NCBI RefSeq assembly: GCF_900112205.1
Contig: NZ_FOKW01000009.1
Span: 62,001 to 126,000 of the forward strand
Source of the DNA: Natronobacterium haloterrestre
GTDB lineage: Archaea; Halobacteriota; Halobacteria; Halobacteriales; Natrialbaceae
DNA: 64,000 nt
Direction: 5' to 3'
The translations under genes were made by a program, and so were the position numbers. Positions 1-64,000 of the stretch are shown piece after piece; the stretch's first letter is position 1, and every line of letters begins with the position of its first letter. The notes under the pieces were generated by a model. The model was given only the letters and a program-made list of their open reading frames with translations, was not told the DNA's origin and searched no databases.

Positions 1-1
1 C

Positions 2-469
2 CTGCCGGTCGTCGTCGGCGGCTTCGAGCCGATCGACGTCCTGTACGGCCTCCGGAAACTGCTCGAGTTCCTCGCCGAAGGCGAAGACGGACTCGCGAAC
101 GCGTACCCACGCTGTGTCACCAGGGAGGGTAACGAAGCAGCGATGGACGCCATCCGTGAGGTCTTCGACCTGACGGCCGGCGAGTGGCGGGGTATCGCCG
201 ACATCCCGGACGCCAATTTCGTTTTGAGCGACGCGTACGCCGAGTACGACGCCCGCGAACGGTTCGATATCGAGCCCGTCGAGGGAGACGTGGACCCGCT
301 AACCGAGCAGTGTCTCTGCGGGGACATTATGGCCGGGACGACCTCGCCGGAGGAGTGTGACCTCTTCGGCGACGAGTGTACGCCGTCCAATCCCGTCGGG
401 GCCTGTATGGTGTCCGACGAGGGGACGTGCAAGATTCACCTCGAGTACGGAGGGCGACCCGATCTATGA
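2..469 (+). CDS. hypD: HypD, [NiFe]-hydrogenase maturation protein (5' end outside window)
   Basis: This is the C-terminal part of HypD, the iron-sulfur scaffold that works with HypC to build the Fe(CN)2CO unit of [NiFe]-hydrogenases. The reading frame is open from base 2. It shows the family's GFEPIDVLYGL stretch and a Cys-rich C-terminal block containing CLCGDIMAG, a PEEC segment, CTPSNPVGACMVSDEGTC and a closing LEYGG. These Cys residues include the [4Fe-4S] ligands known for the family. It overlaps hypE by four bases (ATGA), so translation is probably coupled. Roughly the first 200 residues lie to the left of the window, as would any hypC. Confidence 0.96.
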   Translation: MPVVVGGFEPIDVLYGLRKLLEFLAEGEDGLANAYPRCVTREGNEAAMDAIREVFDLTAGEWRGIADIPDANFVLSDAYAEYDARERFDIEPVEGDVDPLTEQCLCGDIMAGTTSPEECDLFGDECTPSNPVGACMVSDEGTCKIHLEYGGRPDL

Positions 470-1500
470 CTGATGACGTAGACGACGAGACGATCACTCT
501 CGCGCATGGTGCAGGGACGGGACGGACGACCGAACTGATCGAAGAGACGGTCCTGCCGCACCTGGCCAGCAACGGGCAGGAGTCGGTCGGACTCGAGGCC
601 CTGGACGACGGAGCGGTTCACGACGTCGGCGACCGCGCGATCGTGACCACGACCGACAGTCACGTCGTCTCGCCGCGATCGTTTCCCGGCGGCGACCTCG
701 GTCGGCTCGCGGTCGCGGGGACGGTCAACGACCTCGCGGTCATGGGCGCGACCGACCCCCTCTCGCTGACCTGTTCACTGGTCGTCGAGGAAGGTACCCC
801 GCTGTCGGAAGTCGAGTCGGTTCTCGAATCGATGGCAGCGACCTGCGAGGAGGCCGAGTGTGCGATCACGACCGGCGACACGAAGGTGATGGGGAGCGGC
901 GAGATCGACGGCATCGTGGTCAACACGACCGGGGTCGCCATCATTCCGGACGGGGAACACGTCCCTGACGCCGGCCTCTCGACGGGGGACAAGCTCATTC
1001 TCTCGGGTCCCGTCGGCGACCACGGCATCGCTCTACTGGCCGAACGGGAGGGGTTCGATCTCGAGGGCGACCTCGAGAGCGACGTCGCCCCGATCAACGG
1101 CCTCGTCGCGGCGGCGCTCGAGGCCGGAACCGTGACGGCGATGAAAGATCCTACGCGGGGAGGGTTCGCCACCGCGGTCAACGAGATGGTCCGCAAGGCG
1201 GACGTCGGAGCGACGGTCGACGAAACTGCGATACCGGTCGGGGACACCGTCGCCTCGTCCGGCGAACTGCTGGGGATCGACCCGCTGGATGTGGCAAACG
1301 AGGGGAAAGTCCTCCTCGGCGTCGATCCCGAGGACGCCGAGGCGGTACTCGAAGCGATCCGCAGCCATCCGCTGGGCGAGGACGCCGCGGTCGTCGGTGA
1401 GGTTACCGACGACCATGCGGGCCGGGTCGTCCTCGATACCGGCTTCGGCCGGCGCTACCTCTCGGAACCGGAGGGCGTTCAACTTCCACGGATCTGCTAG
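466..1500 (+). CDS. hypE: HypE, carbamoyl dehydratase of [NiFe]-hydrogenase maturation
   Basis: HypE (344 aa) takes the carbamoyl group from HypF onto its C-terminal cysteine and dehydrates it to the thiocyanate that becomes the cyanide ligand. The protein ends in PRIC, so the essential terminal Cys is intact. It has the PurM-like ATP-binding features: HGAGTGRTTELI near the N terminus, TTDSHVVSP, and DPTRGGFATAVNEM in the second half. The ATG at 466 gives the 4-bp overlap with hypD. An upstream in-frame ATG at 376 would lie inside hypD and is rejected. The gene is followed after one base by hypA. Confidence 0.96.
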   Translation: MTDDVDDETITLAHGAGTGRTTELIEETVLPHLASNGQESVGLEALDDGAVHDVGDRAIVTTTDSHVVSPRSFPGGDLGRLAVAGTVNDLAVMGATDPLSLTCSLVVEEGTPLSEVESVLESMAATCEEAECAITTGDTKVMGSGEIDGIVVNTTGVAIIPDGEHVPDAGLSTGDKLILSGPVGDHGIALLAEREGFDLEGDLESDVAPINGLVAAALEAGTVTAMKDPTRGGFATAVNEMVRKADVGATVDETAIPVGDTVASSGELLGIDPLDVANEGKVLLGVDPEDAEAVLEAIRSHPLGEDAAVVGEVTDDHAGRVVLDTGFGRRYLSEPEGVQLPRIC

Positions 1501-1501
1501 T

Positions 1502-1921
1502 ATGCACGAGTTTAGCGTCGCCGATGCCGTGCTCGAACGAGCGCTCGAGACCGCAGCCGACCACGGGACTGCGATAATCGAGGAACTGACGATCGAACTC
1601 GGGACGGCGACCCATGTCAACCCCGACCAGCTCACGTTCTGCCTGGAAACGATCGCCGACGGAACGCCAGCAGCCGACGCCACGGTGACGATCGACCCTG
1701 TCGAACCACACGCCCGCTGTGACTGTGGTTGGGACGGCGAGCCGCCGACGCTCGACGTGTCGGGAGCTGTCGCGCCGAACTTGCGCTGTCCCGACTGTGG
1801 CGAACGGCTCGAACTGGTCCGGGGCAAGGAGTGTCGACTTTCGAGTATCACCGTTCCCGACGCGGACTCGTCCGCGGGGAACGGTGACGACCCGATGCGA
1901 ATCGACGAAACCGGTGACTAA
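1502..1921 (+). CDS. hypA: HypA, nickel chaperone for hydrogenase maturation
   Basis: HypA (139 aa) delivers Ni(II) to the hydrogenase large subunit together with HypB. The N terminus is MHEFS, with the nickel-binding Met-His-Glu. The C-terminal half holds a zinc site made of RCDCGW and RCPDCGERLE. The first pair is Cys-x-Cys rather than the usual Cys-x2-Cys, a mild variation. After the family domain there is an acidic tail of about 20 residues, common in haloarchaeal proteins. It starts one base after the hypE stop and ends four bases before hypB. Confidence 0.95.
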   Translation: MHEFSVADAVLERALETAADHGTAIIEELTIELGTATHVNPDQLTFCLETIADGTPAADATVTIDPVEPHARCDCGWDGEPPTLDVSGAVAPNLRCPDCGERLELVRGKECRLSSITVPDADSSAGNGDDPMRIDETGD

Positions 1922-1925
1922 TACT

Positions 1926-2744
1926 ATGTATCCAACCCGAACACGGATCGATATCGACCGATCCACGGCGTACAGCTCACGACTCAACACGGTGCTCGCC
2001 ACCGCCTTGAAGATCCCGTCGACCCTTCGCTGTCACCGATTCGGTCACGACGACCACGAGCACGATCACGACCACGGGGGCAACGAGGACGATGTCCTCG
2101 CTCGTTTCCGCGAGCAAGCCGCCGACGTCCACGAACGAGTCGTCCACGACAACGACGTCACTTGCATCGAGTTCCTCGGTGCGACCGGCAGCGGCAAGAC
2201 GATGGTGCTCGAGCGACTCGCCGAGCGTGTCCCTGCCGAGGAACGTGTCGGCGTCGTCGTCGGCGACGTCGCCGGTGAGGACGATGCTCGCCGGCTCGAG
2301 GAACACGGCGTCGAAACCGTCACCGTCAACACCGGGAAGGAGTGTCACCTCGACGCGTCGCTGGTCGACGATGCGATCGACTCGTTCGACCTCGAGCAAC
2401 TCGATCGACTCTACTTCGAGAACGTCGGCAACATGGTCTGTCCGGCCGACTTCCCGCTGGGTGCACAGACGCGCGTACTGGTCGTGAGCGTAACCGAAGG
2501 TGATGACGTGGTGCGGAAGCATCCGCTCCTGTTCCAGGCCTGTGACGCGACGGTCGTGAACAAGGCCGACCTCGCCGACGCCGTCGGCGCTGACCTCGAG
2601 CGAATGCGGGCCGACGTGACGGACGTCGCTCCTGGCATGGACGTCTTCGAAACGAACGCCCGCGGCGACGACGGCGTCGACGCGCTTGCTGACTTTCTCG
2701 ACGGACACGAACACGACCACGAGACGGCTCACGCATACGAGTAA
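1926..2744 (+). CDS. hypB: HypB, GTPase for nickel insertion
   Basis: HypB (272 aa) is the SIMIBI GTPase that powers nickel insertion with HypA. The P-loop is GATGSGKT near residue 82, preceded by the IEFLG strand. Downstream are the family's ENVGNMVCPADFPLG block and the guanine-specificity motif NKAD. A His-rich stretch, HDDHEHDHDHGG, lies before the G domain and a second small one, HEHDHETAH, at the C terminus; both would suit nickel storage. The chosen ATG at 1926 lies just after hypA and gives a 40-residue lead before the His stretch. Frame-compatible upstream starts lie inside hypA. Confidence 0.95.
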   Translation: MYPTRTRIDIDRSTAYSSRLNTVLATALKIPSTLRCHRFGHDDHEHDHDHGGNEDDVLARFREQAADVHERVVHDNDVTCIEFLGATGSGKTMVLERLAERVPAEERVGVVVGDVAGEDDARRLEEHGVETVTVNTGKECHLDASLVDDAIDSFDLEQLDRLYFENVGNMVCPADFPLGAQTRVLVVSVTEGDDVVRKHPLLFQACDATVVNKADLADAVGADLERMRADVTDVAPGMDVFETNARGDDGVDALADFLDGHEHDHETAHAYE

Positions 2745-2746
2745 CT

Positions 2747-5068
2747 ATGGCGGCCGATCAGGTTCGGGCGACGGTTCGGATCGACGGCGTCGTCCAGGGT
2801 GTCGGCTTTCGACCCTTCGTCTACCGAACGGCACTCGACGCTGGTGTCAGCGGCTACGTTCGCAACGCCGGAGGGACCGTCGACGCTGCGTTCGAGAGCG
2901 ACCGCTCGAGCGTCGAGTCCGTTCTGGAGACGCTCCGGGCGGAGAACCCTCCGCTCTCGCGGGTCGATCGAGTCGACGTGACCTGGACCGATCCCGTCGG
3001 GACCGACGGGTTCGAGATTCGCGACTCGAGTACGGACGGCACCACTGATTCCGGGTCCGGGGGTGGGGCTCCCGTCCCGCCCGACACTGGCATCTGCGAC
3101 CGGTGTCTCGCGGACGTACGCGACCCGGACTCGCTGTACCATAGCTACTGGGCCACGAGTTGCGTCGACTGTGGGCCTCGATTTTCGGTCGTCCGGGGGG
3201 TCCCCTACGACCGCGACCGGACGTCGATGGACGAATTCCCGCTCTGTGAGGACTGCAGGGATCGCTACGAAGAGCCTGCGGATCGACGGTATCACGCTCA
3301 GGCCGTCGCCTGTGCGAACTGCGGGCCGACGTTGCGATACGAAGCCGATCCCGCTGCGAGCGTCGCGAACGGCTCGGCCGCGATAGCACGCGCCGCATCC
3401 GCTCTCGCCGACGGGGAAATCGTCGGGCTGAAAGGAACCGGCGGCACGCATTTCGTCTGCGACGCGACCGACCCAGACGTCGTCGACCGACTCCGGGAGC
3501 GAACTGGGCGGCCGACGAAACCCTTCGCGGTGATGGCACCGGACGTAGCTTCGGTCAACTCGTTCGCGCTCGTCGACGGGAACGAACGGGAGCTCCTCGA
3601 GGACGTTCGCCGGCCGATCGTCCTTCTCGAGGGCGACGACGAGACGACCTGGCTCGACGAGATCGCACCAGGATTACACACCGTCGGCGTTGCCTTGCCC
3701 TACGCTGGCGTCCACCACCTGCTGTTCGACCACGTCGAGGAGCCCCTGGTGATGACGAGCGCGAACCGTCCCGGCGAGCCGATGGTCACGTCCGCAACTG
3801 ACCTGTGGGAACGGTTGGGTGATGTCGTCGATGGTGCCCTCGTTCACGACCGAACGATCGTCAATCGCTGTGATGACAGCGTCGTCCGTACCGTCGACGG
3901 CAAACGGCGGTTTCTCCGTCGCTCGAGGGGATGGACGCCGATGGCGCTGCCTGCCGTCGATGACGCGGACGAGGGACCGGCGGTTCTCGCGCTCGGGCCG
4001 GAACGGGACGTGACTGTCGCCGTCGCCGACGGTGACCGCGTCGTCCCGTCACAGCACGTCGGCGACGTCGACGGACCCGACGGCCTCGCCTTTCTCGAGG
4101 AAGCCGTCGATCGACTGACGGCGCTGACCGGGATCGAACCGGACGTCGTCGCCTGCGACCTACACCCGGAGTTTACGACGACCGAGTGGGCGAGACGATA
4201 CGCCGAGAACGGGGACGAGAACCTGCTCCGTGTCCAGCATCATCATGCCCACGCCGCAGCCCTCTGTGCCGAACACGATCTCGAGCGAACGGTCGCGATC
4301 GTTGCCGATGGCACAGGGTACGGCCCGGATGGAACGATCTGGGGCGGCGAAGTGCTCGACGTCACGCCTGCCGACTTCGAGCGTGTCGGTGGTCTCGAGC
4401 AGTTCTCGTTGCCAGGCGGTCGAGCGGCAATACGCGAGCCGGCACGGATCCTCGCGAGCCTGCTCGCGGACGAAGAGCGGATCGACGAGCGGCTTCTGGC
4501 GACCGACGTGGCCGAGACACCCACCGAGGCCGCTGTCGTCCGACAGGAGGCCGAACGCGGAGTAAACACACCGACGACGACCAGTGCAGGTCGGTACCTC
4601 GATGCCGTGAGTGCTCTGCTCGACGTCTGTGGCCGTCGTCGCTACGAGGGCGAGCCAGCGATGCGACTCGAGGCGGCTGCCCACGACGGAAGCCCACGGT
4701 CGATCGATCTCGAGTTCACGAGCCGTAACGGGCAACGAACTCTCGATGTGCGGGCACTCGTCACTGATCTCGCTGCCATGACCGAGGAGTACCCGCAAGC
4801 GGACGTCGCTGCGACCGCGCAGGAGGCACTGGCACGCGGTCTGGGGAGGATCGCCGTCGAGACTGCACACGAGCGTGACCTCGAGACGGTCGGGTTCACT
4901 GGTGGCATCGCCTACAACGACGCGATAACCGCAGCAATTAGACGGCACGTAACGGAAGCCGGCCTCTCGTTTGCGACCCCCGTTGACGCTCCCGCCGGAG
5001 ACGGCGGCGTTTCGTACGGACAGGCGATCGTCGCACGGGCACGCGGTGGTCGCGGACGAAACCGCTGA
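2747..5068 (+). CDS. hypF: HypF, carbamoyltransferase of [NiFe]-hydrogenase maturation
   Basis: HypF (773 aa, usual family length) uses carbamoyl phosphate and ATP to carbamoylate the HypE cysteine. Domains in order are: acylphosphatase-like (1-92, VQGVGFRPFVYR), a double zinc finger (about 115-200) with four CxxC pairs including CDRC, CVDC, CEDC and CANC, a YrdC-like domain (about 210-390, with GLKGTGG), and a Kae1-like domain with VQHHHAHAAAL for metal binding and a VADGTGYG segment. It starts two bases after hypB and closes the operon. Its third codon positions look less GC-saturated than those of neighbouring housekeeping genes, which could hint at later acquisition. Confidence 0.96.
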   Translation: MAADQVRATVRIDGVVQGVGFRPFVYRTALDAGVSGYVRNAGGTVDAAFESDRSSVESVLETLRAENPPLSRVDRVDVTWTDPVGTDGFEIRDSSTDGTTDSGSGGGAPVPPDTGICDRCLADVRDPDSLYHSYWATSCVDCGPRFSVVRGVPYDRDRTSMDEFPLCEDCRDRYEEPADRRYHAQAVACANCGPTLRYEADPAASVANGSAAIARAASALADGEIVGLKGTGGTHFVCDATDPDVVDRLRERTGRPTKPFAVMAPDVASVNSFALVDGNERELLEDVRRPIVLLEGDDETTWLDEIAPGLHTVGVALPYAGVHHLLFDHVEEPLVMTSANRPGEPMVTSATDLWERLGDVVDGALVHDRTIVNRCDDSVVRTVDGKRRFLRRSRGWTPMALPAVDDADEGPAVLALGPERDVTVAVADGDRVVPSQHVGDVDGPDGLAFLEEAVDRLTALTGIEPDVVACDLHPEFTTTEWARRYAENGDENLLRVQHHHAHAAALCAEHDLERTVAIVADGTGYGPDGTIWGGEVLDVTPADFERVGGLEQFSLPGGRAAIREPARILASLLADEERIDERLLATDVAETPTEAAVVRQEAERGVNTPTTTSAGRYLDAVSALLDVCGRRRYEGEPAMRLEAAAHDGSPRSIDLEFTSRNGQRTLDVRALVTDLAAMTEEYPQADVAATAQEALARGLGRIAVETAHERDLETVGFTGGIAYNDAITAAIRRHVTEAGLSFATPVDAPAGDGGVSYGQAIVARARGGRGRNR

Positions 5069-5160
5069 GCCGCGTGCCTGCTCCCGGCGGCAGAGCTATC
5101 ACCTCGAGCAACGCTGCGGGCGATGCACTCGATTCGAGCCAATCGGGTGACTCGGTCCGG

Positions 5161-6588
5161 TCAGTCCCGGCGCTGCCCCGGTCGTGGTCGGGTTTCGGGG
5201 ACGGTACGGCGGGCAATCGATACGAGCACCACCATCGTCAGCAGCGTCCCGACCGACAACAGCCCTCGCCCCACCGAGAGCCCGGCCAGGGCCGTGACGT
5301 CGGCGTAGAACGTAAAGAGGAGGAATGCCGGGAAGACGGTCCCGATCGCGTACCGCCACGGGATCGCCAGGGGGCGCGAGATCGCACCCGACCCTTCGAG
5401 GTACTCCTCGATGGCGGCCGGGCCGAGTACCCAGGCCGTATACACCATGAACCCGGTCAGCCCGAGCACCAACAACAGATCGACGAGGTGATCCGCAAAC
5501 AGCGTAAACACCGCGGGGCTGAACGCGTTCACGCCGCCGGTAAGCGCGACCAGCGCGAACAATCCACGGGTCGCAGTCGACCGCTCGAGGTCGAACTCGT
5601 CGACCAGGAACGAGACCGGGATCTCGAGAATGCTGATCAGGCTCGTGAGGGCCGCGAGGAAAACGACCAGGAAGAAGACCGCGCCGAGGAGTCGTCCGCC
5701 GGGCAGGTTCGCGAACGCGCTGGCGATACCGACGAACAGGGCGCCGGGGCCGCCCTCGGTCGGTCCTGGCGCGAACGAGAACAACAACGGGAAGACCACC
5801 AGTCCGGCCAGGATACCGATGCCGAGATTGAATACGGCGATAACCGAGGCGTCGAGGGGTAGCGAGCGATCGTCGTCGACGTAGGACGCGTAGGTTATCA
5901 TCGTTCCGCCACCGATCGAGAGGGTGAAAAGCGCCTGGCCGGCGGCCGAACCCAGCACCGACAGGAAGTTCTCGGCCAGGTAGGCCCCGTCGAACCCGAG
6001 GTAAAACTCGTAGCCCTGCGCGGTGTCGGGCTGTCCGGCCGCCCAGATCGCGAGTCCGACGAGCAACACGACGATGCCGGGCATCATCACCTTCGTCGTC
6101 GCCTCGATGCCGCGCCTGATCCCTGCACCGACGATCAGAGACGTGGCCGCGAGGACGGCGAGTTGGTACCCGAACGCTTCGGCACCGTAGCTGATCGTCG
6201 CGAAATGGGCTTCAGGATCCGCGAAATAGGCACCCGTCGCACTCTCGAGGAAGTAGCGGAGAATCCACCCGCCGACGACGCTGTAGAACGACAGTAGCAT
6301 GATCGACGTGACGACACAGAGCCCGCCCAACGCCGTCCAGAAACGCGATCCGGAGAGGGACTTGAACGCTCCGACCGGGTTCCGATTCGACCGTCGACCG
6401 ATCACGAACGCGGCCAGCAACCCCGGAACCCCAACGACGAGGACAGTGAACAGATACAACAGCAGAAAGGCACTTCCGCCGTTCTCCGCGGTCATCCATG
6501 GGAACCGCCAGAGGTTTCCCAACCCGATCGCGCTTCCGACCGCGGCCAGGATAAATCCGGCACGACTCGCCCAACTCTCACGTACCAT
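5161..6588 (-). CDS. Sodium-dependent transporter, NSS/SNF family
   Basis: This 475-aa protein belongs to the neurotransmitter:sodium symporter family (LeuT fold), which imports amino acids or related small molecules with Na+. The first helix carries the family signature AAVGSAIGLGNLWRFPW, containing the residues that bind sodium and substrate. About eleven to twelve membrane segments can be seen. The gene is convergent with hypF, leaving 92 bases between stops, and is not part of the hyp operon. Substrate cannot be read from the sequence. A TATA-like TTCTTATG lies about 30 bases upstream of the ATG, so a leaderless or near-leaderless transcript is likely. Confidence 0.93.
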   Translation of the reverse strand: MVRESWASRAGFILAAVGSAIGLGNLWRFPWMTAENGGSAFLLLYLFTVLVVGVPGLLAAFVIGRRSNRNPVGAFKSLSGSRFWTALGGLCVVTSIMLLSFYSVVGGWILRYFLESATGAYFADPEAHFATISYGAEAFGYQLAVLAATSLIVGAGIRRGIEATTKVMMPGIVVLLVGLAIWAAGQPDTAQGYEFYLGFDGAYLAENFLSVLGSAAGQALFTLSIGGGTMITYASYVDDDRSLPLDASVIAVFNLGIGILAGLVVFPLLFSFAPGPTEGGPGALFVGIASAFANLPGGRLLGAVFFLVVFLAALTSLISILEIPVSFLVDEFDLERSTATRGLFALVALTGGVNAFSPAVFTLFADHLVDLLLVLGLTGFMVYTAWVLGPAAIEEYLEGSGAISRPLAIPWRYAIGTVFPAFLLFTFYADVTALAGLSVGRGLLSVGTLLTMVVLVSIARRTVPETRPRPGQRRD

Positions 6589-6616
6589 TCTGTCTCAGCG
6601 AACCAACTCGGCGCGC

Positions 6617-6624
6617 ATAAGAAT
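6617..6624 (-). promoter_or_regulatory. TATA-like box of the NSS transporter gene
   Basis: On the minus strand TTCTTATG is centred about 32 bases before the ATG at 6588. This is the spacing expected for an archaeal promoter giving a very short leader. Assigned by position and sequence only. Confidence 0.45.
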
Positions 6625-6930
6625 TGTTACTCAGTGGCTCAGCGCACTCGCAGTTGGGTGGGTGCTGGGAGGTAGTCGAGATATATTGACACGATGGGTC
6701 CGTTTCATATGTCCGCGAAGGGCGAATCAGGTCCCAGCAAACCGCGTTTGAGCATCTCGAGATCCGTGATCGACCGTTTCATTTCGGAACAATTACTTAT
6801 ATGGCTGTCCGGCGTGATCCGACTCGGTCGGCGGTGTCCTCCTGACGTCGGGACCGGTCCTCCCACTCGAGGCGTCTGTCTACGGCAGGGACCGATACTG
6901 GACGCGGAGATCGTGTGAGTAGTGAAGGAG
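6625..6930. other. Gene-free stretch between transporter promoter and tRNA-linked repeats
   Basis: No convincing coding sequence is present; open frames here lack the GC-rich third positions of the real genes. The stretch is lower in GC than its surroundings and includes an ACTTATATGG element near 6800 that resembles a TATA box but has no gene behind it. It may be decayed accessory DNA next to tRNA-Val. Confidence 0.5.
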
Positions 6931-7011
6931 ATTGAACCACGCCGAGACGTACTTGCTCGCACCCAGCGGTCACTGCGCGAGCCGCGATTCGGCGGTTCAA
7001 ATCTGCCCAAC
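6931..7011. repeat. Palindromic unit C with tRNA-Val T-arm-like ends (degenerate)
   Basis: The unit begins with ATTGAACCACGCCGAGACG and ends with GGTTCAAATCTGCCCAAC, the latter being a copy of the T-arm and part of the acceptor stem of tRNA-Val, here in the orientation opposite to the tRNA gene. The two ends are imperfect reverse complements. The internal motif TTGAACCACGCCGAGAC is shared exactly with unit B at 7071-7087. It looks like an older, diverged copy of unit B. Confidence 0.65.
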
Positions 7012-7054
7012 GTCACGATCCCGTCGCTCTCGAGTTTGCTCGCGACAGAAGTAG

Positions 7055-7129
7055 TGGGTTGGGGCAGATTTGAACCACGCCGAGACACGCTCGCTTCGCT
7101 GCGCGTGACTCGTCTCGTTCAAATCTACC
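7055..7129. repeat. Palindromic unit B ending in a copy of the tRNA-Val 3' end
   Basis: Bases 7055-7075 repeat, without mismatch, the last 21 bases of the tRNA-Val gene (7214-7234), in the same orientation. The other end, GTTCAAATCTACC (7117-7129), is the reverse complement of the T-arm with one mismatch. Inside are a second complementary pair, GAGAC/GTCTC, and a GC-rich centre. The unit is therefore a hairpin built around a tRNA 3'-end copy. It resembles the unit beside tRNA-Leu at 51881-51962. Confidence 0.8.
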
Positions 7130-7136
7130 GTAACAA

Positions 7137-7213
7137 TTTCTGACGGAACGGATGACTCGCGTTGCGTGGCGGTATCGCCACGCTCCGCTCGTCGGTTGTT
7201 GTTCCGTCAGAAA
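7137..7213. repeat. Hairpin A abutting the tRNA-Val 3' end
   Basis: TTTCTGACGGAAC (7137-7149) and GTTCCGTCAGAAA (7201-7213) are perfect inverted repeats. A second perfect hairpin, GCGTGGCG/CGCCACGC with a four-base loop (7164-7183), sits in the middle. The right arm ends exactly where the tRNA gene (minus strand) ends. It could act as a terminator or processing signal for the tRNA transcript, or be the edge of an inserted element. Confidence 0.75.
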
Positions 7214-7288
7214 TGGGTTGGGGCAGATTTGAACTGCCGACTTCCTCCGTGTGAAGGAGGTATCATAACCGGACTAGATCACCAACCC
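7214..7288 (-). tRNA. tRNA-Val (CAC)
   Basis: On the minus strand the acceptor stem is GGGTTGG paired with CCAACCC, with discriminator A at 7214. The anticodon arm is CCTCC-TTCACAC-GGAGG, giving anticodon CAC (Val). The T arm is GGCAG-TTCAAAT-CTGCC. No intron and no encoded CCA are seen. Its 3' end points left, toward the transporter and the hyp operon. Confidence 0.96.
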
Positions 7289-7352
7289 GCAGTCCGTCGT
7301 ACCCGCGCGTTCGACTTAAGGCTTCCTTTCATCGACCGCGGCAGGTGGGGAC

Positions 7353-7393
7353 CTCGAGCCATCGAGCCATCGAGCCATCGAGCCCTCGAGCCG
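7353..7393. repeat. Short 8-bp tandem repeat
   Basis: The unit ATCGAGCC is repeated about four times, with the last copy altered, just downstream of the cobalamin adenosyltransferase stop codon. It lies between that gene and the tRNA-Val promoter region. No function is evident; it resembles other short intergenic tandem repeats in this window. Confidence 0.7.
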
Positions 7394-7407
7394 AACCCCA
7401 TCAGGAG

Positions 7408-7941
7408 TCAGTACGTCGGCTCCTCTTCCGTCTCCCCGTCGCGCTGGTTGACCAGTCGAGCGAACGTAAAGAGCCCGTCGGAGAGCCGGTTGAGGTACTG
7501 GACGGCGAGTTCGTTGATCTCCTCGTTCTCGGCGAGGGCGACCGCCCGGCGCTCTGCGCGTCGACAGACCGCCCGCGCGTGGTGGAGTCGCGCGCCGCGT
7601 TCGCTCCCCGTCGGCAGGATGAAGGTTGTCAGCGGCTCGAGTTCCTCGTCGCAGTCGTCGATCCACTCCTCGACGGTTTCGACGTGGTGGGTCTCGATCT
7701 CCGGGGCGTCTTCGTCGGGATCGGGGTCGGCGAACTCGGCCTGGACGACGTGGAGGTGGTTCTGGACCGTCCGTAGCCGCTCGTCGACGTCGTCGTACTC
7801 GGTCGGGCGAACGGTCCCGAGCAGTGCGTTGAGTTCGTCGACCGTGCCGTAGGCTTCGATTCGGGGGTCAGTCTTCGAGACGCGACTCATGTCCCGTAGA
7901 TCCGTCTCCCCGTCGTCTCCGCGACCCGTATATATCGACAT
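7408..7941 (-). CDS. Cob(I)alamin adenosyltransferase, PduO type
   Basis: This 177-aa enzyme transfers the adenosyl group of ATP to cob(I)alamin, making coenzyme B12 or salvaging corrinoids. The N-terminal signature is YTGRGDDGETDL followed by RVSKTDPRIEAYGTVDELN, the ATP-binding part of the PduO family. The C-terminal part has the expected LHHARAVCRRAERRAV helix. Length fits the family. It stands alone, divergent from the small zinc-ribbon gene at 8073. Confidence 0.94.
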   Translation of the reverse strand: MSIYTGRGDDGETDLRDMSRVSKTDPRIEAYGTVDELNALLGTVRPTEYDDVDERLRTVQNHLHVVQAEFADPDPDEDAPEIETHHVETVEEWIDDCDEELEPLTTFILPTGSERGARLHHARAVCRRAERRAVALAENEEINELAVQYLNRLSDGLFTFARLVNQRDGETEEEPTY

Positions 7942-8072
7942 GTCCGGAGCGACGGGGGGAACTCACTTAATCCCTGTCGGGAACGCACCGTCGGAGCGTC
8001 GGACTCGAGTCGCGACGACGGCCGGCGCTCGATGACGAAAACGTAAAATCGCTCGGCCCGAAACGGGCCCGT

Positions 8073-8252
8073 ATGTCCATGGAACTCGACCATTACTGTC
8101 CCGAGTGCGGGGAGGATCGCACGTTCTACCGCGCGGCGAGTACGACCCTGCATCTGGGCGAGAAAATCAAGTGGCATTGCCCCGAGTGCTCGTACGGCTT
8201 CGTCCGGATCGGCGACAACGGGACGGCGGTCGACTCGAGTGCCGACGCCTGA
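8073..8252 (+). CDS. Small zinc-ribbon protein (59 aa)
   Basis: A short protein with two CPEC knuckles, HYCPECGEDR near the N terminus and WHCPECSYGF near residue 38, which together form a likely zinc beta-ribbon. Between them is a LHLGEKIKW segment and after them a short acidic tail. Third positions are GC-rich, which supports coding. Comparable tiny zinc-binding proteins of unknown function are widespread in haloarchaea. Function is unknown; nucleic-acid or protein binding is possible. Confidence 0.85.
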   Translation: MSMELDHYCPECGEDRTFYRAASTTLHLGEKIKWHCPECSYGFVRIGDNGTAVDSSADA

Positions 8253-8451
8253 TCCGTGCGTGAATCGACGGGCGGCGATAGGCGGCAACCGACAGGCGGT
8301 AACCGATAGCTGACCAGCGACCAACGGCCCCCATCAACCCCTCGTCGACCCGCTCTCTCCTCTCGAACCGACGCCGACGACGACCGACGGGACCGGCGTG
8401 GTGAATACCAACACCCTTGTTTCGGGCGTTCCTACGGCGACCCGAGAACCG

Positions 8452-10347
8452 ATGCAAGGACGGAGACTCGCGACGACGGACGCGATCGTCGCGATCGTCA
8501 GCCCGGGCGAGGACAGCGAGGCAGCCCTCGCCAGGCTCGAGGCCTGGACGACCGACCGGGGGATCGACCTCGCGACGGTCGACGTCGGCGAGGACATCGG
8601 CGACGTCTACGACGAGAACCGGGCGACGCTGGGGGTGACGATCGGCGGGGACGGCACCTTCCTCGAGGGGATCAAGACCTTCGCACCGCGGAACGTCCCG
8701 CAACTGGGGATCAACACCGGGACCCTGGCGTTCCTCTCGCGGGTCGAACCGGAGAACCTCGAGGCGGCGCTCGACGAGGTCATCCGCGGCCGCGCCGAGG
8801 TCGACAGCCGCCAGCAGGTGGCCGTCGAGGCTCCCGGGCTCGAGGCGACCGGGATCAACGACGTCATGCTCGAGCACGTGCCGCCGGAGGACCCCATCGA
8901 CCGCAAGATCACCACGCTCGACGTCTACGCGGACGACGAGTACGTCGGCGAGTTCGAGGGGACGGGCGTGGCAGTCTCGACGCCGACGGGGTCGACGGGC
9001 ATCTCGCTGTCGGCGAACGGGCCCATCCACTATCCGGTGAACAACCACACCCTGCAGCTGGTGCCGTTGCACACCCACCAGCTCGGGGTTCGGCCGGTCG
9101 TCGTCTCGCCCTCGACGGAACTGCGGCTGGTCACCCGCGGCGAGGCGAGCCTGCTGGTCGACGGCGGGCGCTCGCACGCGACCCTCGAGGCCGGCAGCGA
9201 GGTGCTCGTGACGGGGGCCGACCAGCTTGCCCACGTCGTCCGGACGAGCTACGACGACCACTTCTTCTCGGCGATTTCGAAGAAGCTCGGCTGGGACATC
9301 CGCGATCCCGACCCGGATCCGGGCACCGGCGGCGCAGTCGACGCCGACCTCGACCGACGTCTCGAGGTCGCCGCCGGCTCCGGGCCCGCACCGGACGAAT
9401 CCCTCGCTTCGCGGCGTGGGGTCGGGACCGCGACGAGCCCGGACGACGGGTCAGCGGAGACGGACGAAGCCGACGTCCACGAGCGCGCGCTGCGGATCGC
9501 GACCGAGGCGGCGGAGGCCGCCGGTGAGCCGCTTCGCGAACTGCACGGCCAGGTCGAGACCGTCACCGTCAAAAGCGACAAATCGGACGTCGTCACCGAG
9601 GCCGACCACCAGGCCGACCGGATCATCACGGCCGTGATCCGCAACGAGTTCCCGGATCACCGGATCCTTTCGGAGGAGGGGCCTCCCTGGGAGCAGGACG
9701 GCACCGAGCCGCCGAATCGCGACCGGAATCCCGCCGACGTCGACGCCGCCACGCCGGCCGCTCCCTCCGGCTACACCTGGGTCGTCGACCCCCTCGACGG
9801 GACCGGCAACTTCGCCCACGGCAACCCCAACTACTCGGTCTCGATCGCGCTGCTCGAGGACGGCGATCCAGTCGTCGGCGTCGTCTACGTCCCCGAAACC
9901 GACGAACTGTTCAGCGCGATCGCGGGTCGCGAGGCCCGGCGCAACGGCGACCGGATCGAGACGACCGACCGGGACCGCCTCGACGAGAGCATGCTCATCT
10001 CGGGGTACGACCCGGACGGCTCCTTCCTCTCGCACTTCTACCAGGAGTCACGGGGCGTGCGCCGGCTGGGATCGGCGGCGCTCAACCTCTGTTACCTCGC
10101 GAGCGGCAGCGCCGACGCCACCTGGGAACACGACACCCACCCGTGGGACGTCGCCGCGGGCCTGGTGATCGCCCGCGCCGCGGGTGCGACGATCACCGAC
10201 GAGCGCGGCGAGCGGTTCGAACTCACGCTCGAGGACGACGGCCGCGCGGCGCTGCTGGGCTCGAACGGGCCCCTCCACCCGTCGCTGCTCGAGCACCTCG
10301 AGGCGGGACGGACGGGCGCGGAGACGAACGCCGACGGCGGCGACTGA
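8452..10347 (+). CDS. Bifunctional NAD kinase / inositol-monophosphatase-family phosphatase
   Basis: The N-terminal half (about 1-270) is an NAD kinase: it has IGGDGTFLEG, the GGDG motif of the family, and STPTGSTGISLSANGP. The C-terminal half (about 340-615) is an inositol-monophosphatase/fructose-bisphosphatase-type domain with ILSEEG, VDPLDGTGNFAHG (metal site) and HPWDVAAGLVI. The same fusion is known from Methanocaldococcus jannaschii MJ0917, where the phosphatase acts on NADP, so it may set the NAD/NADP ratio. A charged linker of about 65 residues joins the halves. ATG 8452 is preferred over a start at 8398 because family similarity begins only after it. Confidence 0.92.
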   Translation: MQGRRLATTDAIVAIVSPGEDSEAALARLEAWTTDRGIDLATVDVGEDIGDVYDENRATLGVTIGGDGTFLEGIKTFAPRNVPQLGINTGTLAFLSRVEPENLEAALDEVIRGRAEVDSRQQVAVEAPGLEATGINDVMLEHVPPEDPIDRKITTLDVYADDEYVGEFEGTGVAVSTPTGSTGISLSANGPIHYPVNNHTLQLVPLHTHQLGVRPVVVSPSTELRLVTRGEASLLVDGGRSHATLEAGSEVLVTGADQLAHVVRTSYDDHFFSAISKKLGWDIRDPDPDPGTGGAVDADLDRRLEVAAGSGPAPDESLASRRGVGTATSPDDGSAETDEADVHERALRIATEAAEAAGEPLRELHGQVETVTVKSDKSDVVTEADHQADRIITAVIRNEFPDHRILSEEGPPWEQDGTEPPNRDRNPADVDAATPAAPSGYTWVVDPLDGTGNFAHGNPNYSVSIALLEDGDPVVGVVYVPETDELFSAIAGREARRNGDRIETTDRDRLDESMLISGYDPDGSFLSHFYQESRGVRRLGSAALNLCYLASGSADATWEHDTHPWDVAAGLVIARAAGATITDERGERFELTLEDDGRAALLGSNGPLHPSLLEHLEAGRTGAETNADGGD

Positions 10348-10405
10348 GCCGTCGTCGAGTGCCGTCTTTCGAGAACGAGCGGGACTCGGGATGGGACGTT
10401 CTACG

Positions 10406-11881
10406 TCACTCCTCTTCTTCCGAGAGCGTCTGCCAGGACAGCCGCGGACTTCGGGCCGCGCTGGTCTGGTCGATCCGACGCGCGGTCGTCCGTTCCGGGG
10501 CGTCCTCGAGGGTCGCGTCGTCCTCCCCGGCGACGGCGTTGAACGCCGCCGCGAGGCGGTCGAGCGTGTCCTTGCTCTCGACCTCGGTCGGCTCGGTCAT
10601 CAGCGCCTCGGGGACGATTTCGGGCCACTTGGTCGTCGGCGGGTGGACGCCGTAGTCGAGCATGCGTTTCGCGACGTCGGCCGCGTCCTGGTCGCCCGCG
10701 CTGGCGACGAACTCGTGGTGGAACGGCTCGTAGGGGACGTCGTACTCGATCCGACTCGCGAGGTAGTTCGCGTTGAGCACGGCCTTGGCGCTGGCGTCCG
10801 TCAGCCCCTCGTCGCCCAGGCGGGCGATGTAGGCGAAGGTCTTGACGAGCACGAGCCAGTTGCCGTGGAAGCCGTGGACCTTGCCGATGGTGTGTTCGGG
10901 CTCGAACAGTTCGTAGCTCGCGTCGCCGTCGGTCCGGACCCGCGGCGAGGGGAGGAACGGCGCGAGTTCGTCGACGACGCCGACCGGGCCGGCACCGGGG
11001 CCACCGCCCCCGTGGGGCGTCGCGAACGTCTTGTGGACGTTGTAGTGCATCACGTCGAAGCCCATGTCGCCGGGACGGGCGCGCCCGAGCAGGGCATTGA
11101 GGTTCGCCCCGTCGTAGTAGAGCAGCCCCCCGACGTCGTGGACCATCTCCGCGATCTCCTCGATGTCGCGCTCGAACAGCCCGAGCGTGTTCGGGTTCGT
11201 CAGCATCAGGGCCGCCGTGTTCTCCGAGAGGGCCGCCTCGAGGGCCTCGAGGTCGACCCGGCCCTCGTCGTCGCTGGGCAGGGAGACGACCTCGTAGCCG
11301 CCCAGCGCGGCGCTGGCGAAGTTGGTCCCGTGGGCGCTCTCTGGAACGATGACCTCGTCGCGGTGGCCCTCGCCGTTGTGCTCGTGGTAGGCCGCCGCGA
11401 CGCGGATGCCGACGAACTCGCCGGCCGCGCCTGCGGGCGGCTGGAGCGTGACCGCGTCCATCCCGCCGATCCGGCCCAGGTAGTCCTGGAGCCGGTACAG
11501 CAACTCGAGGGTGCCCTGGACGGACTCCTCCGAGCGATCGGGGTGAACCGCTCCGTCGGGGAGTGCCGCGACGTCCTCGGTGAACTTGGGGTTGTACTTC
11601 ATCGTACACGACCCCAGCGGGTAGGGGCCGCTGTCGATCCCGTAGATCATCTGGGAGAGCCGCGTGTAGTGGCGGACCAGTTCGGGTTCGGAGAGTTCGG
11701 GCAACTCGAGGGAGTCGCGGGTGAGGTCGTCGGGGAGCGGGGAGTCGTCCCCATCGTCCCCACCGTTCTCCTCGCCGATCTCGACCCGCGTCAGATCCTT
11801 CTCCGAGAGCAGGGGTTCGTACTGGCCGTTCTCGACGTAGCGTGCCTGGTCGTATCGAACGTTGTCGTCAGTATCAGTCAT
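10406..11881 (-). CDS. gcvPB: Glycine dehydrogenase (decarboxylating) subunit 2
   Basis: This 491-aa protein is the PLP-binding half of the split P protein of the glycine cleavage system, which decarboxylates glycine and passes the aminomethyl group to the H protein. The PLP lysine lies in [16 protein letters not shown]. It also has [14 protein letters not shown] near residue 90, typical of the subunit. It overlaps the subunit 1 gene upstream by four bases (ATGA), as expected for a heterodimer made in equal amounts. No gcvT or gcvH is adjacent on either side. Confidence 0.96.
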
Positions 11882-13221
11882 CGTACCACCTCGGAGAGCG
11901 CCTCGACGAAGCCGTCGATCTGCTCGTCGGTCGCGCCGGCGACGCAGATCTGCAGTTCGTGGTCACCGACGACGTGGACCGCGTACCCCCGGTCCTCGAG
12001 ATCGGCCGCGATCGCCCGCGCCGGCTGATCGACGCGGGCGACGAACTCCCGGAGGTGGTGGCGGTCGTGAACGGGTGCTTCGACGCCGACGAGGTCGTCG
12101 ACGCGCTCGGCGAGGTCTTCGGCCCGTCGAACGCCGCGTTTTGCGAGGTCGACCATGCCGCTCGGGCCGAGCGTTGCGGCGTGCATCGCGGTCCGCAGGG
12201 CGACCCACGCCTGGTTCGTACAGATGTTACTCGTCGCCCGCTCGCGTCGGATGTGCTGTTCGCGGGTCTGCAGCGTCAGCGTGTAGGCCCGACGGTCGGT
12301 CGCGTCCTCGCTGGCCCCGACGAGCCGGCCGGGGACCTGCCGGAGGTAGTCCTCGCGACAGGCAAAGAGGCCGAGGCCCATCCCGTAGCTCGTCGGCAGG
12401 CCGAGCACGCTCGCGTCGCCGACGACGACGTCCGCGCCGACGTCGACCGGCCGCTCGAGCAGCGACAGCGCGATCGGGTCCGAGCCGAGGGCAAACAGCG
12501 CCCCGGCGTCGTCCGCGAGGTCGCCGATCTCGTCGAGGCGCTCCTCGATCGTTCCCCGGATCGTCGGGTTCTCGGCGTAGATCATGACGACCTCGTCGTC
12601 GACGCCGTCCTCGAGGGCGGCGAGGTCGACGCCGCCGTCCTCGGTCGGGTACTCCTCGACGACGAGATCCGTGCCGGCGACGTAGTTCTCGAGGGTGCTA
12701 CGGCGTCCCTCCCGCAGGAGGTCGGGGACGAGTACCCGCGTGCCGCTCGTCGAGCGGACCCGGTCGGCCAGCGTCGCGGCTTCGCCGAGCGCGGTCGCCG
12801 CGTCGTACATCGAACAGTTGGCGATCTCGAGCCCGGTCAACTCGACCAGAAGCGACTGGTACTCGAACAGCGCCTGCAGGAACCCCTGGGACACCTCGGG
12901 CTGGTACTGCGTGTAGGAGGTGAGAAACTCCGAGCGGTCCGCGAGGTGGTCGACCAGCGAGGGGACGTAGTAGCCGTAGTGGCCCCGGCCCAGTAGCTCC
13001 GTGAGGTCGTCGTTTCGCTCGAGGAGCGAACGAACCAGTTCCCTCGTCTCGCGTTCGGTCCGTGCATCGATGCCGAACTCGCCGTCGAACTCGACCGCCT
13101 CCGGGATGTCGAACAGTTCCTCGACGGCCTCGGCGCCGACGGCCTCGAGCATCGCCGCCCGTTCCTCCTCCGTGTGGGGAGCGTACGGGCTCCCCGTTGC
13201 GTGTGAGTGTGATCCGGTCAT
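11878..13221 (-). CDS. gcvPA: Glycine dehydrogenase (decarboxylating) subunit 1
   Basis: This 447-aa protein is the non-PLP-lysine half of the split glycine dehydrogenase. The N terminus contains [15 protein letters not shown], a hallmark of subunit 1, and [15 protein letters not shown] follows. It is the first gene of a two-gene operon with gcvPB. The 290 bases upstream contain short GTGAGC-type repeats but no clear TATA box and nothing resembling a glycine riboswitch. Confidence 0.96.
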
Positions 13222-13512
13222 GGGTGAGCGTTAGCGTGAGCGTGAGCGTAGTGATGGTCGTGCCGTCCACAAACGTCCGCGAACGCCCGCTCGCGAACGG
13301 AAGCCGTTGCCGTTCGCTTTCGCGCGGGGTCTGTCGTCCGTTCCGGTTCGACGTCGGCCACCGGGTCGACGTCGTCACCGACCGCCGGCCGTCCCCGCCC
13401 GCACGAAACGCGGGTATCGATTCGAGACACGATATGCGTTGCTAACGGCTAGGGGGTAATTAACGCACCCGTTCCGGCCGACGCTTCGGGGTTCGTTTCC
13501 GGAGTCGACGGG

Positions 13513-14712
13513 TCAGTCGCGGCTCCCTCGAGCGTCGGCGTTCGGGTTGGTGGGGGTTTCGGTCTCCTGATCGGTCTCCGTCGCGGCTTCCGACTCCGCG
13601 TCGGCTCCGGAGGTCGTACTCTCGGCGGTTCCGGAATCTCGGACCCCGACCGGGGGCATCGGCGGCCTGCCGGCTCCCGGTTCGGAGTCCCGTCGCCGCT
13701 CCCGGGCGTAGACGTCGACCGCGATCTTCGCACCGCCGAGGACCACGGGCCCGACGAACAGCCCCACCGCCCCGAAGACGACGATCCCGCCGAAGATGCC
13801 GACGACCACGATCGCCGAGTTGAACGCGCTCGTTCGACCGATCAGCGCCGGTCGCAGATAGGTGTCCGAGGCGCTGACGATCGAGCCGTAGACGACGAGG
13901 CCGGCCGCCGCAAGTAACTGATCGGTCGCTACCAGGTACACCGAGATCGGCAGCCAGACGCCGAACGCGCCCACGAGCGGCAACAGCGCCAGCACGAAGG
14001 TCGCGACGGTCAGGAAGACCACCGCGGGGACCTCGAGCACCGCCAGTCCGGCCCCGAGGGCGACCGCCTGGATCGCCGCCACGGCCACGTTGCCGACGAC
14101 CGAGGCCCACATCAACTGATCCAGTTCCGCCAGCAACTCCCGCTGAAGACGGTCCTCGATCGGCAGGACTCCCCGCAGCCACGCGATCAGCCGACCCCCG
14201 TCCCGTAACAGCGCGAACAGGACGAACAGCGTTACCGTGATCCCGATCAGGATGCTCGGCAGGCCGCCGACGATCTCGAGGCCGCTCGTGGCGAGCCCCT
14301 GGAGCCCGGTCGCGATCGGCTCCTGGTAGGTGCCCCACATCTCGACGAGATCGACCGTGTACCCCGTCGCCTCGAGTCGCGCCTCGATCGCTTCGACGTC
14401 GAGACTGCCGTTCTGGACGGCCGACACCACCTCGAGCGCCTCGCGGAAGGCGATGGCAAGCACGTACGCGACCGGCAACAGGATCGTGAGGATCGCGACG
14501 CCGACGAGCACGACCGCGGCGTACAGCGGCCGGAGATACCGCTCGAGTTGCCGCTGGGCCGGTGCGAGCACGTACGCGAGCACGATCCCCAGCAGGACGT
14601 ACTGGACGTACGGCAACACGACCAGCGCCGCGAGGAGGACGGCGACGGCGGCGACGGCGGCGAGGGCGGGCCGCTCGGACGCCCGCGTGGGACCCGCGGA
14701 ACTCTCTCCCAT
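13513..14712 (-). CDS. AI-2E family (PerM-like) membrane transporter
   Basis: A 399-aa membrane protein of the AI-2E/PerM family. It has about eight hydrophobic segments: two at the N terminus (AVAVLLAALVVL, YVLLGIVLAYVLAP), one near residue 70, a soluble stretch of about 80 residues, then a bundle of helices toward the C terminus. The C-terminal 60 residues are hydrophilic, rich in Glu and Thr. Substrates of this family are mostly unknown. ATG 14712 was chosen because the open frame upstream has no family features. It is tail-to-head with the copper ATPase (89-base gap). Confidence 0.9.
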   Translation of the reverse strand: MGESSAGPTRASERPALAAVAAVAVLLAALVVLPYVQYVLLGIVLAYVLAPAQRQLERYLRPLYAAVVLVGVAILTILLPVAYVLAIAFREALEVVSAVQNGSLDVEAIEARLEATGYTVDLVEMWGTYQEPIATGLQGLATSGLEIVGGLPSILIGITVTLFVLFALLRDGGRLIAWLRGVLPIEDRLQRELLAELDQLMWASVVGNVAVAAIQAVALGAGLAVLEVPAVVFLTVATFVLALLPLVGAFGVWLPISVYLVATDQLLAAAGLVVYGSIVSASDTYLRPALIGRTSAFNSAIVVVGIFGGIVVFGAVGLFVGPVVLGGAKIAVDVYARERRRDSEPGAGRPPMPPVGVRDSGTAESTTSGADAESEAATETDQETETPTNPNADARGSRD

Positions 14713-14801
14713 GGGTTGGGGTACGACAGTGGGTACAATGAGTCCCGGTGATTCTCCGCGTACGGTGGCCGCCCTCGTCTCACCCTCACCCGCGCGTCGA
14801 G

Positions 14802-17327
14802 TCAGTCCTCGAGCAGCGTCCTCGAGGAGTTCGTGACGACCAGCAGGCTGCTTGCACCCATCGCGAGCGCGGCGAAAAGCGGGTTGAGAAGCCCGGTCAC
14901 GGCAAGCGGGATCGCGACGGCGTTGTAACAGAACGCCCAGGCGATGTTGCCTTTCACGCGGCGGTCGGTCGCCCGCGCGAGGTCGAAGACGGTCTCGACC
15001 GAAGTGAGGTCGTCGTCGACCAGCGCGACGTCGGCGGCGTCGGCGGCCATCGCGGTACCGCCGCCCAGCGCGATTCCCAGGTCGGCGGCCGCGAGCGCGG
15101 GAGCGTCGTTGGTGCCGTCGCCGACCATGACCGTCGGCCCCCGCCCCTTGAGCCGCTCGACGGTTTCGGCTTTTCCCTCCGGCGGGACGCCCGCGAAGAC
15201 GCGGTCGACGGCGTCGTACTCCCGGAAACGGTCGGCCGCCCGCGGGTCGTCGCCCGTGAGAACGACGACCTCGACGCCGTCGTCGGAGATGGCCGACACC
15301 GTCTCGCTCCACTCCTCGCGAAGGTCGTCGCCGACGACGATCACGCCCTCGGCGCGGCCATCCTGGCCGACCGCGACCGGCACTCGCCCGGTCTCGCGTG
15401 CGTCGTCGATCCGATCCGCGACGGCGTCGGGCACGTCCCAGCCCCGGTCGCGGAACAGGTCGGGGTGGCCGACGACGACCTCCTGGCCGTCGACGACGCC
15501 CGAGACGCCGTTACGGTGGCTCTCGAAGGAGTCGACGCGGTCCCGTTCCCGGTCCGAGTCCGAGTCCGAGTCCGGGTCAGGGTCCGAGTCCGGGTCCGGA
15601 TCGCCAAAACCGTCGGCCGCCCCTTCGCTTTCCGCCTCGACCGTACCGCCGTCCGCGACCGGGCGCGCCGCCGCGATCGCCGTCCCCACCGGGTGCGCGG
15701 ATCGATCCTCGAGCAGGGCCGCCCGCTCGAGCAGGTCGTCGTCGCAGTCGGCGTCGACGACGGTCATCTCGCCGGTCGTCAGCGTCCCGGTCTTGTCGAA
15801 GACGACGGTGTCGGCGTCGCGGATCCGTTCGAAGACGCTGTCGTCGAAGACGACGATCGAGTTTCGCAGGGCGTCGCGGATGCCCGCCGCGACGGCGAGC
15901 GGCGTCGCGAGTCCGAGCGCGCACGGACAGGAGACGATCAGGACGGTGAGTCCGATCAGCAACGACTCGGCGATTCCGGCCCCGCTGACGAGGTAGAGCG
16001 CGGTGACGACGGCCGCGAGGGCGAGCACGACCGGGACGAAGATCGTCGCGAGTTTGTCCGCGAGCTTCTGGATGCCGCTGGTACCGCTCTGGAGGTCCCA
16101 GACGAGTTCGGTGATCCGGTCGAGCGTGCTCGTGGCGTTCTCCCCGACGCGGATCGTTAGCGCGCCGTTGGAGACCATCGAGCCGCCGACGACCTCGTCG
16201 CCGGTCGCCTTGGTGACGGGCAGCGACTCCCCGGTGACGACCGCCTCGTCGACCGCGGCTTCGCCGTCGGCGACCTCCCCGTCGACCGGGATCCGCTCGC
16301 CGGCCCGGACGAGCACCCGGTCGCCGGCCGAGAGGGCCTCGAGGGCGACGGACTCGTGCTCACCGTCGTCGCGAACCCGGCGGGCCTCGTCGACCTGGAC
16401 CGTCGTCAGGTCCGAGAGCCGTTCCGTGGCCTCGCGTTTGATCGTCGACTCGTAGTAGCCGCCGACCGAGACGATGACGACGATGGCGACGGTCACGTCG
16501 TAGTAGATGTGGGGGCCGCCCACGACGATCGAGAGCGTGCTGTAGAGGTAGGCGCTGACGGCCGCGATCGCTACCAGCAGGTCCATGTTCGGCGTCCGCG
16601 TCCGGACGGCGACGTACGCCCCCTGGAGGATCGGCCCGCCGGTGACCAGGAGGATGACCGTCGTTAGCGCGGCGATGACGACGTAGAAGGGCGTCGCGAG
16701 GCCGCTCGCGAGCGTCTCCTCGAAGAACGTCGTCGTCCGCTCGTCGTAGAACAGGCCGCCGAAGTAGGTCGGATAGATGATGACGAGATACTGGAGCATC
16801 ACCATCATCCCCATCAGGACGCCGACCCCGATCCGGGCCGCCTCCCAGTCGTCGGCCCGGCGGCGGCTGAACGCGTCCTCGCGGTCGTAGGCGCTGTAGC
16901 CCAGGCCGCTGATGACCTCCCGAATCTCGTCGACCGAGACGGTTTCGGGGTCGTGGTCGATCCGAACCGTCTCCGTGACGTAACTCGAGTTCGCGTTGCT
17001 GACACCCTCGGTTTCGGCGGCGACCGACTCGATAAACGCCTCGCAGGTCGCACAGTACATGCCGTCTACCTCGAGGTAGGTCGCCTCGTGGTCGTCCGGG
17101 ACGTCCGGCTCCTCGCTCGAGGGTTCGTCCGTCTCGTTCTCCGTTTCCGTATCACGCCGCCGGCGAACGTCCGCGGCACTGACGTCGTCGACGTCGCCGA
17201 GCGCGTCGTAGACGTCGCGACAGCCGACACAGCAGAAGGCGTTGCCGTCCGCGACGACGCCACCTCCCTCTACCGGAAGGTCACAGAGCGTGCAGCCGTC
17301 GGCCGCGTCGGTCGCTTCGTCGGTCAT
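14802..17327 (-). CDS. Copper-type P1B ATPase with CcoI/FixI-like N terminus
   Basis: An 841-aa heavy-metal ATPase. The N terminus has a Cys cluster (CTLCDLP and FCCVGCRDVY) of the kind seen in FixI/CcoI proteins that supply copper to cytochrome oxidases. An HMA domain with MYCATCEAF follows, then membrane helices, TGES, the transport motif SCPCALGLATPL (CPC), the phosphorylation site FDKTGTLTTGE, and SAHPVG. An Asp/Ser-Pro linker encoded by hexamer repeats (about 15540-15602) lies in the nucleotide-binding region. It follows the TauE/SafE-like gene by 18 bases, so the two are probably co-transcribed for copper loading. Confidence 0.93.
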   Translation of the reverse strand: MTDEATDAADGCTLCDLPVEGGGVVADGNAFCCVGCRDVYDALGDVDDVSAADVRRRRDTETENETDEPSSEEPDVPDDHEATYLEVDGMYCATCEAFIESVAAETEGVSNANSSYVTETVRIDHDPETVSVDEIREVISGLGYSAYDREDAFSRRRADDWEAARIGVGVLMGMMVMLQYLVIIYPTYFGGLFYDERTTTFFEETLASGLATPFYVVIAALTTVILLVTGGPILQGAYVAVRTRTPNMDLLVAIAAVSAYLYSTLSIVVGGPHIYYDVTVAIVVIVSVGGYYESTIKREATERLSDLTTVQVDEARRVRDDGEHESVALEALSAGDRVLVRAGERIPVDGEVADGEAAVDEAVVTGESLPVTKATGDEVVGGSMVSNGALTIRVGENATSTLDRITELVWDLQSGTSGIQKLADKLATIFVPVVLALAAVVTALYLVSGAGIAESLLIGLTVLIVSCPCALGLATPLAVAAGIRDALRNSIVVFDDSVFERIRDADTVVFDKTGTLTTGEMTVVDADCDDDLLERAALLEDRSAHPVGTAIAAARPVADGGTVEAESEGAADGFGDPDPDSDPDPDSDSDSDRERDRVDSFESHRNGVSGVVDGQEVVVGHPDLFRDRGWDVPDAVADRIDDARETGRVPVAVGQDGRAEGVIVVGDDLREEWSETVSAISDDGVEVVVLTGDDPRAADRFREYDAVDRVFAGVPPEGKAETVERLKGRGPTVMVGDGTNDAPALAAADLGIALGGGTAMAADAADVALVDDDLTSVETVFDLARATDRRVKGNIAWAFCYNAVAIPLAVTGLLNPLFAALAMGASSLLVVTNSSRTLLED
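15540..15602. repeat. In-frame hexamer repeat within the copper ATPase gene
   Basis: About nine copies of a GAGTCC/GGGTCC-type 6-bp unit encode an alternating Asp-Pro / Asp-Ser linker. Repeat-number change would alter linker length without breaking the frame. Confidence 0.8.
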
Positions 17328-17345
17328 CGTTCGGGTGAGTTTCGA

Positions 17346-18206
17346 TCAGTGTCCGTCGTGGCCGCCTGCCCCCTCGAGTCCGGTCCCTGCCGCCTCGATT
17401 CCGTCGTAGAACGGCAGTTGCGGGTGCGGAACGTGTATCCCCAGCGCCATCAGTCCGTGGGCAAACAGGACGTAGCCGAGGGCGACGAACGCCACCCCCA
17501 GCAGTCGGTGGACGCGCCGGCGGTGAGCCACGTCGACCGCGTCGATGACGGTCCCGTAGGCGAACACCGCCGGCACCGTCCCGAGCCCCAGCGCGGCTAA
17601 CGCGAGCGCGCCACCGACCGTCGAGCCGGTCGCGAAGGCATAGAGGAACGCGGGGTACAGCACCGGACAGGGGAGCAGTCCGTGCATCGCGCCCAGGCCC
17701 ACGATCCCCGGCCCGTTCGCGAGCCGTTCGACGCGAGCCGTGAGCCAGGCCGTCACGCGCTCGAGGCCGGGGACCTGGATGCCGCCGGTCGTCCGGCCCA
17801 GCAGATAGTAGACGCCGGTCGCGATCACGAACGCACCGACGACGAGGCCAATGGCGCCCCGCGCGAGGTCGACGATCGAGGTGAGTTCGGCCGTCGTCAG
17901 GTAGACGAGGCTCCCGAGCGTTCCGAAGAGCGCGCCAAGCAGCGTGTAACTCGCGGTCCGGCCGAGGTTGAACAGGGCGTGCTGTCGGACCTCGTAGGTC
18001 GTGAGGTGGCCGGCCCGGCCGCGGCTCGAGGCCGCCCCGGCCCCCGTCCCTCGACCGGCACCGTCGGCCCGCGCCGACCCACCGTCCATGTGGCTTGCAT
18101 ACACGGTCACGAGCGGGCCACACATGCCGATACAGTGTGCACCGGCCAGTAGGCCGATGACGAAAAACAGCGCCACGTCGATGCCGAGGAAAGTGAGTGG
18201 ATCCAT
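17346..18206 (-). CDS. TauE/SafE-like (UreH-type) membrane protein
   Basis: A 286-aa protein with about six to seven membrane segments. The first helix has the diagnostic GAHCIGMCGPLV motif, with Cys and His able to bind metal. A Gly/Arg-rich loop of about 45 residues follows the first helix. Family members often sit beside CcoI-type copper ATPases and are thought to help in copper handling for oxidase assembly. It is encoded 18 bases upstream of such an ATPase here, which supports that role. Often annotated as sulfite exporter, for which there is no evidence here. Confidence 0.87.
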   Translation of the reverse strand: MDPLTFLGIDVALFFVIGLLAGAHCIGMCGPLVTVYASHMDGGSARADGAGRGTGAGAASSRGRAGHLTTYEVRQHALFNLGRTASYTLLGALFGTLGSLVYLTTAELTSIVDLARGAIGLVVGAFVIATGVYYLLGRTTGGIQVPGLERVTAWLTARVERLANGPGIVGLGAMHGLLPCPVLYPAFLYAFATGSTVGGALALAALGLGTVPAVFAYGTVIDAVDVAHRRRVHRLLGVAFVALGYVLFAHGLMALGIHVPHPQLPFYDGIEAAGTGLEGAGGHDGH

Positions 18207-18519
18207 GCGTGATGCGTGATCGACCTCGAGAGGGTCTGACTCTGACTCCGACTCCGACTCCGACTCCGTTCGGATTCCGATTTCGATACCGGTTCCGTCT
18301 CCGGTCCGTGTCGTACCCGGTGCCGGTCCCGGTGCCGGTCGCTATCAGTTGCCCTATCCACCGGAACGGGTAATGGGTTTCGCATCACTCGAGTCCGGAC
18401 CCAGGGGTTCGAGAGCTCCGGACCCCGGACACGGCTGCCCGAAGGAGAAACTGAACCGGATATCGAGCGAGAAAAACGGGACGACACCCGAACAGGACGA
18501 CCGAACCGCGATCGCTTCG
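18207..18519. other. Gene-free spacer with hexamer repeats
   Basis: No gene is seen in these 313 bases. Bases 18235-18268 consist of about five GACTCC/GACTCT hexamers, followed by GGTGCC/GGTCCC-type units to about 18340. The remainder should hold the promoter of the TauE/SafE-copper ATPase pair, but no clear TATA element stands out, and the downstream side of the HMG-CoA synthase gene. Confidence 0.6.
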
Positions 18520-19857
18520 TTACTCGACGTAGCGATACTTCCGTTCGCCCATCCGGCCCCAGCCGTCGAAGACGAACTCGGACTCGGGCGTCGTGAACTC
18601 CTCGACGTCGGAGTCGACATCGTGGTTGTGGGCGTCGTGGATCTCCTCGTAATCCGCCCACTCGAGGTCGTATCGCTCCTCGAGTTGTTCGTCGACGTTC
18701 AGGCCCTCGATCTCGTCTTCCCAGCCGCTCTGGACCGTTTCCGCGTGGATCTCCGCCTGCGCGCCGCTCCCGTAGGAGCCGACCAGCAGCGTCTCGCCGG
18801 TCATGTCCCGGCCGTCCTCGAGTGCCTGCTTGAGGGCGCTAATGCGGGCGACGTGGACGGAGCCAGTGTACCAGTTCCCGACGTTCCGGGAGATCGACAG
18901 CGTCGGATCGATCGTGGCGTCGTACCACTCCTGGTAGCGATCGGTTTCCTTGAGCGAGTCCATGTACTCCCGCAGTGCGTCGTGGTACGCCTCGTCGTCG
19001 TCGAACGCCTCGGGACGGGGCTGGCGGCCGATCTCGTCGGCGAGTTCGTCCTCGATGCTCGTGTCACGGATGACGTGTCGATAGGCGAGCAGCGCGGCCT
19101 TCCGGACCATTCCGGGGAACGGCGTGTGGAACGGCGCGTACGCGAAGTCATCGGGGTGAACGTCGCCAGCAACCTGCTCGTAGTCCTCGAGCGCCTCGCG
19201 CATGCGTGCGAGGTACACCTGCACCGAACGCTTGCCGTCCACCGAGGGGAACTGCTGGTTGGGCTTGAGGAAGTCGGTCTCGTCGGCGGAGCCGTACCCC
19301 TGCTCGGCAGAGAGTTCGACCAGATCCGGATCCTCGTCGATGTACATCGCGACGGCTCCGGCACCCTGGGTCGCCTCGCCCGCGTCGCCACGGGCGTACA
19401 GGGCCGTGTCGGTGGCGATCACCAGGGCACCGCGGCCCCGGTTCCGCCCGGCCTTGATCCAGTTGTACGCGTCGTCCAGGCTCTGGGTCCCCGCGATACA
19501 GGCGAACTTCCGCTCGCCCTTGTTCGCGTGGTGGAAGTCACCCTCGAAGACCTGCTCGAGGCAGCCAGCGACGTACGTCGAAACCGGCTTCGAGTTGTCG
19601 AACGCGCTCTCGGTCGCGACGTCGATACGGCCGATATCGTCGGGCTCGAGGCCCTTACGTTCCATCAGCCGGTGAGCGGCGTTCGCGCCCATCGTGACGA
19701 TGTCCTCGTAGCTGTCGGGGAAGGAACTGGCGTGGAGACCGAGGCCTTTCGTGTACTTTTCGGGGTCTTCGCCCTTCTGCGGGGCGAACGTGCCGGGGAG
19801 GTCGAGTTTGAGATTCCCGGTCCAGATCTCGATGGCGTCGATACCGACTGCGGTCAT
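18520..19857 (-). CDS. Hydroxymethylglutaryl-CoA synthase
   Basis: HMG-CoA synthase (445 aa) condenses acetyl-CoA and acetoacetyl-CoA in the mevalonate route to isoprenoid lipids. The catalytic triad of the family can be placed: Glu83 in ATESAFDNSK, Cys120 in KFACIAGTQS, and His244 in YAPFHTPFPGM. The SVHVARISAL segment near residue 345 is also typical. ATG 19857 matches the usual N terminus MTAVGIDAIEIW; a frame-compatible start 45 bases upstream is less likely. It acts in the same pathway as mevalonate kinase, IPK and IdsA at 57-62 kb. Confidence 0.94.
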   Translation of the reverse strand: MTAVGIDAIEIWTGNLKLDLPGTFAPQKGEDPEKYTKGLGLHASSFPDSYEDIVTMGANAAHRLMERKGLEPDDIGRIDVATESAFDNSKPVSTYVAGCLEQVFEGDFHHANKGERKFACIAGTQSLDDAYNWIKAGRNRGRGALVIATDTALYARGDAGEATQGAGAVAMYIDEDPDLVELSAEQGYGSADETDFLKPNQQFPSVDGKRSVQVYLARMREALEDYEQVAGDVHPDDFAYAPFHTPFPGMVRKAALLAYRHVIRDTSIEDELADEIGRQPRPEAFDDDEAYHDALREYMDSLKETDRYQEWYDATIDPTLSISRNVGNWYTGSVHVARISALKQALEDGRDMTGETLLVGSYGSGAQAEIHAETVQSGWEDEIEGLNVDEQLEERYDLEWADYEEIHDAHNHDVDSDVEEFTTPESEFVFDGWGRMGERKYRYVE

Positions 19858-19997
19858 ACCTTCAATATAGCGGTGATGATACAAGGTATTGTCGTTCCTC
19901 ACTTCGACGATCGACGAAGAACGTGGCGTCTCGAACTGGCTCTGCTCGAGCGACGTTCCCGGTCGCGGGAAAGAATCGATCCGCGCGGAAAGTATAG

Positions 19998-22013
19998 TCA
20001 GTTCGTCGACCCGACGGCCGGCTCGCCGTTCACGTCGACGCCGTTGGGCGAGTAGTCGAACGTGCCCGGATCCCCATTCTGCCGGAACTCAGCTCCGTCG
20101 ACATAGAGGGTGTTGCTCCCCTGATTGAGGTCGCCGGACATCGTTCCGCCAGTACCCACGTCGATCGCGGTTCGATCGAGGGTCATGTCGCCGCTCGACT
20201 CGAGGGCGACGGTCCGTCCGTCCCCGGTCGACTCGAATCCAGCGGCCGACGCGTCGAGCGACGTTCCCGCAGCGGTAGTGATCTCCCCTTGAGTCGTCAC
20301 AGTCGCCCGCCGCATCGAGACGGCATCGTCCCCGAAGATCGATATCGAACCGTCGCTGGCGGCGGTCCCATCGAACGCAGCCTCGTCCGCGACGATGACG
20401 CCGACGGAACTGACCGAAATATCGCCGCCGGATCGAACGGTCCCGTCCGATAGTGTAGTCCTACCTGCAGCGTCGAGCGTCACGGACTCGCCAGACCCGG
20501 CAGTCGTATTGAGCGTTCCGCCGACACGCAGTTCCCCGCTGGTAGTCGTCAACTGAATCCCACTGGATTCCGCCGATAGTTGCACGCCATCCTCGACAGT
20601 AAGCGTTCTTGCGGAGACGTCCATTCCGGTTGCGGAGAACGCGTCCTTCGCGACGATTAGGGAACCGGCGACATCGAGGCTTTCGAGATCGCTCTCCGAG
20701 TACGTCGGTTCGCCGTCATCGTATGCGCCGTTCCCGTTTTCATCGTGGTACGCGACCCGACCTTCGGGGAGGCCGGAACCGCCTGACTCGATTCGGACGG
20801 TAACGTCGAGTCGATCGCCCGTTCCGCCACTCGAGGCGTAGGCCGTAATGGTCCCGTTCGATCGTGCCTCGAGTTCGGCAGTGTGTTCGCCGTCCTGTAT
20901 CGTTCCGGGCCCTGAAGGGAATGCTGCAGTTCCGTCGTCGCTGACGGCGTATTCGATGGTGGCTCCATCGATCGACGGGACGGTCTCGACGACTGTCGGT
21001 ACCCTATCATATTTGTCGGCCACAGTAACCGTACAGCCGTCGGCTGAGCAGGAGACACGGTCGTCGTCGTTGTCTGTTCGAGTCCGGTTCCACTGAACGT
21101 CATACGCACCGCTGGATTCGGTCTCGTCGAAACGGGCGTCCGAGATATCGAATTCGTCGGTCCCGTCGGAACTGGCGTCACCGACGCCGACCCGGGCCAT
21201 CCGGAGCCGATAGTCCGCGTCAGAATCGTTCGCGAGTTCGATCATCAGGCTCCCATCTGCGTACGCCGTAACCCGGGACCTGTTCTGGCCGTCGTCGAAC
21301 GTGGTCCCGATCGTCTCGTTCCAAGCTGCCGGCGAGGCCGTCGGCACCGTAACCGTGATGTTGCCGCCGTCAGGTTCGATGTCGACCGGATCGGTTGGCC
21401 CGTCCAGCAGTTTTGCATCGACGGTGGTTGTCTCCCTCGCCGACGTCGACAGATTCCCCTCCACGAGGACGATCGTAATCTGATCGCCGTCGATTAGCGG
21501 TTGCTTGGTCCGGTCGATCACGGCGTCGTCGAATTCGTTGAACATGTACCCGTGTTCGATCCGGGTACGCGGGGCGTTCCGATATTCGTTGTACGACGGT
21601 TCGTAGACCACCGTCCGCGTCTCGTAGCTAGTTCCTACGAGCGCATCAGCATCACCGGAGTAAGCCCCATCGACCGTCGCGTTGTCGACGCGCACGGTCC
21701 CCGCATCAGTCGTCTCGAGCGTGCCACTGGGGTCCGGTGGATTCGTCAAGAAGGTCCGGGTGGGGTAGCTGGTTCCAAGCGTGACGGAGGCGGATGCCCT
21801 TTCCGGTTCGCCGGGTGCTCCCACGTTCTTGATCGCGTTCCGGAGCTCGCTCATCTCCCCCTGAACCTGCCGGTTATGTTCGTTCTCGATGACCTGATTT
21901 TCCGCGGGGACGCCGTTGACCTGATAGATCGCGAGCGCAGAGAACAGGATCGCGAGGAGCAAAATCGCCCCGATCTGGACCGTGACGGCCCGGTCGTCCC
22001 CCCGACGGATCAT
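19998..22013 (-). CDS. Pilin-like surface protein with C-terminal beta-helix
   Basis: A 671-aa protein starting with a short basic segment and a single hydrophobic helix, DRAVTVQIGAILLLAILFSA, resembling the class III signal and N-terminal helix of archaeal type IV pilins. The rest is secreted and rich in Ser, Thr, Gly and Asp. Residues about 430-640 form repetitive short strands (repeated ls/tl-v-dG-tt patterns) typical of a right-handed beta-helix or polymer-forming adhesin. It resembles haloarchaeal pilin-N-terminal families of unknown function. A TATA-like TTTACGTA lies about 25 bases upstream. Third positions are less GC-rich than in its neighbours, suggesting accessory DNA. Confidence 0.75.
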   Translation of the reverse strand: MIRRGDDRAVTVQIGAILLLAILFSALAIYQVNGVPAENQVIENEHNRQVQGEMSELRNAIKNVGAPGEPERASASVTLGTSYPTRTFLTNPPDPSGTLETTDAGTVRVDNATVDGAYSGDADALVGTSYETRTVVYEPSYNEYRNAPRTRIEHGYMFNEFDDAVIDRTKQPLIDGDQITIVLVEGNLSTSARETTTVDAKLLDGPTDPVDIEPDGGNITVTVPTASPAAWNETIGTTFDDGQNRSRVTAYADGSLMIELANDSDADYRLRMARVGVGDASSDGTDEFDISDARFDETESSGAYDVQWNRTRTDNDDDRVSCSADGCTVTVADKYDRVPTVVETVPSIDGATIEYAVSDDGTAAFPSGPGTIQDGEHTAELEARSNGTITAYASSGGTGDRLDVTVRIESGGSGLPEGRVAYHDENGNGAYDDGEPTYSESDLESLDVAGSLIVAKDAFSATGMDVSARTLTVEDGVQLSAESSGIQLTTTSGELRVGGTLNTTAGSGESVTLDAAGRTTLSDGTVRSGGDISVSSVGVIVADEAAFDGTAASDGSISIFGDDAVSMRRATVTTQGEITTAAGTSLDASAAGFESTGDGRTVALESSGDMTLDRTAIDVGTGGTMSGDLNQGSNTLYVDGAEFRQNGDPGTFDYSPNGVDVNGEPAVGSTN

Positions 22014-22160
22014 AATGCAAGATAGTCGTAACTACGTAAACGCTTATCGGCTCGAGTCGGGCCGAAGCCTCCGGCCCCGACCGTCGTCGCTCGAGTCGTG
22101 ACTCGAGGCCCGAAATTATCGTCCGACCGCGACCGAAGCCGTGCCCCGAGAAACCGTGAA

Positions 22161-22742
22161 TTACTCGTCCTCTTCTTCGACCACTTCGGGATCGCTCATC
22201 GCGCTCTGGAGCGAATCCAGCCCGTTGATCCACTCCGTGACCAGCCCGTACTCGAGGTCCTCGGCCATCTCCATGTCGAGCTCCTCGCCGTCGATGATGA
22301 GCGTCCCTGCCTGTGCGGCGAAGCCGAGTGCGGCGTCGAGATCCTCTTCCGCCTCAGCGTCGGCGGCGGCGCTCAGGTATTCCCCGACCGTGCCCTCGTC
22401 GGCGGGGCCGTTCGCGACGTACTCCTCGGCGGCGAAGAAGACGCAGACGAGACTCGTCTGGACGCCGTCGACGAGAATGAGCTTCTCCTCGTCCTCGATG
22501 TCGATCTCGTCGAGGACGATCTCGCGGACGTCGTCGATCTCCTCGAGCGCTTCCTCCTGATCGAGTTCCCCGTCGTCGTACGCGGCGACGATCTTCGCGA
22601 TCGCGATCGCCGTGTCGTCCTGCAGGTTCAGCAGGAGTCGGGCCGAGTCTTCGTCCTCCGGATCGATGTCTTCGTCTTTGATGCGGTCGATCCAGTTCTG
22701 CCAGCGTTCCTCCGAGTAGAACTCGGTCGGGGGATTGCTCAT
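22161..22742 (-). CDS. DUF2150 family protein
   Basis: A very acidic 193-aa soluble protein. It begins MSNPPTEFYSEERWQNWIDR and is mostly helical, with LLNLQDDTAIAIAKIVAAY and an EEALEEIDDVREIVL helix. It ends in a run of Glu/Asp. It matches the archaeal DUF2150 family, whose function is unknown. The gene stands alone between the pilin-like gene and the TatD gene. Confidence 0.8.
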   Translation of the reverse strand: MSNPPTEFYSEERWQNWIDRIKDEDIDPEDEDSARLLLNLQDDTAIAIAKIVAAYDDGELDQEEALEEIDDVREIVLDEIDIEDEEKLILVDGVQTSLVCVFFAAEEYVANGPADEGTVGEYLSAAADAEAEEDLDAALGFAAQAGTLIIDGEELDMEMAEDLEYGLVTEWINGLDSLQSAMSDPEVVEEEDE

Positions 22743-22892
22743 ACAGACACCTACACCGGCCGCTTGAAATGCCTTTCTCTACATCGGGCGCTCGCGGTGA
22801 CTATCACGGTTCACAATGGATTCGCCGTCGTGCGATTCCCGATTCGTCGTGGCTTCGGTGCCGCTTCGGTGCCGGTCAGTTCCCCTTCGCAG

Positions 22893-22937
22893 TCGACTCG
22901 CGAACGACTCGCGAACGACTCGCGAGCGACTCGAGGC
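22893..22937. repeat. Short tandem repeat (GAACGACTCGC type)
   Basis: Three to four copies of an 11-12 bp unit containing CGAACGACTCGC follow one another between the DUF2150 promoter and the TatD stop codon. The surrounding 22743-22989 contains no gene. Confidence 0.7.
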
Positions 22938-22989
22938 CAGTTCCGAGCGAGACGGCAACGGAGAACTCCCCAGCAGACGTCCTCGGCGA

Positions 22990-23832
22990 CTACTCGAGCG
23001 TCGCCTCGGTATCGATCCCGTACACGCGTGCGGGCGTCTCGACGTGGGCGTTCCGGACGGCCGCGTCGTATCCCTCCTCGAGCAACCACCGGACCCGTCG
23101 AGGAACGGTCTTCGGCCCCAAGACGGCCCCGGGTCGGTCGGGATCGTCCACGTAGTCGGTCTCCATCAGGAACGGATCGCCGCGTTCGGCCGCGCGCTCG
23201 AGTCGGTCCTTGTCGCTCATGACGCTCGGAGTCGGTCCCTCGAGTCGGCCCGCGGCGTAGTGTTTGACGACCCGGTGGCGCTCCATCCCGGCCTCCTCGG
23301 CCCACTCGGCGACCTCGGTGAGATCCTCGCTGGCCTCCGTATGCAGTTGCACCGCACAGCCCAGGTCGCCGCCGTGTTCGAACGCGTGGCGCATGACGGC
23401 GTTGGACGCTTCCCAGACGGCGTCGTCGACGTCGTAGTGAGGCCGGCCGGACTTCAGCGCGAGCGCCTCGCCGTCGGCGACGTACTCCGCCGCGACGTCG
23501 ATCCCTCCCTGCATGATCTCGCGGGCCTCGTCGGGGCTGTACCCGCGGTCGTCGACCAGCCGCGAGATCAGCCCCGGGTGCACGCCGAGGACGGGCCAGG
23601 CCCGTCCCTCGAGGACCTCCGAGGCCTCCTCGACGATCTCGATGGTTCGCTCGAAGACCGGTCGGAAGTCCTCGCCCGCGTCGGCCTCGACGCCCAGGTG
23701 CCAGGACGGTTTGTTGACCACGAGCAGGTGGGTCCCGCCGAGCCGGGCGAAGTCCTCGACGGCGTCGATCCCGCGGTGGTTGTCCGGATCGAGGTGGAGG
23801 TGGTTGTCCAGGACCGGGGTCTCGTCGATCAT
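22990..23832 (-). CDS. TatD-family metal-dependent hydrolase
   Basis: A 280-aa TIM-barrel hydrolase of the TatD family. Metal-binding motifs appear in order: LDNHLHLDP at the N terminus, LGVHPG near residue 103, LHTEAS near 183, VVKHYAAG near 207, and METDYVDDP near 246. Some TatD proteins are DNA exonucleases or D-aminoacyl-tRNA deacylases; the substrate cannot be fixed here. It is divergent from the Cdc48 operon and alone in its transcript. Confidence 0.9.
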   Translation of the reverse strand: MIDETPVLDNHLHLDPDNHRGIDAVEDFARLGGTHLLVVNKPSWHLGVEADAGEDFRPVFERTIEIVEEASEVLEGRAWPVLGVHPGLISRLVDDRGYSPDEAREIMQGGIDVAAEYVADGEALALKSGRPHYDVDDAVWEASNAVMRHAFEHGGDLGCAVQLHTEASEDLTEVAEWAEEAGMERHRVVKHYAAGRLEGPTPSVMSDKDRLERAAERGDPFLMETDYVDDPDRPGAVLGPKTVPRRVRWLLEEGYDAAVRNAHVETPARVYGIDTEATLE

Positions 23833-24025
23833 GTCCGTCGGTGGGAGGCGGCGAGCCGAAAAGCCACCGTTTCGCCGTCGACGCCACGCGCCGAGGTGCC
23901 GCAGCGTGTTCGGCGTTCGGGTCGCCGGAATCGACGGACGGCGGGTAATCCAGCAGGCGATGTGAACTACGAACAGCGGACTATTTCGACACCCCCTCGC
24001 CGTACCGGGGTTTGTCGGAACAAGA

Positions 24026-24033
24026 TTTATATA
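24026..24033 (+). promoter_or_regulatory. TATA box of the HSP20-like/cdc48 operon
   Basis: TTTATATA, the strongest TATA element seen in the window, lies about 35 bases before the ATG at 24065, in a locally AT-rich stretch. It should give a leader of only a few bases and a strong promoter. Confidence 0.7.
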
Positions 24034-24064
24034 TTAGAAGTGCTTACGTTGAGTTAGTATCAAA

Positions 24065-24313
24065 ATGAATCTCGAACAATTCACCGGTAGTGACGGGCAA
24101 CCGGCCCGCCGGTACGAGTACGACGACGGCGTGGTCTTCGCCGTCGACTTCGGCCCCGAATTCGGGGACGCGGCGGTCGATCTCGTCGAGGACACCGTCA
24201 TCGTCGTCGTCGACGAAGATCAGTACGAATTCGAGCTCCCCGACGGTGCAGGCGACGCGCATACGTTTATCAAAAACGGCGTACTCACTGTCGAACTGGA
24301 GGGCGATCTATGA
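24065..24313 (+). CDS. Small alpha-crystallin-like protein coupled to Cdc48 (82 aa)
   Basis: An acidic, beta-rich 82-aa protein. Its C-terminal part reads YEFELPDG, then [16 protein letters not shown], which closely follows the end of the HSP20/alpha-crystallin fold (ELP followed by xNGVLTV). It lacks the flexible termini of a full HSP20 chaperone. It matches a haloarchaeal DUF family (DUF7127-like, by recollection). It overlaps the cdc48 start by four bases (ATGA) and shares its promoter, so it is probably made in fixed proportion to Cdc48 and could be an adaptor for it. Confidence 0.88.
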
Positions 24314-26577
24314 AACTTACCGTTAAACCACTGAAACAGAAGGACGCAGGCCGCGGACTGGCCGCGATCGATCGCGTCTCGATGCGCGAGCTCGATCTCG
24401 AGAACGGCGACTACGTCGTGATCGACGGCGGTGGCGAGGGCCAGGCCGTCGCCCGCGTCTGGCCGGGGTATCCCGAAGACGAGGGCCGCGGGATCGTCCG
24501 CATCGACGGCCGCCTCCGCCAGGAGGCCGACGTCGGCATCGACGACAGCGTCACGGTCGAACCGGCGGACGTCAAACCCGCGACGTCGGTCACGGTCGCG
24601 CTCCCCCAGAACCTCCGCATCCGCGGGGACATCGGCCCGCTCGTCCGTGACAAGCTTTCGGGCCAGGCCGTCACGGAGGGCCAGACGGTCCCGTTCTCGC
24701 TATCCTTCGGCCCGATGGCCAGCTCCGGCCAGTCGGTGCCGCTGAAGATCGCGAGCACCTCGCCGTCGGGCACCGTGGTCATCACGGACTCGACGAGCAT
24801 CGAGATCTCCGAGACGCCGGCCGAACAGGTCAGCGCGGGCGGCGCGGGCGCGTCGCCGGAAGGCGTCCCGGAAGTCACCTACGAGGACATCGGCGGCCTG
24901 GACGACGAACTCGACCAGGTCCGCGAGATGATCGAACTGCCGATGCGCCACCCCGAGCTGTTCCAGCAGCTCGGCATCGAGCCCCCGAAGGGCGTCCTCC
25001 TGCACGGTCCGCCCGGCACGGGGAAGACGCTCATGGCCAAGGCCGTCGCCAACGAGATCGACGCCCACTTCGAGACGATCTCCGGCCCGGAGATCATGTC
25101 GAAGTACTACGGCGAGAGCGAAGAGCAACTGCGCGAGGTGTTCGAGGAGGCCGAGGAGAACGCCCCCGCGATCATCTTCATCGACGAACTCGACTCCATC
25201 GCCGCCAAGCGCGAGGAGGCCGGCGGCGACGTCGAGCGTCGTGTTGTCGCACAACTGCTCTCGCTGATGGACGGCCTCGAGGAACGCGGCCGCGTGACGG
25301 TCATCGCCGCGACGAACCGCGTCGACGACATCGACCCCGCGCTCCGGCGTGGCGGTCGGTTCGACCGCGAGATCGAGATCGGCGTCCCGGACAAGGAAGG
25401 CCGCAAGGAGATCCTGCAGGTCCACACCCGCGGGATGCCCTTAGAGGACGACGTCGACCTCGAACACTACGCCGCGAACACCCACGGGTTCGTCGGCGCC
25501 GACCTCGAGAGTCTCGCTCGCGAGGGGGCGATGAACGCCCTCCGGCGCATTCGTCCGGACCTCGACCTCGAGAGCGAGGAGATCGACGCCGACGTCCTCG
25601 AGTCCCTGCAGGTCACCGAGGACGACTTCAAGGAGGCGCTCAAGGGCATCCAGCCATCCGCGATGCGCGAAGTCTTCGTCGAGGTTCCCGACATCACCTG
25701 GAACGACGTCGGCGGCCTCGAGGACACCAAAGAGCGACTCCGCGAGACGATCCAGTGGCCGCTCGACTACCCCGAGGTCTTCGAGCAGATGGACATGGAG
25801 GCCGCCAAGGGCGTCCTCATGTACGGACCCCCCGGGACGGGGAAGACCCTGCTCGCGAAGGCGGTCGCCAACGAGGCGGAGTCTAACTTCATCTCGATCA
25901 AAGGCCCCGAACTGCTGAACAAGTACGTCGGGGAATCCGAGAAGGGCGTCCGCGAGGTCTTCGAGAAGGCCCGCTCGAACGCCCCGACCGTGATCTTCTT
26001 CGACGAGATCGACTCCATCGCGGGCGAACGCGGCCAGCGCCAGGCCGACTCCGGCGTCGGTGAACGGGTCGTCTCGCAACTCCTGACCGAGCTGGACGGC
26101 CTCGAGGAACTCGAGGACGTCGTCGTCATCGCGACGACGAACCGGCCGGACCTGATCGACAGCGCGCTCCTGCGTCCGGGCCGGCTGGATCGCCACGTCC
26201 ACGTCCCCGTCCCCGACGAGGAGGGCCGGAAGAAGATCTTCGAGGTCCACACCCGGGACAAGCCGCTCGCGGATGCGGTCGACCTCGACTGGCTGGCCGC
26301 GGAGACCGAGGGCTACGTCGGCGCGGACATCGAAGCGGTCTGTCGCGAGGCATCGATGGCCGCCAGCCGCGAGTTCATCAACTCGGTCGATCCCGAGGAG
26401 ATGGCCGACACCGTCGGAAACGTCCTCATCAGCAAGGAACACTTCGAGCACGCGCTCGAGGAGGTCAACCCGAGCGTCACTCCCGAGACGCGCGAACGCT
26501 ACGAGGAGATCGAAGAGGAGTTCGACTCGGCGGAACCCGCTCAGGAGGAAGACCAGCTCGGCCGGACGTTCCAGTAA
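24310..26577 (+). CDS. Cdc48/VAT-type AAA+ ATPase
   Basis: A 755-aa double-ring unfoldase. The N domain (about 1-180) has the double-psi barrel start [21 protein letters not shown]1 (about 190-420) has Walker A GPPGTGKT and Walker [12 protein letters not shown]2 (about 465-700) has GPPGTGKT and [10 protein letters not shown]. Both have the expected arginine-containing ends such as RFDRE and RLDRH. It extracts and unfolds proteins for the proteasome in archaea. Length is normal and no intein is present. Confidence 0.97.
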
Positions 26578-26669
26578 CGTCCGACCGTCTCCGCTTTCGT
26601 TCCCGGTCCGGTCTCGAATTTTCCCCCTCGTTCGACTCGGTCGATCGTCGCTCGGACGGTCTGTCGCGT

Positions 26670-27116
26670 TCAGTCGATCGTCCGCCGCCCCGTGATTTCG
26701 ATCGGCTCGAGTTCGTACAGCACCATCTCGACCTCGGGAACGGCCTCGTCGAAGAGTCGGAACGGCGGGAACAGTTCGTTGAGCCGTGTGTCGGTGTACT
26801 CGTTCTGTTCCTCCTGCGGGAGGCGATCGATCCGTCCCCGAATCATGACGCTCCAGGAGGACGTCGTCTCCTCGTCGAACTCGTAGACGACGAACGTCGC
26901 GGTGTCGGTCGTTTCGGCGTACTCGACTTTCGTACTTCCCGGCTCGTCACTCATCCGAATGACGAACCGCGAGCCGTCGTAGTGGTAGTTCAACGGGACC
27001 GCGTACGCATCGTTCCCGTCCGCAAGCGCCAGCGTCCCGTGACCCTGCTCGTCAAGTAACTCCTCGAGTTCGTTCTCGGGAACACCCGTCGTGTACACGT
27101 ATTCGACGTCGTCCAT
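26670..27116 (-). CDS. Pyridoxamine 5'-phosphate oxidase-like flavin-binding protein
   Basis: A 148-aa split-barrel protein of the PNPOx-like superfamily that binds FMN or F420. Strands such as GTLALADGNDAYAVPLNY, FVIRMSDEPGSTKVEY and WSVMIRGRIDRL follow the fold. The substrate is unknown; many haloarchaeal paralogues are annotated only to superfamily. It sits alone, convergent with cdc48 and followed at its upstream side by the peroxiredoxin gene. Confidence 0.85.
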   Translation of the reverse strand: MDDVEYVYTTGVPENELEELLDEQGHGTLALADGNDAYAVPLNYHYDGSRFVIRMSDEPGSTKVEYAETTDTATFVVYEFDEETTSSWSVMIRGRIDRLPQEEQNEYTDTRLNELFPPFRLFDEAVPEVEMVLYELEPIEITGRRTID

Positions 27117-27205
27117 GAGGGACCGACACCATCGAAGAAGAAATAACGAACTGTCACTGAAAATACCAAAATCGCGGCCGTAAACGTCGTCTACGCGGGC
27201 GACGA

Positions 27206-27676
27206 TCAGGGCGCGGCGAATTCCTGGAGGTCGTCCAGAACGGCCTCGGCGTGACCGTCGGGCGAGACCCCCTCGTAGACCGCCTCGATTCGGCCGTCGG
27301 GACCGACGACGTAGGTGTTGCGGAAGACGCCGTCGAACGTATTGCCGAACATCCGCTTTTCGCCGTAGGACTCGTACAGCGTCGCGACCTCGCCGTTTTC
27401 GTCCGAGAGCAGGTCGAAGGTGAGGTCGTGGTCGTCGGCGAACGTCTCGAGGTCCGAGACGGGGTCGTCACTGATCCCGACGACCGCGGTATCGCGCTCT
27501 TCGAAGGCCTCGAGCGCGTCCTCGAACTCGCGGGCTTCCGTCGTACAGCCGTCGGTGTTCGCACGCGGATAGAAGTAGAGGACGAGGCGCTGGCCGTCGA
27601 AATCGGATCGCCGGACCGTCTCGCCGTGCTGGTTCTGGAGTTCGAACGCTGGTGCGGTATCGCCGACGTCGAGCAT
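27206..27676 (-). CDS. Peroxiredoxin, BCP/PrxQ family
   Basis: A 156-aa thioredoxin-fold peroxidase. The peroxidatic cysteine lies in TDGCTTEAREF; the second Cys often found five residues later is replaced by Arg, so it probably works as a 1-Cys enzyme or uses another partner thiol. ATG 27676 gives the normal family start MLDVGDTAPAF. A GTG at 27835, overlapping the GINS stop by four bases, would add 53 residues unlike the family; that longer form is possible because the overlap would couple it to GINS. Confidence 0.92.
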   Translation of the reverse strand: MLDVGDTAPAFELQNQHGETVRRSDFDGQRLVLYFYPRANTDGCTTEAREFEDALEAFEERDTAVVGISDDPVSDLETFADDHDLTFDLLSDENGEVATLYESYGEKRMFGNTFDGVFRNTYVVGPDGRIEAVYEGVSPDGHAEAVLDDLQEFAAP

Positions 27677-27831
27677 GGGGATGAGTTCGCGACGGTCGTT
27701 GTAGGCGTTGCGTTTCGTTCCCGTCCGTTCGTCGTTCACCCTCGCCTCCCGGTTCGCCTTCCGGTGTTCGACGCTCGCGATCAAAACCAGGTCTCCCCGC
27801 TCCTCTGTCCCCGTCTCCTCCGTCTCAGTGC

Positions 27832-28875
27832 TCACTCGAGCGGTTCGGCGGCCTCCCGATCGACCAGCGGCGTCGCGTTCTGCTCGGGGAGCGTGACGAC
27901 GTCGTCCGTCGAGAGCGTGTACTCGCGGTCGTCGACGCCGAGGATCGAGCCGACGTCCTGCGTGATCCTGACGGTGACCCGTTCGACGTCGTCTGAACGG
28001 CCGCCGGTAGCGGATCCGGTCGTCTCGGGCCCGTGCTCGCCGTCAGGGCCGGCAGGATCGGTATCGGTCGTCCCCTCCGGGCCGTCGGCCTCCGGCGGTT
28101 CCGGGGCGGCGGTGGAATCGGGACCGTCGTCGATCGGCGGCCCGTCCCCGCCCATGACGTCCGCAGCCGTGACGCCACTCGAGGGCTCGTCCGGCCGGTC
28201 GGCCCCGGCCCCTGTCCCGGTCTCGGTCTCGGCACCGGTCCCAGCCTCGGATTCGGATTCGGCCGGCGGTTCCTGTGGGGGTGCCGGCGGCGTGCCGTCC
28301 GCGGGGTCGGACTCGAGACCGGGTTCGGGCGCGGCGTCGGGCGGAACCTCGGTCGGAGGGTCGGAATCGAGGTCCCGTTCGGGGGCCGTGTCCGGTTCGA
28401 CGCCGGCGGGACCGGCGCTCGAGTCAGATCGGTCGCCGGTCGACGGCTCCGGATCCGGATCCGGATCCGGCTCTGGGTCCGCTTCGGCTTCTCCCTCGAG
28501 CACGTCGAGCACGCGCGATTTGTTCGATTCGATGCGGTCGACCAGATCGTCGAAGAGGTCGGCCTCCTCCGCGGTGAGGCCCTCGTCGTCGGCGGCCATC
28601 CCGGCCGCGGCGAGGCTGGCCTGCTTGACGAGTTTCCCCATTCGACGCTCGTAGATGGCCTCGACGACGTCCTTCGCGGTCTCGATCTCGTCGGTGAGGC
28701 GGCTGACTTCGGGCGAGGAGAACGGATCGTCGGCGCGCTCGGCCGCGCGGTCTCGCTCCTCCTCGAGGTCGGCGATGTACTCGCCGACCTCCTGGTAGAA
28801 CGAGGGGCGCAGGTTCTGGAGGCTGTCCTTCTGGCGCTCCTTGCTCTGAACCGAGCGCAGTTCGTCCAAATTCAT
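27832..28875 (-). CDS. GINS complex subunit (Gins51/Sld5-like)
   Basis: A 347-aa GINS protein, part of the CMG-type replicative helicase with MCM and GAN/RecJ-like proteins. The A domain (about 1-130) begins MNLDELRSVQSKERQKDSLQ and includes FYQEVGEYIADLEEER. The small B domain is at the extreme C terminus (about 300-345, VRITQDVGSILGVDDREY), the order expected for Gins51. Between them is a low-complexity linker of about 165 residues rich in Asp, Glu, Pro and Gly, much longer than usual. It overlaps priS by four bases (ATGA), a classic archaeal pairing. Confidence 0.9.
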   Translation of the reverse strand: MNLDELRSVQSKERQKDSLQNLRPSFYQEVGEYIADLEEERDRAAERADDPFSSPEVSRLTDEIETAKDVVEAIYERRMGKLVKQASLAAAGMAADDEGLTAEEADLFDDLVDRIESNKSRVLDVLEGEAEADPEPDPDPDPEPSTGDRSDSSAGPAGVEPDTAPERDLDSDPPTEVPPDAAPEPGLESDPADGTPPAPPQEPPAESESEAGTGAETETGTGAGADRPDEPSSGVTAADVMGGDGPPIDDGPDSTAAPEPPEADGPEGTTDTDPAGPDGEHGPETTGSATGGRSDDVERVTVRITQDVGSILGVDDREYTLSTDDVVTLPEQNATPLVDREAAEPLE

Positions 28876-30047
28876 TCTTTCTCCTTTTCTGCCCTGCCGC
28901 GAGTCATCAGGAAGACCGCAACGTACTCCGGAAGTGACTGATCGCCGTCCGGGACTGTAAAGCTATCCCCTCCGAGTTCGACCTCGCCCCCGTCGGTGAC
29001 GTCGACCGCGATTTCCTGTCCGCGGAACGTGTCGGGGACGGCGTCGACGAGCGGATCGAAGTCCTCGAGTTCGTCGCGCCCGAGGCGAACCGTCTCGAGT
29101 CCGCTGCCGCCGTGGAGGCTGCCGGGCAGCCGGATGAGCCGGTTGGTGTCCGTGGTGACGGGTTCGTCGATCGGCGCGTTGTCCCGCTTGACGGCCTTCT
29201 CGGCGAACCGCTCGGCCAGCTGGGCGACGGCGGTGTGGACCGTGACGTTGCCCGCCTCGAGCCCCTCGCGGTTATTTCGGGCGGCGTTCAGCGTCGCCTT
29301 CGCTTTCCCCTCGCCGATGCCGTCGAACTCCTGGAGGCGCTCGAGGGCGGCCGACTCCTCCATCGCGAGCAACTCGTCGACGAAGTCCATGAAGTGGCGG
29401 TGGATGCGACGGCCCCAGCCGCCCTCGACCCGCAGCGTTCGGCGTTCGGTCGGCGTCTTCCGACCGAGGCCGGCGACGGTCTCGGTCTCGATCAGTTCCT
29501 CGAACTCGAGGCCGATCCCCCGCACGTAGTCGACGATCTCGCGGCGGTGTTCCCGTTCCAGGTCCCGGACGTTCTCGTCGCGGACGTGGACGTGGTACCC
29601 CCGGCCGCCGGAGAAGACGATCTCGGTGTCCTCGAAGGCGAAGTCGTCCTCGAGGAAGTCGAGCAGTCGGAGAAGGGCGTCCTTACACTTCGAGAGCATC
29701 TCGGCGTAGGAGTCCTCGCCCAGCGTGACGGTCGGGAGGTGGTCGGCGTCTAAGTCGAAGACGAGGTCGGCCGACTGCCACTCCTTCTCGTTCATCGACC
29801 CCGCGCCGGGGTCGCGAAAGCGGCCGGCCGAGAAGTAGACGTGGCGTGGCCGCTTCCGGACGAGGAACTCGGAGAGGTTCCCCAACTCGAGGAGCGAACG
29901 ATGGCGAACCATGGTGGTATCGGGTCCCTCGGTCCAGGGAATGAACCCCCACTCGCGTTCGTTGGCCGCCGGCGGTGGCGTGATCTCCGTTCGTCGGTAG
30001 TGATCCCGGAACCGCCCGCGAAGATAGGCCCTCGTTCGCTCCTCCAT
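28872..30047 (-). CDS. priS: DNA primase small (catalytic) subunit
   Basis: PriS (391 aa) makes RNA primers with PriL. The catalytic acidic motif VFDLDADHL lies near residue 100; SGGRGYHVHV near 155 and RLPGSLHGGSGL near 305 are other conserved blocks. The ATG at 30047 gives the standard start MEERTRAYLRGRFRDHY; the reading frame stays open far upstream over unrelated genes, but nothing there resembles primase. It is the first gene of the priS-GINS operon, probably with the peroxiredoxin behind. Confidence 0.96.
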   Translation of the reverse strand: MEERTRAYLRGRFRDHYRRTEITPPPAANEREWGFIPWTEGPDTTMVRHRSLLELGNLSEFLVRKRPRHVYFSAGRFRDPGAGSMNEKEWQSADLVFDLDADHLPTVTLGEDSYAEMLSKCKDALLRLLDFLEDDFAFEDTEIVFSGGRGYHVHVRDENVRDLEREHRREIVDYVRGIGLEFEELIETETVAGLGRKTPTERRTLRVEGGWGRRIHRHFMDFVDELLAMEESAALERLQEFDGIGEGKAKATLNAARNNREGLEAGNVTVHTAVAQLAERFAEKAVKRDNAPIDEPVTTDTNRLIRLPGSLHGGSGLETVRLGRDELEDFDPLVDAVPDTFRGQEIAVDVTDGGEVELGGDSFTVPDGDQSLPEYVAVFLMTRGRAEKEKE

Positions 30048-30203
30048 GCGCCTCGGGTAGTCGTGGATGGGGGAGTATAATCCTGCCGAAAGTCGCGGTC
30101 CGGGTGGGGAGTGAGAACGGATCGCGGATGTCGGACCGTCAGTGACGGCGGTCAGTGCAGCCGGTATCGCAGGCTTTAGCTCACCGGAACGGCTGGATCG
30201 ACC

Positions 30204-31448
30204 ATGACCCGCCAGTTCACGTCGCTCGCGCAGCTCCGCGAGACGCTCGAGGACCGCTCGTTCGACCGGCCGCCGGCGATCGTCGCCAACGCCCACATCA
30301 CGGGGGCAAGCGTCGCGCGGGCGCTGGCCGCCCACGACGTTCCGGTCATCGCGCTCGACCGCGTCGGGGACGGCGTCGCGCCGTCCTCCGACGCCATCGT
30401 CGCGGCCGGCGAGGTAACGTTCCCGCTGGACGACCCCGAGGGCTTCCGCGAGGACGTCGAGTCGGTCGCCGAGGTCCTTGATCACGAGCCCGTCGCCTTC
30501 CCCTGCATGGACGAGTGGGTCCACGCGTTCGCGGGGACGGAACCCGAGGGCGTCCGGCTCCCCTTCGCCGACCAGGACGTGATCGCCGACGTCCTCGACA
30601 AGGAGTCGCTGTACGCGACCGCCGAGGAACTCGACGTTCCCTACCCCGAGACGTACCGCCTCTCCGAGGTCGACCCCGACGAGGCGGCGGACCGGCTCGG
30701 CTTCCCGCTTGTCGTCAAGCCCGCGCGCAAGCGGGAGTTCGAGGAACTGCTCGGGACGAACGTCCTCGAAGTCGCGGACCGCGAGGAGTTCCACGACGTC
30801 GTCGCCGAGGCCGACGAGGCCGGCGTCCGCGTCATGGCCCAGGAGAAGGTCCCCGTCGAGACGGGCGAGGACCGATCCTTCGCCTCCTACGTCTCGCCGG
30901 ACGGCGACGTCACCAGCGTCGTCGGCAACGCCCGGGTCCGCTACCCGCAGGGCTATGGCACCTCCTGTGTCGTCGACGCGGTCGACGACCCCGAACTCGA
31001 GGCTCGTGCCCGCTCGGTGCTCGAGGAGAGCGGCTACTACGGGATCAGCGAGGCCGAGTTCGTCTACGACCGTGACCGCGAGGACTACGTCCTGCTCGAC
31101 GTGAACACCCGTCCCTGGAAGTGGATCTCGATGCCCGTCGAGGCGGGCGCGAACCTCCCGTGTGCCGCCTACACGGACGCCGTCGACGCGGACCTCGAGT
31201 TCGGGTACGAGGCGGGCGAACCTGCCGACGCCCGCTGGATCTACCTCCCCGACTACCTCTCGCTGCTCGCCGAGTCGCCGTCGTTCCCCGACGTGCTCTC
31301 GAACGAGCAGTGGACGGCCCTGCTGTCGGGCGAGTTCGAGTCGACCCGGGGACTGACGACGGGCGTCTACCGGCCGTCCGATCCGGGGCCGGCGCTGCAG
31401 GTGCTCGAGACGAAGTTCGGCGGGCCGGACTACTACTGTTCCTGCTGA
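30204..31448 (+). CDS. ATP-grasp carboxylate-amine ligase
   Basis: A 414-aa protein with an N-terminal Rossmann-like part (PAIVANAHITGASVARAL) and a central ATP-grasp domain: FPLVVKPARKREFEEL holds the ATP-binding lysine and LLDVNTRPWKW the metal-binding Asp/Asn. Such enzymes join a carboxylate to an amine, as in carbamoyl-phosphate synthase-like and cyanophycin-type reactions, but the substrates are unknown here. The C terminus, YYCSC, has two cysteines in the last three residues, which is unusual. It stands alone, divergent from priS. Confidence 0.85.
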   Translation: MTRQFTSLAQLRETLEDRSFDRPPAIVANAHITGASVARALAAHDVPVIALDRVGDGVAPSSDAIVAAGEVTFPLDDPEGFREDVESVAEVLDHEPVAFPCMDEWVHAFAGTEPEGVRLPFADQDVIADVLDKESLYATAEELDVPYPETYRLSEVDPDEAADRLGFPLVVKPARKREFEELLGTNVLEVADREEFHDVVAEADEAGVRVMAQEKVPVETGEDRSFASYVSPDGDVTSVVGNARVRYPQGYGTSCVVDAVDDPELEARARSVLEESGYYGISEAEFVYDRDREDYVLLDVNTRPWKWISMPVEAGANLPCAAYTDAVDADLEFGYEAGEPADARWIYLPDYLSLLAESPSFPDVLSNEQWTALLSGEFESTRGLTTGVYRPSDPGPALQVLETKFGGPDYYCSC

Positions 31449-31524
31449 CGACGGCCGAACGGGGCGGACTCGAGGGAACCCGAGCGTCGTCGATCCCACC
31501 CGAATTTCTCCGGTGTCGGATCCC

Positions 31525-31530
31525 TTTTTT
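31525..31530 (+). terminator. T6 tract after the ATP-grasp gene
   Basis: A run of six T follows GGATCCC 77 bases after the ATP-grasp stop and 24 bases before the next ATG. Archaeal RNA polymerase can stop at T-runs; the tract may alternatively belong to the promoter of the next gene. Confidence 0.35.
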
Positions 31531-31553
31531 CCCGAGCGACGGACCTTCAGACG

Positions 31554-32906
31554 ATGAGCGACCCCTTGCGCTTCAACCTCTTTACGATGAACTCCGTCGA
31601 GCACGTCTCGCCGGGGACCTGGACGATCCCGGGGGATGGGTCCCACCGGTACACCGACCGCGAGTACTGGACGGACGTCGCACGAACCGCCGAGCGGGCC
31701 GGCTTCGACGCGATCTTCTTCGCCGACGTGCGGGGGATCTACGACGTCTACGACGACGACCGCGACCCCGCGATTCGGCGGGCGATCCAGACGCCCTCGA
31801 ACGCCCCGCAGGCGCTGGTCCCCGCGATGGCCGAGGTGACCGACGACATCGGGTTCGCGATCACGCGCTCGACGAGCTACGTCCACCCCTACCAGCTCGC
31901 CCGCGAACTCTCGACGCTCGACCACGTCACCGACGGCCGGATCGCGTTCAACGTCGTCACCTCTTACCTCGAGAGCGCGGCCGAGAACCTGGGGCTGGGC
32001 GACCGGATGGACCACGACGAGCGCTACGACCGCGCCGACGAGTTCATGGACGTCTGCTACCGCCTCTGGGAGGACTCCTGGGAGGACGACGCGGTCGTCC
32101 GCGACGCGGAGGCGGAAACCTACACAGACCCAGAGAAGGTCCACGCGATCGACTACGAGGGCGACCACTTCTCGATCCCCGGCCCGCACGGCTGCGAGCC
32201 CTCGCCCCAGCGGACGCCGGTCATCTACCAGGCGGGCTCGTCGGACCGCGGCCGCGAGTTCGCGGCGACGAACGCCGAGGGCGTGTTCGTCTCCCAGCCG
32301 ACGAAGGCGGCGACCCGTGACTACATCGAGGACATGCGCGAGCGCGTCGCCTCCCACGGCCGCGACCCCGACTCGCTGAAGTTCTTCCCGGGAATCGTCG
32401 TGATCACGGGCGAAACCGACGAGATCGCCCGGGAGAAACACGAGACCTACAAGGAACACATCAGCGTCGAGGGGACCCTCTCGCTGCTGTCCGGTTTCAT
32501 CGACATGGACCTCTCCGAACTCGAGCCCGACCAGGTTGTCGAACACATCGAGACCGACGCGATCCGAGGGACGATCAACGCGTTCACGAAGAACGATCCC
32601 GACCGCGAGTGGACCGTCGAGGAGGTCGCCCAGTTCGCCGGGCTGGGAACGACCTCGCCGGTGATCGTCGGCGGCCCCGAAACGGTGGCCGACGAACTCG
32701 AGTCCTGGCGCGACGAGATCGGCGTCGACGGCTTCAACCTCAAGGAGGTCACCCGCCCCGGGACGCTGGAGGACTTCGTGGAGTACGTCGTTCCGGTCCT
32801 GCGCGAACGCGGGCTGATCCGCGAGTCGTACGAGGGCGAGACGCTCCGGGAGAACATGTTCGGGCGGAGCGGACTCCCCGAGGGGCATCCCGGAGGGGAC
32901 GCGTAG
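31554..32906 (+). CDS. LLM-class flavin-dependent monooxygenase (NtaA/SnaA/DszA type)
   Basis: A 450-aa luciferase-like monooxygenase of the nitrilotriacetate/desulfurisation branch. Typical blocks are RYTDREYWTDVARTAERAGF, STLDHVTDGRIAFNVVTS, SPQRTPVIYQAGSSDRG and FVSQPTKAATRDYI. These enzymes use reduced FMN (or F420 in some archaea) and oxygen to attack C-N or C-S bonds. No flavin reductase gene is adjacent, and the substrate is unknown. The gene is monocistronic. Confidence 0.9.
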   Translation: MSDPLRFNLFTMNSVEHVSPGTWTIPGDGSHRYTDREYWTDVARTAERAGFDAIFFADVRGIYDVYDDDRDPAIRRAIQTPSNAPQALVPAMAEVTDDIGFAITRSTSYVHPYQLARELSTLDHVTDGRIAFNVVTSYLESAAENLGLGDRMDHDERYDRADEFMDVCYRLWEDSWEDDAVVRDAEAETYTDPEKVHAIDYEGDHFSIPGPHGCEPSPQRTPVIYQAGSSDRGREFAATNAEGVFVSQPTKAATRDYIEDMRERVASHGRDPDSLKFFPGIVVITGETDEIAREKHETYKEHISVEGTLSLLSGFIDMDLSELEPDQVVEHIETDAIRGTINAFTKNDPDREWTVEEVAQFAGLGTTSPVIVGGPETVADELESWRDEIGVDGFNLKEVTRPGTLEDFVEYVVPVLRERGLIRESYEGETLRENMFGRSGLPEGHPGGDA

Positions 32907-33087
32907 CACTGTCCGGCGGGCCGCCAATTCCCTCGTCCCCACCGACGCCGACTCGAGTCTCTGCGAGATTGCCCCGCCATTCGACGGCGGTTTACGTCCG
33001 GTTTCGGCGACGAAACCGCACGAGGGTATCGGGGTGGGGCGTAACTTTCTCAACCGGTGCGGCCGTAGCTCCGACCGGTGGTCGCCG

Positions 33088-33414
33088 ATGACCCGAGCGG
33101 ACGCGACCCTCGTCGAGGACGCCGTCCTGGCGGTGAAACAGGCCAATCTTGGGCTCTCGCCGTCGGGCCTGGCCTCGCGAATCGGCCGTTCGACCGACCG
33201 TATCGAGGCGGTGGTGGCGGAGCGTGACCGCCTCGAGGTCGGGGCCGACGACGTCGCGGCCGAGTGGGTCGGCTACCCGTCTCCGAGCGGCGTCCATCTC
33301 CATCCCGACAACCATGAGTACTCCCTGGATCGACCTCGAGTGTCCGTCCTGTCGCGAACAGTGGGAAGACGACCCGGCCGATCTGCCGGCACCGGGCAAC
33401 GAGTTCACGTGTGA
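33088..33414 (+). CDS. Candidate small helix-turn-helix-like protein (uncertain, may be truncated)
   Basis: From the ATG at 33088 about 75 codons with GC-rich third positions encode TLVEDAVLAVKQANLGLSPS and GRSTDRIEAVVAERDRLEVG, resembling a winged-helix N-terminal half. The reading frame then runs about 100 bases into the zinc-protein gene at 33314 in another frame, where codon bias fails. It may be a real gene whose end has been overwritten by a frameshift, or a fortuitous frame. The remaining part of the spacer, 32907-33087, shows no gene. Confidence 0.35.
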   Translation: MTRADATLVEDAVLAVKQANLGLSPSGLASRIGRSTDRIEAVVAERDRLEVGADDVAAEWVGYPSPSGVHLHPDNHEYSLDRPRVSVLSRTVGRRPGRSAGTGQRVHV

Positions 33415-33496
33415 ACACTGCGACGACGAACGGCCCGTATCGGAGTTCGTCAAAACGCCGGAAGGGCTCGAGATCCACGAGAACTTCCACGCGTAG
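33314..33496 (+). CDS. Small zinc-finger protein (60 aa)
   Basis: A short protein with two Cys pairs, LECPSCREQW and FTCEHCDDER, making a likely zinc-binding knuckle, followed by EFVKTPEGLEIHENFHA. High GC at third positions supports coding. It resembles one of the tiny zinc-binding families common in haloarchaea; the function is unknown. Confidence 0.8.
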   Translation: MSTPWIDLECPSCREQWEDDPADLPAPGNEFTCEHCDDERPVSEFVKTPEGLEIHENFHA

Positions 33497-33521
33497 CGTC
33501 GGGGTTGGGGTTCCGGGGACC

Positions 33522-33527
33522 TTTTTT
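33522..33527 (+). terminator. T6 tract between convergent genes
   Basis: Six T lie 26 bases after the stop of the 60-aa zinc protein, just before the convergent FmdE-like gene ends. A plausible intrinsic stop for the plus-strand transcript. Confidence 0.45.
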
Positions 33528-33536
33528 GACCGGTCG

Positions 33537-34238
33537 TCACCGCCGGTCGACCGAGACGTAGCGCTCGCCCTCGAGGATATCGCGGACGCGGCCGTGCCAG
33601 TCGGCGGCGAAGGCCTCGCGTTCCTCGGGGCTCGCGGTGCCGTCGATGAGTTTCGGGAGGGTTCCGATGGCGGGGCCGCCCTCGGGAATCGACGCGACGT
33701 GGTAGGTGACGCGCACGGTTTCGGGGGGGTCGTTCGCTCCCGGGTCCCCGTCCGCACCGTCGCTCGCGACGTCCGTCCGTGTGAACTCGAAGCTGATCCC
33801 GTCGGTATCGATCGCGCCGTACTCGAGCGTGTTTCGCCGGTCGCCGTGGCCGCCTGCCAGGCCGCCGAAGCCGTCCTCGCCGGCCGCGCCGGTCACGTAG
33901 GAGACCAGCCGGGCGGTCACCCCGTAGGCCGGGTCGTCCCGCGGGCCGCCGGCGAGCACCTCGACGTCGCCCCGGACCGGCAGCGAGTCGGGGTCCGGGT
34001 AGAGCGCCTCGAGTCCCGCCTTCGCGATGCGGTACGCGCCGGCGGTCGTGGGACAGGAGTGGCCCGCGGCCTTCACGACGTCCTCGTAGGAGATCACGAA
34101 GGGCTCGCCTGGCTCGAGGACGGCAAGCGCCTCGGCGGCGGGGTCGCGCACTCGGATCGGGTCGACGTCGTAGTCGACGTTCCACCTCGTTCGGTCTCGA
34201 TTCGTCGGGTCGGCGTCTCGTGTGGATTCGGAGTTCAT
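33537..34238 (-). CDS. FmdE-like protein beside a metal ATPase
   Basis: A 233-aa soluble protein. The segment VVKAAGHSCPTTAGAYRIAK resembles the start of the FmdE domain (named after a formylmethanofuran dehydrogenase operon), which carries a conserved His and Cys. A later block, YVTGAAGEDGFGGLAGG then RRNTLEYG, is also typical of FmdE-like proteins found outside methanogens. No methanofuran chemistry is suggested here. It starts two bases after the stop of the P-type ATPase gene, in one operon with it and an HMA chaperone, so a metal-binding or metal-sensing role is inferred. Confidence 0.65.
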   Translation of the reverse strand: MNSESTRDADPTNRDRTRWNVDYDVDPIRVRDPAAEALAVLEPGEPFVISYEDVVKAAGHSCPTTAGAYRIAKAGLEALYPDPDSLPVRGDVEVLAGGPRDDPAYGVTARLVSYVTGAAGEDGFGGLAGGHGDRRNTLEYGAIDTDGISFEFTRTDVASDGADGDPGANDPPETVRVTYHVASIPEGGPAIGTLPKLIDGTASPEEREAFAADWHGRVRDILEGERYVSVDRR

Positions 34239-34240
34239 AT

Positions 34241-36166
34241 TCAGCGTCGTAGCAGTCGCATACCGTTCAGGATGACCAGCAGGACGCTCCCGATGTGGAC
34301 GAGCATCCCGCTTGCCATGTGGACGTAGCCGGCGAAGACCCCCGAGAGCAGCAGGACGACCGTCCCGACGGCGATCGCGACGTTCTCGCCGATGTTCCAC
34401 CGGGTCGCCTTGCTGAGTGTCACGGCGTAGGGGATCCGTTCGAGGTCGTCGGCCATCAGCGCCATGTCGGCGGTCTCGATCGCGGTGTCGGTGCCGGCGG
34501 CCCCCATCGCGATGCCGACGTCGGCGGTCGCCAGCGACGGTGCGTCGTTGATGCCGTCGCCGACCATCGCGACGACGTGGCCGTCCTCGCGGAACGACCG
34601 GATCGCCGCCTGCTTCTCCTCGGGGAGCAATTCGGCGCGGTAGTCGTCGATCTCGAGGCTTTCGGCGACCGAACGCGCGGTGCGGTCGTTGTCGCCGGTC
34701 AGCATCACGGTGCGGACGCCCGCATCCTGCAGCGCCGCCACGACCTCGGCTGCGGCGGGTCGGAGTTCGTCCCCGAGCGAGACGACGCCGACGACCTCGC
34801 CGTCGAGGGCGACGTGGACCGCCGTCTCGCCGGCTTCCTCGAGGTCCCGGACCCGATCACCGACGGGGTCCGGAACCTCGATCCCGCGGTCGTCGAGGAG
34901 AGCGCGGTTACCGACGACGATCCGCCGGCCGTCGTGCCGGGCGACGACCCCTTTCCCTGGGACGACGTCGAACTCGTCGGGGTCCGGGATCGTCCGCGGG
35001 GCGTCCGCGCTCGCGGGGTGCTCGACGGCCGTGCCGCCGTCGGTCGCGATGGCGTCGTCCGGCAGGCCCTCGCGTGCCGCCTCGAGGATCGCGTCCGCGA
35101 GGTGGTGTTCGCTCTTCTTCTCGGCGATCGCCGCGTACCGGAGGACCGACGCCTCGTCGAGGCCGAAACCGTCGACGTGGGTGACGGTCGGCTCGCCTTT
35201 CGTCAGCGTCCCCGTCTTGTCGAACGCGACGAGGTCGATCTTCCCCGCGGTCTCGAGGTGTTCGCCGCCTTTCATGAGCACGCCGGAGCGGGCCGCGGAG
35301 CCGATCGCGCTGACGATGCTCACCGGCGGCCCGATCACCAGCGCGCCGGGACAGCCGATGACCAGCAGGGTCAGCGCCATCACGGCGTCCCCGGTGACGG
35401 CGTAGGCCCCGGCCGCCAGGACGACGATCGCGGGCGTGTAGTACGCCGCGAACCGCTCGATGATCGTCTCGGTCGGGGCCTGGGCCTCCTGGGCCTCCTC
35501 GACCCGGCGGATGATCCGCTCGAGGGTGGTGTCCCGGCCGGTGCCGGTCGCGACGACCTCGAGCGCGCCCTCCTGGTTGATCGTCCCGGCGTAGACCTCG
35601 TCGCCGGTCGCCTTGTGGACGGGCGCGCTCTCCCCCGTGACGGGGGCCTGGTCGATCGCACTTTCGCCGTCGACGACCTCGCCATCGACGGGGACCTTCG
35701 TCCCGGGCTTGACGACGACCGTCTCGCCCTCCTCGACCTCTCGAGCCGGGACCTCGACCGTTTCGCCGTCACGCCGGACGACGGCCGTGTCCGGCGTCAT
35801 CTCGAGCAACTCCTCCAGCGCCGAGCGGGTCTTGCCCATCGTCCGGGCCTCGAGGTAGTTGCCCAGCGCGAACAGGAAGACGACGGCCGCGGCCTCCCAG
35901 TACTCCCCGATGACGATCGCGCCGATCGCCGCCAGCGTCACGAGGGTGTTGATGCCGACGGTCCGCGACCGCAGCGTGTAGTAAGCCTTCTTCGCGACGT
36001 CGTAGCCGCCGACGGCGGCCGCGAGGATCATCAGCGCCGCGCTCGCCCGGGGGAGATCGTGGAAGTAGCCGACGGCCCAACCGACGGCGAACAGCGATCC
36101 GCTCGCCGCGACGACGGCCGGCTGTCGGTGTTTCCGGAGGTATCGCTCGAGGCTCACTGCTATCAC
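34241..36166 (-). CDS. P1B-type metal-transporting ATPase with unusual CPG motif
   Basis: A 641-aa heavy-metal ATPase without its own HMA domain. It has the actuator motif VTGESAPVHKATGDE, the phosphorylation site FDKTGTLTKGE, and MVGDGINDAPSLA. The transport-site helix reads IGCPGALVIGPPVS, i.e. CPG rather than CPC, CPH or SPC, and the nucleotide-site HP pair is HH (SEHHLADAI). Metal specificity is therefore uncertain. The GTG at 36166 overlaps the HMA gene's stop (GTGA), making it the likely start; GTG 36157 is an alternative. A His-free, short N terminus supports a separate chaperone. Confidence 0.9.
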   Translation of the reverse strand: MIAVSLERYLRKHRQPAVVAASGSLFAVGWAVGYFHDLPRASAALMILAAAVGGYDVAKKAYYTLRSRTVGINTLVTLAAIGAIVIGEYWEAAAVVFLFALGNYLEARTMGKTRSALEELLEMTPDTAVVRRDGETVEVPAREVEEGETVVVKPGTKVPVDGEVVDGESAIDQAPVTGESAPVHKATGDEVYAGTINQEGALEVVATGTGRDTTLERIIRRVEEAQEAQAPTETIIERFAAYYTPAIVVLAAGAYAVTGDAVMALTLLVIGCPGALVIGPPVSIVSAIGSAARSGVLMKGGEHLETAGKIDLVAFDKTGTLTKGEPTVTHVDGFGLDEASVLRYAAIAEKKSEHHLADAILEAAREGLPDDAIATDGGTAVEHPASADAPRTIPDPDEFDVVPGKGVVARHDGRRIVVGNRALLDDRGIEVPDPVGDRVRDLEEAGETAVHVALDGEVVGVVSLGDELRPAAAEVVAALQDAGVRTVMLTGDNDRTARSVAESLEIDDYRAELLPEEKQAAIRSFREDGHVVAMVGDGINDAPSLATADVGIAMGAAGTDTAIETADMALMADDLERIPYAVTLSKATRWNIGENVAIAVGTVVLLLSGVFAGYVHMASGMLVHIGSVLLVILNGMRLLRR

Positions 36167-36378
36167 CGCGGGCGGGCCGTGTACCCCTGGTTCGAGATCG
36201 TTCGCTCGAACGACTCGGGATCGGCGACCCCGTCGTCGTACTCCAGTTCGACGCGACCGGTCGTGTAGTGGACTTCCGCGTCCTCGACACCTTCGGCGCG
36301 TTTCAGCGCGCGCTCGAGGTTGCTCGCACAGGTGGGGCAATCGAAATCGGTGATTCGGTATTCGACGGTTTCGGTCAT
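36163..36378 (-). CDS. HMA-domain metallochaperone (CopZ-like, 71 aa)
   Basis: A single heavy-metal-associated domain with the metal-binding motif FDCPTCASNLERAL (CxxC). Length and fold match free-standing CopZ-like chaperones. It is the first gene of the operon with the ATPase and the FmdE-like gene, with a 4-base stop/start overlap. Divergent to it is the ArsR-type regulator at 36530. Confidence 0.9.
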   Translation of the reverse strand: MTETVEYRITDFDCPTCASNLERALKRAEGVEDAEVHYTTGRVELEYDDGVADPESFERTISNQGYTARPR

Positions 36379-36499
36379 GCTCGAGTAAGCGTAGACGCCC
36401 CGGCCACAAAAGTATCACTCAAATGACCTATTTCGGTGCGGAGACGAGCCTCGGGACCGGTGAAACGAATCGTCTAGGCGGTCGACTCGGTTGAACGAC

Positions 36500-36505
36500 T
36501 TATAC
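36500..36505 (+). promoter_or_regulatory. TATA box of the ArsR-type regulator gene
   Basis: TTATAC centred 27 bases before the ATG at 36530 predicts a leaderless transcript. The promoter shares the 150-base divergent region with the metal ATPase operon. Confidence 0.6.
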
Positions 36506-36529
36506 GGATCGACGACCAACGGTCGACAA

Positions 36530-37102
36530 ATGGCCGAATTCACGTCGGACGTAACGGTCGAGGACGTCGTCGTCCGGGACACGAACGTCTCGGACGCCGT
36601 CGACGAACCCGTTCGGGCGATGATCCTCGACATGCTCGCTGACGCCGAACGCAGCGTCGCCGACCTCGAGGCCGCGCTCGAGCAGCGGGGCTACGACCGA
36701 ACGCGAAACACGATCCGCCATCACGTCAACGAACTTCGGGATGCGGGGCTCGTCGAGGTCGCCCGTCTCGAGGAACGCGGCGGCGGCACGACGAAGTACT
36801 ACCGCGCGAACACGATCGTACTCTCCTATGCCGTTCCCGACGACCGCCGCGAGGACGTCGCGGCGATGGCCGCCGAGATCGCGCCCGACATCTCGGAGAT
36901 CGTCGCGAATCTCGAGGACGAGCATCGGGACACGATCGAGTCGATCGCCGACGAGATGGCTCCCTGTGAACACTGCCGGAGCCAGAAATACGAGACGTAC
37001 CTGCTGTTGACGATCCTGCGGCGCGGGTTCGTCGAGGGAATCGTTCGGGAACGAAACGGGGACGGAAACGAGGCGTCGGGCGGTTCCGAGGGCCTCGACT
37101 GA
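36530..37102 (+). CDS. ArsR-like winged-helix regulator
   Basis: A 190-aa protein. Residues about 20-95 form a winged helix with EPVRAMILDMLADAE, SVADLEAAL, the recognition region TRNTIRHHVNELRDAG, and the wing TTKYYRAN. The C-terminal part is helical and carries Cys146-x2-Cys149 (PCEHCRSQ) that could bind metal. Placed divergently from an HMA chaperone, a P-type ATPase and an FmdE-like gene, it is the probable metal sensor for that operon. The start at 36530 fits the TATA box. Confidence 0.86.
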   Translation: MAEFTSDVTVEDVVVRDTNVSDAVDEPVRAMILDMLADAERSVADLEAALEQRGYDRTRNTIRHHVNELRDAGLVEVARLEERGGGTTKYYRANTIVLSYAVPDDRREDVAAMAAEIAPDISEIVANLEDEHRDTIESIADEMAPCEHCRSQKYETYLLLTILRRGFVEGIVRERNGDGNEASGGSEGLD

Positions 37103-37153
37103 GTCGGGCTACCCGCTGGGGGCCAGGTATCCGGCGACGGGACGCGGCGACCG

Positions 37154-37630
37154 CTATCGGCGCATCAGTTCGGAAATCTTGTCGGCGATCCCGACGTCGC
37201 TGCCGAGTTTCAGGTAGTAGGCGTCGCCGCCGTCCTCGTAGTAGTCGTCGATCCGTCGATTGATCTCGAACCCGAGGTGTTCGTAGAACTGGAGGGCGTT
37301 CTCGTTGCTCGTCCGGGCGTGGCAGGTGATCGAATCGTGGTCCTCGGCGACGCGAGCGACCAGTCGTTTGCCGATCCCTTCGCCTCGACACTCAGGGGCG
37401 ACCGCGAGAAAGAGAATGTAGCCGTCGCGGCGGACGGCAGCGAATCCGATGAGTTCCTCGTCGCGGACGTAACAGTGGACCTTCGAGCGGCGATAGGCGT
37501 CGGTAAAGAAATCGTGGCGCTGTTTGAGGACGCCCTCCTGGCGGCTGATCTCCTCTTTGAGCCGCCAGGCCTCGTCGACGTAGTCGTCGCTCCCCGGGGC
37601 GACGACGCGGCTGTCGATGTTGACGCTCAC
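37154..37630 (-). CDS. GNAT-family N-acetyltransferase
   Basis: A 158-aa acetyltransferase with the acetyl-CoA-binding motif APECRGEGIGKRLVARVAED (RxxGxG) and the later NENALQFYEHLGFEI, typical of RimI-like GNATs. The likely start is the GTG at 37630, placed about 27 bases after a TATATT element, so the message is probably leaderless. Substrate is unknown; protein N-terminal acetylation is possible. Confidence 0.87.
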   Translation of the reverse strand: MSVNIDSRVVAPGSDDYVDEAWRLKEEISRQEGVLKQRHDFFTDAYRRSKVHCYVRDEELIGFAAVRRDGYILFLAVAPECRGEGIGKRLVARVAEDHDSITCHARTSNENALQFYEHLGFEINRRIDDYYEDGGDAYYLKLGSDVGIADKISELMRR

Positions 37631-37653
37631 TACCACACCCTTACATCGTCGCC

Positions 37654-37660
37654 AATATAA
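37654..37660 (-). promoter_or_regulatory. TATA box of the GNAT gene
   Basis: On the minus strand TTATATT lies 24-30 bases before the GTG start at 37630, which supports that start and a leaderless transcript. Confidence 0.6.
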
Positions 37661-37871
37661 TTCCTCCGGCACCGGTTGCGCGGGGTGACGGTCCCGGAGC
37701 GTCTGCTTCCAGCGATTTCCGTCCATCGTCGCCTGTCGGCATCGGCCCCCGACGGCGGTCGGCATCCCATCCGTACGATCCTCGCTCGAGGCCGCGACCG
37801 TCCCGACCCCGTGACCCGACGACTGCGCGAAAGCGACGGGCATACCACCCGGGCCGACGTACTGCCGACGG

Positions 37872-38357
37872 ATGGCCTTCGAACTGCGAGACCATACGGC
37901 GGACGTCGCCGTCGCGGCTACCGGCGGGACGCTGGAAGAAGTTTTTGCCGCTGTCGCCGACGGCCTCGCGGCCGCGTCGACGGACGAGGTACCCGAGGGG
38001 ACGGGCGAGCGGTTTCAGGTGTCGGTGACGGCCGAGAGCCGCGAAGCGCTGCTGTTCGACTATCTGGACGAGTTGATTTACCGCCGGGACGTTCGGGCGG
38101 CGCTGCCGGTCGACAACCGGGTCGAGTCGATCGAGAGGGGCGGAGATGAAGATGAAGATGGAAACAGAGAGGCAAGAAAGGAAGACGGACACCGACACGG
38201 GGACGGCGAGCACGACTCCTGGACTCTCGAGGCTACCACTCGCGGCGTCCCCCTCTCCGAAATCGACGCCCGCGAGGTGAAGGCCGTGACCTACTCGGAG
38301 ATGCGACTCGAGCGAACCGACGACGGGTGGGAGGCATACGTCGTTTTCGACGTCTGA
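37872..38357 (+). CDS. Archease, RtcB cofactor
   Basis: Archease (161 aa) activates the RNA ligase RtcB by promoting its guanylylation. The N terminus FELRDHTADVAVAATGGTLEEVF and the C terminus YSEMRLERTDDGWEAYVVFDV match the family, including the metal-binding acidic residues. A hydrophilic insert of about 32 residues, rich in Asp, Glu, His and Arg, interrupts the middle of the fold (about residues 88-120) where the family normally has a short loop. rtcB itself is 1.9 kb downstream on the same strand. Confidence 0.93.
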   Translation: MAFELRDHTADVAVAATGGTLEEVFAAVADGLAAASTDEVPEGTGERFQVSVTAESREALLFDYLDELIYRRDVRAALPVDNRVESIERGGDEDEDGNREARKEDGHRHGDGEHDSWTLEATTRGVPLSEIDAREVKAVTYSEMRLERTDDGWEAYVVFDV

Positions 38358-38461
38358 CCCCCACCAAGCGCCGTGACTGTCGGGCACGCGGCCTGCGCTC
38401 TGTGTCCGCGTAACGCCGGCCGTGCTTATTTGCCGGCCGTCCTCGTAGCCCGCACACGACG

Positions 38462-39589
38462 GTGGCTCCTGAATCCAGCACCGACGGGGACGGGCGGGTC
38501 GCGGCCGGACGCCCGGCGGCGACCGCCGTCGCGCTCGTCGTCCTCGCGATCACCGCGGTTCCCCGCGTACGCGCTCACGAGGAGTACGTCGTCGACGGGG
38601 AGCGCGACACCGGCGTCCTCGAGTTCCTGGTCGAGGCGTTCACCGATCCGTTCGTCGTCGGACCGCTGCTCGTCGGTGCGGTCCTCGCCCTGGGCGCGGT
38701 CGCGGGATACCTGCTCGTCCAGCCCGTCCAGCGTGACATCGCGGCCTTTCGGCACGCGATGGGGGAGTACAACGGATTCGTCCCCTGGCTGTTGCGGATC
38801 TCCTTTGGCATCCCATTTATCGGAGCCGGGTTCAGCGGCTACTTCGTCAGCCCTGCCGTAGACGTCGAGTTGCGGCTCCTCCAGGTCGCGCTCGGCTTTC
38901 TCCTGCTTTTCGGGCTCGCGACGCGGGTCGTCGCGCTCGTCGCGCTTGCCGCCTACCTCGTCGGCGTCGCCGTTCGGCCCGAGTTACTGTTGCAACTCGA
39001 GTACGCCGGCGGACTCGCCGCCATCGCACTGATCGGGAGCGGCCGCCCCAGCGCCGACCACGTCCTCCAGCGGGTCGCGGGCTCGCCGGGGACCGTCTAC
39101 CGCCGGTTCGACCCGGTCCACGACGTCTCCAGGCGCTTTCAGGAGTGGGTGGCGGACTACGAACGGTTCCTGCCGACGGTCGTTCGAGCGGGTCTGGGGG
39201 TGTCGTTCATTTACCTCGGGTTCACCCAGAAGATCCTCCGGCCGGGGCTCGCGCTGGGAGTGGTCGACCGCTACGAACTCACCGCCGTCCTCCCCGTGGC
39301 GCCGGAACTGTGGGTGCTCGGCGCGGGGCTGGCCGAGATAGCGCTCGGCCTCGCGCTGCTTGCCGGGTTCTTCACCCGCGCGACGGCCGCGACCGCCATC
39401 GCGATGTTCACCCTTACGCTGTTCGCGCTCCCCGACGATCCCGTCCTCGCACACGTCGGGCTATTCGGGATGGCCTCGACGCTCCTGATCACCGGTGCCG
39501 GACCGTACGCTCTCGATAGGCGACTCGAGCGCGTCACCGCCGACGAAGAACGGCTGTCCGAAGCGGCGGCAGAGATCGGCTCGGACTGA
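38462..39589 (+). CDS. DoxX-family membrane protein, duplicated
   Basis: A 375-aa membrane protein with a signal-like N terminus followed by about nine helices. Two DoxX-like units can be seen: FVPWLLRISFGIPFIGAGFS (about 105) and VVRAGLGVSFIYLGFTQK (about 240), each starting the four-helix pattern, with the second continuing to GLAEIALGLALLAGFFTR. DoxX proteins are linked to quinone-related redox and thiosulfate metabolism, but the role here is unknown. The proposed start is GTG at 38462; an ATG start at a later position is possible. Confidence 0.82.
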   Translation: MAPESSTDGDGRVAAGRPAATAVALVVLAITAVPRVRAHEEYVVDGERDTGVLEFLVEAFTDPFVVGPLLVGAVLALGAVAGYLLVQPVQRDIAAFRHAMGEYNGFVPWLLRISFGIPFIGAGFSGYFVSPAVDVELRLLQVALGFLLLFGLATRVVALVALAAYLVGVAVRPELLLQLEYAGGLAAIALIGSGRPSADHVLQRVAGSPGTVYRRFDPVHDVSRRFQEWVADYERFLPTVVRAGLGVSFIYLGFTQKILRPGLALGVVDRYELTAVLPVAPELWVLGAGLAEIALGLALLAGFFTRATAATAIAMFTLTLFALPDDPVLAHVGLFGMASTLLITGAGPYALDRRLERVTADEERLSEAAAEIGSD

Positions 39590-39611
39590 GCCCGACCGGC
39601 CCGCCGGGCGA

Positions 39612-40088
39612 TCAGTCCACCCCCTCGACCGTCGTCGAGTACGTCTGGCCGAAGACGTGGTGTTCCGTCGCCACGATGCGGCGGAACCCTTCGCCCACGG
39701 TCGCTTCGAGACGGTACCCGGCCTCGACGAGGTCGTCCGAACAACCAGTCCGGACCCCCGAATCGTCGGCCGCGACGACGAGCAGGTCCAGCCGTTCCTG
39801 GGAGTACTCGTACTCGGCGTGAGCCAGGTCGACGGTCCCGCACTCGCTCGAGCCGAATTCGACCGTACCCCGGACGGTGACGGTGACGGTGTCGCCGCCG
39901 ACGGTCACGTCGGGCGGTTCGTGGGCAGCGAGTTCCACGTCGGTCCGCTCGAACTCGGTGTCGACGCTCGAGCCGACGACGGGAAGATCGGATCCGGAGA
40001 GACAGCCCGCGGTCCCGACAGCTCCGAGCGCGGCGGTGCCGGCGAGGAAACGTCTGCGGCTCACGCGCTTTTTGGGGTGCATGTGCAT
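39612..40088 (-). CDS. Secreted Tat lipoprotein of unknown function
   Basis: A 158-aa protein with a twin-arginine signal, RVSRRRFLAGTAALGAV, and a lipobox ending AVGTAGC, so it should be exported folded by Tat and anchored by lipid at the Cys near residue 29. The mature part is acidic and beta-rich, with VTVGGDTVTVTVRGTVEF, and has two further cysteines (SSECGT, VRTGCSDD) that could form a disulfide. No function is recognised. It faces the DoxX gene (convergent). Confidence 0.82.
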   Translation of the reverse strand: MHMHPKKRVSRRRFLAGTAALGAVGTAGCLSGSDLPVVGSSVDTEFERTDVELAAHEPPDVTVGGDTVTVTVRGTVEFGSSECGTVDLAHAEYEYSQERLDLLVVAADDSGVRTGCSDDLVEAGYRLEATVGEGFRRIVATEHHVFGQTYSTTVEGVD

Positions 40089-40230
40089 GGCCGACGATAC
40101 TCGAGGCCCTTTCTAACGTCTACCGGTAGCACAACCGCCGGTTTCACTGTCTTCGGATCCCGTTCCCCGGTCTCCGTTCCTCCGACTGAAGAGACGAACA
40201 TCTTTCATCGTCGCGGTCGGAGTCTCACGT

Positions 40231-41742
40231 ATGACCGATACCACGTTCGACGCCGACGGCATCACGCTCGAGAAAGTGCGTGAGTACGTCTGGGAGATCC
40301 CACAGGAGGGGAACATGCGCACTCCCGCGCGGGTGCTCGCGAGCGAAGCGCTCCTCGAGGAGATCAAGGAGGACAAGACACTCGAGCAGATCAAGAACAC
40401 GACCCACCTGCCGGGGATCACGAACCACGCGATCTGTATGCCCGACGGCCATCAGGGCTATGGCTTCCCCGTCGGCGGGGTCGGCGCGCTCGACGCCGAG
40501 AACGGCTGCATCTCGCCGGGAGCGGTCGGCTACGACATCAACTGCGGCGTCCGGATGATGCGGACGAACCTCACCTACGACGAGCTCCAGGGACGTGAGG
40601 AGGAGCTCGTCGACTCGCTGTTCGCCAACGTTCCATCGGGGCTTGGCGGCGGCGGCATCGTCGAGGCCGGGGTCGACACCGTCGACGAGATCCTGGAGCG
40701 CGGGGTCGACTGGGCCCTCGAGAACGGCCACGCGGTCGAGGAGGACCTGCTACACTGCGAGGACGAGGGAGTCCGCGCCGAGGCCGACGCCTCGAAGATC
40801 TCCCAGAAGGCCAAAGACCGCGGGAAGAACCAGATCGGCTCGCTTGGCTCGGGCAACCACTTCCTCGAGGTCCAGCGCGTGACCGACGTCTTCGACGACG
40901 CGGTCGGCGACGCCTACGGGCTCGAGGAGGACCGGATCGTCGTCCTCATCCACTGTGGCTCGCGCGGGCTGGGTCACCAGACGTGTAACGACTACCTGCG
41001 GAAGATCGAACAGCAACACCAGGGGCTGTTGAACCAACTGCCCGACAAGGAACTGGCCGCGGCACCCGCGGGCTCGCAACTCGCGGCGGACTACTACAAG
41101 GCGATGAACGCCGCGATCAACTTCGCGTGGGTCAACCGCCAGCTGATCATGCACCGTACGCGGCAGGTGTTCGAGCGGGTCTTCGACCGCTCGTGGGAGG
41201 AGATGGAGATGGAGCTCCTGTACGACGTGGCCCACAACATCGCGAAGAAAGAGACCCACGCCGTCGGGGTCGGGCCGGAGGGCCGACCGGTGCGAGACGG
41301 CGACGCCGTCGAGCGCGAGGAACGCGAGCTCTACGTCCACCGCAAGGGCGCGACTCGAGCGTTCCCCGCGGGTCACCCCGAGGTGCCGAAAGCGTACCGC
41401 GACGTCGGCCAGCCGGTCATCATTCCCGGCAGCATGGGCGCGGGCAGCTACGTCCTGCGGGGCGGCGAGAACTCGATGGATCTCACGTTCGGCTCGACCG
41501 CCCACGGCGCGGGCCGGCTGATGAGCCGCACGCAGGCCAAAAACGAGTACTGGGGCGGCGACGTCCAGGACGAACTCGAGCAACAGGAGCAGATATACGT
41601 CAAGGCCCAGTCGGGCGCGACGGTCGCCGAGGAGGCCCCGGGCGTCTACAAGGACGTCGACGAGGTCGTCCGCGTCTCGGACGCGCTGGGCATCGGGGAC
41701 AAGGTCGCACGGACGTTCCCGGTCTGTAACATCAAAGGCTGA
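40231..41742 (+). CDS. rtcB: RNA-splicing ligase RtcB
   Basis: RtcB (503 aa) joins 2',3'-cyclic phosphate and 5'-OH RNA ends, completing tRNA splicing in archaea. Conserved blocks include GAVGYDINCGVRMM (metal-binding Cys), GSGNHFLEVQ, HCGSRGLGHQ, and the guanylylated histidine in STAHGAGRLMSR. The length is that of an intein-free archaeal RtcB. Its activator, archease, is encoded at 37872. Promoter elements are not obvious upstream. Confidence 0.97.
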   Translation: MTDTTFDADGITLEKVREYVWEIPQEGNMRTPARVLASEALLEEIKEDKTLEQIKNTTHLPGITNHAICMPDGHQGYGFPVGGVGALDAENGCISPGAVGYDINCGVRMMRTNLTYDELQGREEELVDSLFANVPSGLGGGGIVEAGVDTVDEILERGVDWALENGHAVEEDLLHCEDEGVRAEADASKISQKAKDRGKNQIGSLGSGNHFLEVQRVTDVFDDAVGDAYGLEEDRIVVLIHCGSRGLGHQTCNDYLRKIEQQHQGLLNQLPDKELAAAPAGSQLAADYYKAMNAAINFAWVNRQLIMHRTRQVFERVFDRSWEEMEMELLYDVAHNIAKKETHAVGVGPEGRPVRDGDAVEREERELYVHRKGATRAFPAGHPEVPKAYRDVGQPVIIPGSMGAGSYVLRGGENSMDLTFGSTAHGAGRLMSRTQAKNEYWGGDVQDELEQQEQIYVKAQSGATVAEEAPGVYKDVDEVVRVSDALGIGDKVARTFPVCNIKG

Positions 41743-41775
41743 GGCGGTGACGTGAGTCGTCGCCGAACGATCGGC

Positions 41776-43137
41776 TCACGAGTCACGAAGCGCCTGCCGT
41801 GCGATGGTGCGTGCCGTCGAGGCGTCGAGTTCGTCGAACGTCTCGTCTTCCTCGAGCGTCTCGAGGACGGCCTCGACCGGCTCGGTGAACGTGAACATCA
41901 GGTGGACGCCACTTTTGAACCCGCCGCTCGTCCGCTCGCTCTCGAGGACGCCATACGTGCCCGCCTTGTTGATGTGGCTGTTGACGGTCTCTTGGGTATA
42001 CACGTCCCGGTCAGTGCGTTGGCAAATCTCTCGATACAGCGCGTAGACCGCTGGACTCGGTGCAGCGCCGTCGTTTACGTCAGCGACCACTGCCGCAGCG
42101 TACAGCGAGAGTTTCTTCTGGAGCGTCATCCCGCCGACCATCTCGAGCACGCGGTTCTTCACGACCGAATCGTTGGCCGCGTGGACGTGTTGTTCCGTGA
42201 CGACCGTCTCTCCGTTTCTGTTTGCGATCTCGCCCGCGTCGCGGAGCAGATCGATCGCTCGCCGTGCGTCGCCCTCGTTTTTGGCCCCGTAGGCAGCCAC
42301 CAGTTCGATGACGCCGTCGTCGAGCGCGCCCTCTTTGAACGCGTCACGCCGACGGTTGAGGATCTCGATGAGTTCGTTGGCGTCGTAATCCGAGAAGTGA
42401 ATGCCGGTCGGATTGTACGAACTATCGGTCCTGCTGTCGAGGTTTTCGCGGAACTTGGGGTGGTTCGTGATCACGACCGTCGAGACGAGCGTGTCGACGT
42501 GTTGTTCGGCCATCACCCGGCTCAGGCTGTAGAGCAACCGGGAGTACGCGGGCTCGTCTTCACCGACGCGGCCGGTGAGCGCGTCGATTTCGTCGAGGAT
42601 GAACACGAGCGCGTCGAAGTGACGGTCGACGATCTCGTAGAGCCGAACGTATTTCGCATCGGTGGAAACGCCCTTTCGCGGGATACCCCACTCGACGCCG
42701 GCTTTGTTGGCTGTCTGATGGCCGAGTTTCCAGACGGCGCGATCCAGCGAGTGTGACTCCATCGTCTTGAAGTTGACTGCGACGAAGTCGAAGGTGATGT
42801 CGTTCTGAGTGGCACGTTCCGAGACCTTCTCGGCGACTGCTTTGACCGTGAGGCTCTTGCCGGTGCCGCTCGGTCCGTAGAGGAGGAGATCCGGGGGGCG
42901 TTCGCCGTCGAGGGTGTCGCGAAACGCGCGCGCTTCGGCGGCCAGTTGTTCGTCACGGCCGTAGATCCGGTTGTGATCGACGATCGTGTTGGAGTCGACG
43001 AGTTGCTTGTTCTCGAAGACGGTTCGTCGTTCGCCGTCGAGAATACTATCGACGATAGACGAGCCGGGGGAGTCCGCCGTCCCGTCATCGTCTTCGCCGC
43101 CTCGACCATCCGAGGACTCCTGTTTCATTGGCGGCAC
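41776..43137 (-). CDS. Orc1/Cdc6-family replication initiator
   Basis: A 453-aa initiator. The AAA+ part has Walker A YGPSGTGKSLTVKAV, Walker B VFILDEIDAL, and sensor regions such as VVITNHPKF. The C-terminal winged helix (about 350-440) includes TQETVNSHINKAGTYGV. It binds origin boxes and loads MCM. The promoter side of this gene opens directly onto the repeat-rich origin at 43163-43707, the usual arrangement in haloarchaea. It is the only orc1/cdc6 in the window. Confidence 0.95.
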   Translation of the reverse strand: MPPMKQESSDGRGGEDDDGTADSPGSSIVDSILDGERRTVFENKQLVDSNTIVDHNRIYGRDEQLAAEARAFRDTLDGERPPDLLLYGPSGTGKSLTVKAVAEKVSERATQNDITFDFVAVNFKTMESHSLDRAVWKLGHQTANKAGVEWGIPRKGVSTDAKYVRLYEIVDRHFDALVFILDEIDALTGRVGEDEPAYSRLLYSLSRVMAEQHVDTLVSTVVITNHPKFRENLDSRTDSSYNPTGIHFSDYDANELIEILNRRRDAFKEGALDDGVIELVAAYGAKNEGDARRAIDLLRDAGEIANRNGETVVTEQHVHAANDSVVKNRVLEMVGGMTLQKKLSLYAAAVVADVNDGAAPSPAVYALYREICQRTDRDVYTQETVNSHINKAGTYGVLESERTSGGFKSGVHLMFTFTEPVEAVLETLEEDETFDELDASTARTIARQALRDS

Positions 43138-43162
43138 TGCTCACCGGCCCTCAATACCTTTT

Positions 43163-43444
43163 TCGAAATGAATGGACCTCGGTCGAAATGAACAGTCCAT
43201 GACCGAAATGAACAGTCCATGGTCGAAATGAAGCGGAACTACCGCCGACGCCGAAACGAAGACACCGTTGTCGAACTGAACGTCGGGACGACCGTCATCG
43301 AAATGAAAGCCCCGTGTCCGAAATGAACCTCGAGCGAACCGGAGTCGAAATGAATGCACCGTAATCGAAATGAAATGACTCGTATCCAACTGAAACCGAT
43401 CGATGGGGAAGATCGTACCACTCCCCCACCGTAATCGAAATGAA
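43163..43444 (+). repeat. Phased array of origin boxes (TCGAAATGAA)
   Basis: Boxes start at 43163, 43183, 43203, 43223, 43251, 43271, 43298, 43318, 43345, 43365, 43385 and 43435. Spacing is 20 bp within groups and 27-28 bp between groups. Core variants are CCGAAATGAA, CCGAAACGAA, TCGAACTGAA and TCCAACTGAA. Several copies carry an extension, CACCGTAATCGAAATGAA. Presumed Orc1/Cdc6 binding sites. Confidence 0.9.
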
Positions 43445-43544
43445 ACGGAGAACGGGACGTGTTATGCGGAGGGTGAACTGGTGAACGAGAAGTGCTGAAC
43501 GGAGTCTGAAACGGAAAACGAGAGACGCCGACCGGGGGTTCGAC

Positions 43545-43707
43545 ACCGTATTCGAAATGAATTCTCGCCCCACTCGTACTGGAACCTGATTTTCTCCCGT
43601 CTATACTGCTATACTCGACGAAATGCTGCTCCTCCACTCGAATTTCATTTCGAATATGGTGTGGGAGACCGATCTTCTAGATGCTGCTGAAAGAGATTTC
43701 ATTTCGA
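43545..43707. repeat. Inverted extended origin boxes flanking a possible unwinding element
   Basis: CACCGTATTCGAAATGAA (43545-43561 region) faces two inverted copies: TTTCATTTCGAATATGGTGTG (box 43644-43653) and TTTCATTTCGAATGTAGTGTG (box 43698-43707). The two inverted copies are 54 bp apart. Convergent extended boxes around an AT-richer centre are typical of archaeal origins. Confidence 0.85.
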
Positions 43708-43838
43708 ATGTAGTGTGAGGGAGGTCCCTGGTAAGGGGGACCGTCTCGAGGGGGAACGAAACCACGACGGGCGAGCGAGCTAGCAGTTCGCAAGCCGACT
43801 GGCTCGTTCCAGGACCGATCCGTCCCATCCACACTGTA

Positions 43839-44060
43839 TCACTTCAGCCGAAACGGATTCCCGTCGTCCTCGTCCGCGTCGTCCTCGTCGTCATCGCCTT
43901 CGTAGGGCCGTCGCGCCGTGATCGTCACCGTCGCCTCCGGATCGTCCTCGTCGGCCCATGGGCTGTCGTAGGCCGAGATCTCGAGGTCCGTTACGTCCCA
44001 TCCCTCCGCTTCGATGAGTTCGACCAGCCGGCGCTGGTCCGCGAGCATCTCGTCGTCCAT
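43839..44060 (-). CDS. Small acidic protein of unknown function (73 aa)
   Basis: Starting at the ATG at 44060 the protein reads [20 protein letters not shown], then [19 protein letters not shown], a [10 protein letters not shown] strand, and a very acidic tail. The pattern (one helix, a few strands) suggests a small alpha/beta protein. Longer in-frame starts upstream run into the moaA promoter region and are not favoured. It separates the origin from moaA and has no recognised family. Confidence 0.72.
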
Positions 44061-44184
44061 GCGGGCGCGTTCGGGATCCGACGGGGTAGCTGTTACGCCG
44101 TCGACCGCGAACGAAACCAAAAATGGTTTCGGAGGGGCGAGAATACCCGTCGAGTTTAAGCGGATTCGCCTGCAACCCGAGCGT

Positions 44185-45177
44185 ATGCTCACCGACGAGT
44201 TCGGACGCGAAGTAACGGGGGTTCGCGTCTCTCTTACCGACCGGTGTAACTTCGACTGTGTCTACTGCCACAACGAGGGGCTGGGCGACACGCGGGGGCC
44301 GATGGACCCACAGGACGACGAGATGGACACCGACGACGTCGTCCGCTTTCTCGAGGTCGCGGCCGAGTTCGACGTCGACGCCGTCAAGTTCACCGGCGGC
44401 GAGCCGATGCTCCGTCAGGATCTCGAGGAGATCATCGCACGAACGCCGGACGAGATGGAGGTCTCGCTGACGACCAACGGGACCTTCCTCCCGGGCCGCG
44501 CCGAGGACCTGGTCGACGCCGGCCTCGAGCGGGTCAACGTCTCCCAGGACGCACTCGATCCCGAGGACTTCGCCGCCGTCACGCAAAGCGGCGCGTACGA
44601 GAAGGTCCTGGAGGGCGTCGAGGCCGCCCTCGAGGCGGGGCTCGATCCCGTGAAGCTCAATATGGTCGTCTTCGAGCACACCGCGGGCTACGTCCCGGAG
44701 ATGGTCGACCACGTCGCCGAGAACGAGGGGCTACAGCTCCAGCTCATCGAGTACATGCCGGAGCTCACCGGTCGGCCGGAGTGGAACATCGACATCCAGC
44801 GAGTTCACGACTGGCTCGCCGACCGGGCCGACGAGATCGAGCACCGGGAGATGCACGATCGGCGACGCTACTGGGTGAGCGGAGAGGACGGCGACGCCGG
44901 AACCGGGATGGTCGAGATCGTCGATCCCGTCGAAAACCCCACCTTCTGTGCGAACTGTCACCGCGTTCGGGTAACCCACGAGGGCTATCTCAAGGGCTGT
45001 CTCAACCGCAACGACGACCTTCGCTCGATGGGGGAGATGACCAAACCCGAAATCCGCGAGGCGTTCCGCGAGACCGTCGAAAACCGCGTCCCCTACTACG
45101 GCGAGTATATGATCAGGAACGGCGACGGCGAGTGGGAGATCAACGAAAAGTACCTCGAGGAGTCGGTACGAGCCTAG
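44185..45177 (+). CDS. moaA: GTP 3',8-cyclase MoaA
   Basis: MoaA (330 aa) is the radical-SAM enzyme that starts molybdopterin synthesis. The N-terminal cluster is in [14 protein letters not shown] (CxxxCxxC), the SAM region in [12 protein letters not shown], and the second [4Fe-4S] site in [19 protein letters not shown]. The usual C-terminal Gly-Gly is absent; the protein ends in EESVRA. ATG 44185 gives the normal family start [10 protein letters not shown]. Other moa genes are not adjacent. Confidence 0.95.
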
Positions 45178-45182
45178 AGCCG

Positions 45183-45272
45183 ATCGGTCGAACGTCCCGC
45201 TACGACTATCGACATCGGTCGAGTGCCCCGCTACGAGGAACTAGTCGGTCGAACACCCCGCTACGACTATCG
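45183..45272 (+). repeat. Three imperfect 30-bp direct repeats
   Basis: Copies starting at about 45183, 45214 and 45243 share CGGTCGA, a variable trinucleotide, then CCCGCTACGA. They fill the whole space between the convergent ends of moaA and the DUF7519-like gene. They may serve as terminator-like or protein-binding repeats; no function is evident. Confidence 0.8.
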
Positions 45273-45273
45273 C

Positions 45274-46032
45274 TTATCGCCTGCGTGGCCCCCGCCGACT
45301 CGAGCCCCACTTGCCGCCCCGTTTTCGCTTCGAGCCCAGCCCGACCGTCAGCAACACCGCCGCGAGCAACAGCAGGACCAGCGCGGAAACGGGTTGGCCG
45401 CCGCTGCCGACGACGTAAATCCCGTAGCCGACGGTCGCCGACGCGAGCCCGACGACGAGACTCGAGGCCAGCCCGACGGCCTCCAATCGCAGGGTCCGCG
45501 ATTCGCGCCCGAGTTGCTCGCCGAGGTCGATCGCGGCCTGGGCGCGATCCCAGGCGAGGACGGTCGCGACCGCCCCCACGAGCGTCGGCTCGACCGCGGG
45601 TGCGCCGCCGCCGACGCCGGCGGCCAGGACGCCGGCGAACACCAGAACCGCTCCCGCGTCGGCCGTCCCGCGGTGTCCGACCGCGAGCGCGGCCCCGAGG
45701 AGGACGACTCCCCCGACACCGATCGCGACCGCGGTGACGGAGACGAGCCCGGCCGCGAGCGTCGCCACGAGGGCCGCGACGAGGGCGGCGGCGCTCGAGG
45801 CCACCGTCGGCTTGCGCGTGAGTTCGATTCCCTCCTCGAGGTCGAGATCGAGGTCGGGGTCCCCTGCGCCGCGGCTCGCCTCGGTCGGATCGTCCCGGTC
45901 GGATGGGGAGGGAGGTTCGGCTCCCGGTTCCCGTTCCGACCTGGCGTCCGGTTCCTGCCGACCGTGGTTCGTGCCGCCCCCCGCAGCGTCGCCGTTTTCC
46001 TCGTCCGGACGGGTTTCGACCGGGTCGCTCAT
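45274..46032 (-). CDS. DUF7519-like membrane protein
   Basis: A 252-aa protein. The first about 70 residues are hydrophilic and acidic. About six hydrophobic helices follow (for example ASSAAALVAALVATLAAGL, AVLVFAGVLAAGV, LVLLLLAAVLLTVGL), and the C terminus is basic (RKRGGKWG). It is the last gene of an operon with DUF58 and DUF4129 genes, overlapping the former by four bases. Function is unknown; the family name is by context and recollection. Confidence 0.75.
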   Translation of the reverse strand: MSDPVETRPDEENGDAAGGGTNHGRQEPDARSEREPGAEPPSPSDRDDPTEASRGAGDPDLDLDLEEGIELTRKPTVASSAAALVAALVATLAAGLVSVTAVAIGVGGVVLLGAALAVGHRGTADAGAVLVFAGVLAAGVGGGAPAVEPTLVGAVATVLAWDRAQAAIDLGEQLGRESRTLRLEAVGLASSLVVGLASATVGYGIYVVGSGGQPVSALVLLLLAAVLLTVGLGSKRKRGGKWGSSRRGPRRR

Positions 46033-48050
46033 CGAAGTCCACCTCCCGTCGCGGTACCCCTCCGAGCGCCGGTCCGGCGCGCGAAAACGTCGTCGATCGA
46101 CTCGTCGACCGGCCAGTCGACGACCGGCACGCCGGCCCGCTCCAGGTCGTACCGGCGCACTCGCCTGGCGACTCGCGCCAGCCGCTGGCCGGCGGTCGCG
46201 CCGACCGTCGGATCGGGGCTGACGACCGTGACCGGGTGGCCGCGAGCCTCGAGCCGGCGGGCGATGTCGGCCGACCCGGCGTCACACAGCGGCGTCAGGA
46301 GGACGATCTGGGTCTCGGCCGAGAGCCGACGGCGCAGCGTCCGGAGCTGGGTCAGCCACGGGGTCTCCCGCTCCGGCGCGACCGCATCGAACTGCGGGTG
46401 TGACGCCAGCAACTCCCGGAACTCGAGTTCGTGGTGTCGGCCCGAGGCGGGCGCGAGCCAGCAGGGGTCGGTCCCCAGCAGCGGGTCGTCGTCGGAATCG
46501 ACCGGGCCCAGCCCAGCGAGACCGACCGAGTGGCCGGCCTCGAGCAGGCTCGCGCCGATCCGACCCGCCGCGGCGAGCGACCGGTCGACGGCGTGGGTCG
46601 CGTCCGGCGCGGGGGCGAGGTAGGCCGCCTTCCGCGCGTCGACGAGGACGACCGCGCGGGCCGACCGTTCGGCGTGGAACTCGAGTGTGGCGAGTTCGCC
46701 GGTCTTTGCCCGTCGGTTCCAGTCGATGCGCGATAGCGGGTCGTTCGGGCGGTACTCCCGGACGGAGTGGAACGTCGTTCCGGCCCCACCCTCGGTCGTC
46801 GTCAACCGGCCGGCGAACGCGGTCGCGGTCGCCCGTAGCGGCACCGGCGCGGCGACCGGGCGCATCTCCGGTTCGCAGACGACGGTCGTCTCGCTCTCGA
46901 TCCGGAACTCCCCTTCGGTCGACTGCGAGACGTCCCGTGCGATCGCGAGCGCGGGGTCGAACTCGTGGCTGCCCCGGCCGACGGAGGCGGTGTACTCGAG
47001 GGAGACGCTCTCGCCGGGCCGAAGCGCGGTGCCCAGTCGACTCGTCCCCTCGGTGACCACGAGGCCCGGCGGGACCCCGTCGACGAACCGCAGATCGGGG
47101 ACGAACCGGCCGCTCTCGTTCGTGATCTCGACGGCGACCTCGATCTCGTCGCCGGGTTCGGGCTCGTCGTCGCTGACCGTCCGCTCGACCGAAAGCGCGA
47201 GTTCGGGGGGCTCGAACGCGCGGGCGAAGCCGGCGTAGCCGACCCCGGCGACCCCGGCGATGAGGACTGCCGGCGACTCGACGGCGGCACCGACTCCGAC
47301 GGCGAGCAACGCGACGATGCCGATTCCCGACCAGTACTCGGTGGGGGCACGGCGGCCCTTCTCGATCCCGTCGACGTCGTCGGTCGTCGTCCGCCGTTGC
47401 TCCTCACTGGCGGCCGCCCGGCCGTAGTCGTACGCCGGCAGCGACGGGGTTCCGCCGTCGTCGTTGTCGTTGCCCTCGCCGCTCTCGTATCCCACCGCGT
47501 CGATGGCGGCGACCGCGTGGCGAACGCCCCGCCGGTACTCCGTCTCGTACCCGCGCTCGAGGAAGCGCCCGACGCGCGAGCGAAGCGATCGGTCCGGCCG
47601 CTCGAGGCGATCGGAGAGGAAGCCGGCCGCGATCGGATCGTCCGTCCAGTCGCCGTCCTCGAGGCGGTTTTCGGCGCTTTCGGGCGACTCCCCGCCGAAC
47701 CGGGTGAGGACCGCGAGCGTCGCTTCGCGGAGGCCGGCCCGGAGCCGCCGACCTCGGGTCGCCGGCGCGTGGCCGCCGCGGAGCCGCCGGAACGACGAGA
47801 CCGCGTCGGTGAGGTTCTCTCCGGGGACGGGTACCGCGGCGGTACGCTCGGGGTCGGGCGTGTCGAACTGCGAGCGGACTCCCCGTCGTCGGAGGAGGCT
47901 CCGGAGGCCGATCGCACCCGCGAGGACCGCCACGAGGACGACGAGGGCCTCCGAGAGGTCCAGCGAGACGAGGCCCGCGCTGACTGCGACAGCGGCGGCG
48001 AGCGTGACCGTGCCGGCGACGAGCCCGACGGTCCGGCGATCGAAGCTCAT
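46029..48050 (-). CDS. DUF58 protein with N-terminal membrane extension
   Basis: A 673-aa protein. Residues about 240-640 are a DUF58 protein: two membrane helices (GIVALLAVGVGAAVE, LIAGVAGVGYAGFA), an Ig-like region, then FHSVREYRPNDPLSRIDW, the DUF58 signature, and a VWA-like domain with VVLVDARKAAYL. The N-terminal about 235 residues have two more helices and a soluble stretch; in other haloarchaea a comparable domain is, to my knowledge, often a separate gene, so this looks like a fusion. DUF58 proteins usually work with a MoxR ATPase, which is not adjacent here. Confidence 0.85.
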   Translation of the reverse strand: MSFDRRTVGLVAGTVTLAAAVAVSAGLVSLDLSEALVVLVAVLAGAIGLRSLLRRRGVRSQFDTPDPERTAAVPVPGENLTDAVSSFRRLRGGHAPATRGRRLRAGLREATLAVLTRFGGESPESAENRLEDGDWTDDPIAAGFLSDRLERPDRSLRSRVGRFLERGYETEYRRGVRHAVAAIDAVGYESGEGNDNDDGGTPSLPAYDYGRAAASEEQRRTTTDDVDGIEKGRRAPTEYWSGIGIVALLAVGVGAAVESPAVLIAGVAGVGYAGFARAFEPPELALSVERTVSDDEPEPGDEIEVAVEITNESGRFVPDLRFVDGVPPGLVVTEGTSRLGTALRPGESVSLEYTASVGRGSHEFDPALAIARDVSQSTEGEFRIESETTVVCEPEMRPVAAPVPLRATATAFAGRLTTTEGGAGTTFHSVREYRPNDPLSRIDWNRRAKTGELATLEFHAERSARAVVLVDARKAAYLAPAPDATHAVDRSLAAAGRIGASLLEAGHSVGLAGLGPVDSDDDPLLGTDPCWLAPASGRHHELEFRELLASHPQFDAVAPERETPWLTQLRTLRRRLSAETQIVLLTPLCDAGSADIARRLEARGHPVTVVSPDPTVGATAGQRLARVARRVRRYDLERAGVPVVDWPVDESIDDVFARRTGARRGTATGGGLR

Positions 48051-49033
48051 CGTTCCGACCCCCAGCGGCCGTCCGTGCCGGGGCCGGTCCCGTCCCCGCT
48101 TTCCGAAACTGAATCGCCGCTCTCCGAAACCGAACCCCCTTCCGCGTACGCGGCTTCGATCCGCCGCAGCACGCTCTTTGCCCGTTGCTCGCGCTCGGGG
48201 GTTGCCTCGGCGCTCCCGTAGCGGACGTCCTCGAACAGCTTCGTCAGTTCCTCGACGTGGTTCCGCTCGAGGCCGGCGTCGACCGCCGCGGCCGCGAACT
48301 CGCGGGGGGTGCTCGCGTCCGGCCGGTCGACCTCGAGAGGGCTGGTCATCTCCCGCCAGGCACGGTAAATCTCGTTGTCGACGTCGGTCGTGCTCTCGAT
48401 TCGGTCGGCCGCCCGTCCTGCCGCGTTGCCGACTGCTGCGACGTGTTGTCCAGGTCGTTCGTCCTCGCCGTCGGGAGTCTCGGCCGCCGCGGCGTCGGTT
48501 TCGCCGTCGCGCCGGCTGAGGAGCAATCCGCCGAGAACGATGGCGGTGAGTACCGCGAGGGCGGCGAGCAGCGGTTCGACCGCCGGCGTTCCGTCGCCGT
48601 CCTCGCTGAAGCCGTCACCGCTGCTCCCCTCGAGGGGTTCGCCGCCGGGGGCCATCGAGGACGGGAAGATCGGATCGGCGTACCGGATGAAGAGATAGAC
48701 AGCCAGCATGACGACGAGGGACAACGCGAGCACGCGAAGCGCATCACGACGATGGGTCAGAAGGTACCAGACGACGATAACCGCTGCCAGTACGAGTAAC
48801 GCGGCGATGAGATACTCGAGGAACGCGGGAACCTCGACGTGCTCGACGGGTGGCTCCTGCTGTGGCGGCGGTTCGATTCCCCCCGGTGAACTCTGCCCTT
48901 CCGTGGAGCCGATCCCGCCGGAGCCGCCGATCTCGACGGGGGATTCGACCGTCGCGGCTGCGAGCCCGATGGCGACGATTCCGGCGACCGCGGCGACCAG
49001 TCGAACGAGGAGGGGGCGGCGATTTCGGGGCAC
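48047..49033 (-). CDS. DUF4129 membrane protein
   Basis: A 328-aa protein with an N-terminal signal-like helix, two further helices (FLEYLIAALLVLAAVIVVWY, RVLALSLVVMLAVYLFI), another at about 155-175, and a C-terminal soluble DUF4129 domain beginning IYRAWREMTSPLEV, with TPREFAAAAVDAGL and VEELTKLFEDVRYG. The family accompanies DUF58/transglutaminase/MoxR clusters thought to act at the cell surface. It is the first gene of a three-gene operon linked by 4-base overlaps. Confidence 0.86.
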   Translation of the reverse strand: MPRNRRPLLVRLVAAVAGIVAIGLAAATVESPVEIGGSGGIGSTEGQSSPGGIEPPPQQEPPVEHVEVPAFLEYLIAALLVLAAVIVVWYLLTHRRDALRVLALSLVVMLAVYLFIRYADPIFPSSMAPGGEPLEGSSGDGFSEDGDGTPAVEPLLAALAVLTAIVLGGLLLSRRDGETDAAAAETPDGEDERPGQHVAAVGNAAGRAADRIESTTDVDNEIYRAWREMTSPLEVDRPDASTPREFAAAAVDAGLERNHVEELTKLFEDVRYGSAEATPEREQRAKSVLRRIEAAYAEGGSVSESGDSVSESGDGTGPGTDGRWGSER

Positions 49034-49239
49034 CAGTCATGCGCTCGTAGCAGCCCCTTGATAATAAAGGCAACCGGAATGTGACCAGTTGCCGGGCGTG
49101 AGTCGGTGGCGTGGGACGGGCGGCCGACCGCCCGGGAGTATCGTTGCGCTTAAGTACAAGACGGGGGTACGTTCTGGTGCGATACGTGTAGGGGAGCGAT
49201 CCCCGAGTCCGAGAGGGCGATGATAGGAACGCACACGGT

Positions 49240-49322
49240 GTCGTGGTAGCCAAGCGGCCCAAGGCGCATGGTTGCTAACCATGTGGCGTCAAGCCTCCGG
49301 GGTTCGAATCCCCGCCACGACG
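49240..49322 (+). tRNA. tRNA-Ser (GCT)
   Basis: Acceptor stem GTCGTGG pairs with CCACGAC, discriminator G at 49322. The anticodon arm is CATGG-TTGCTAA-CCATG, giving anticodon GCT (Ser). A long variable arm follows, as expected for tRNA-Ser, and the T arm is CGGGG-TTCGAAT-CCCCG. No CCA is encoded. It directly precedes the rps13 gene and shows no extra copy of its 3' end nearby, unlike tRNA-Val and tRNA-Leu. Confidence 0.96.
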
Positions 49323-49394
49323 TCGGATTTACCGGACTGGCTTTCTGCCAGTCGCATTTGCAACGCCTGCAGACCAGACACAGATACACGATAC

Positions 49395-49910
49395 ATGAGC
49401 GCGGAAGAACCCCAAGAGCAAGACGAGGACGAAGACCTTCAGTACTTCGTCCGTATCGGTCAAACCGACCTCGACGGGACGAAGTCGGTCGAGCGCTCGC
49501 TGTCGGAGATGAACGGGATCGGTCGCCGAACCGCCCGACTCATCGCCGAGAAAGCGGGCGTCGACCGAACGGCCACGTTCGGTCGACTCGACGAGGACGT
49601 CATCGACGAGGTCGTCGAACTCGTAGAGAACTACGCGGACGAAGTTCCCGACTGGCTCAACAACCGCCAGTCGGACTTCTACAGCGGCGAAACGACCCAC
49701 GAGATCGGCAACGATCTCGAGCTAACCCGCCAGCACGACATCAACCGGATGAAGATGATCGACTCCTACAGGGGAGTTCGACACAAGCGCGGGCAGAAGG
49801 TTCGCGGTCAGCGGACCAAGTCCACCGGTCGTACGGAGGGCACCATCGGGGTCAACGTCGAAGAGATCCGCGAAGAAGAAGCCGAAGGCGGCGAGGAGGA
49901 GGGTGAATAA
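49395..49910 (+). CDS. Ribosomal protein uS13 (S13)
   Basis: A 171-aa small-subunit protein of the head, contacting tRNA and uL5. It has YFVRIGQTDLDGTKSVERSL and the HhH-type GIGRRTARLIAEKAG, followed by SYRGVRHKRGQKVRGQRTKS near the C terminus. The acidic first 15 and last 15 residues are haloarchaeal extensions. It opens the classic archaeal alpha-operon-like cluster rps13-rps4-rps11-rpoD. Confidence 0.97.
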   Translation: MSAEEPQEQDEDEDLQYFVRIGQTDLDGTKSVERSLSEMNGIGRRTARLIAEKAGVDRTATFGRLDEDVIDEVVELVENYADEVPDWLNNRQSDFYSGETTHEIGNDLELTRQHDINRMKMIDSYRGVRHKRGQKVRGQRTKSTGRTEGTIGVNVEEIREEEAEGGEEEGE

Positions 49911-49912
49911 CG

Positions 49913-50434
49913 ATGCCACTCGGAACCGACACCAAACAGTACGAGACGCCGAATCACCCCTACCAGGGTGAGCGCATCGCCACCGAACACTCCCTCATCG
50001 ACCGCTACGGCCTCAAGAACAAGGAGGAACTCTGGCGAGCCCAGTCCGAGCTTCGTTCCTACCGGCGCGAGGCTCGAGACCTGCTCGGCCAGGCCCAGGG
50101 AGACGAAACCGTCATCGAACGCTCCGAGGAGTTCGTCGGCCGTCTCAAGCGCGTCGGTATCCTCGACGAGGGTGACGAACTCGGCGACGTCCTCGGTCTC
50201 GAGATCGAGGACATCCTCGAGCGCCGTCTCCAGACGGTCGTCTACCGCAAGGGACTCGCGAACACGACCGAACAGGCCCGGCAGTTCATCACGCACGGGC
50301 ACGTGACGGTCGACGGCCAGCGCCACCGGGTCCCGTCGTACGTCGTCGACGTCGACGAGGAGGACCTCGTCGCGTTCGACGAGAACAGTCCGCTCGCGGA
50401 CGAACTCCACCCCGAACGCGCGGAGGGTCAGTAA
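49913..50434 (+). CDS. Ribosomal protein uS4 (S4)
   Basis: A 173-aa primary 16S rRNA-binding protein. It contains the S4 RNA-binding domain RLQTVVYRKGLANTTEQARQ with FITHGHVTVDGQRHRVPSY. Start is two bases after the rps13 stop. Length is normal for archaea. Confidence 0.97.
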   Translation: MPLGTDTKQYETPNHPYQGERIATEHSLIDRYGLKNKEELWRAQSELRSYRREARDLLGQAQGDETVIERSEEFVGRLKRVGILDEGDELGDVLGLEIEDILERRLQTVVYRKGLANTTEQARQFITHGHVTVDGQRHRVPSYVVDVDEEDLVAFDENSPLADELHPERAEGQ

Positions 50435-50437
50435 ACC

Positions 50438-50827
50438 ATGAGCCAGGACGACGAAAAGTGGGGCATCGCCCACGTGCACGCATCGTTCAACAACACCATC
50501 ATGACCGTGACGGACCTCACGGGCGCGGAAACGATCGCCAAGTCCTCCGGTGGGACGGCGGTCAAGCAGAACCGCGACGAGGCGTCGCCGTACGCGGCCA
50601 TGCAGATGGCCGAGTCCGTCGCCGAGGAGGTCAAGGCTGCCGGCATCACCGGACTTCACGTCCGCGTTCGCGGCCCCGGCGGAAACCTCCAGAAGTCCCC
50701 CGGACCGGGTGCCCAGGCGACGATCCGTGCCCTGGCCCGCTCCGGCATCGAGATCGGACGCATCGAGGACGTCACGCCGATCCCGCACGACGGATCGCGC
50801 GCACCGAAAGGAAAGGGCGGCTACTAG
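50438..50827 (+). CDS. Ribosomal protein uS11 (S11)
   Basis: A 129-aa platform protein. Typical segments are [40 protein letters not shown] and RAPKGKGGY at the C terminus. It lies between rps4 and rpoD with three-base gaps. Confidence 0.97.
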
Positions 50828-50830
50828 ATC

Positions 50831-51580
50831 ATGAGCGAAGAGTACGACGTCGAGTTCGTCGAACGCGAGGAACGCGAAGCACGCTTCCTCGTCCGCGGGA
50901 TCTCGCCCGGGTTCGCCAACGGCATCCGTCGCGCGATGGTCGCCGACGTGCCGACGATGGCGATCGACACCGTCCGGTTCATCGAGAACTCGTCGGTCAT
51001 GTTCGACGAGCAACTCGCCCTGCGACTCGGGCTCGTCCCGCTGACGACCCCGCCTGAAGGGGAGTTCGGCGAGGACGACACCGTCACGCTCTCGATCGAC
51101 GTCGAAGGGCCGGCCACCGCCTACTCGGGCGACCTCGTCTCCGAGGACGACCTCGTCCAGCCTGCGGACGAGAACGTCCCGATCATCGAGCTCAAAGAGG
51201 ACCAGCGGCTCGAGGCCGAAGCCGACGCCGTGCTCGACCGCGGGAAAGACCACGCCAAACACCAGGGCGGGGTCGCGATCGGCTACCGACACCTCCAGCG
51301 CGTGGAGGTCGTCGGCGACCTGCCGGAGTTCGAAGAGCAGGAGAGCCGGATCGTCCGCGGCGTCATCGAGGACGACGGCGAGCTCGTTCCCACCAGCGAA
51401 TTCGACCACGACCTCTCGAACCGGTATCCGGGCAAGGAGGTCGAGGTCGAGGACGTCCCGAACGCCTTCGTCTTCCACGTGGAGACGGACGGCTCGCTCG
51501 ACGTCGAGGAGTTGGTTACGCGAGCCGCCGACTCGATCGAGTCTCGCGCGACCGAACTCGAAGAAGCCGTACAGCTATAA
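50831..51580 (+). CDS. RNA polymerase subunit D (Rpo3)
   Basis: A 249-aa homologue of bacterial alpha and eukaryotic Rpb3 that starts RNA polymerase assembly with subunits L, N and P. The assembly motif region [20 protein letters not shown] and [11 protein letters not shown] are clear. No ferredoxin-type Cys cluster is seen in the insert domain, which is normal for haloarchaea. It closes the first part of the cluster; tRNA-Leu follows after 170 bases. Confidence 0.96.
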
Positions 51581-51750
51581 CACAAGTATGAACCGACGCC
51601 CCCGACCCGAACCGGCCGAAGCCGACCGCGAGGACGCACACAGCAGCGCCAGCGCCGTGAGCCACGAGACTGGCGCGACCGCGTCCCCGGCGGCTTCGTC
51701 CACTGGAATCGAAAGGGGTTTGAAGGGGCGGCGGGTACACGGAAGTGCGA

Positions 51751-51835
51751 GCAGGGATAGCCAAGTCAGGCCAACGGCGCAGCGTTCAGGGCGCTGTCTC
51801 GTAGGAGTCCGCAGGTTCAAATCCTGCTCCCTGCA
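51751..51835 (+). tRNA. tRNA-Leu (CAG)
   Basis: Acceptor stem GCAGGGA pairs with TCCCTGC; discriminator A at 51835. The anticodon arm is CAGCG-TTCAGGG-CGCTG, giving anticodon CAG (Leu). A long variable arm follows, and the T arm is GCAGG-TTCAAAT-CCTGC. No CCA is encoded. It sits between rpoD and rpl18e. The frame of about 160 codons that runs through it is not a gene. Confidence 0.96.
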
Positions 51836-51870
51836 TTTTTCCGGCTCGACCGACGGAAGAGCCGTAAAAA
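51836..51870 (+). repeat. Hairpin abutting the tRNA-Leu 3' end
   Basis: TTTTTCCGGCTC and GAGCCGTAAAAA are inverted repeats with one mismatch around an 11-base loop. The left arm starts right after the tRNA's last base. It may be a terminator, and it matches in position the hairpin beside tRNA-Val. Confidence 0.75.
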
Positions 51871-51880
51871 TGGAACGTAC

Positions 51881-51962
51881 AGGTTTGAGCCACGGGAGTC
51901 GCAGCGGTCGAGCAATCGCGAGACCGACCGTCTCCCGGCGGTTCAAATCCTGCTCCCTGCAT
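51881..51962. repeat. Palindromic unit ending in a copy of the tRNA-Leu 3' end
   Basis: Bases 51940-51962 repeat exactly 23 bases at the tRNA-Leu 3' end (51814-51836). The left end, AGGTTTGAGCC, is an imperfect reverse complement of the T arm; inside, GGGAG/CTCCC and GGTCG/CGACC pair as well. The order tRNA, hairpin, palindrome, 3'-end copy is the same as at tRNA-Val. Confidence 0.8.
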
Positions 51963-51988
51963 CACTTCTCTCGAATCGATTCCACGGT

Positions 51989-52030
51989 CGATTACGACCA
52001 CGACCACGATTACGACTACGATTACGATCG
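51989..52030 (+). repeat. Hexamer repeat upstream of rpl18e
   Basis: About seven copies of GATTAC/GACCAC/GACTAC-type 6-bp units end about 45 bases before the rpl18e ATG. The rest of the 110-base spacer should hold the promoter and ribosome-binding region of the second ribosomal block. Confidence 0.75.
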
Positions 52031-52072
52031 CCGACGCTCCGTCGGCATTCACTGCAGATTTGGAGGTAACCA

Positions 52073-52426
52073 ATGAGTAGCAAGACTAATCCGAGGCTTA
52101 CCGATCTCATCGCCGAGCTGAAGTCGACGTCCCGCGAGGAGGACGCCGACGTCTGGCGAGACGTTGCGGATCGTCTCGAGAAGCCCCGGCGCACCCACGC
52201 TGAGGTGAACCTGGGCCAGATCGAGCGATACGCACGCGAAGAAGAGACCGTCGTCGTTCCCGGCAAAGTGCTGGGATCGGGCGCACTACAGAAGAACGTC
52301 ACCGTCGCCGCCGTCGACTTCTCCTCGTCGGCCGAGACGAAGATCGACCAGGTCGGCGAACCAGTACCGCTCGAGCAGGTGCTCGAAGAGAACCCAGACG
52401 GATCCAACGTGCGGGTGATTCGATGA
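52073..52426 (+). CDS. Ribosomal protein eL18 (L18e)
   Basis: A 117-aa large-subunit protein shared by archaea and eukaryotes. It has [40 protein letters not shown] and ends in GSNVRVIR. It overlaps the rpl13 start by four bases (ATGA). Confidence 0.96.
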
Positions 52427-52878
52427 GTGTAAACGTCGCAGAGTTCGACGCGGACGTCGTCGTCGACGCCCGGGACTGTATTCTCGGTCGCGTCGCGAGC
52501 CAGGTCGCACAGCGGGCCCTCGACGGCGAGCGCGTCGCCGTCGTCAACGCCGAAGACGCCGTCATCACCGGCGACAAGGAAGACATCTTCGGCACCTACC
52601 GCAAGCGACTCCAGCTGGGGTCCGACAGCGGACCGTACTACCCGAAGCGACCGGACACGATCTTCAAGCGCTCGATCCGTGGGATGCTTCCGTACAAGAA
52701 GCCCCGCGGTCGCGAAGCGTTCGAGAACGTCCGCGTCTACGTCGGCAATCCCTACGAGGGCGACGACGAGCGCGACGCGGAAGTACTCGAGGACACGTCG
52801 CTGGACCGGCTTTCGAACATTCGCTTCGTCCAGCTGGGCGAAGTCTCCGAACAACTCGGTGCTAACGTCACATGGTAA
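52423..52878 (+). CDS. Ribosomal protein uL13 (L13)
   Basis: A 151-aa large-subunit protein. Typical blocks are [20 protein letters not shown] and [20 protein letters not shown]. It overlaps both its neighbours: rpl18e by four bases and rps9 by seven, a sign of tight translational coupling. Confidence 0.96.
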
Positions 52879-53270
52879 CGAACACGAGTGGCAAGAAAAA
52901 GACCGCCGTCGCTCGCGCAACCGTGCGCGACGGCGAGGGTCGCGTGCGAATCAACTCCCAGCCCGTCGAGCTGGTCGAGCCCGAGATGTCGCGGCTCAAG
53001 ATGCTCGAGCCGTTCCGCATCGCGGGCGAGGAGCTCCGTAACGAAGTGGACGTCGACGTCGACGTCGAGGGTGGTGGCATCAGCGGACAGGCCGACGCCG
53101 TCCGCACCGCCATCGCTCGCGGCATCGTCCAGCACACCAACGACGCCGAACTCCGCGACGCGTTCATGGAGTTCGACCGGTCGCTGCTGGTCAACGACGT
53201 TCGACAGTCCGAACCCAAGAAGTGGGGCGGCCCGGGCGCTCGGGCGCGCTACCAGAAGTCCTACCGCTAA
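52872..53270 (+). CDS. Ribosomal protein uS9 (S9)
   Basis: A 132-aa small-subunit protein whose C-terminal tail reaches the P site. It has [20 protein letters not shown] and ends [14 protein letters not shown], the conserved tail with basic residues. Start ATG 52872 lies inside the last codons of rpl13. Confidence 0.96.
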
Positions 53271-53282
53271 GGTGATCCAGAT

Positions 53283-53477
53283 ATGATGGTACCGGTTCGG
53301 TGTTTCACCTGTGGCAACGTCGTCGGCGAGCACTGGGAGGAGTTCGACGAGCGAGCGAACGAAGGCGACGAGGACCCCCAGGAAGTGCTCGACGACCTCG
53401 GCGTCGACCGCTACTGCTGTCGGCGCATGCTCGTGAGTCACACCGACCTCGTCGACGTCGTCTCCCCGTACCAGTAA
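53283..53477 (+). CDS. RNA polymerase subunit N (Rpo10)
   Basis: A 64-aa zinc-bundle subunit. It starts [18 protein letters not shown] and has the second Cys pair in [12 protein letters not shown], giving the family's CxxC...CC zinc site. It helps assemble the D-L-N-P platform. Confidence 0.97.
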
Positions 53478-53478
53478 C

Positions 53479-53658
53479 ATGCAACAGGAACAACACAACC
53501 GATACGAAAAGGCGCGCATCCTCGGCGCTCGAGCACTGCAGGTGTCCTACGGGGCACCCGTGCTGATCGAGACGGATCGAGCCGAGCCGATCCTGATCGC
53601 GGCGGAGGAGTACGACGCCGGCGTGTTACCCTTTACGGTCAAGCGAGGAGACGAGTAA
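53479..53658 (+). CDS. RNA polymerase subunit K (Rpo6)
   Basis: A 59-aa subunit, homologue of bacterial omega and Rpb6. It reads [20 protein letters not shown], then [19 protein letters not shown], and ends [10 protein letters not shown], all typical. It lies one base after rpoN and two before eno. Confidence 0.96.
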
Positions 53659-53660
53659 CT

Positions 53661-54866
53661 ATGACGCTGATCACCGACGTTCGACTTCGCAGGACGCTGG
53701 ACTCGCGCGGGAATCCGACCGTCGAGGCCGACGTGCTCACGGAAAGCGGCGGCTTCGGCCGTGCGGCCGCACCGAGCGGCGCGAGCACCGGCGAGTACGA
53801 GGCTGTCGAACGCCCGCCGAGCGAGGCGATCGCCGCGGCCCGGGAACACGCCGTTCCCCGGCTGGTGGGCGAGGCCTACGCCGGCAACCAGCGCGAGGTC
53901 GACGCGATCCTGCGTGCGGCCGACGGAACCGACGACTTCTCCGAGATCGGTGCCAACAGCGCGGTCGCGATCTCGATGGCCGCCGCGAAGGCCGGCGCCG
54001 ACGTGCTGGGCGCACCGCTGTTCCAGCACCTGGGCGGCACCTTCCGCGGAGGGAACTTCCCGATCCCGCTCGGGAACGTCGTCGGCGGCGGCGAACACGC
54101 CGCCGACGCGACGGACATCCAGGAGTTCCTCGCCGCGCCCGTCGGTGCACCGAGCGTCGAAGACGCCGTCTTCGCCAACGCCGCCGTCCACGAAGCCGTC
54201 GCGAACCTGCTCGAGGAACGCGGCGTTGCCTGCGGCAAGGGCGACGAGGGCGCGTGGGCACCGTCGATCGACGACGCCGAGGCGTTCGAGATCGTCGACG
54301 AGGCGGTCTCGCTGGTCGAGGACGAGGTCGGGTTCGAGATCGGATTCGGGCTCGACGTCGCCGGCGCGGAGCTGTACGATTCCGACTCGGAAACGTACGA
54401 GTACAGCGACGAGAGCCGCGACACCGACGAACAGATCGCGTACATCGCCGAACTCGTCGACGAGTACGATCTGGTCTACGTCGAGGATCCCCTCGACGAG
54501 GACGACTACGACGCCTTCGCCGAGCTGACTGACGAGGTCGGCGACGAGACGCTGATCTGTGGCGACGACCTGTTCGTCACCAACACCGAGCGCCTCCGGG
54601 AGGGGATCGACCGCGACGCGGCAAACAGCATCCTGATCAAGCCGAACCAGATCGGAACGCTTTCCGACGCCTTCGACGCGATCGAACTCGCGATCGAGAA
54701 CGGCTACGATCCCGTCGTCTCCCACCGCTCCGGTGAGACGGAGGACGCGACGATCGCACACCTCGCCGTCGCGACCGACGCACCGTTCATCAAGACCGGT
54801 GCCGTCGGCGGCGAGCGAACCGCCAAGCTCAACGAGCTCATCAGAATCGCAGACGACGCGACATGA
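53661..54866 (+). CDS. eno: Enolase
   Basis: Enolase (401 aa) converts 2-phosphoglycerate to phosphoenolpyruvate. Catalytic and metal residues can be placed in [13 protein letters not shown], the Asp in [43 protein letters not shown] (catalytic Lys) and [15 protein letters not shown]. It is embedded in the ribosomal/RNA polymerase cluster, a common haloarchaeal order, and overlaps rps2 by four bases. Confidence 0.97.
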
Positions 54867-55663
54867 CAGACGACAACGACGCAACCCAGGAAGGGCTCGA
54901 CGCCGCCGAAGAAGAGATCGACGAGGAGCCGGCCGAAGGGGCTGGCCCCGCCGCCGATCAGGACGACGTCGAGCCAGCGGAACAGACCGCCGACGCCGAG
55001 GCCGCCGACGCCGAGGCCGACGCCGAAGAAACCGAGGAAGACGCGGGGCCAGCCCTCGACGACGACGTGATGTCCGACGAGGAGGCCGACCTGCTCATCC
55101 CCGTCGAGGACTACCTCGGCGCCGGTGTCCACATCGGGACCCAGCAGAAGACCCAGGACATGGAGCGGTTCATCCACCGCGTCCGGACCGACGGTCTCTA
55201 CGTGCTGGACGTCTCGAAGACCGACCAGCGCATCCGTACGGCCGCGGATTTCCTCTCGAACTACTCGCCCGAACAGATCCTGGTCACCTCGAGTCGCCAG
55301 TACGGTCGGTTCCCGGCGGAGAAGTTCGCCGAGGCCGTGGGCGCTCGCGCCCGCACCGGCCGCTTCATCCCGGGGACGCTGACGAACCCCAAGTACGACG
55401 GCTACATCGAACCCGACGTGCTCGTCGTCACCGACCCGATCGGCGACGCCCAGGCCGTCAAGGAGGCCATCACGGTCGGCATCCCGGTCATCGCGATGTG
55501 TGACTCGAACAACCAGGTCAGCAACGTCGACCTGGTCGTTCCCACGAACAACAAGGGTCGCAAGGCCCTCTCGGTCGTCTACTGGCTGCTCGCGAACGAG
55601 GTCCTCGACCGCCGCGGCGCGGAGCCGTCCTACTCGCTCGAGGACTTCGAGAGCGGAGTCTAA
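54863..55663 (+). CDS. Ribosomal protein uS2 (S2)
   Basis: A 266-aa small-subunit protein. Residues 1-70 are a haloarchaeal acidic extension rich in Ala, Glu and Asp. The conserved part starts [20 protein letters not shown] and includes [20 protein letters not shown] and [20 protein letters not shown]. It closes the cluster. Confidence 0.96.
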
Positions 55664-55875
55664 CCCGTTCAGTTCGCCGCTTATCGTTCCTGTTTCGATC
55701 CGTTCGCCTGTTCGTTTTCGGTCCGACTATCGCTGACCGCCAGCCGTCGGTATCGCCCGTAAGCGGCCGGTCGTGGCGGACGCTCGAGGCTGCCGAGACG
55801 AAACCGAACCGGAACGCCAGGACCCCGCCCGAGGCGAAGGAGTTACCTGCGGTCCCGAGAAAGGTCGGAAATACG

Positions 55876-56001
55876 ATGATCGACAACGTCTTCGAGTTCG
55901 AAGAGGAGAAAATTCCGCCGGTGGTCCTGCTCGCCGCGGCGGCGCTGATCGGGATCTTCGCGCTCGGGATCCCGTATCGAGTGTTCGTCGGGCTGGTCTG
56001 A
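55876..56001 (+). CDS. Tiny single-helix membrane protein (41 aa)
   Basis: From ATG 55876 the peptide starts MIDNVFEFEEEKIPPVV, continues with a hydrophobic helix (LLAAAALIGIFALGIP), and ends with YRVFVGLV. GC-rich third positions and a clean stop support coding. It lies alone between rps2 and the convergent thiR gene. The function is unknown; a small regulator or membrane-complex subunit is possible. The 212 bases before it show no other gene. Confidence 0.62.
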   Translation: MIDNVFEFEEEKIPPVVLLAAAALIGIFALGIPYRVFVGLV

Positions 56002-56053
56002 ACGGGCCGTTTTCCGCTACCGTTCTCCCTTTTCGCTCCCGATTACCCCGCGT

Positions 56054-56989
56054 TCACCTCGAGTCGTCCGCCGCCAGCGACTCGATCAGTTCCGCGGCCT
56101 CGACGGCCGTCCCGCCGAAGACGTAGGTCGCGGGTTCGATCCCGAACGCGCCGCGGTGGTATGCGACGGGCGGTACGGTCCCGCGCTCGGCGAACCGTTC
56201 CCGGAGGTGATCACCTCGATCCTCGTAGTCGGCGTCGAACTCGAGCGGGTCGATCCCCGCCTCCCTGGCCCGGTCGAGCAGGGCGTCGTCGGTGGCGACG
56301 TTGATCGCGCCGCGGACCTCGGGGTCGACGGTATTGGCCGCGAGTACCGCCGTGGCGACGTGTTTCGACGCGCCGAACTCCGGGTTCGCGGGGATCTCGA
56401 TCCGGCCGCCCATCGCGTAGATCCGGCCGGGGACGGCGGCCACGTCGGTTTCGTCGTCGGGATCGGGCAGGGCCATACCCACGTTGGTGCCCACGTTGGG
56501 GACGTAGTCGGCCATCCGGGGGATCGAGGCGAGCGTTCGCGCGGCGGTCCGGACGTTCGCGAGGACGTCGCGTTCGGCCCGGACGTCGGGGTCGAGCCCG
56601 CGGACGCAGAGGTCACAGCCCAGCCCCCGGAGTTCGGGCATCTCCTCCTCGTGGATCTCACAGACCGGACCGCGGTCCTCGAGGGTGCGCACGAGCGCGA
56701 GGAGTTCGGCGAGCGCGTCGTAGCCGTCCATCTCCCCACTGGCGAGGCCGTCGGCGATCCGGTCGACGGTCGCGACGGTTTCGGGGTGGTCCCGGAAGCG
56801 GTCGTCGCCGCCGCCCTCGCCGCTGACGTACTTGCTGACGGCGGCCTGGGTGACGCCGAGTTCGGCGGCGATCTCCTGTTGGGTCAGCCCGCGGTCGGCC
56901 AGCCGGGTCGCCAGCATCGCACGTACCGTCGGCAGGAACCGGTCGACGACGATCTCGCTCGGCAGGACAAGCGACATGGTTTGGTTCAT
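56054..56989 (-). CDS. ThiR-type regulator (HTH plus ThiN domain)
   Basis: A 311-aa protein. The N-terminal helix-turn-helix (about 25-55) reads LADRGLTQQEIAAELGVTQA. A Cys-containing middle (VCEIHEEEMPELRGLGCDLC) is followed by a C-terminal ThiN domain (about 150-310) with IPRMADYVPNVGTNVGMALP and FGASKHVATAVLAA. HTH-ThiN proteins are thiamine-phosphate-sensing repressors of thiamine genes in archaea, with the ThiN part used as the ligand-binding domain. No thiamine genes are adjacent. ATG 56989 gives the normal start MNQTMSLVLPSEIV. Confidence 0.88.
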   Translation of the reverse strand: MNQTMSLVLPSEIVVDRFLPTVRAMLATRLADRGLTQQEIAAELGVTQAAVSKYVSGEGGGDDRFRDHPETVATVDRIADGLASGEMDGYDALAELLALVRTLEDRGPVCEIHEEEMPELRGLGCDLCVRGLDPDVRAERDVLANVRTAARTLASIPRMADYVPNVGTNVGMALPDPDDETDVAAVPGRIYAMGGRIEIPANPEFGASKHVATAVLAANTVDPEVRGAINVATDDALLDRAREAGIDPLEFDADYEDRGDHLRERFAERGTVPPVAYHRGAFGIEPATYVFGGTAVEAAELIESLAADDSR

Positions 56990-57112
56990 CGGGGCTTCGG
57001 ACGGCGGTGGCTTAAGTTCGGCTACACTCGCTTTGGCTCCCCGTCGATCGGAGCCGACCGCGGCCCGACACGAGAGGATAGCTATTAATCGTCGTCGTGC
57101 GAACGCCCGCCT

Positions 57113-58099
57113 ATGGCAGTCTCGAGCGCCCCCGGCAAGGTCTATCTCTTCGGGGAGCACGCAGTCGTCTACGGCGAGCCGGCCGTCCCGTGTGCCATCG
57201 AGTTACGGGCACGGGTCGGCGTCGAACAGCGATCGGACAGCAAACTCCGGGTCCACGCGGAGGATCTGAGCCTGGACGGGTTCACCGTGGAGTACGGCGG
57301 CCCCGCCGACGGACGGCCCGATATCGACGCGTCGGAGTCGCTGGTCAGCGCGGCGATGGGCTACGTCGACGAGGCAATCGAGCAGGTACGGGACGTGACC
57401 GGGGAGGACGACGTCGGCTTTGACGTGACCATCGAGAGCGACATCCCGCTGGGGGCCGGGCTGGGATCGTCGGCAGCGGTCGTCGTCGCCGCCATCGACG
57501 CCGCGGCCCGCGAACTCGGCGTCACGCTCGAGACCGAGGAACTCGCCGAGCGGGCCTACCGCACCGAGTACGAGGTCCAGGACGGCCAGGCCTCCCGGGC
57601 GGACACGTTCTGCTCGGCGACCGGCGGCGCGGTCAGGGTCGAGGGCGACGACTGTCGCTCGATCGAAGCGCCCGACCTGCCGATCGTGATCGGCTTCGAC
57701 GGCGGCGCGGGCGACACCGGCGAACTCGTCGCCGGGGTCCGCAACCTGCGCGAGGAGTACGAGTTCGCGGCCGACACGGTCGAATCGATCGGGGACATCG
57801 TCCGACAAGGTGAGCAGGCGCTTGCCGACGGCGACGTCGCGGAACTCGGCCGACTGATGGACTTCAACCACGGCCTGCTGTCGGCGCTGGGGGTCTCCTC
57901 GCGGTCGCTTGACTCGATGGTCTGGGCGGCCCGGGACGCCGACGCCTACGGCGCGAAGCTGACCGGCGCGGGCGGGGGCGGCTGTATCGTCGCCCTCGAT
58001 CCCACCGAGGAGACAGAGACCGCGCTGTCGTTTACGCCCGGCTGCGAGGAGGCGTTCCGCGCTGAACTCGCCGAGGAGGGGGTGAAGCGGCTCGAATGA
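57113..58099 (+). CDS. Mevalonate kinase
   Basis: Mevalonate kinase (328 aa, GHMP fold) makes 5-phosphomevalonate for isoprenoid lipids. The three GHMP motifs are clear: APGKVYLFGEHAVVYGEPA, PLGAGLGSSAAVVVAAIDAA and KLTGAGGGGCIVAL. A TATTAAT element about 27 bases upstream suggests a leaderless transcript. It overlaps the IPK gene by four bases. Confidence 0.95.
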   Translation: MAVSSAPGKVYLFGEHAVVYGEPAVPCAIELRARVGVEQRSDSKLRVHAEDLSLDGFTVEYGGPADGRPDIDASESLVSAAMGYVDEAIEQVRDVTGEDDVGFDVTIESDIPLGAGLGSSAAVVVAAIDAAARELGVTLETEELAERAYRTEYEVQDGQASRADTFCSATGGAVRVEGDDCRSIEAPDLPIVIGFDGGAGDTGELVAGVRNLREEYEFAADTVESIGDIVRQGEQALADGDVAELGRLMDFNHGLLSALGVSSRSLDSMVWAARDADAYGAKLTGAGGGGCIVALDPTEETETALSFTPGCEEAFRAELAEEGVKRLE

Positions 58100-58833
58100 T
58101 CGTCCTCAAGCTCGGCGGGAGCGTCATCACCGAGAAGGACCGCCCGGAGACGCTCGACGGGGACGCGCTCGAGCGGGCGGCCGACGCGATCGCGACGGCG
58201 CTTGCGGACGAGGAGGACCTCGTGATCGTCCACGGCGGCGGGAGCTTCGGCCACCACAACGCGAGCGAACACGGCGTCACCACGACGGAGGGGACCCACG
58301 AGGCCGGAGCCGTGATGGATATCCACGGTGCGATGGGAACGCTGAACCGGTTCGTTCTCGCTCGACTCCACGACCGGGACCTCGAGGCGGTGTCCGTCCA
58401 CCCGCTCTCGACGGCCGCTCGCGACGCGGACGGCGACCTGGAGTTACCGACGAGCCAGGTCCGGACGCTGCTCGAGGAGGGGTTCGTGCCCGTCCTCCAC
58501 GGCGACGTGATCGCCCACGCCGGGGCGGGTGCGACGATCGTCAGCGGCGACGAACTCGTGGCCGAACTCGCCCGCCAACTGGGGGCCGACCGGATCGGCC
58601 TCTGTTCGACGGTCCCCGGCGTCCTCGACGAGTCGGACGCGGTTATCGAGCGGATCACCGCCTACGAGGACGTCGAGTCCGTACTGGGGGAAAGCGACGC
58701 GACCGATGTCACCGGCGGGATGGCCGCGAAGGTACGGGCCCTGCTCGAACTCGAGGCCGAGGCCTCGATCTTCGGGCTCGAGGGGCTGGAGCCGTTCCTC
58801 GCCGGCGAGAATCCGGGGACGACGATCGAGTGA
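58096..58833 (+). CDS. Isopentenyl phosphate kinase
   Basis: IPK (245 aa, amino-acid kinase fold) phosphorylates isopentenyl phosphate to IPP, the last step of the archaeal alternative mevalonate route. ILKLGGSVITEKD-type N terminus, then VHGGGSFGHHNASEHG with the family's catalytic His, and TDVTGGMAAKVRALLELE near the end. Directly coupled to mevalonate kinase. Confidence 0.95.
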   Translation: MIVLKLGGSVITEKDRPETLDGDALERAADAIATALADEEDLVIVHGGGSFGHHNASEHGVTTTEGTHEAGAVMDIHGAMGTLNRFVLARLHDRDLEAVSVHPLSTAARDADGDLELPTSQVRTLLEEGFVPVLHGDVIAHAGAGATIVSGDELVAELARQLGADRIGLCSTVPGVLDESDAVIERITAYEDVESVLGESDATDVTGGMAAKVRALLELEAEASIFGLEGLEPFLAGENPGTTIE

Positions 58834-58834
58834 A

Positions 58835-59311
58835 ATGGCGCTCGAGTCGCGGTATCTCGCGGTGGTTCGGACGCTCACCGAGCGGCTTCCGGAGGATCTC
58901 GAGTGGGCGCTCACCGGGAGTACCGCCTTCGCGCTCCAGGGCGTTCCGGTCGAGCCGAACGACCTCGACGTCCAGACGACCGAAGACGGCGCATACGGGA
59001 TCGCGGACCGGTTCCCGGAGTCGGTCGTCGACCCGGTCTCGTTCGAGGAGGCCGATCGGATTCGCTCCCACTTCGGCGCCCTCGAACGCCGCGGCGTCCG
59101 CGTCGAGATCATGGGCGCGGTACAGAAACGCGACGCCGACGGAACGTGGGAACCCCCGGTCGACGTCGCCGCCCACCGAACGTTCGCCGTGGCGGACGGG
59201 ACGCGAGTCCCCGTGCTCTCGCTCGAGTACGAGGCGGATGCCTACGAGCGACTGGGGCGATCCGAGCGCGCGAAACTGCTCCGCGAGTACGCCGGGACCG
59301 ACGCGGCGTAG
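58835..59311 (+). CDS. Nucleotidyltransferase-superfamily protein (158 aa)
   Basis: A small protein with LEWALTGSTAFALQGV and EPNDLDVQTTEDGAYGIAD, the GSxxxxxxG...DxD pattern of the polymerase-beta-like nucleotidyltransferase superfamily; the DLDVQT acidic pair would bind metal. It starts one base after the IPK stop, in the same operon. Function is unknown; it could be a toxin-like or RNA-modifying transferase, but no partner antitoxin is seen. Confidence 0.78.
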   Translation: MALESRYLAVVRTLTERLPEDLEWALTGSTAFALQGVPVEPNDLDVQTTEDGAYGIADRFPESVVDPVSFEEADRIRSHFGALERRGVRVEIMGAVQKRDADGTWEPPVDVAAHRTFAVADGTRVPVLSLEYEADAYERLGRSERAKLLREYAGTDAA

Positions 59312-59379
59312 CCGACGACCAACCCACTGCGTTTTTAACACCCGGGCGTGTAGAGATGGATACCGAAACCCGCGGGCAA

Positions 59380-59460
59380 GTGCGTTCGGGTTCCGCGACG
59401 GTTGTCGCGGGACGATCGACGCGGTTCCGAACGCATAGCGGGATGGCCGACGCGCTGTAA
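59380..59460 (+). ncRNA. Candidate structured RNA upstream of RNase J
   Basis: TGCGTTCGG (59381-59389) pairs perfectly with CCGAACGCA (59427-59435). Inside, CCGCGAC (59393-59399) pairs with GTCGCGG (59404-59410) around a GGTT loop. A smaller AGCG/CGCT hairpin follows. A TTTTTAA element at 59332-59338 could be its promoter. A 34-codon frame from 59356 covers the same bases but lacks strong codon bias. The shape is compatible with an archaeal guide RNA, but no clear ACA box is seen, or with a leader element of the RNase J mRNA. Confidence 0.4.
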
Positions 59461-59538
59461 GACGCCGGGGCCGTAATCGAGAGTCCGCGGACCGTTTCGA
59501 TACGCTGGAGTCGATCACGGCTTTCAGTACAACGAATC

Positions 59539-60888
59539 ATGGAAATCGAAATCGCAACCATCGGCGGCTACGAAGAAGTCGGACGGCAGATGACTGCCGT
59601 CCGCGCCGGGAACGACGTCGTCATCTTCGACATGGGTCTGAACCTCTCGCAGGTTCTCATCCACGACAACGTCGAAACCGAGCGGATGCACAGTCTCGAT
59701 CTGATCGACATGGGAGCGATCCCGGACGATCGGATCATGAGCGACTTAGAGGGCGACGTGCAGGCGATCGTCCCCACCCACGGTCACTTAGACCACATCG
59801 GGGCGATCAGCAAGCTCGCCCACCGGTACGACGCGCCCATCGTCGCGACGCCGTTTACGATCGAGTTGGTCAAACAGCAGATCGAGAGCGAACAGAAGTT
59901 CGGCGTCGAGAACGACCTCGTCAAGATGGACGCCGGCGAGACGATGACGATCGGCGACCACGGGGTCGAACTCGAGTTCGTCAACGTCACCCACTCGATC
60001 ATCGACGCGATCAACCCCGTCCTCCATACGCCGGAGGGCGCCATCGTCTACGGGCTGGACAAGCGGATGGACCACACGCCGGTCATCGGCGACCCGATCG
60101 ACATGGAGCGGTTCCGCGAGATCGGTCGCGAGGACGAGGGCGTGCTCTGTTACATCGAGGACTGTACGAACGCCGGCCGCAAGGGCCGGACCCCGAGCGA
60201 GAAGGTCGCCCGCGAGCACCTCCGTGACACCCTCTACAGCATGGAGGACTACGACGGTGGCATCGTCGCGACGACGTTCTCTTCCCACATCGCCCGCGTC
60301 AAGTCGCTCGTCGAGTTCGCGGACGACATCGGCCGCCAGCCCGTCCTGCTCGGCCGATCGATGGAGAAGTACTCCGGTACCGCGGAGCGACTGGACTTCG
60401 TCGACTTCCCGACCGACCTCGGGATGTTCGGCCACCGCAAGTCCGTCGACCGCACGTTCAAGCGGATCATGAACGAGGGCAAGGAGAACTTCCTGCCGAT
60501 CGTCACCGGCCACCAGGGCGAGCCCCGCGCGATGCTCACCCGGATGGCCCGCGGCGAGACGCCCTACGAGCTGAACGCCGGCGACAAGGTCGTCTTCTCG
60601 GCCCGCGTCATCCCCGAGCCGACCAACGAGGGCCAGCGCTATCAGGCCGAGAAGCTGCTGGGTATGCAGGGCGCTCGCATCTACGACGACATCCACGTCT
60701 CGGGCCATCTCAACCAGGAGGGCCACTACGAGATGCTAGACGCGCTCCAGCCCCAGAACGTCATCCCGGCCCACAACGACCTCGAGCACCTGGCCCGGTA
60801 CATCGACCTCGCCGAGAACCAGGGCTACGCGCTCGGTCGGGACCTCCACGCGACGCGCAACGGCAACCTGATCCAGCTCGTGGACTGA
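59539..60888 (+). CDS. Ribonuclease J (metallo-beta-lactamase/beta-CASP)
   Basis: A 449-aa archaeal RNase J, a 5'-3' exoribonuclease for mRNA and rRNA. The metal motif [15 protein letters not shown] (HxHxDH) is intact, with [12 protein letters not shown] and [15 protein letters not shown] later, and the beta-CASP block between about 200 and 360. The N terminus [18 protein letters not shown] is typical. It is followed after 22 bases by idsA, an arrangement common in archaea. Confidence 0.95.
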
Positions 60889-60910
60889 ACAGATACTGAC
60901 ATCCATCGAT

Positions 60911-61981
60911 ATGACAACCCCCGAGGCACGCGAGGAGGCTGTGCTCGAGGCGGTCCGGAAACGTCGCCGTCGAGTCAACGATGCGATCCCCGAGGAGTTG
61001 CCGGTCCAGAAACCCGAACGGCTCTACGAGGCCTCCAGGTACCTGCTGGACGCCGGCGGCAAGCGCCTGCGCCCGACGGTCCTGTTGACGACCGCGGAGG
61101 CACTTGCCGACGTCGAGCCGCTGTCGACCGACTACCGGGAGTTTCCGACGCTCTACGACGACGCGGACGCGAACGATACCGACACCATCGACGTGATGGA
61201 CGCCGCCGTCAGCGTCGAGGTCATCCAGTCGTTCACCCTGATCCACGACGACATCATGGACGACGACGACCTCCGGCGGGGCGTCCCCGCCGTCCACCGC
61301 GAGTACGACCTCGAGACGGCGATCCTCGCCGGCGACACGCTCTACTCGAAGGCCTTCGAGATCATGCTCGGGACCGGCGCGGAGCCGTCCCGGAGCGTCG
61401 AGGCGCTGGAGGTCCTCGCGACCACCTGCACGAAGATCTGTGAAGGCCAGTCGCTCGACGTCACCTTCGAGCAACGAACGGACGTCACCCCCGAGGAGTA
61501 CCTCGAGATGGTCGAACAGAAGACCGCCGTGCTGTACGCGGCGTCTGCCTGTCTGCCGGCCATCCTGCTGGGTGCGGACGACGAGACCGTCGACGCGCTG
61601 TACGGCTACGGGCTGGACATCGGTCGGGCGTTCCAGATCCAGGACGACGTGCTCGACCTGACGGTCCCGAGCGAACAGCTCGGCAAACAGCGGGGCAGCG
61701 ACCTCGTCGAGAACAAGCAGACGCTGATCACCGTCCACGCCCGGGATCAGGGCGTCGACGTCGATTCGCTCGTCGACACCGACGACGTCGACTCCGTCAC
61801 CGAGGCCGAGATCGACGACGCGGTCGCCGAACTCGAGGAAGCGGGCTCGATCTCCTACGCCAACGAGAAGGCCCGCGACCTGGTCGACCAGGGCAAGCGG
61901 CGACTCGAGGTCCTGCCGGACAACGAGGCGCGACACCTGCTCGAGGAGCTTGCGGATTATCTGATCGAGCGCGGTTACTGA
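60911..61981 (+). CDS. Geranylgeranyl diphosphate synthase (polyprenyl synthetase)
   Basis: A 356-aa trans-prenyltransferase supplying C20 chains for archaeal ether lipids. The first Asp-rich motif is LIHDDIMDDDDLRRG and the second FQIQDDVLDLT. Phe lies five residues before the first motif (SFTLIHDDIMD), the position known to fix chain length at C20 in archaeal enzymes, so GGPP is the expected product. KRLRPTVLLTTAE near the N terminus is also typical. Confidence 0.95.
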   Translation: MTTPEAREEAVLEAVRKRRRRVNDAIPEELPVQKPERLYEASRYLLDAGGKRLRPTVLLTTAEALADVEPLSTDYREFPTLYDDADANDTDTIDVMDAAVSVEVIQSFTLIHDDIMDDDDLRRGVPAVHREYDLETAILAGDTLYSKAFEIMLGTGAEPSRSVEALEVLATTCTKICEGQSLDVTFEQRTDVTPEEYLEMVEQKTAVLYAASACLPAILLGADDETVDALYGYGLDIGRAFQIQDDVLDLTVPSEQLGKQRGSDLVENKQTLITVHARDQGVDVDSLVDTDDVDSVTEAEIDDAVAELEEAGSISYANEKARDLVDQGKRRLEVLPDNEARHLLEELADYLIERGY

Positions 61982-62089
61982 CGCCGACGCCACCCGGTCG
62001 TTCTTTTCGGCCACAGCGGGTCCCGGAGTCCCGGAGTCCAGGATTCTCGAAGTCTCGAGCGGCTGCGCTCGATGGTCCCTTCGTCGGAC

Positions 62090-62845
62090 TCAGACCACAA
62101 GCGAGACCGCCAGCCCGATCAGCACGACCCCGAGTGCGAGCTTCAGCCGATCCGCGGTGATCCGGTGGGCGAGCCACCAGCCGAGGCCGACGCCCCCGAG
62201 GTACGCGGCCGTGAGCGGCACGAACAGCGACGCGACGACCGCGTCCCGCAGCAGGTAGTTGACCGAGGTAAACAGCGCGGTGAAGACGACGACGATCTGC
62301 GTGACCGCGATCGTCACGAGCATCGGTACGCCGACCAGAACGAGCGCGGGGGCCGACAGCGCGGCGCCGCCGATCCCCAGGAGGCCGCCAAAGCCGCCGA
62401 TTACGAGCCCGAGACCGGCAAACGCCGCGAGGTCTCGACGGCCCCGTCCGAGGTCGAGCCGCGGCTCGAGGTCGCGGTGCTCCCGGTAGACGATGTTCCC
62501 GCCGACGACCGCGAGCAACGCGGCGAGCACGATTCCGTACGCGCGCCGCGAGAGGTAGGCGTTGGCCCGGACGCCGAGCCACGTGCCGACGGCGGCGGCG
62601 GCGCTGACCGCGCCCGCGATCGGCCAGTCGATCTCGCCCGACCGCGCGTAGACGGCGCTGCCGAACACCGCACCGACGGTGAAGACCGCGCTTGCGGTAC
62701 CCGCCACCTCGTCGCTCGAGAGCGACGTCAGGAGGTAGAGTCCAGTGACGATGAGGATCCCGCCGGGACCGATCGTGGCGACGATCACGCCGCCGAGAAA
62801 GGCAAGCGCGAGCAGGGCGACCAGCACCTCGAGGGTGACGACCAC
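62090..62845 (-). CDS. TSUP (TauE/SafE) family permease
   Basis: A 251-aa permease with about eight helices in two halves; GGVIVATIGPGGILIVTGLY and GFGGLLGIGGAALSAPALV are the repeated TSUP signatures. Substrates are organic sulfonates, sulfite or similar anions. The GTG at 62845 is the chosen start because the open frame further upstream has no membrane features. The gene is convergent with idsA (108-base gap). Confidence 0.85.
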   Translation of the reverse strand: MVVTLEVLVALLALAFLGGVIVATIGPGGILIVTGLYLLTSLSSDEVAGTASAVFTVGAVFGSAVYARSGEIDWPIAGAVSAAAAVGTWLGVRANAYLSRRAYGIVLAALLAVVGGNIVYREHRDLEPRLDLGRGRRDLAAFAGLGLVIGGFGGLLGIGGAALSAPALVLVGVPMLVTIAVTQIVVVFTALFTSVNYLLRDAVVASLFVPLTAAYLGGVGLGWWLAHRITADRLKLALGVVLIGLAVSLVV

Positions 62846-63104
62846 GAGTCTCGAGGGCGGGTAGCAGACTCGGTCGGTTAACGGCTTTCCTTGCTGCTGT
62901 GGGGCCGGTTCCTTCTCGCTTGGCGCGTTCCCGGTGGGACTCGAGCGACCTCCGGCGCCCCGACACAGTACGGCGATTCCGAACTGACTGGTTGAACATT
63001 CCGGGCGTGGACACTCCCCTCCACGGGCATTTGCTGTGGGTGTACTTCGTTCAGCGACACCCCACACTCGTTCGCTTCTCGCGATCGGGCAGTACGACGC
63101 GACT

Positions 63105-63278
63105 ATGACACGATCACATCCACAGTCCGACGAGGCACAGGCACACGCACAGACACGGGCACGGACACGGACACGGACGCGGACACGAACCCAGCGTCTC
63201 GAACGCCGACGGAACCCGGCCGTCAGCGTCCGGCACCTGCGACGGATCGACCGCCGAACGGCGAGGGCCGACGAATGA
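63105..63278 (+). CDS. Doubtful small basic ORF before the Nramp gene
   Basis: A 57-codon frame whose stop overlaps the next ATG by four bases (ATGA), as real operon partners do here. However its middle is a hexamer repeat (63139-63190, ACGGAC type) that merely translates as Arg-Thr repeats, and the peptide is very basic, unlike haloarchaeal proteins. It may be a leader frame that couples translation, or chance. The rest of 62846-63104 holds no gene. Confidence 0.3.
   Translation: MTRSHPQSDEAQAHAQTRARTRTRTRTRTQRLERRRNPAVSVRHLRRIDRRTARADE
63139..63190 (+). repeat. Hexamer repeat upstream of the Nramp gene
   Basis: About eight copies of ACGGAC/GCACAC-type 6-bp units. Similar short hexamer tracts occur near 13225, 15540, 18235, 28450 and 51989 in this window. 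Confidence 0.75.
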
Positions 63279-64000
63279 GTATCCGCAACATCTCTTCGGT
63301 CGAGTACGTCGCCGGGCAGGTCCAGCAGTACGGACTCGCGTTCGTGATGGTCGCCAGCTACTTCGGCTCCGGGTCGGTGTTCATCGCGAGCCAGGCCGGC
63401 GTGATGCACGGCTACACCCTGTTGTGGGCCGTCGTCGGCGCCGCCTTGCTCGGGTTCATGGCCCAGGACATGAGCGCCCGGCTGGGGATCCACGGCGAAC
63501 CGCTGATGATATTCGTCCGGGAGAAACTCGGCCGGCCGGGGGCCACGGCGATCGCGATATTCCTCTCGATCGGCTGTATCGCGTGGACCCTCGGCCTCGT
63601 CGCCGCCGTCGGCGCGGGCGTCTCGTTCCTGCTCGGCGGCGCGATCGGCTGGCAACCGATCGCCGTGGTGACGACGTTCGCGGCGATCGGCGTCGGCGTC
63701 CTGAACTACGACACCGTCGAGAACGTGATGATCGGGATGATGCTGTCGCTGATGGTCATCTACGTGATCGTCGCACTTCCGAGCGGCGCGAACCCCGGCG
63801 ACGTCGCCGTCGGGTTCGTCCCGACGATGGACACGTTCGGCGCGCTGGCGATGGCCGCCGGCCTGCTCGGGACGACCGCCCTGTGGCCCAACTTCTTCCT
63901 CGAGTCGATCCTCGTCCACCAGAAGGGGTGGACGGACCAGAGCGACCTGCCCGACGCGCGGGAGGACCTGGCGATCGGCTACGCCGTCGGCGGCGTGACG
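63275..64000 (+). CDS. Nramp-family divalent metal transporter (3' end outside window)
   Basis: The first about 240 residues of an Nramp (MntH-like) protein are present. They begin MSIRNISSVEYVAGQVQQYG and show the family's first-helix region GSGSVFIASQAGVMHGYTLL, then DMSARLGIHGEPLMIF and further membrane segments. The metal-binding DPGN of canonical Nramp is not evident in the first helix (Gly-Ser-Gly-Ser instead), so metal choice may differ. The reading frame runs off the window. Confidence 0.8.
   Translation, partial: MSIRNISSVEYVAGQVQQYGLAFVMVASYFGSGSVFIASQAGVMHGYTLLWAVVGAALLGFMAQDMSARLGIHGEPLMIFVREKLGRPGATAIAIFLSIGCIAWTLGLVAAVGAGVSFLLGGAIGWQPIAVVTTFAAIGVGVLNYDTVENVMIGMMLSLMVIYVIVALPSGANPGDVAVGFVPTMDTFGALAMAAGLLGTTALWPNFFLESILVHQKGWTDQSDLPDAREDLAIGYAVGGVT

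Follow-up and report, generated by a model that had tools for sequence, protein, structure and literature searches.

A candidate Orc1/Cdc6-ORB replication origin, specific to its adjacent initiator, in Natronobacterium haloterrestre

The region upstream of an orc1/cdc6 gene of N. haloterrestre is, taken as a whole, best explained as an Orc1/Cdc6-ORB origin of chromosomal replication that is specific to the adjacent Orc, a reading to which we assign a probability of roughly 0.85. It lies in a stretch of 64,000 nucleotides, referred to below as the window. The pairing of the boxes with this Orc, their ORB class, the outward polarity of the core, the conserved spacer, the geometry of the array and the mobility of the cassette can all be read from the sequence comparisons reported here. 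The first-pass annotation of the window had called the site an Orc1/Cdc6 origin, for which the intact neighbouring orc and the family-wide boxes and core layout speak, while firing is a prediction from sequence.

The initiator gene occupies 41776-43137 on the reverse strand, with a likely ATG at 43128, and encodes an AAA+ protein with Walker A and B motifs, a Cdc6 lid and a C-terminal winged helix. Its product scores 346.8 bits against TIGR02928 (cutoff 181.3), matches Pfam Cdc6_lid and Cdc6_C, and has PDB relatives in 2qby_A and 2v1u_A; an origin of the Orc1/Cdc6-ORB type should have just such a gene, with its AAA+ and winged-helix domains, beside it. No relative of this Orc was found in the phage collection. 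The locus is not the canonical haloarchaeal oriC1, as the orthologue of Sulfolobus Cdc6-1 (53-54% identical) sits on contig C13 with its own ORBs, nor is it an iteron-type plasmid origin with a Rep-type initiator, given the assignment to TIGR02928. The canonical Orc1 gene (L009 / L006, contig C13, 292147-293805) is interrupted in frame by some 440 bp of inserted sequence, which may be an intein.

The window contains 10 copies of the box string TCGAAATGAA, where chance predicts 0.05, and all of them lie inside 43163-43707; the genome (4.5 Mb) holds 14 exact copies, 10 of them within these 700 bases, and the same pattern read backwards, used as a control, has no copy genome-wide. A position matrix trained on 20 homologous upstream regions, so that the completeness of the box set depends on this same family, finds 14 boxes of at least 9 bits in the window, 12 forward and 2 inverted, and a held-out matrix, with the window and its three closest relatives left out of training, places 13 boxes here above 12 bits. 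Beside the gene, and supported by copy counts and both matrices, lies a group of four boxes at 20-bp steps (43163-43232, starts 43163, 43183, 43203 and 43223), on the forward strand in the first-pass spelling and on the reverse strand in the ORB sense discussed below. The forward boxes continue with a variant pair at 43251-43280, comprising a weak box at 43251 (CCGAAACGAA, 9.0 bits) and one at 43271 (TCGAACTGAA, 21.0 bits), with two pairs at 20-bp steps, one found by the matrix at 43298-43327 (starts 43298 and 43318) and one by copy count and matrix at 43345-43374 (starts 43345 and 43365), and with an isolated box at 43435-43444 (26.3 bits) that has a C-run, the G-string in the ORB sense, on its outer side. 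Further out, a forward left core box at 43552-43561, among the highest-scoring at 31.5 bits, faces an inverted right core box on the reverse strand at 43644-43653 (31.6 bits), and an outer inverted box follows at 43698-43707, likewise on the reverse strand and supported by copy count and matrix. The array of about fourteen boxes described by the first-pass annotation is thus real, its spacings of 20, 28, 27 and 27 bp are all correct, and the two inverted copies are confirmed; its list of starts, however, included 43385 (TCCAACTGAA), which we reject as a box at only 1.1 bits with the held-out matrix, and omitted 43552-43561, the actual left-hand partner of the inverted pair. A recent tandem duplication of the 47-bp pair unit was considered and rejected: three successive units within the window are identical at 27-30 of 47 positions, mostly box positions, so the spacing is preserved while the sequence drifts.

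Although the core of these boxes had been thought to lie outside the usual haloarchaeal ORB type, this is not so when they are read on the opposite strand, where the consensus TTTCATTTCGAAAACGGTGTG matches 15 of the 20 positions of the published Halobacteriaceae ORB expression (P=0.0003), taken from PMC4164010 (Ori-Finder 2). The consensus in the original orientation matches 11/20 (P=0.26), which is chance level, and one single site fits that way too. In the ORB sense the repeats therefore fit the haloarchaeal motif as those of an Orc1/Cdc6-ORB origin should. TTTCATTTCGAAAACGGTGTG moreover aligns ungapped with TTTCACTCTGAACGAGGGGTG, the boxes next to a different Orc of this genome (14/21, P=0.0003), and has a TTTCA..GAA..GG.GTG skeleton in common with them. 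Read in this sense, the core boxes direct their G-string ends away from the centre; the canonical oriC1 of the same genome (TCCACTTGAAACGAAGGGGTGGGGG) has outward G-strings as well, as have the family B origins inspected. The outer-side C-run that corresponds to the G-string is present in 22/27 inverted, 8/13 left-core and 40/65 other array boxes, in an interrupted form (GGTGTG). The opposite-strand match and the outward G-strings together argue for a family-specific ORB with a reduced G-string and against a new kind of box; by these alignments, the boxes are ORBs in a family-specific spelling that has diverged from the known initiator box. The lesson is that an ORB read on the wrong strand can appear non-standard. 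A G-run stands on the other side of boxes 1 and 2 in most species, which makes the polarity of these promoter-proximal boxes uncertain; it is of the GGGGGTG type, lies in opposite orientation in the spacer between the two boxes (window 43173-43182 and equivalents), and is absent from the window itself. A strong-weak-weak-strong pattern of affinity within the 20-bp runs was also tried (total score 22.6 versus 15.8; core alone p=0.086), and since the difference sits in the flank, namely in spacer 1 with its opposite-orientation G-run, we make no affinity claim. A literature search with the box string found no haloarchaeal paper among the matches listed.

Between the convergent core boxes lies a putative duplex-unwinding region (43562-43643), suggested by low stability and a conserved gap. 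The stability of 80-mers starting at 43561-43651 is 2.8-3.7 sd below the window mean, and the centre at 43571-43730 is among the least stable DNA in the window (z up to 3.7), whereas its plain A+T content of 0.47 equals the 0.48 of the array. The AT-richer centre of the first-pass annotation hence holds as low stability and fails as composition, the spacer being no richer in A+T in this genome; it is by stability that the inverted ORBs enclose the kind of spacer expected of an Orc1/Cdc6-ORB origin. The lowest nearest-neighbour stability in the window is found at 23981-24100, below that of the origin. The box-to-box gap of the core is 97 bp in the window, 94-97 bp in most relatives and 85-87 or 59 bp in a few, and the two inverted boxes are 54 bp apart in the window and 54-57 bp in most relatives (69 is one of the exceptions); at some related loci the left core box scores under the matrix threshold. 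Isolated extra convergent pairs with near-identical gaps (95, 84) occur outside the main origin in two genomes (L083, 3623(+)/3718(-); L075, 3605(+)/3689(-)).

The claim that this Orc and this origin form a specific cognate pair is borne out by their distribution. Homologues of the Orc, 72-99% identical, occur in genera of the Natrialbaceae and in Haloferax, Halorubrum, Haloarcula and Haloquadratum, and directly upstream of those examined (more than 35 loci, covering at least five haloarchaeal genera) we find the same boxes in a fixed layout, in which a 20-bp-step array beside the gene leads to the convergent core and then to a second inverted box further out, with diverged spacer sequences. 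A close homologue is present in 20 of the 293 genomes of the order, and each of the 20 has a box array next to the homologue. The strict 20-bp tandem pattern also occurs in 20/293 genomes, 16 of which are common to both sets (P=2e-19, from loci that are phylogenetically related, so that the counts are not independent), and in the remaining four Orc genomes the boxes are found by the matrix. At 23 loci of the next Orc family (44% identical) the present box is absent and GAACAAATCGATAGGGGTG stands in its place, and nine other Orc-match loci in the same genome lack the present box too; the winged helix is 44% identical between the Orc families and 76-96% within them. Because the boxes are kept with this Orc and other boxes accompany distant Orc families, the reading of a cognate pair is well supported by sequence, and it agrees with work on other haloarchaeal origins (PMC3936714, PMC3528665), at which cognate ori-cdc6 specificity, as well as titration by an ORB-rich region, is experimentally established (PMC3936714). 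Four genomes have box arrays without this Orc (L084 2689-2960, L085 2287-2674, L086 2755-2775 and L087 2702-2742), from which it follows that an array alone is no proof of an active origin. The array of L085 has the complete origin geometry, with a 95-bp core gap and a 20-bp array, while the other three lack a complete core; candidate readings are that these orphans are relics, decoys or borrowed origins. Their neighbours include an integrase, close to L084, and a resolvase, close to L086.

Gene and origin appear to travel together. They occupy 41743-43838, between rtcB (40231-41742, forward strand, PF01139) and a small conserved ORF (43839-44060, reverse strand) that precedes moaA (44185-45177, forward strand, TIGR02668). 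In 10 related genomes the rtcB-moaA interval holds neither the Orc gene nor the boxes, and the small ORF is kept in 10/10 of them. On the left, homology of these empty sites to the window ends at about 41742: nine of the genomes give 41738-41746, and G055, where the alignment is weak, gives 41764. On the right it picks up again at 43839-43892 (43839 in four), and the rtcB-moaA gap measures 482-526 bp in four empty-site genomes versus 2.4-3.3 kb with the cassette. In two genomes (G154 and G205) the same orc and origin lie elsewhere while the rtcB-moaA site is empty, and in other genera the cassette is found in other contexts, sometimes on megaplasmids. The empty sites and the relocated copies indicate that the segment behaves as one insertable cassette, and by this comparison orc and origin are an exact 2.1-kb insertion that moved as a unit between genomic sites. 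Just after moaA, at 45183-45272, are three copies of a 31-bp tandem repeat (GGTCGAAC-CCCCGCTACGACTATCG). Haloferax/Halorubrum oriCb adjoins an rRNA operon; around the Haloferax, Halorubrum and Haloarcula loci examined, Rfam finds no rRNA out to about 4 kb, and an identity with Haloferax oriC2/oriC3 that we considered is not established.

A well-built ori-orc cassette inserted in a lineage might also be a dormant or decaying origin, normally silent and used only once the others are gone. Dormancy does occur among predicted haloarchaeal origins built in this way: it has been shown in Haloferax mediterranei for origins with intact ORBs and cdc6 (PMC4595724) and suggested in H. hispanica (PMC3528665). 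The patchiness of the cassette (20/293 genomes) would fit this, as would the lack of a skew signal at the site, where cumulative GC skew along the 224-kb contig has no clear turning point, although that measure is uninformative. Box spelling, spacing and promoter fusion are, on the other hand, strongly conserved across genera despite the diverged spacers, and orc is intact, which indicates selection for function. We hold dormancy to be unlikely here, while treating it as a serious rival to firing in vivo.

The end of the array nearest the gene suggests how orc itself may be controlled. Box 1 is fused to a TATA-like element (43152-43172, reverse strand; TTCATTTCGAAAAAGGTATT when read along orc), placed some 24-44 nt ahead of the likely ATG of the gene, and at every listed orc-linked locus it continues into a sequence of the GGTTATTA/GGTATTG type about 30 bp before the likely start codon. 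In the four orphan arrays, from genomes without the Orc, an ordinary box end takes the place of this part, and its restriction to orc-linked loci suggests that it serves orc transcription. An Orc molecule on box 1 would compete with transcription factors, which suggests repression; judging from position, both autorepression of orc and titration of its product by the array are plausible. One could accordingly suppose that the array only regulates or titrates orc expression or the initiator level, with replication starting at another locus, given that the orc promoter is overlapped by box 1, that orphan arrays occur without the Orc, and that the ORB-rich region beside H. hispanica cdc6E is a negative regulator without origin activity (PMC3936714). 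Titration would not, however, need a convergent core with a conserved low-stability spacer of 94-97 bp, which is standard origin anatomy and which three of the four orphans lack in complete form, and we consider a purely regulatory role improbable.

The 20-bp step of the array had suggested that the initiator could sit on one face of the helix. Of 165 intervals between adjacent boxes at homologous loci, 79 measure 20 bp and a single one is shorter (19 bp), and the boxes of a four-box group span no more than about 100 degrees at 10.5 bp per turn, so boxes inside the 20-bp groups are nearly in phase. This does not extend across groups: steps of 27-28 bp are about half a turn out of phase, so that the groups rotate, a Rayleigh test of the window's ten array boxes at 10.5 bp/turn yields R=0.15, and spacings other than 20 bp have no 10.5-bp periodicity (Rayleigh, all adjacent spacings; R=0.18, p=0.17). 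Placement of the whole array, or of a filament, on one face is thus unsupported. A nucleoprotein filament in which two turns per box align all Orc protomers and which drives origin opening would account for 20 bp as the commonest spacing and for the near-phasing of four-box groups; it is at odds with both Rayleigh results and with an array that adjoins the gene and not the spacer, and we judge it very improbable. Since 20 bp is also the length of one ORB, end-to-end packing of Orc monomers explains the step without any appeal to a helical face and is the simpler reading. Another Orc of the same genome (L003, 943-1416) has ORB-like boxes (ATACAGCGG..GGGGTG) at steps of 31-32 and 63 bp, close to three and six helical turns, and is a better candidate for helical phasing.

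Returning to the Orc-specific origin that we favour, its working can be sketched from what is known of Orc monomers: their binding to ORBs is polar, and they guide MCM to the DNA in between (PMC12141716). Orc monomers would bind the core ORBs with fixed polarity and recruit MCM into the 95-bp spacer, making the core the firing site from which bidirectional replication would start. The tandem ORBs, seen at exact 20-bp steps up to and into the predicted orc promoter, would hold further monomers end to end, one per 20-bp box, and so titrate Orc, while occupation of box 1 would repress orc; titration and repression together could tie the initiator level to the number of free boxes. More speculatively, the locus may be an iteron-like archaeal controller, in which Orc fills the 20-bp ORBs cooperatively from anchor boxes, the last box is the operator of the orc promoter, occupancy sets both orc transcription and firing, and orphan arrays are decoys or origins of Orc-borrowing elements; we regard this extension as rather doubtful. 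The locus offers a compact test case for how multi-origin archaea keep each origin under its own initiator: it has a single orc with a single box spelling, a geometry that holds across genera, a 2.1-kb cassette whose limits are precise and whose empty sites are known, and an initiator promoter to which one of the boxes is fused.

Among known systems, bacterial plasmid iterons are 20-22-bp direct repeats beside an initiator gene that serve autoregulation and copy control; the present array would resemble them in its working, and is not one of them, its initiator being Orc1/Cdc6 and not Rep. Sulfolobus oriC1 (ORB3-DUE-ORB2, Orc1-1) likewise has two inverted ORBs around a DUE, about 100-130 bp apart and each binding one Orc monomer with polarity (PMC12141716); our locus differs in ORB spelling and in having many more boxes. 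Haloarcula hispanica oriC2-cdc6E, with its ORB-rich oriC2D, is similar in placing many ORBs of one initiator beside its gene and in the proposed initiator titration and negative control (PMC3936714), except that oriC2D is downstream of cdc6E, whereas the array described here is upstream, between gene and core. Closest in general plan are the haloarchaeal orc/cdc6 origins (Wu et al. 2012, PMC3528665; PMC4164010), in which the origin also lies in the intergenic region upstream of orc and which share the inverted ORBs around a low-stability spacer, the family-specific ORB-Orc pairing and the movement of ori-orc units between sites. Compared with the origins described there, the present one appears to be set apart by a G-string reduced to GGTGTG-type ends, by the 20-bp tandem array and by the promoter-fused box 1.
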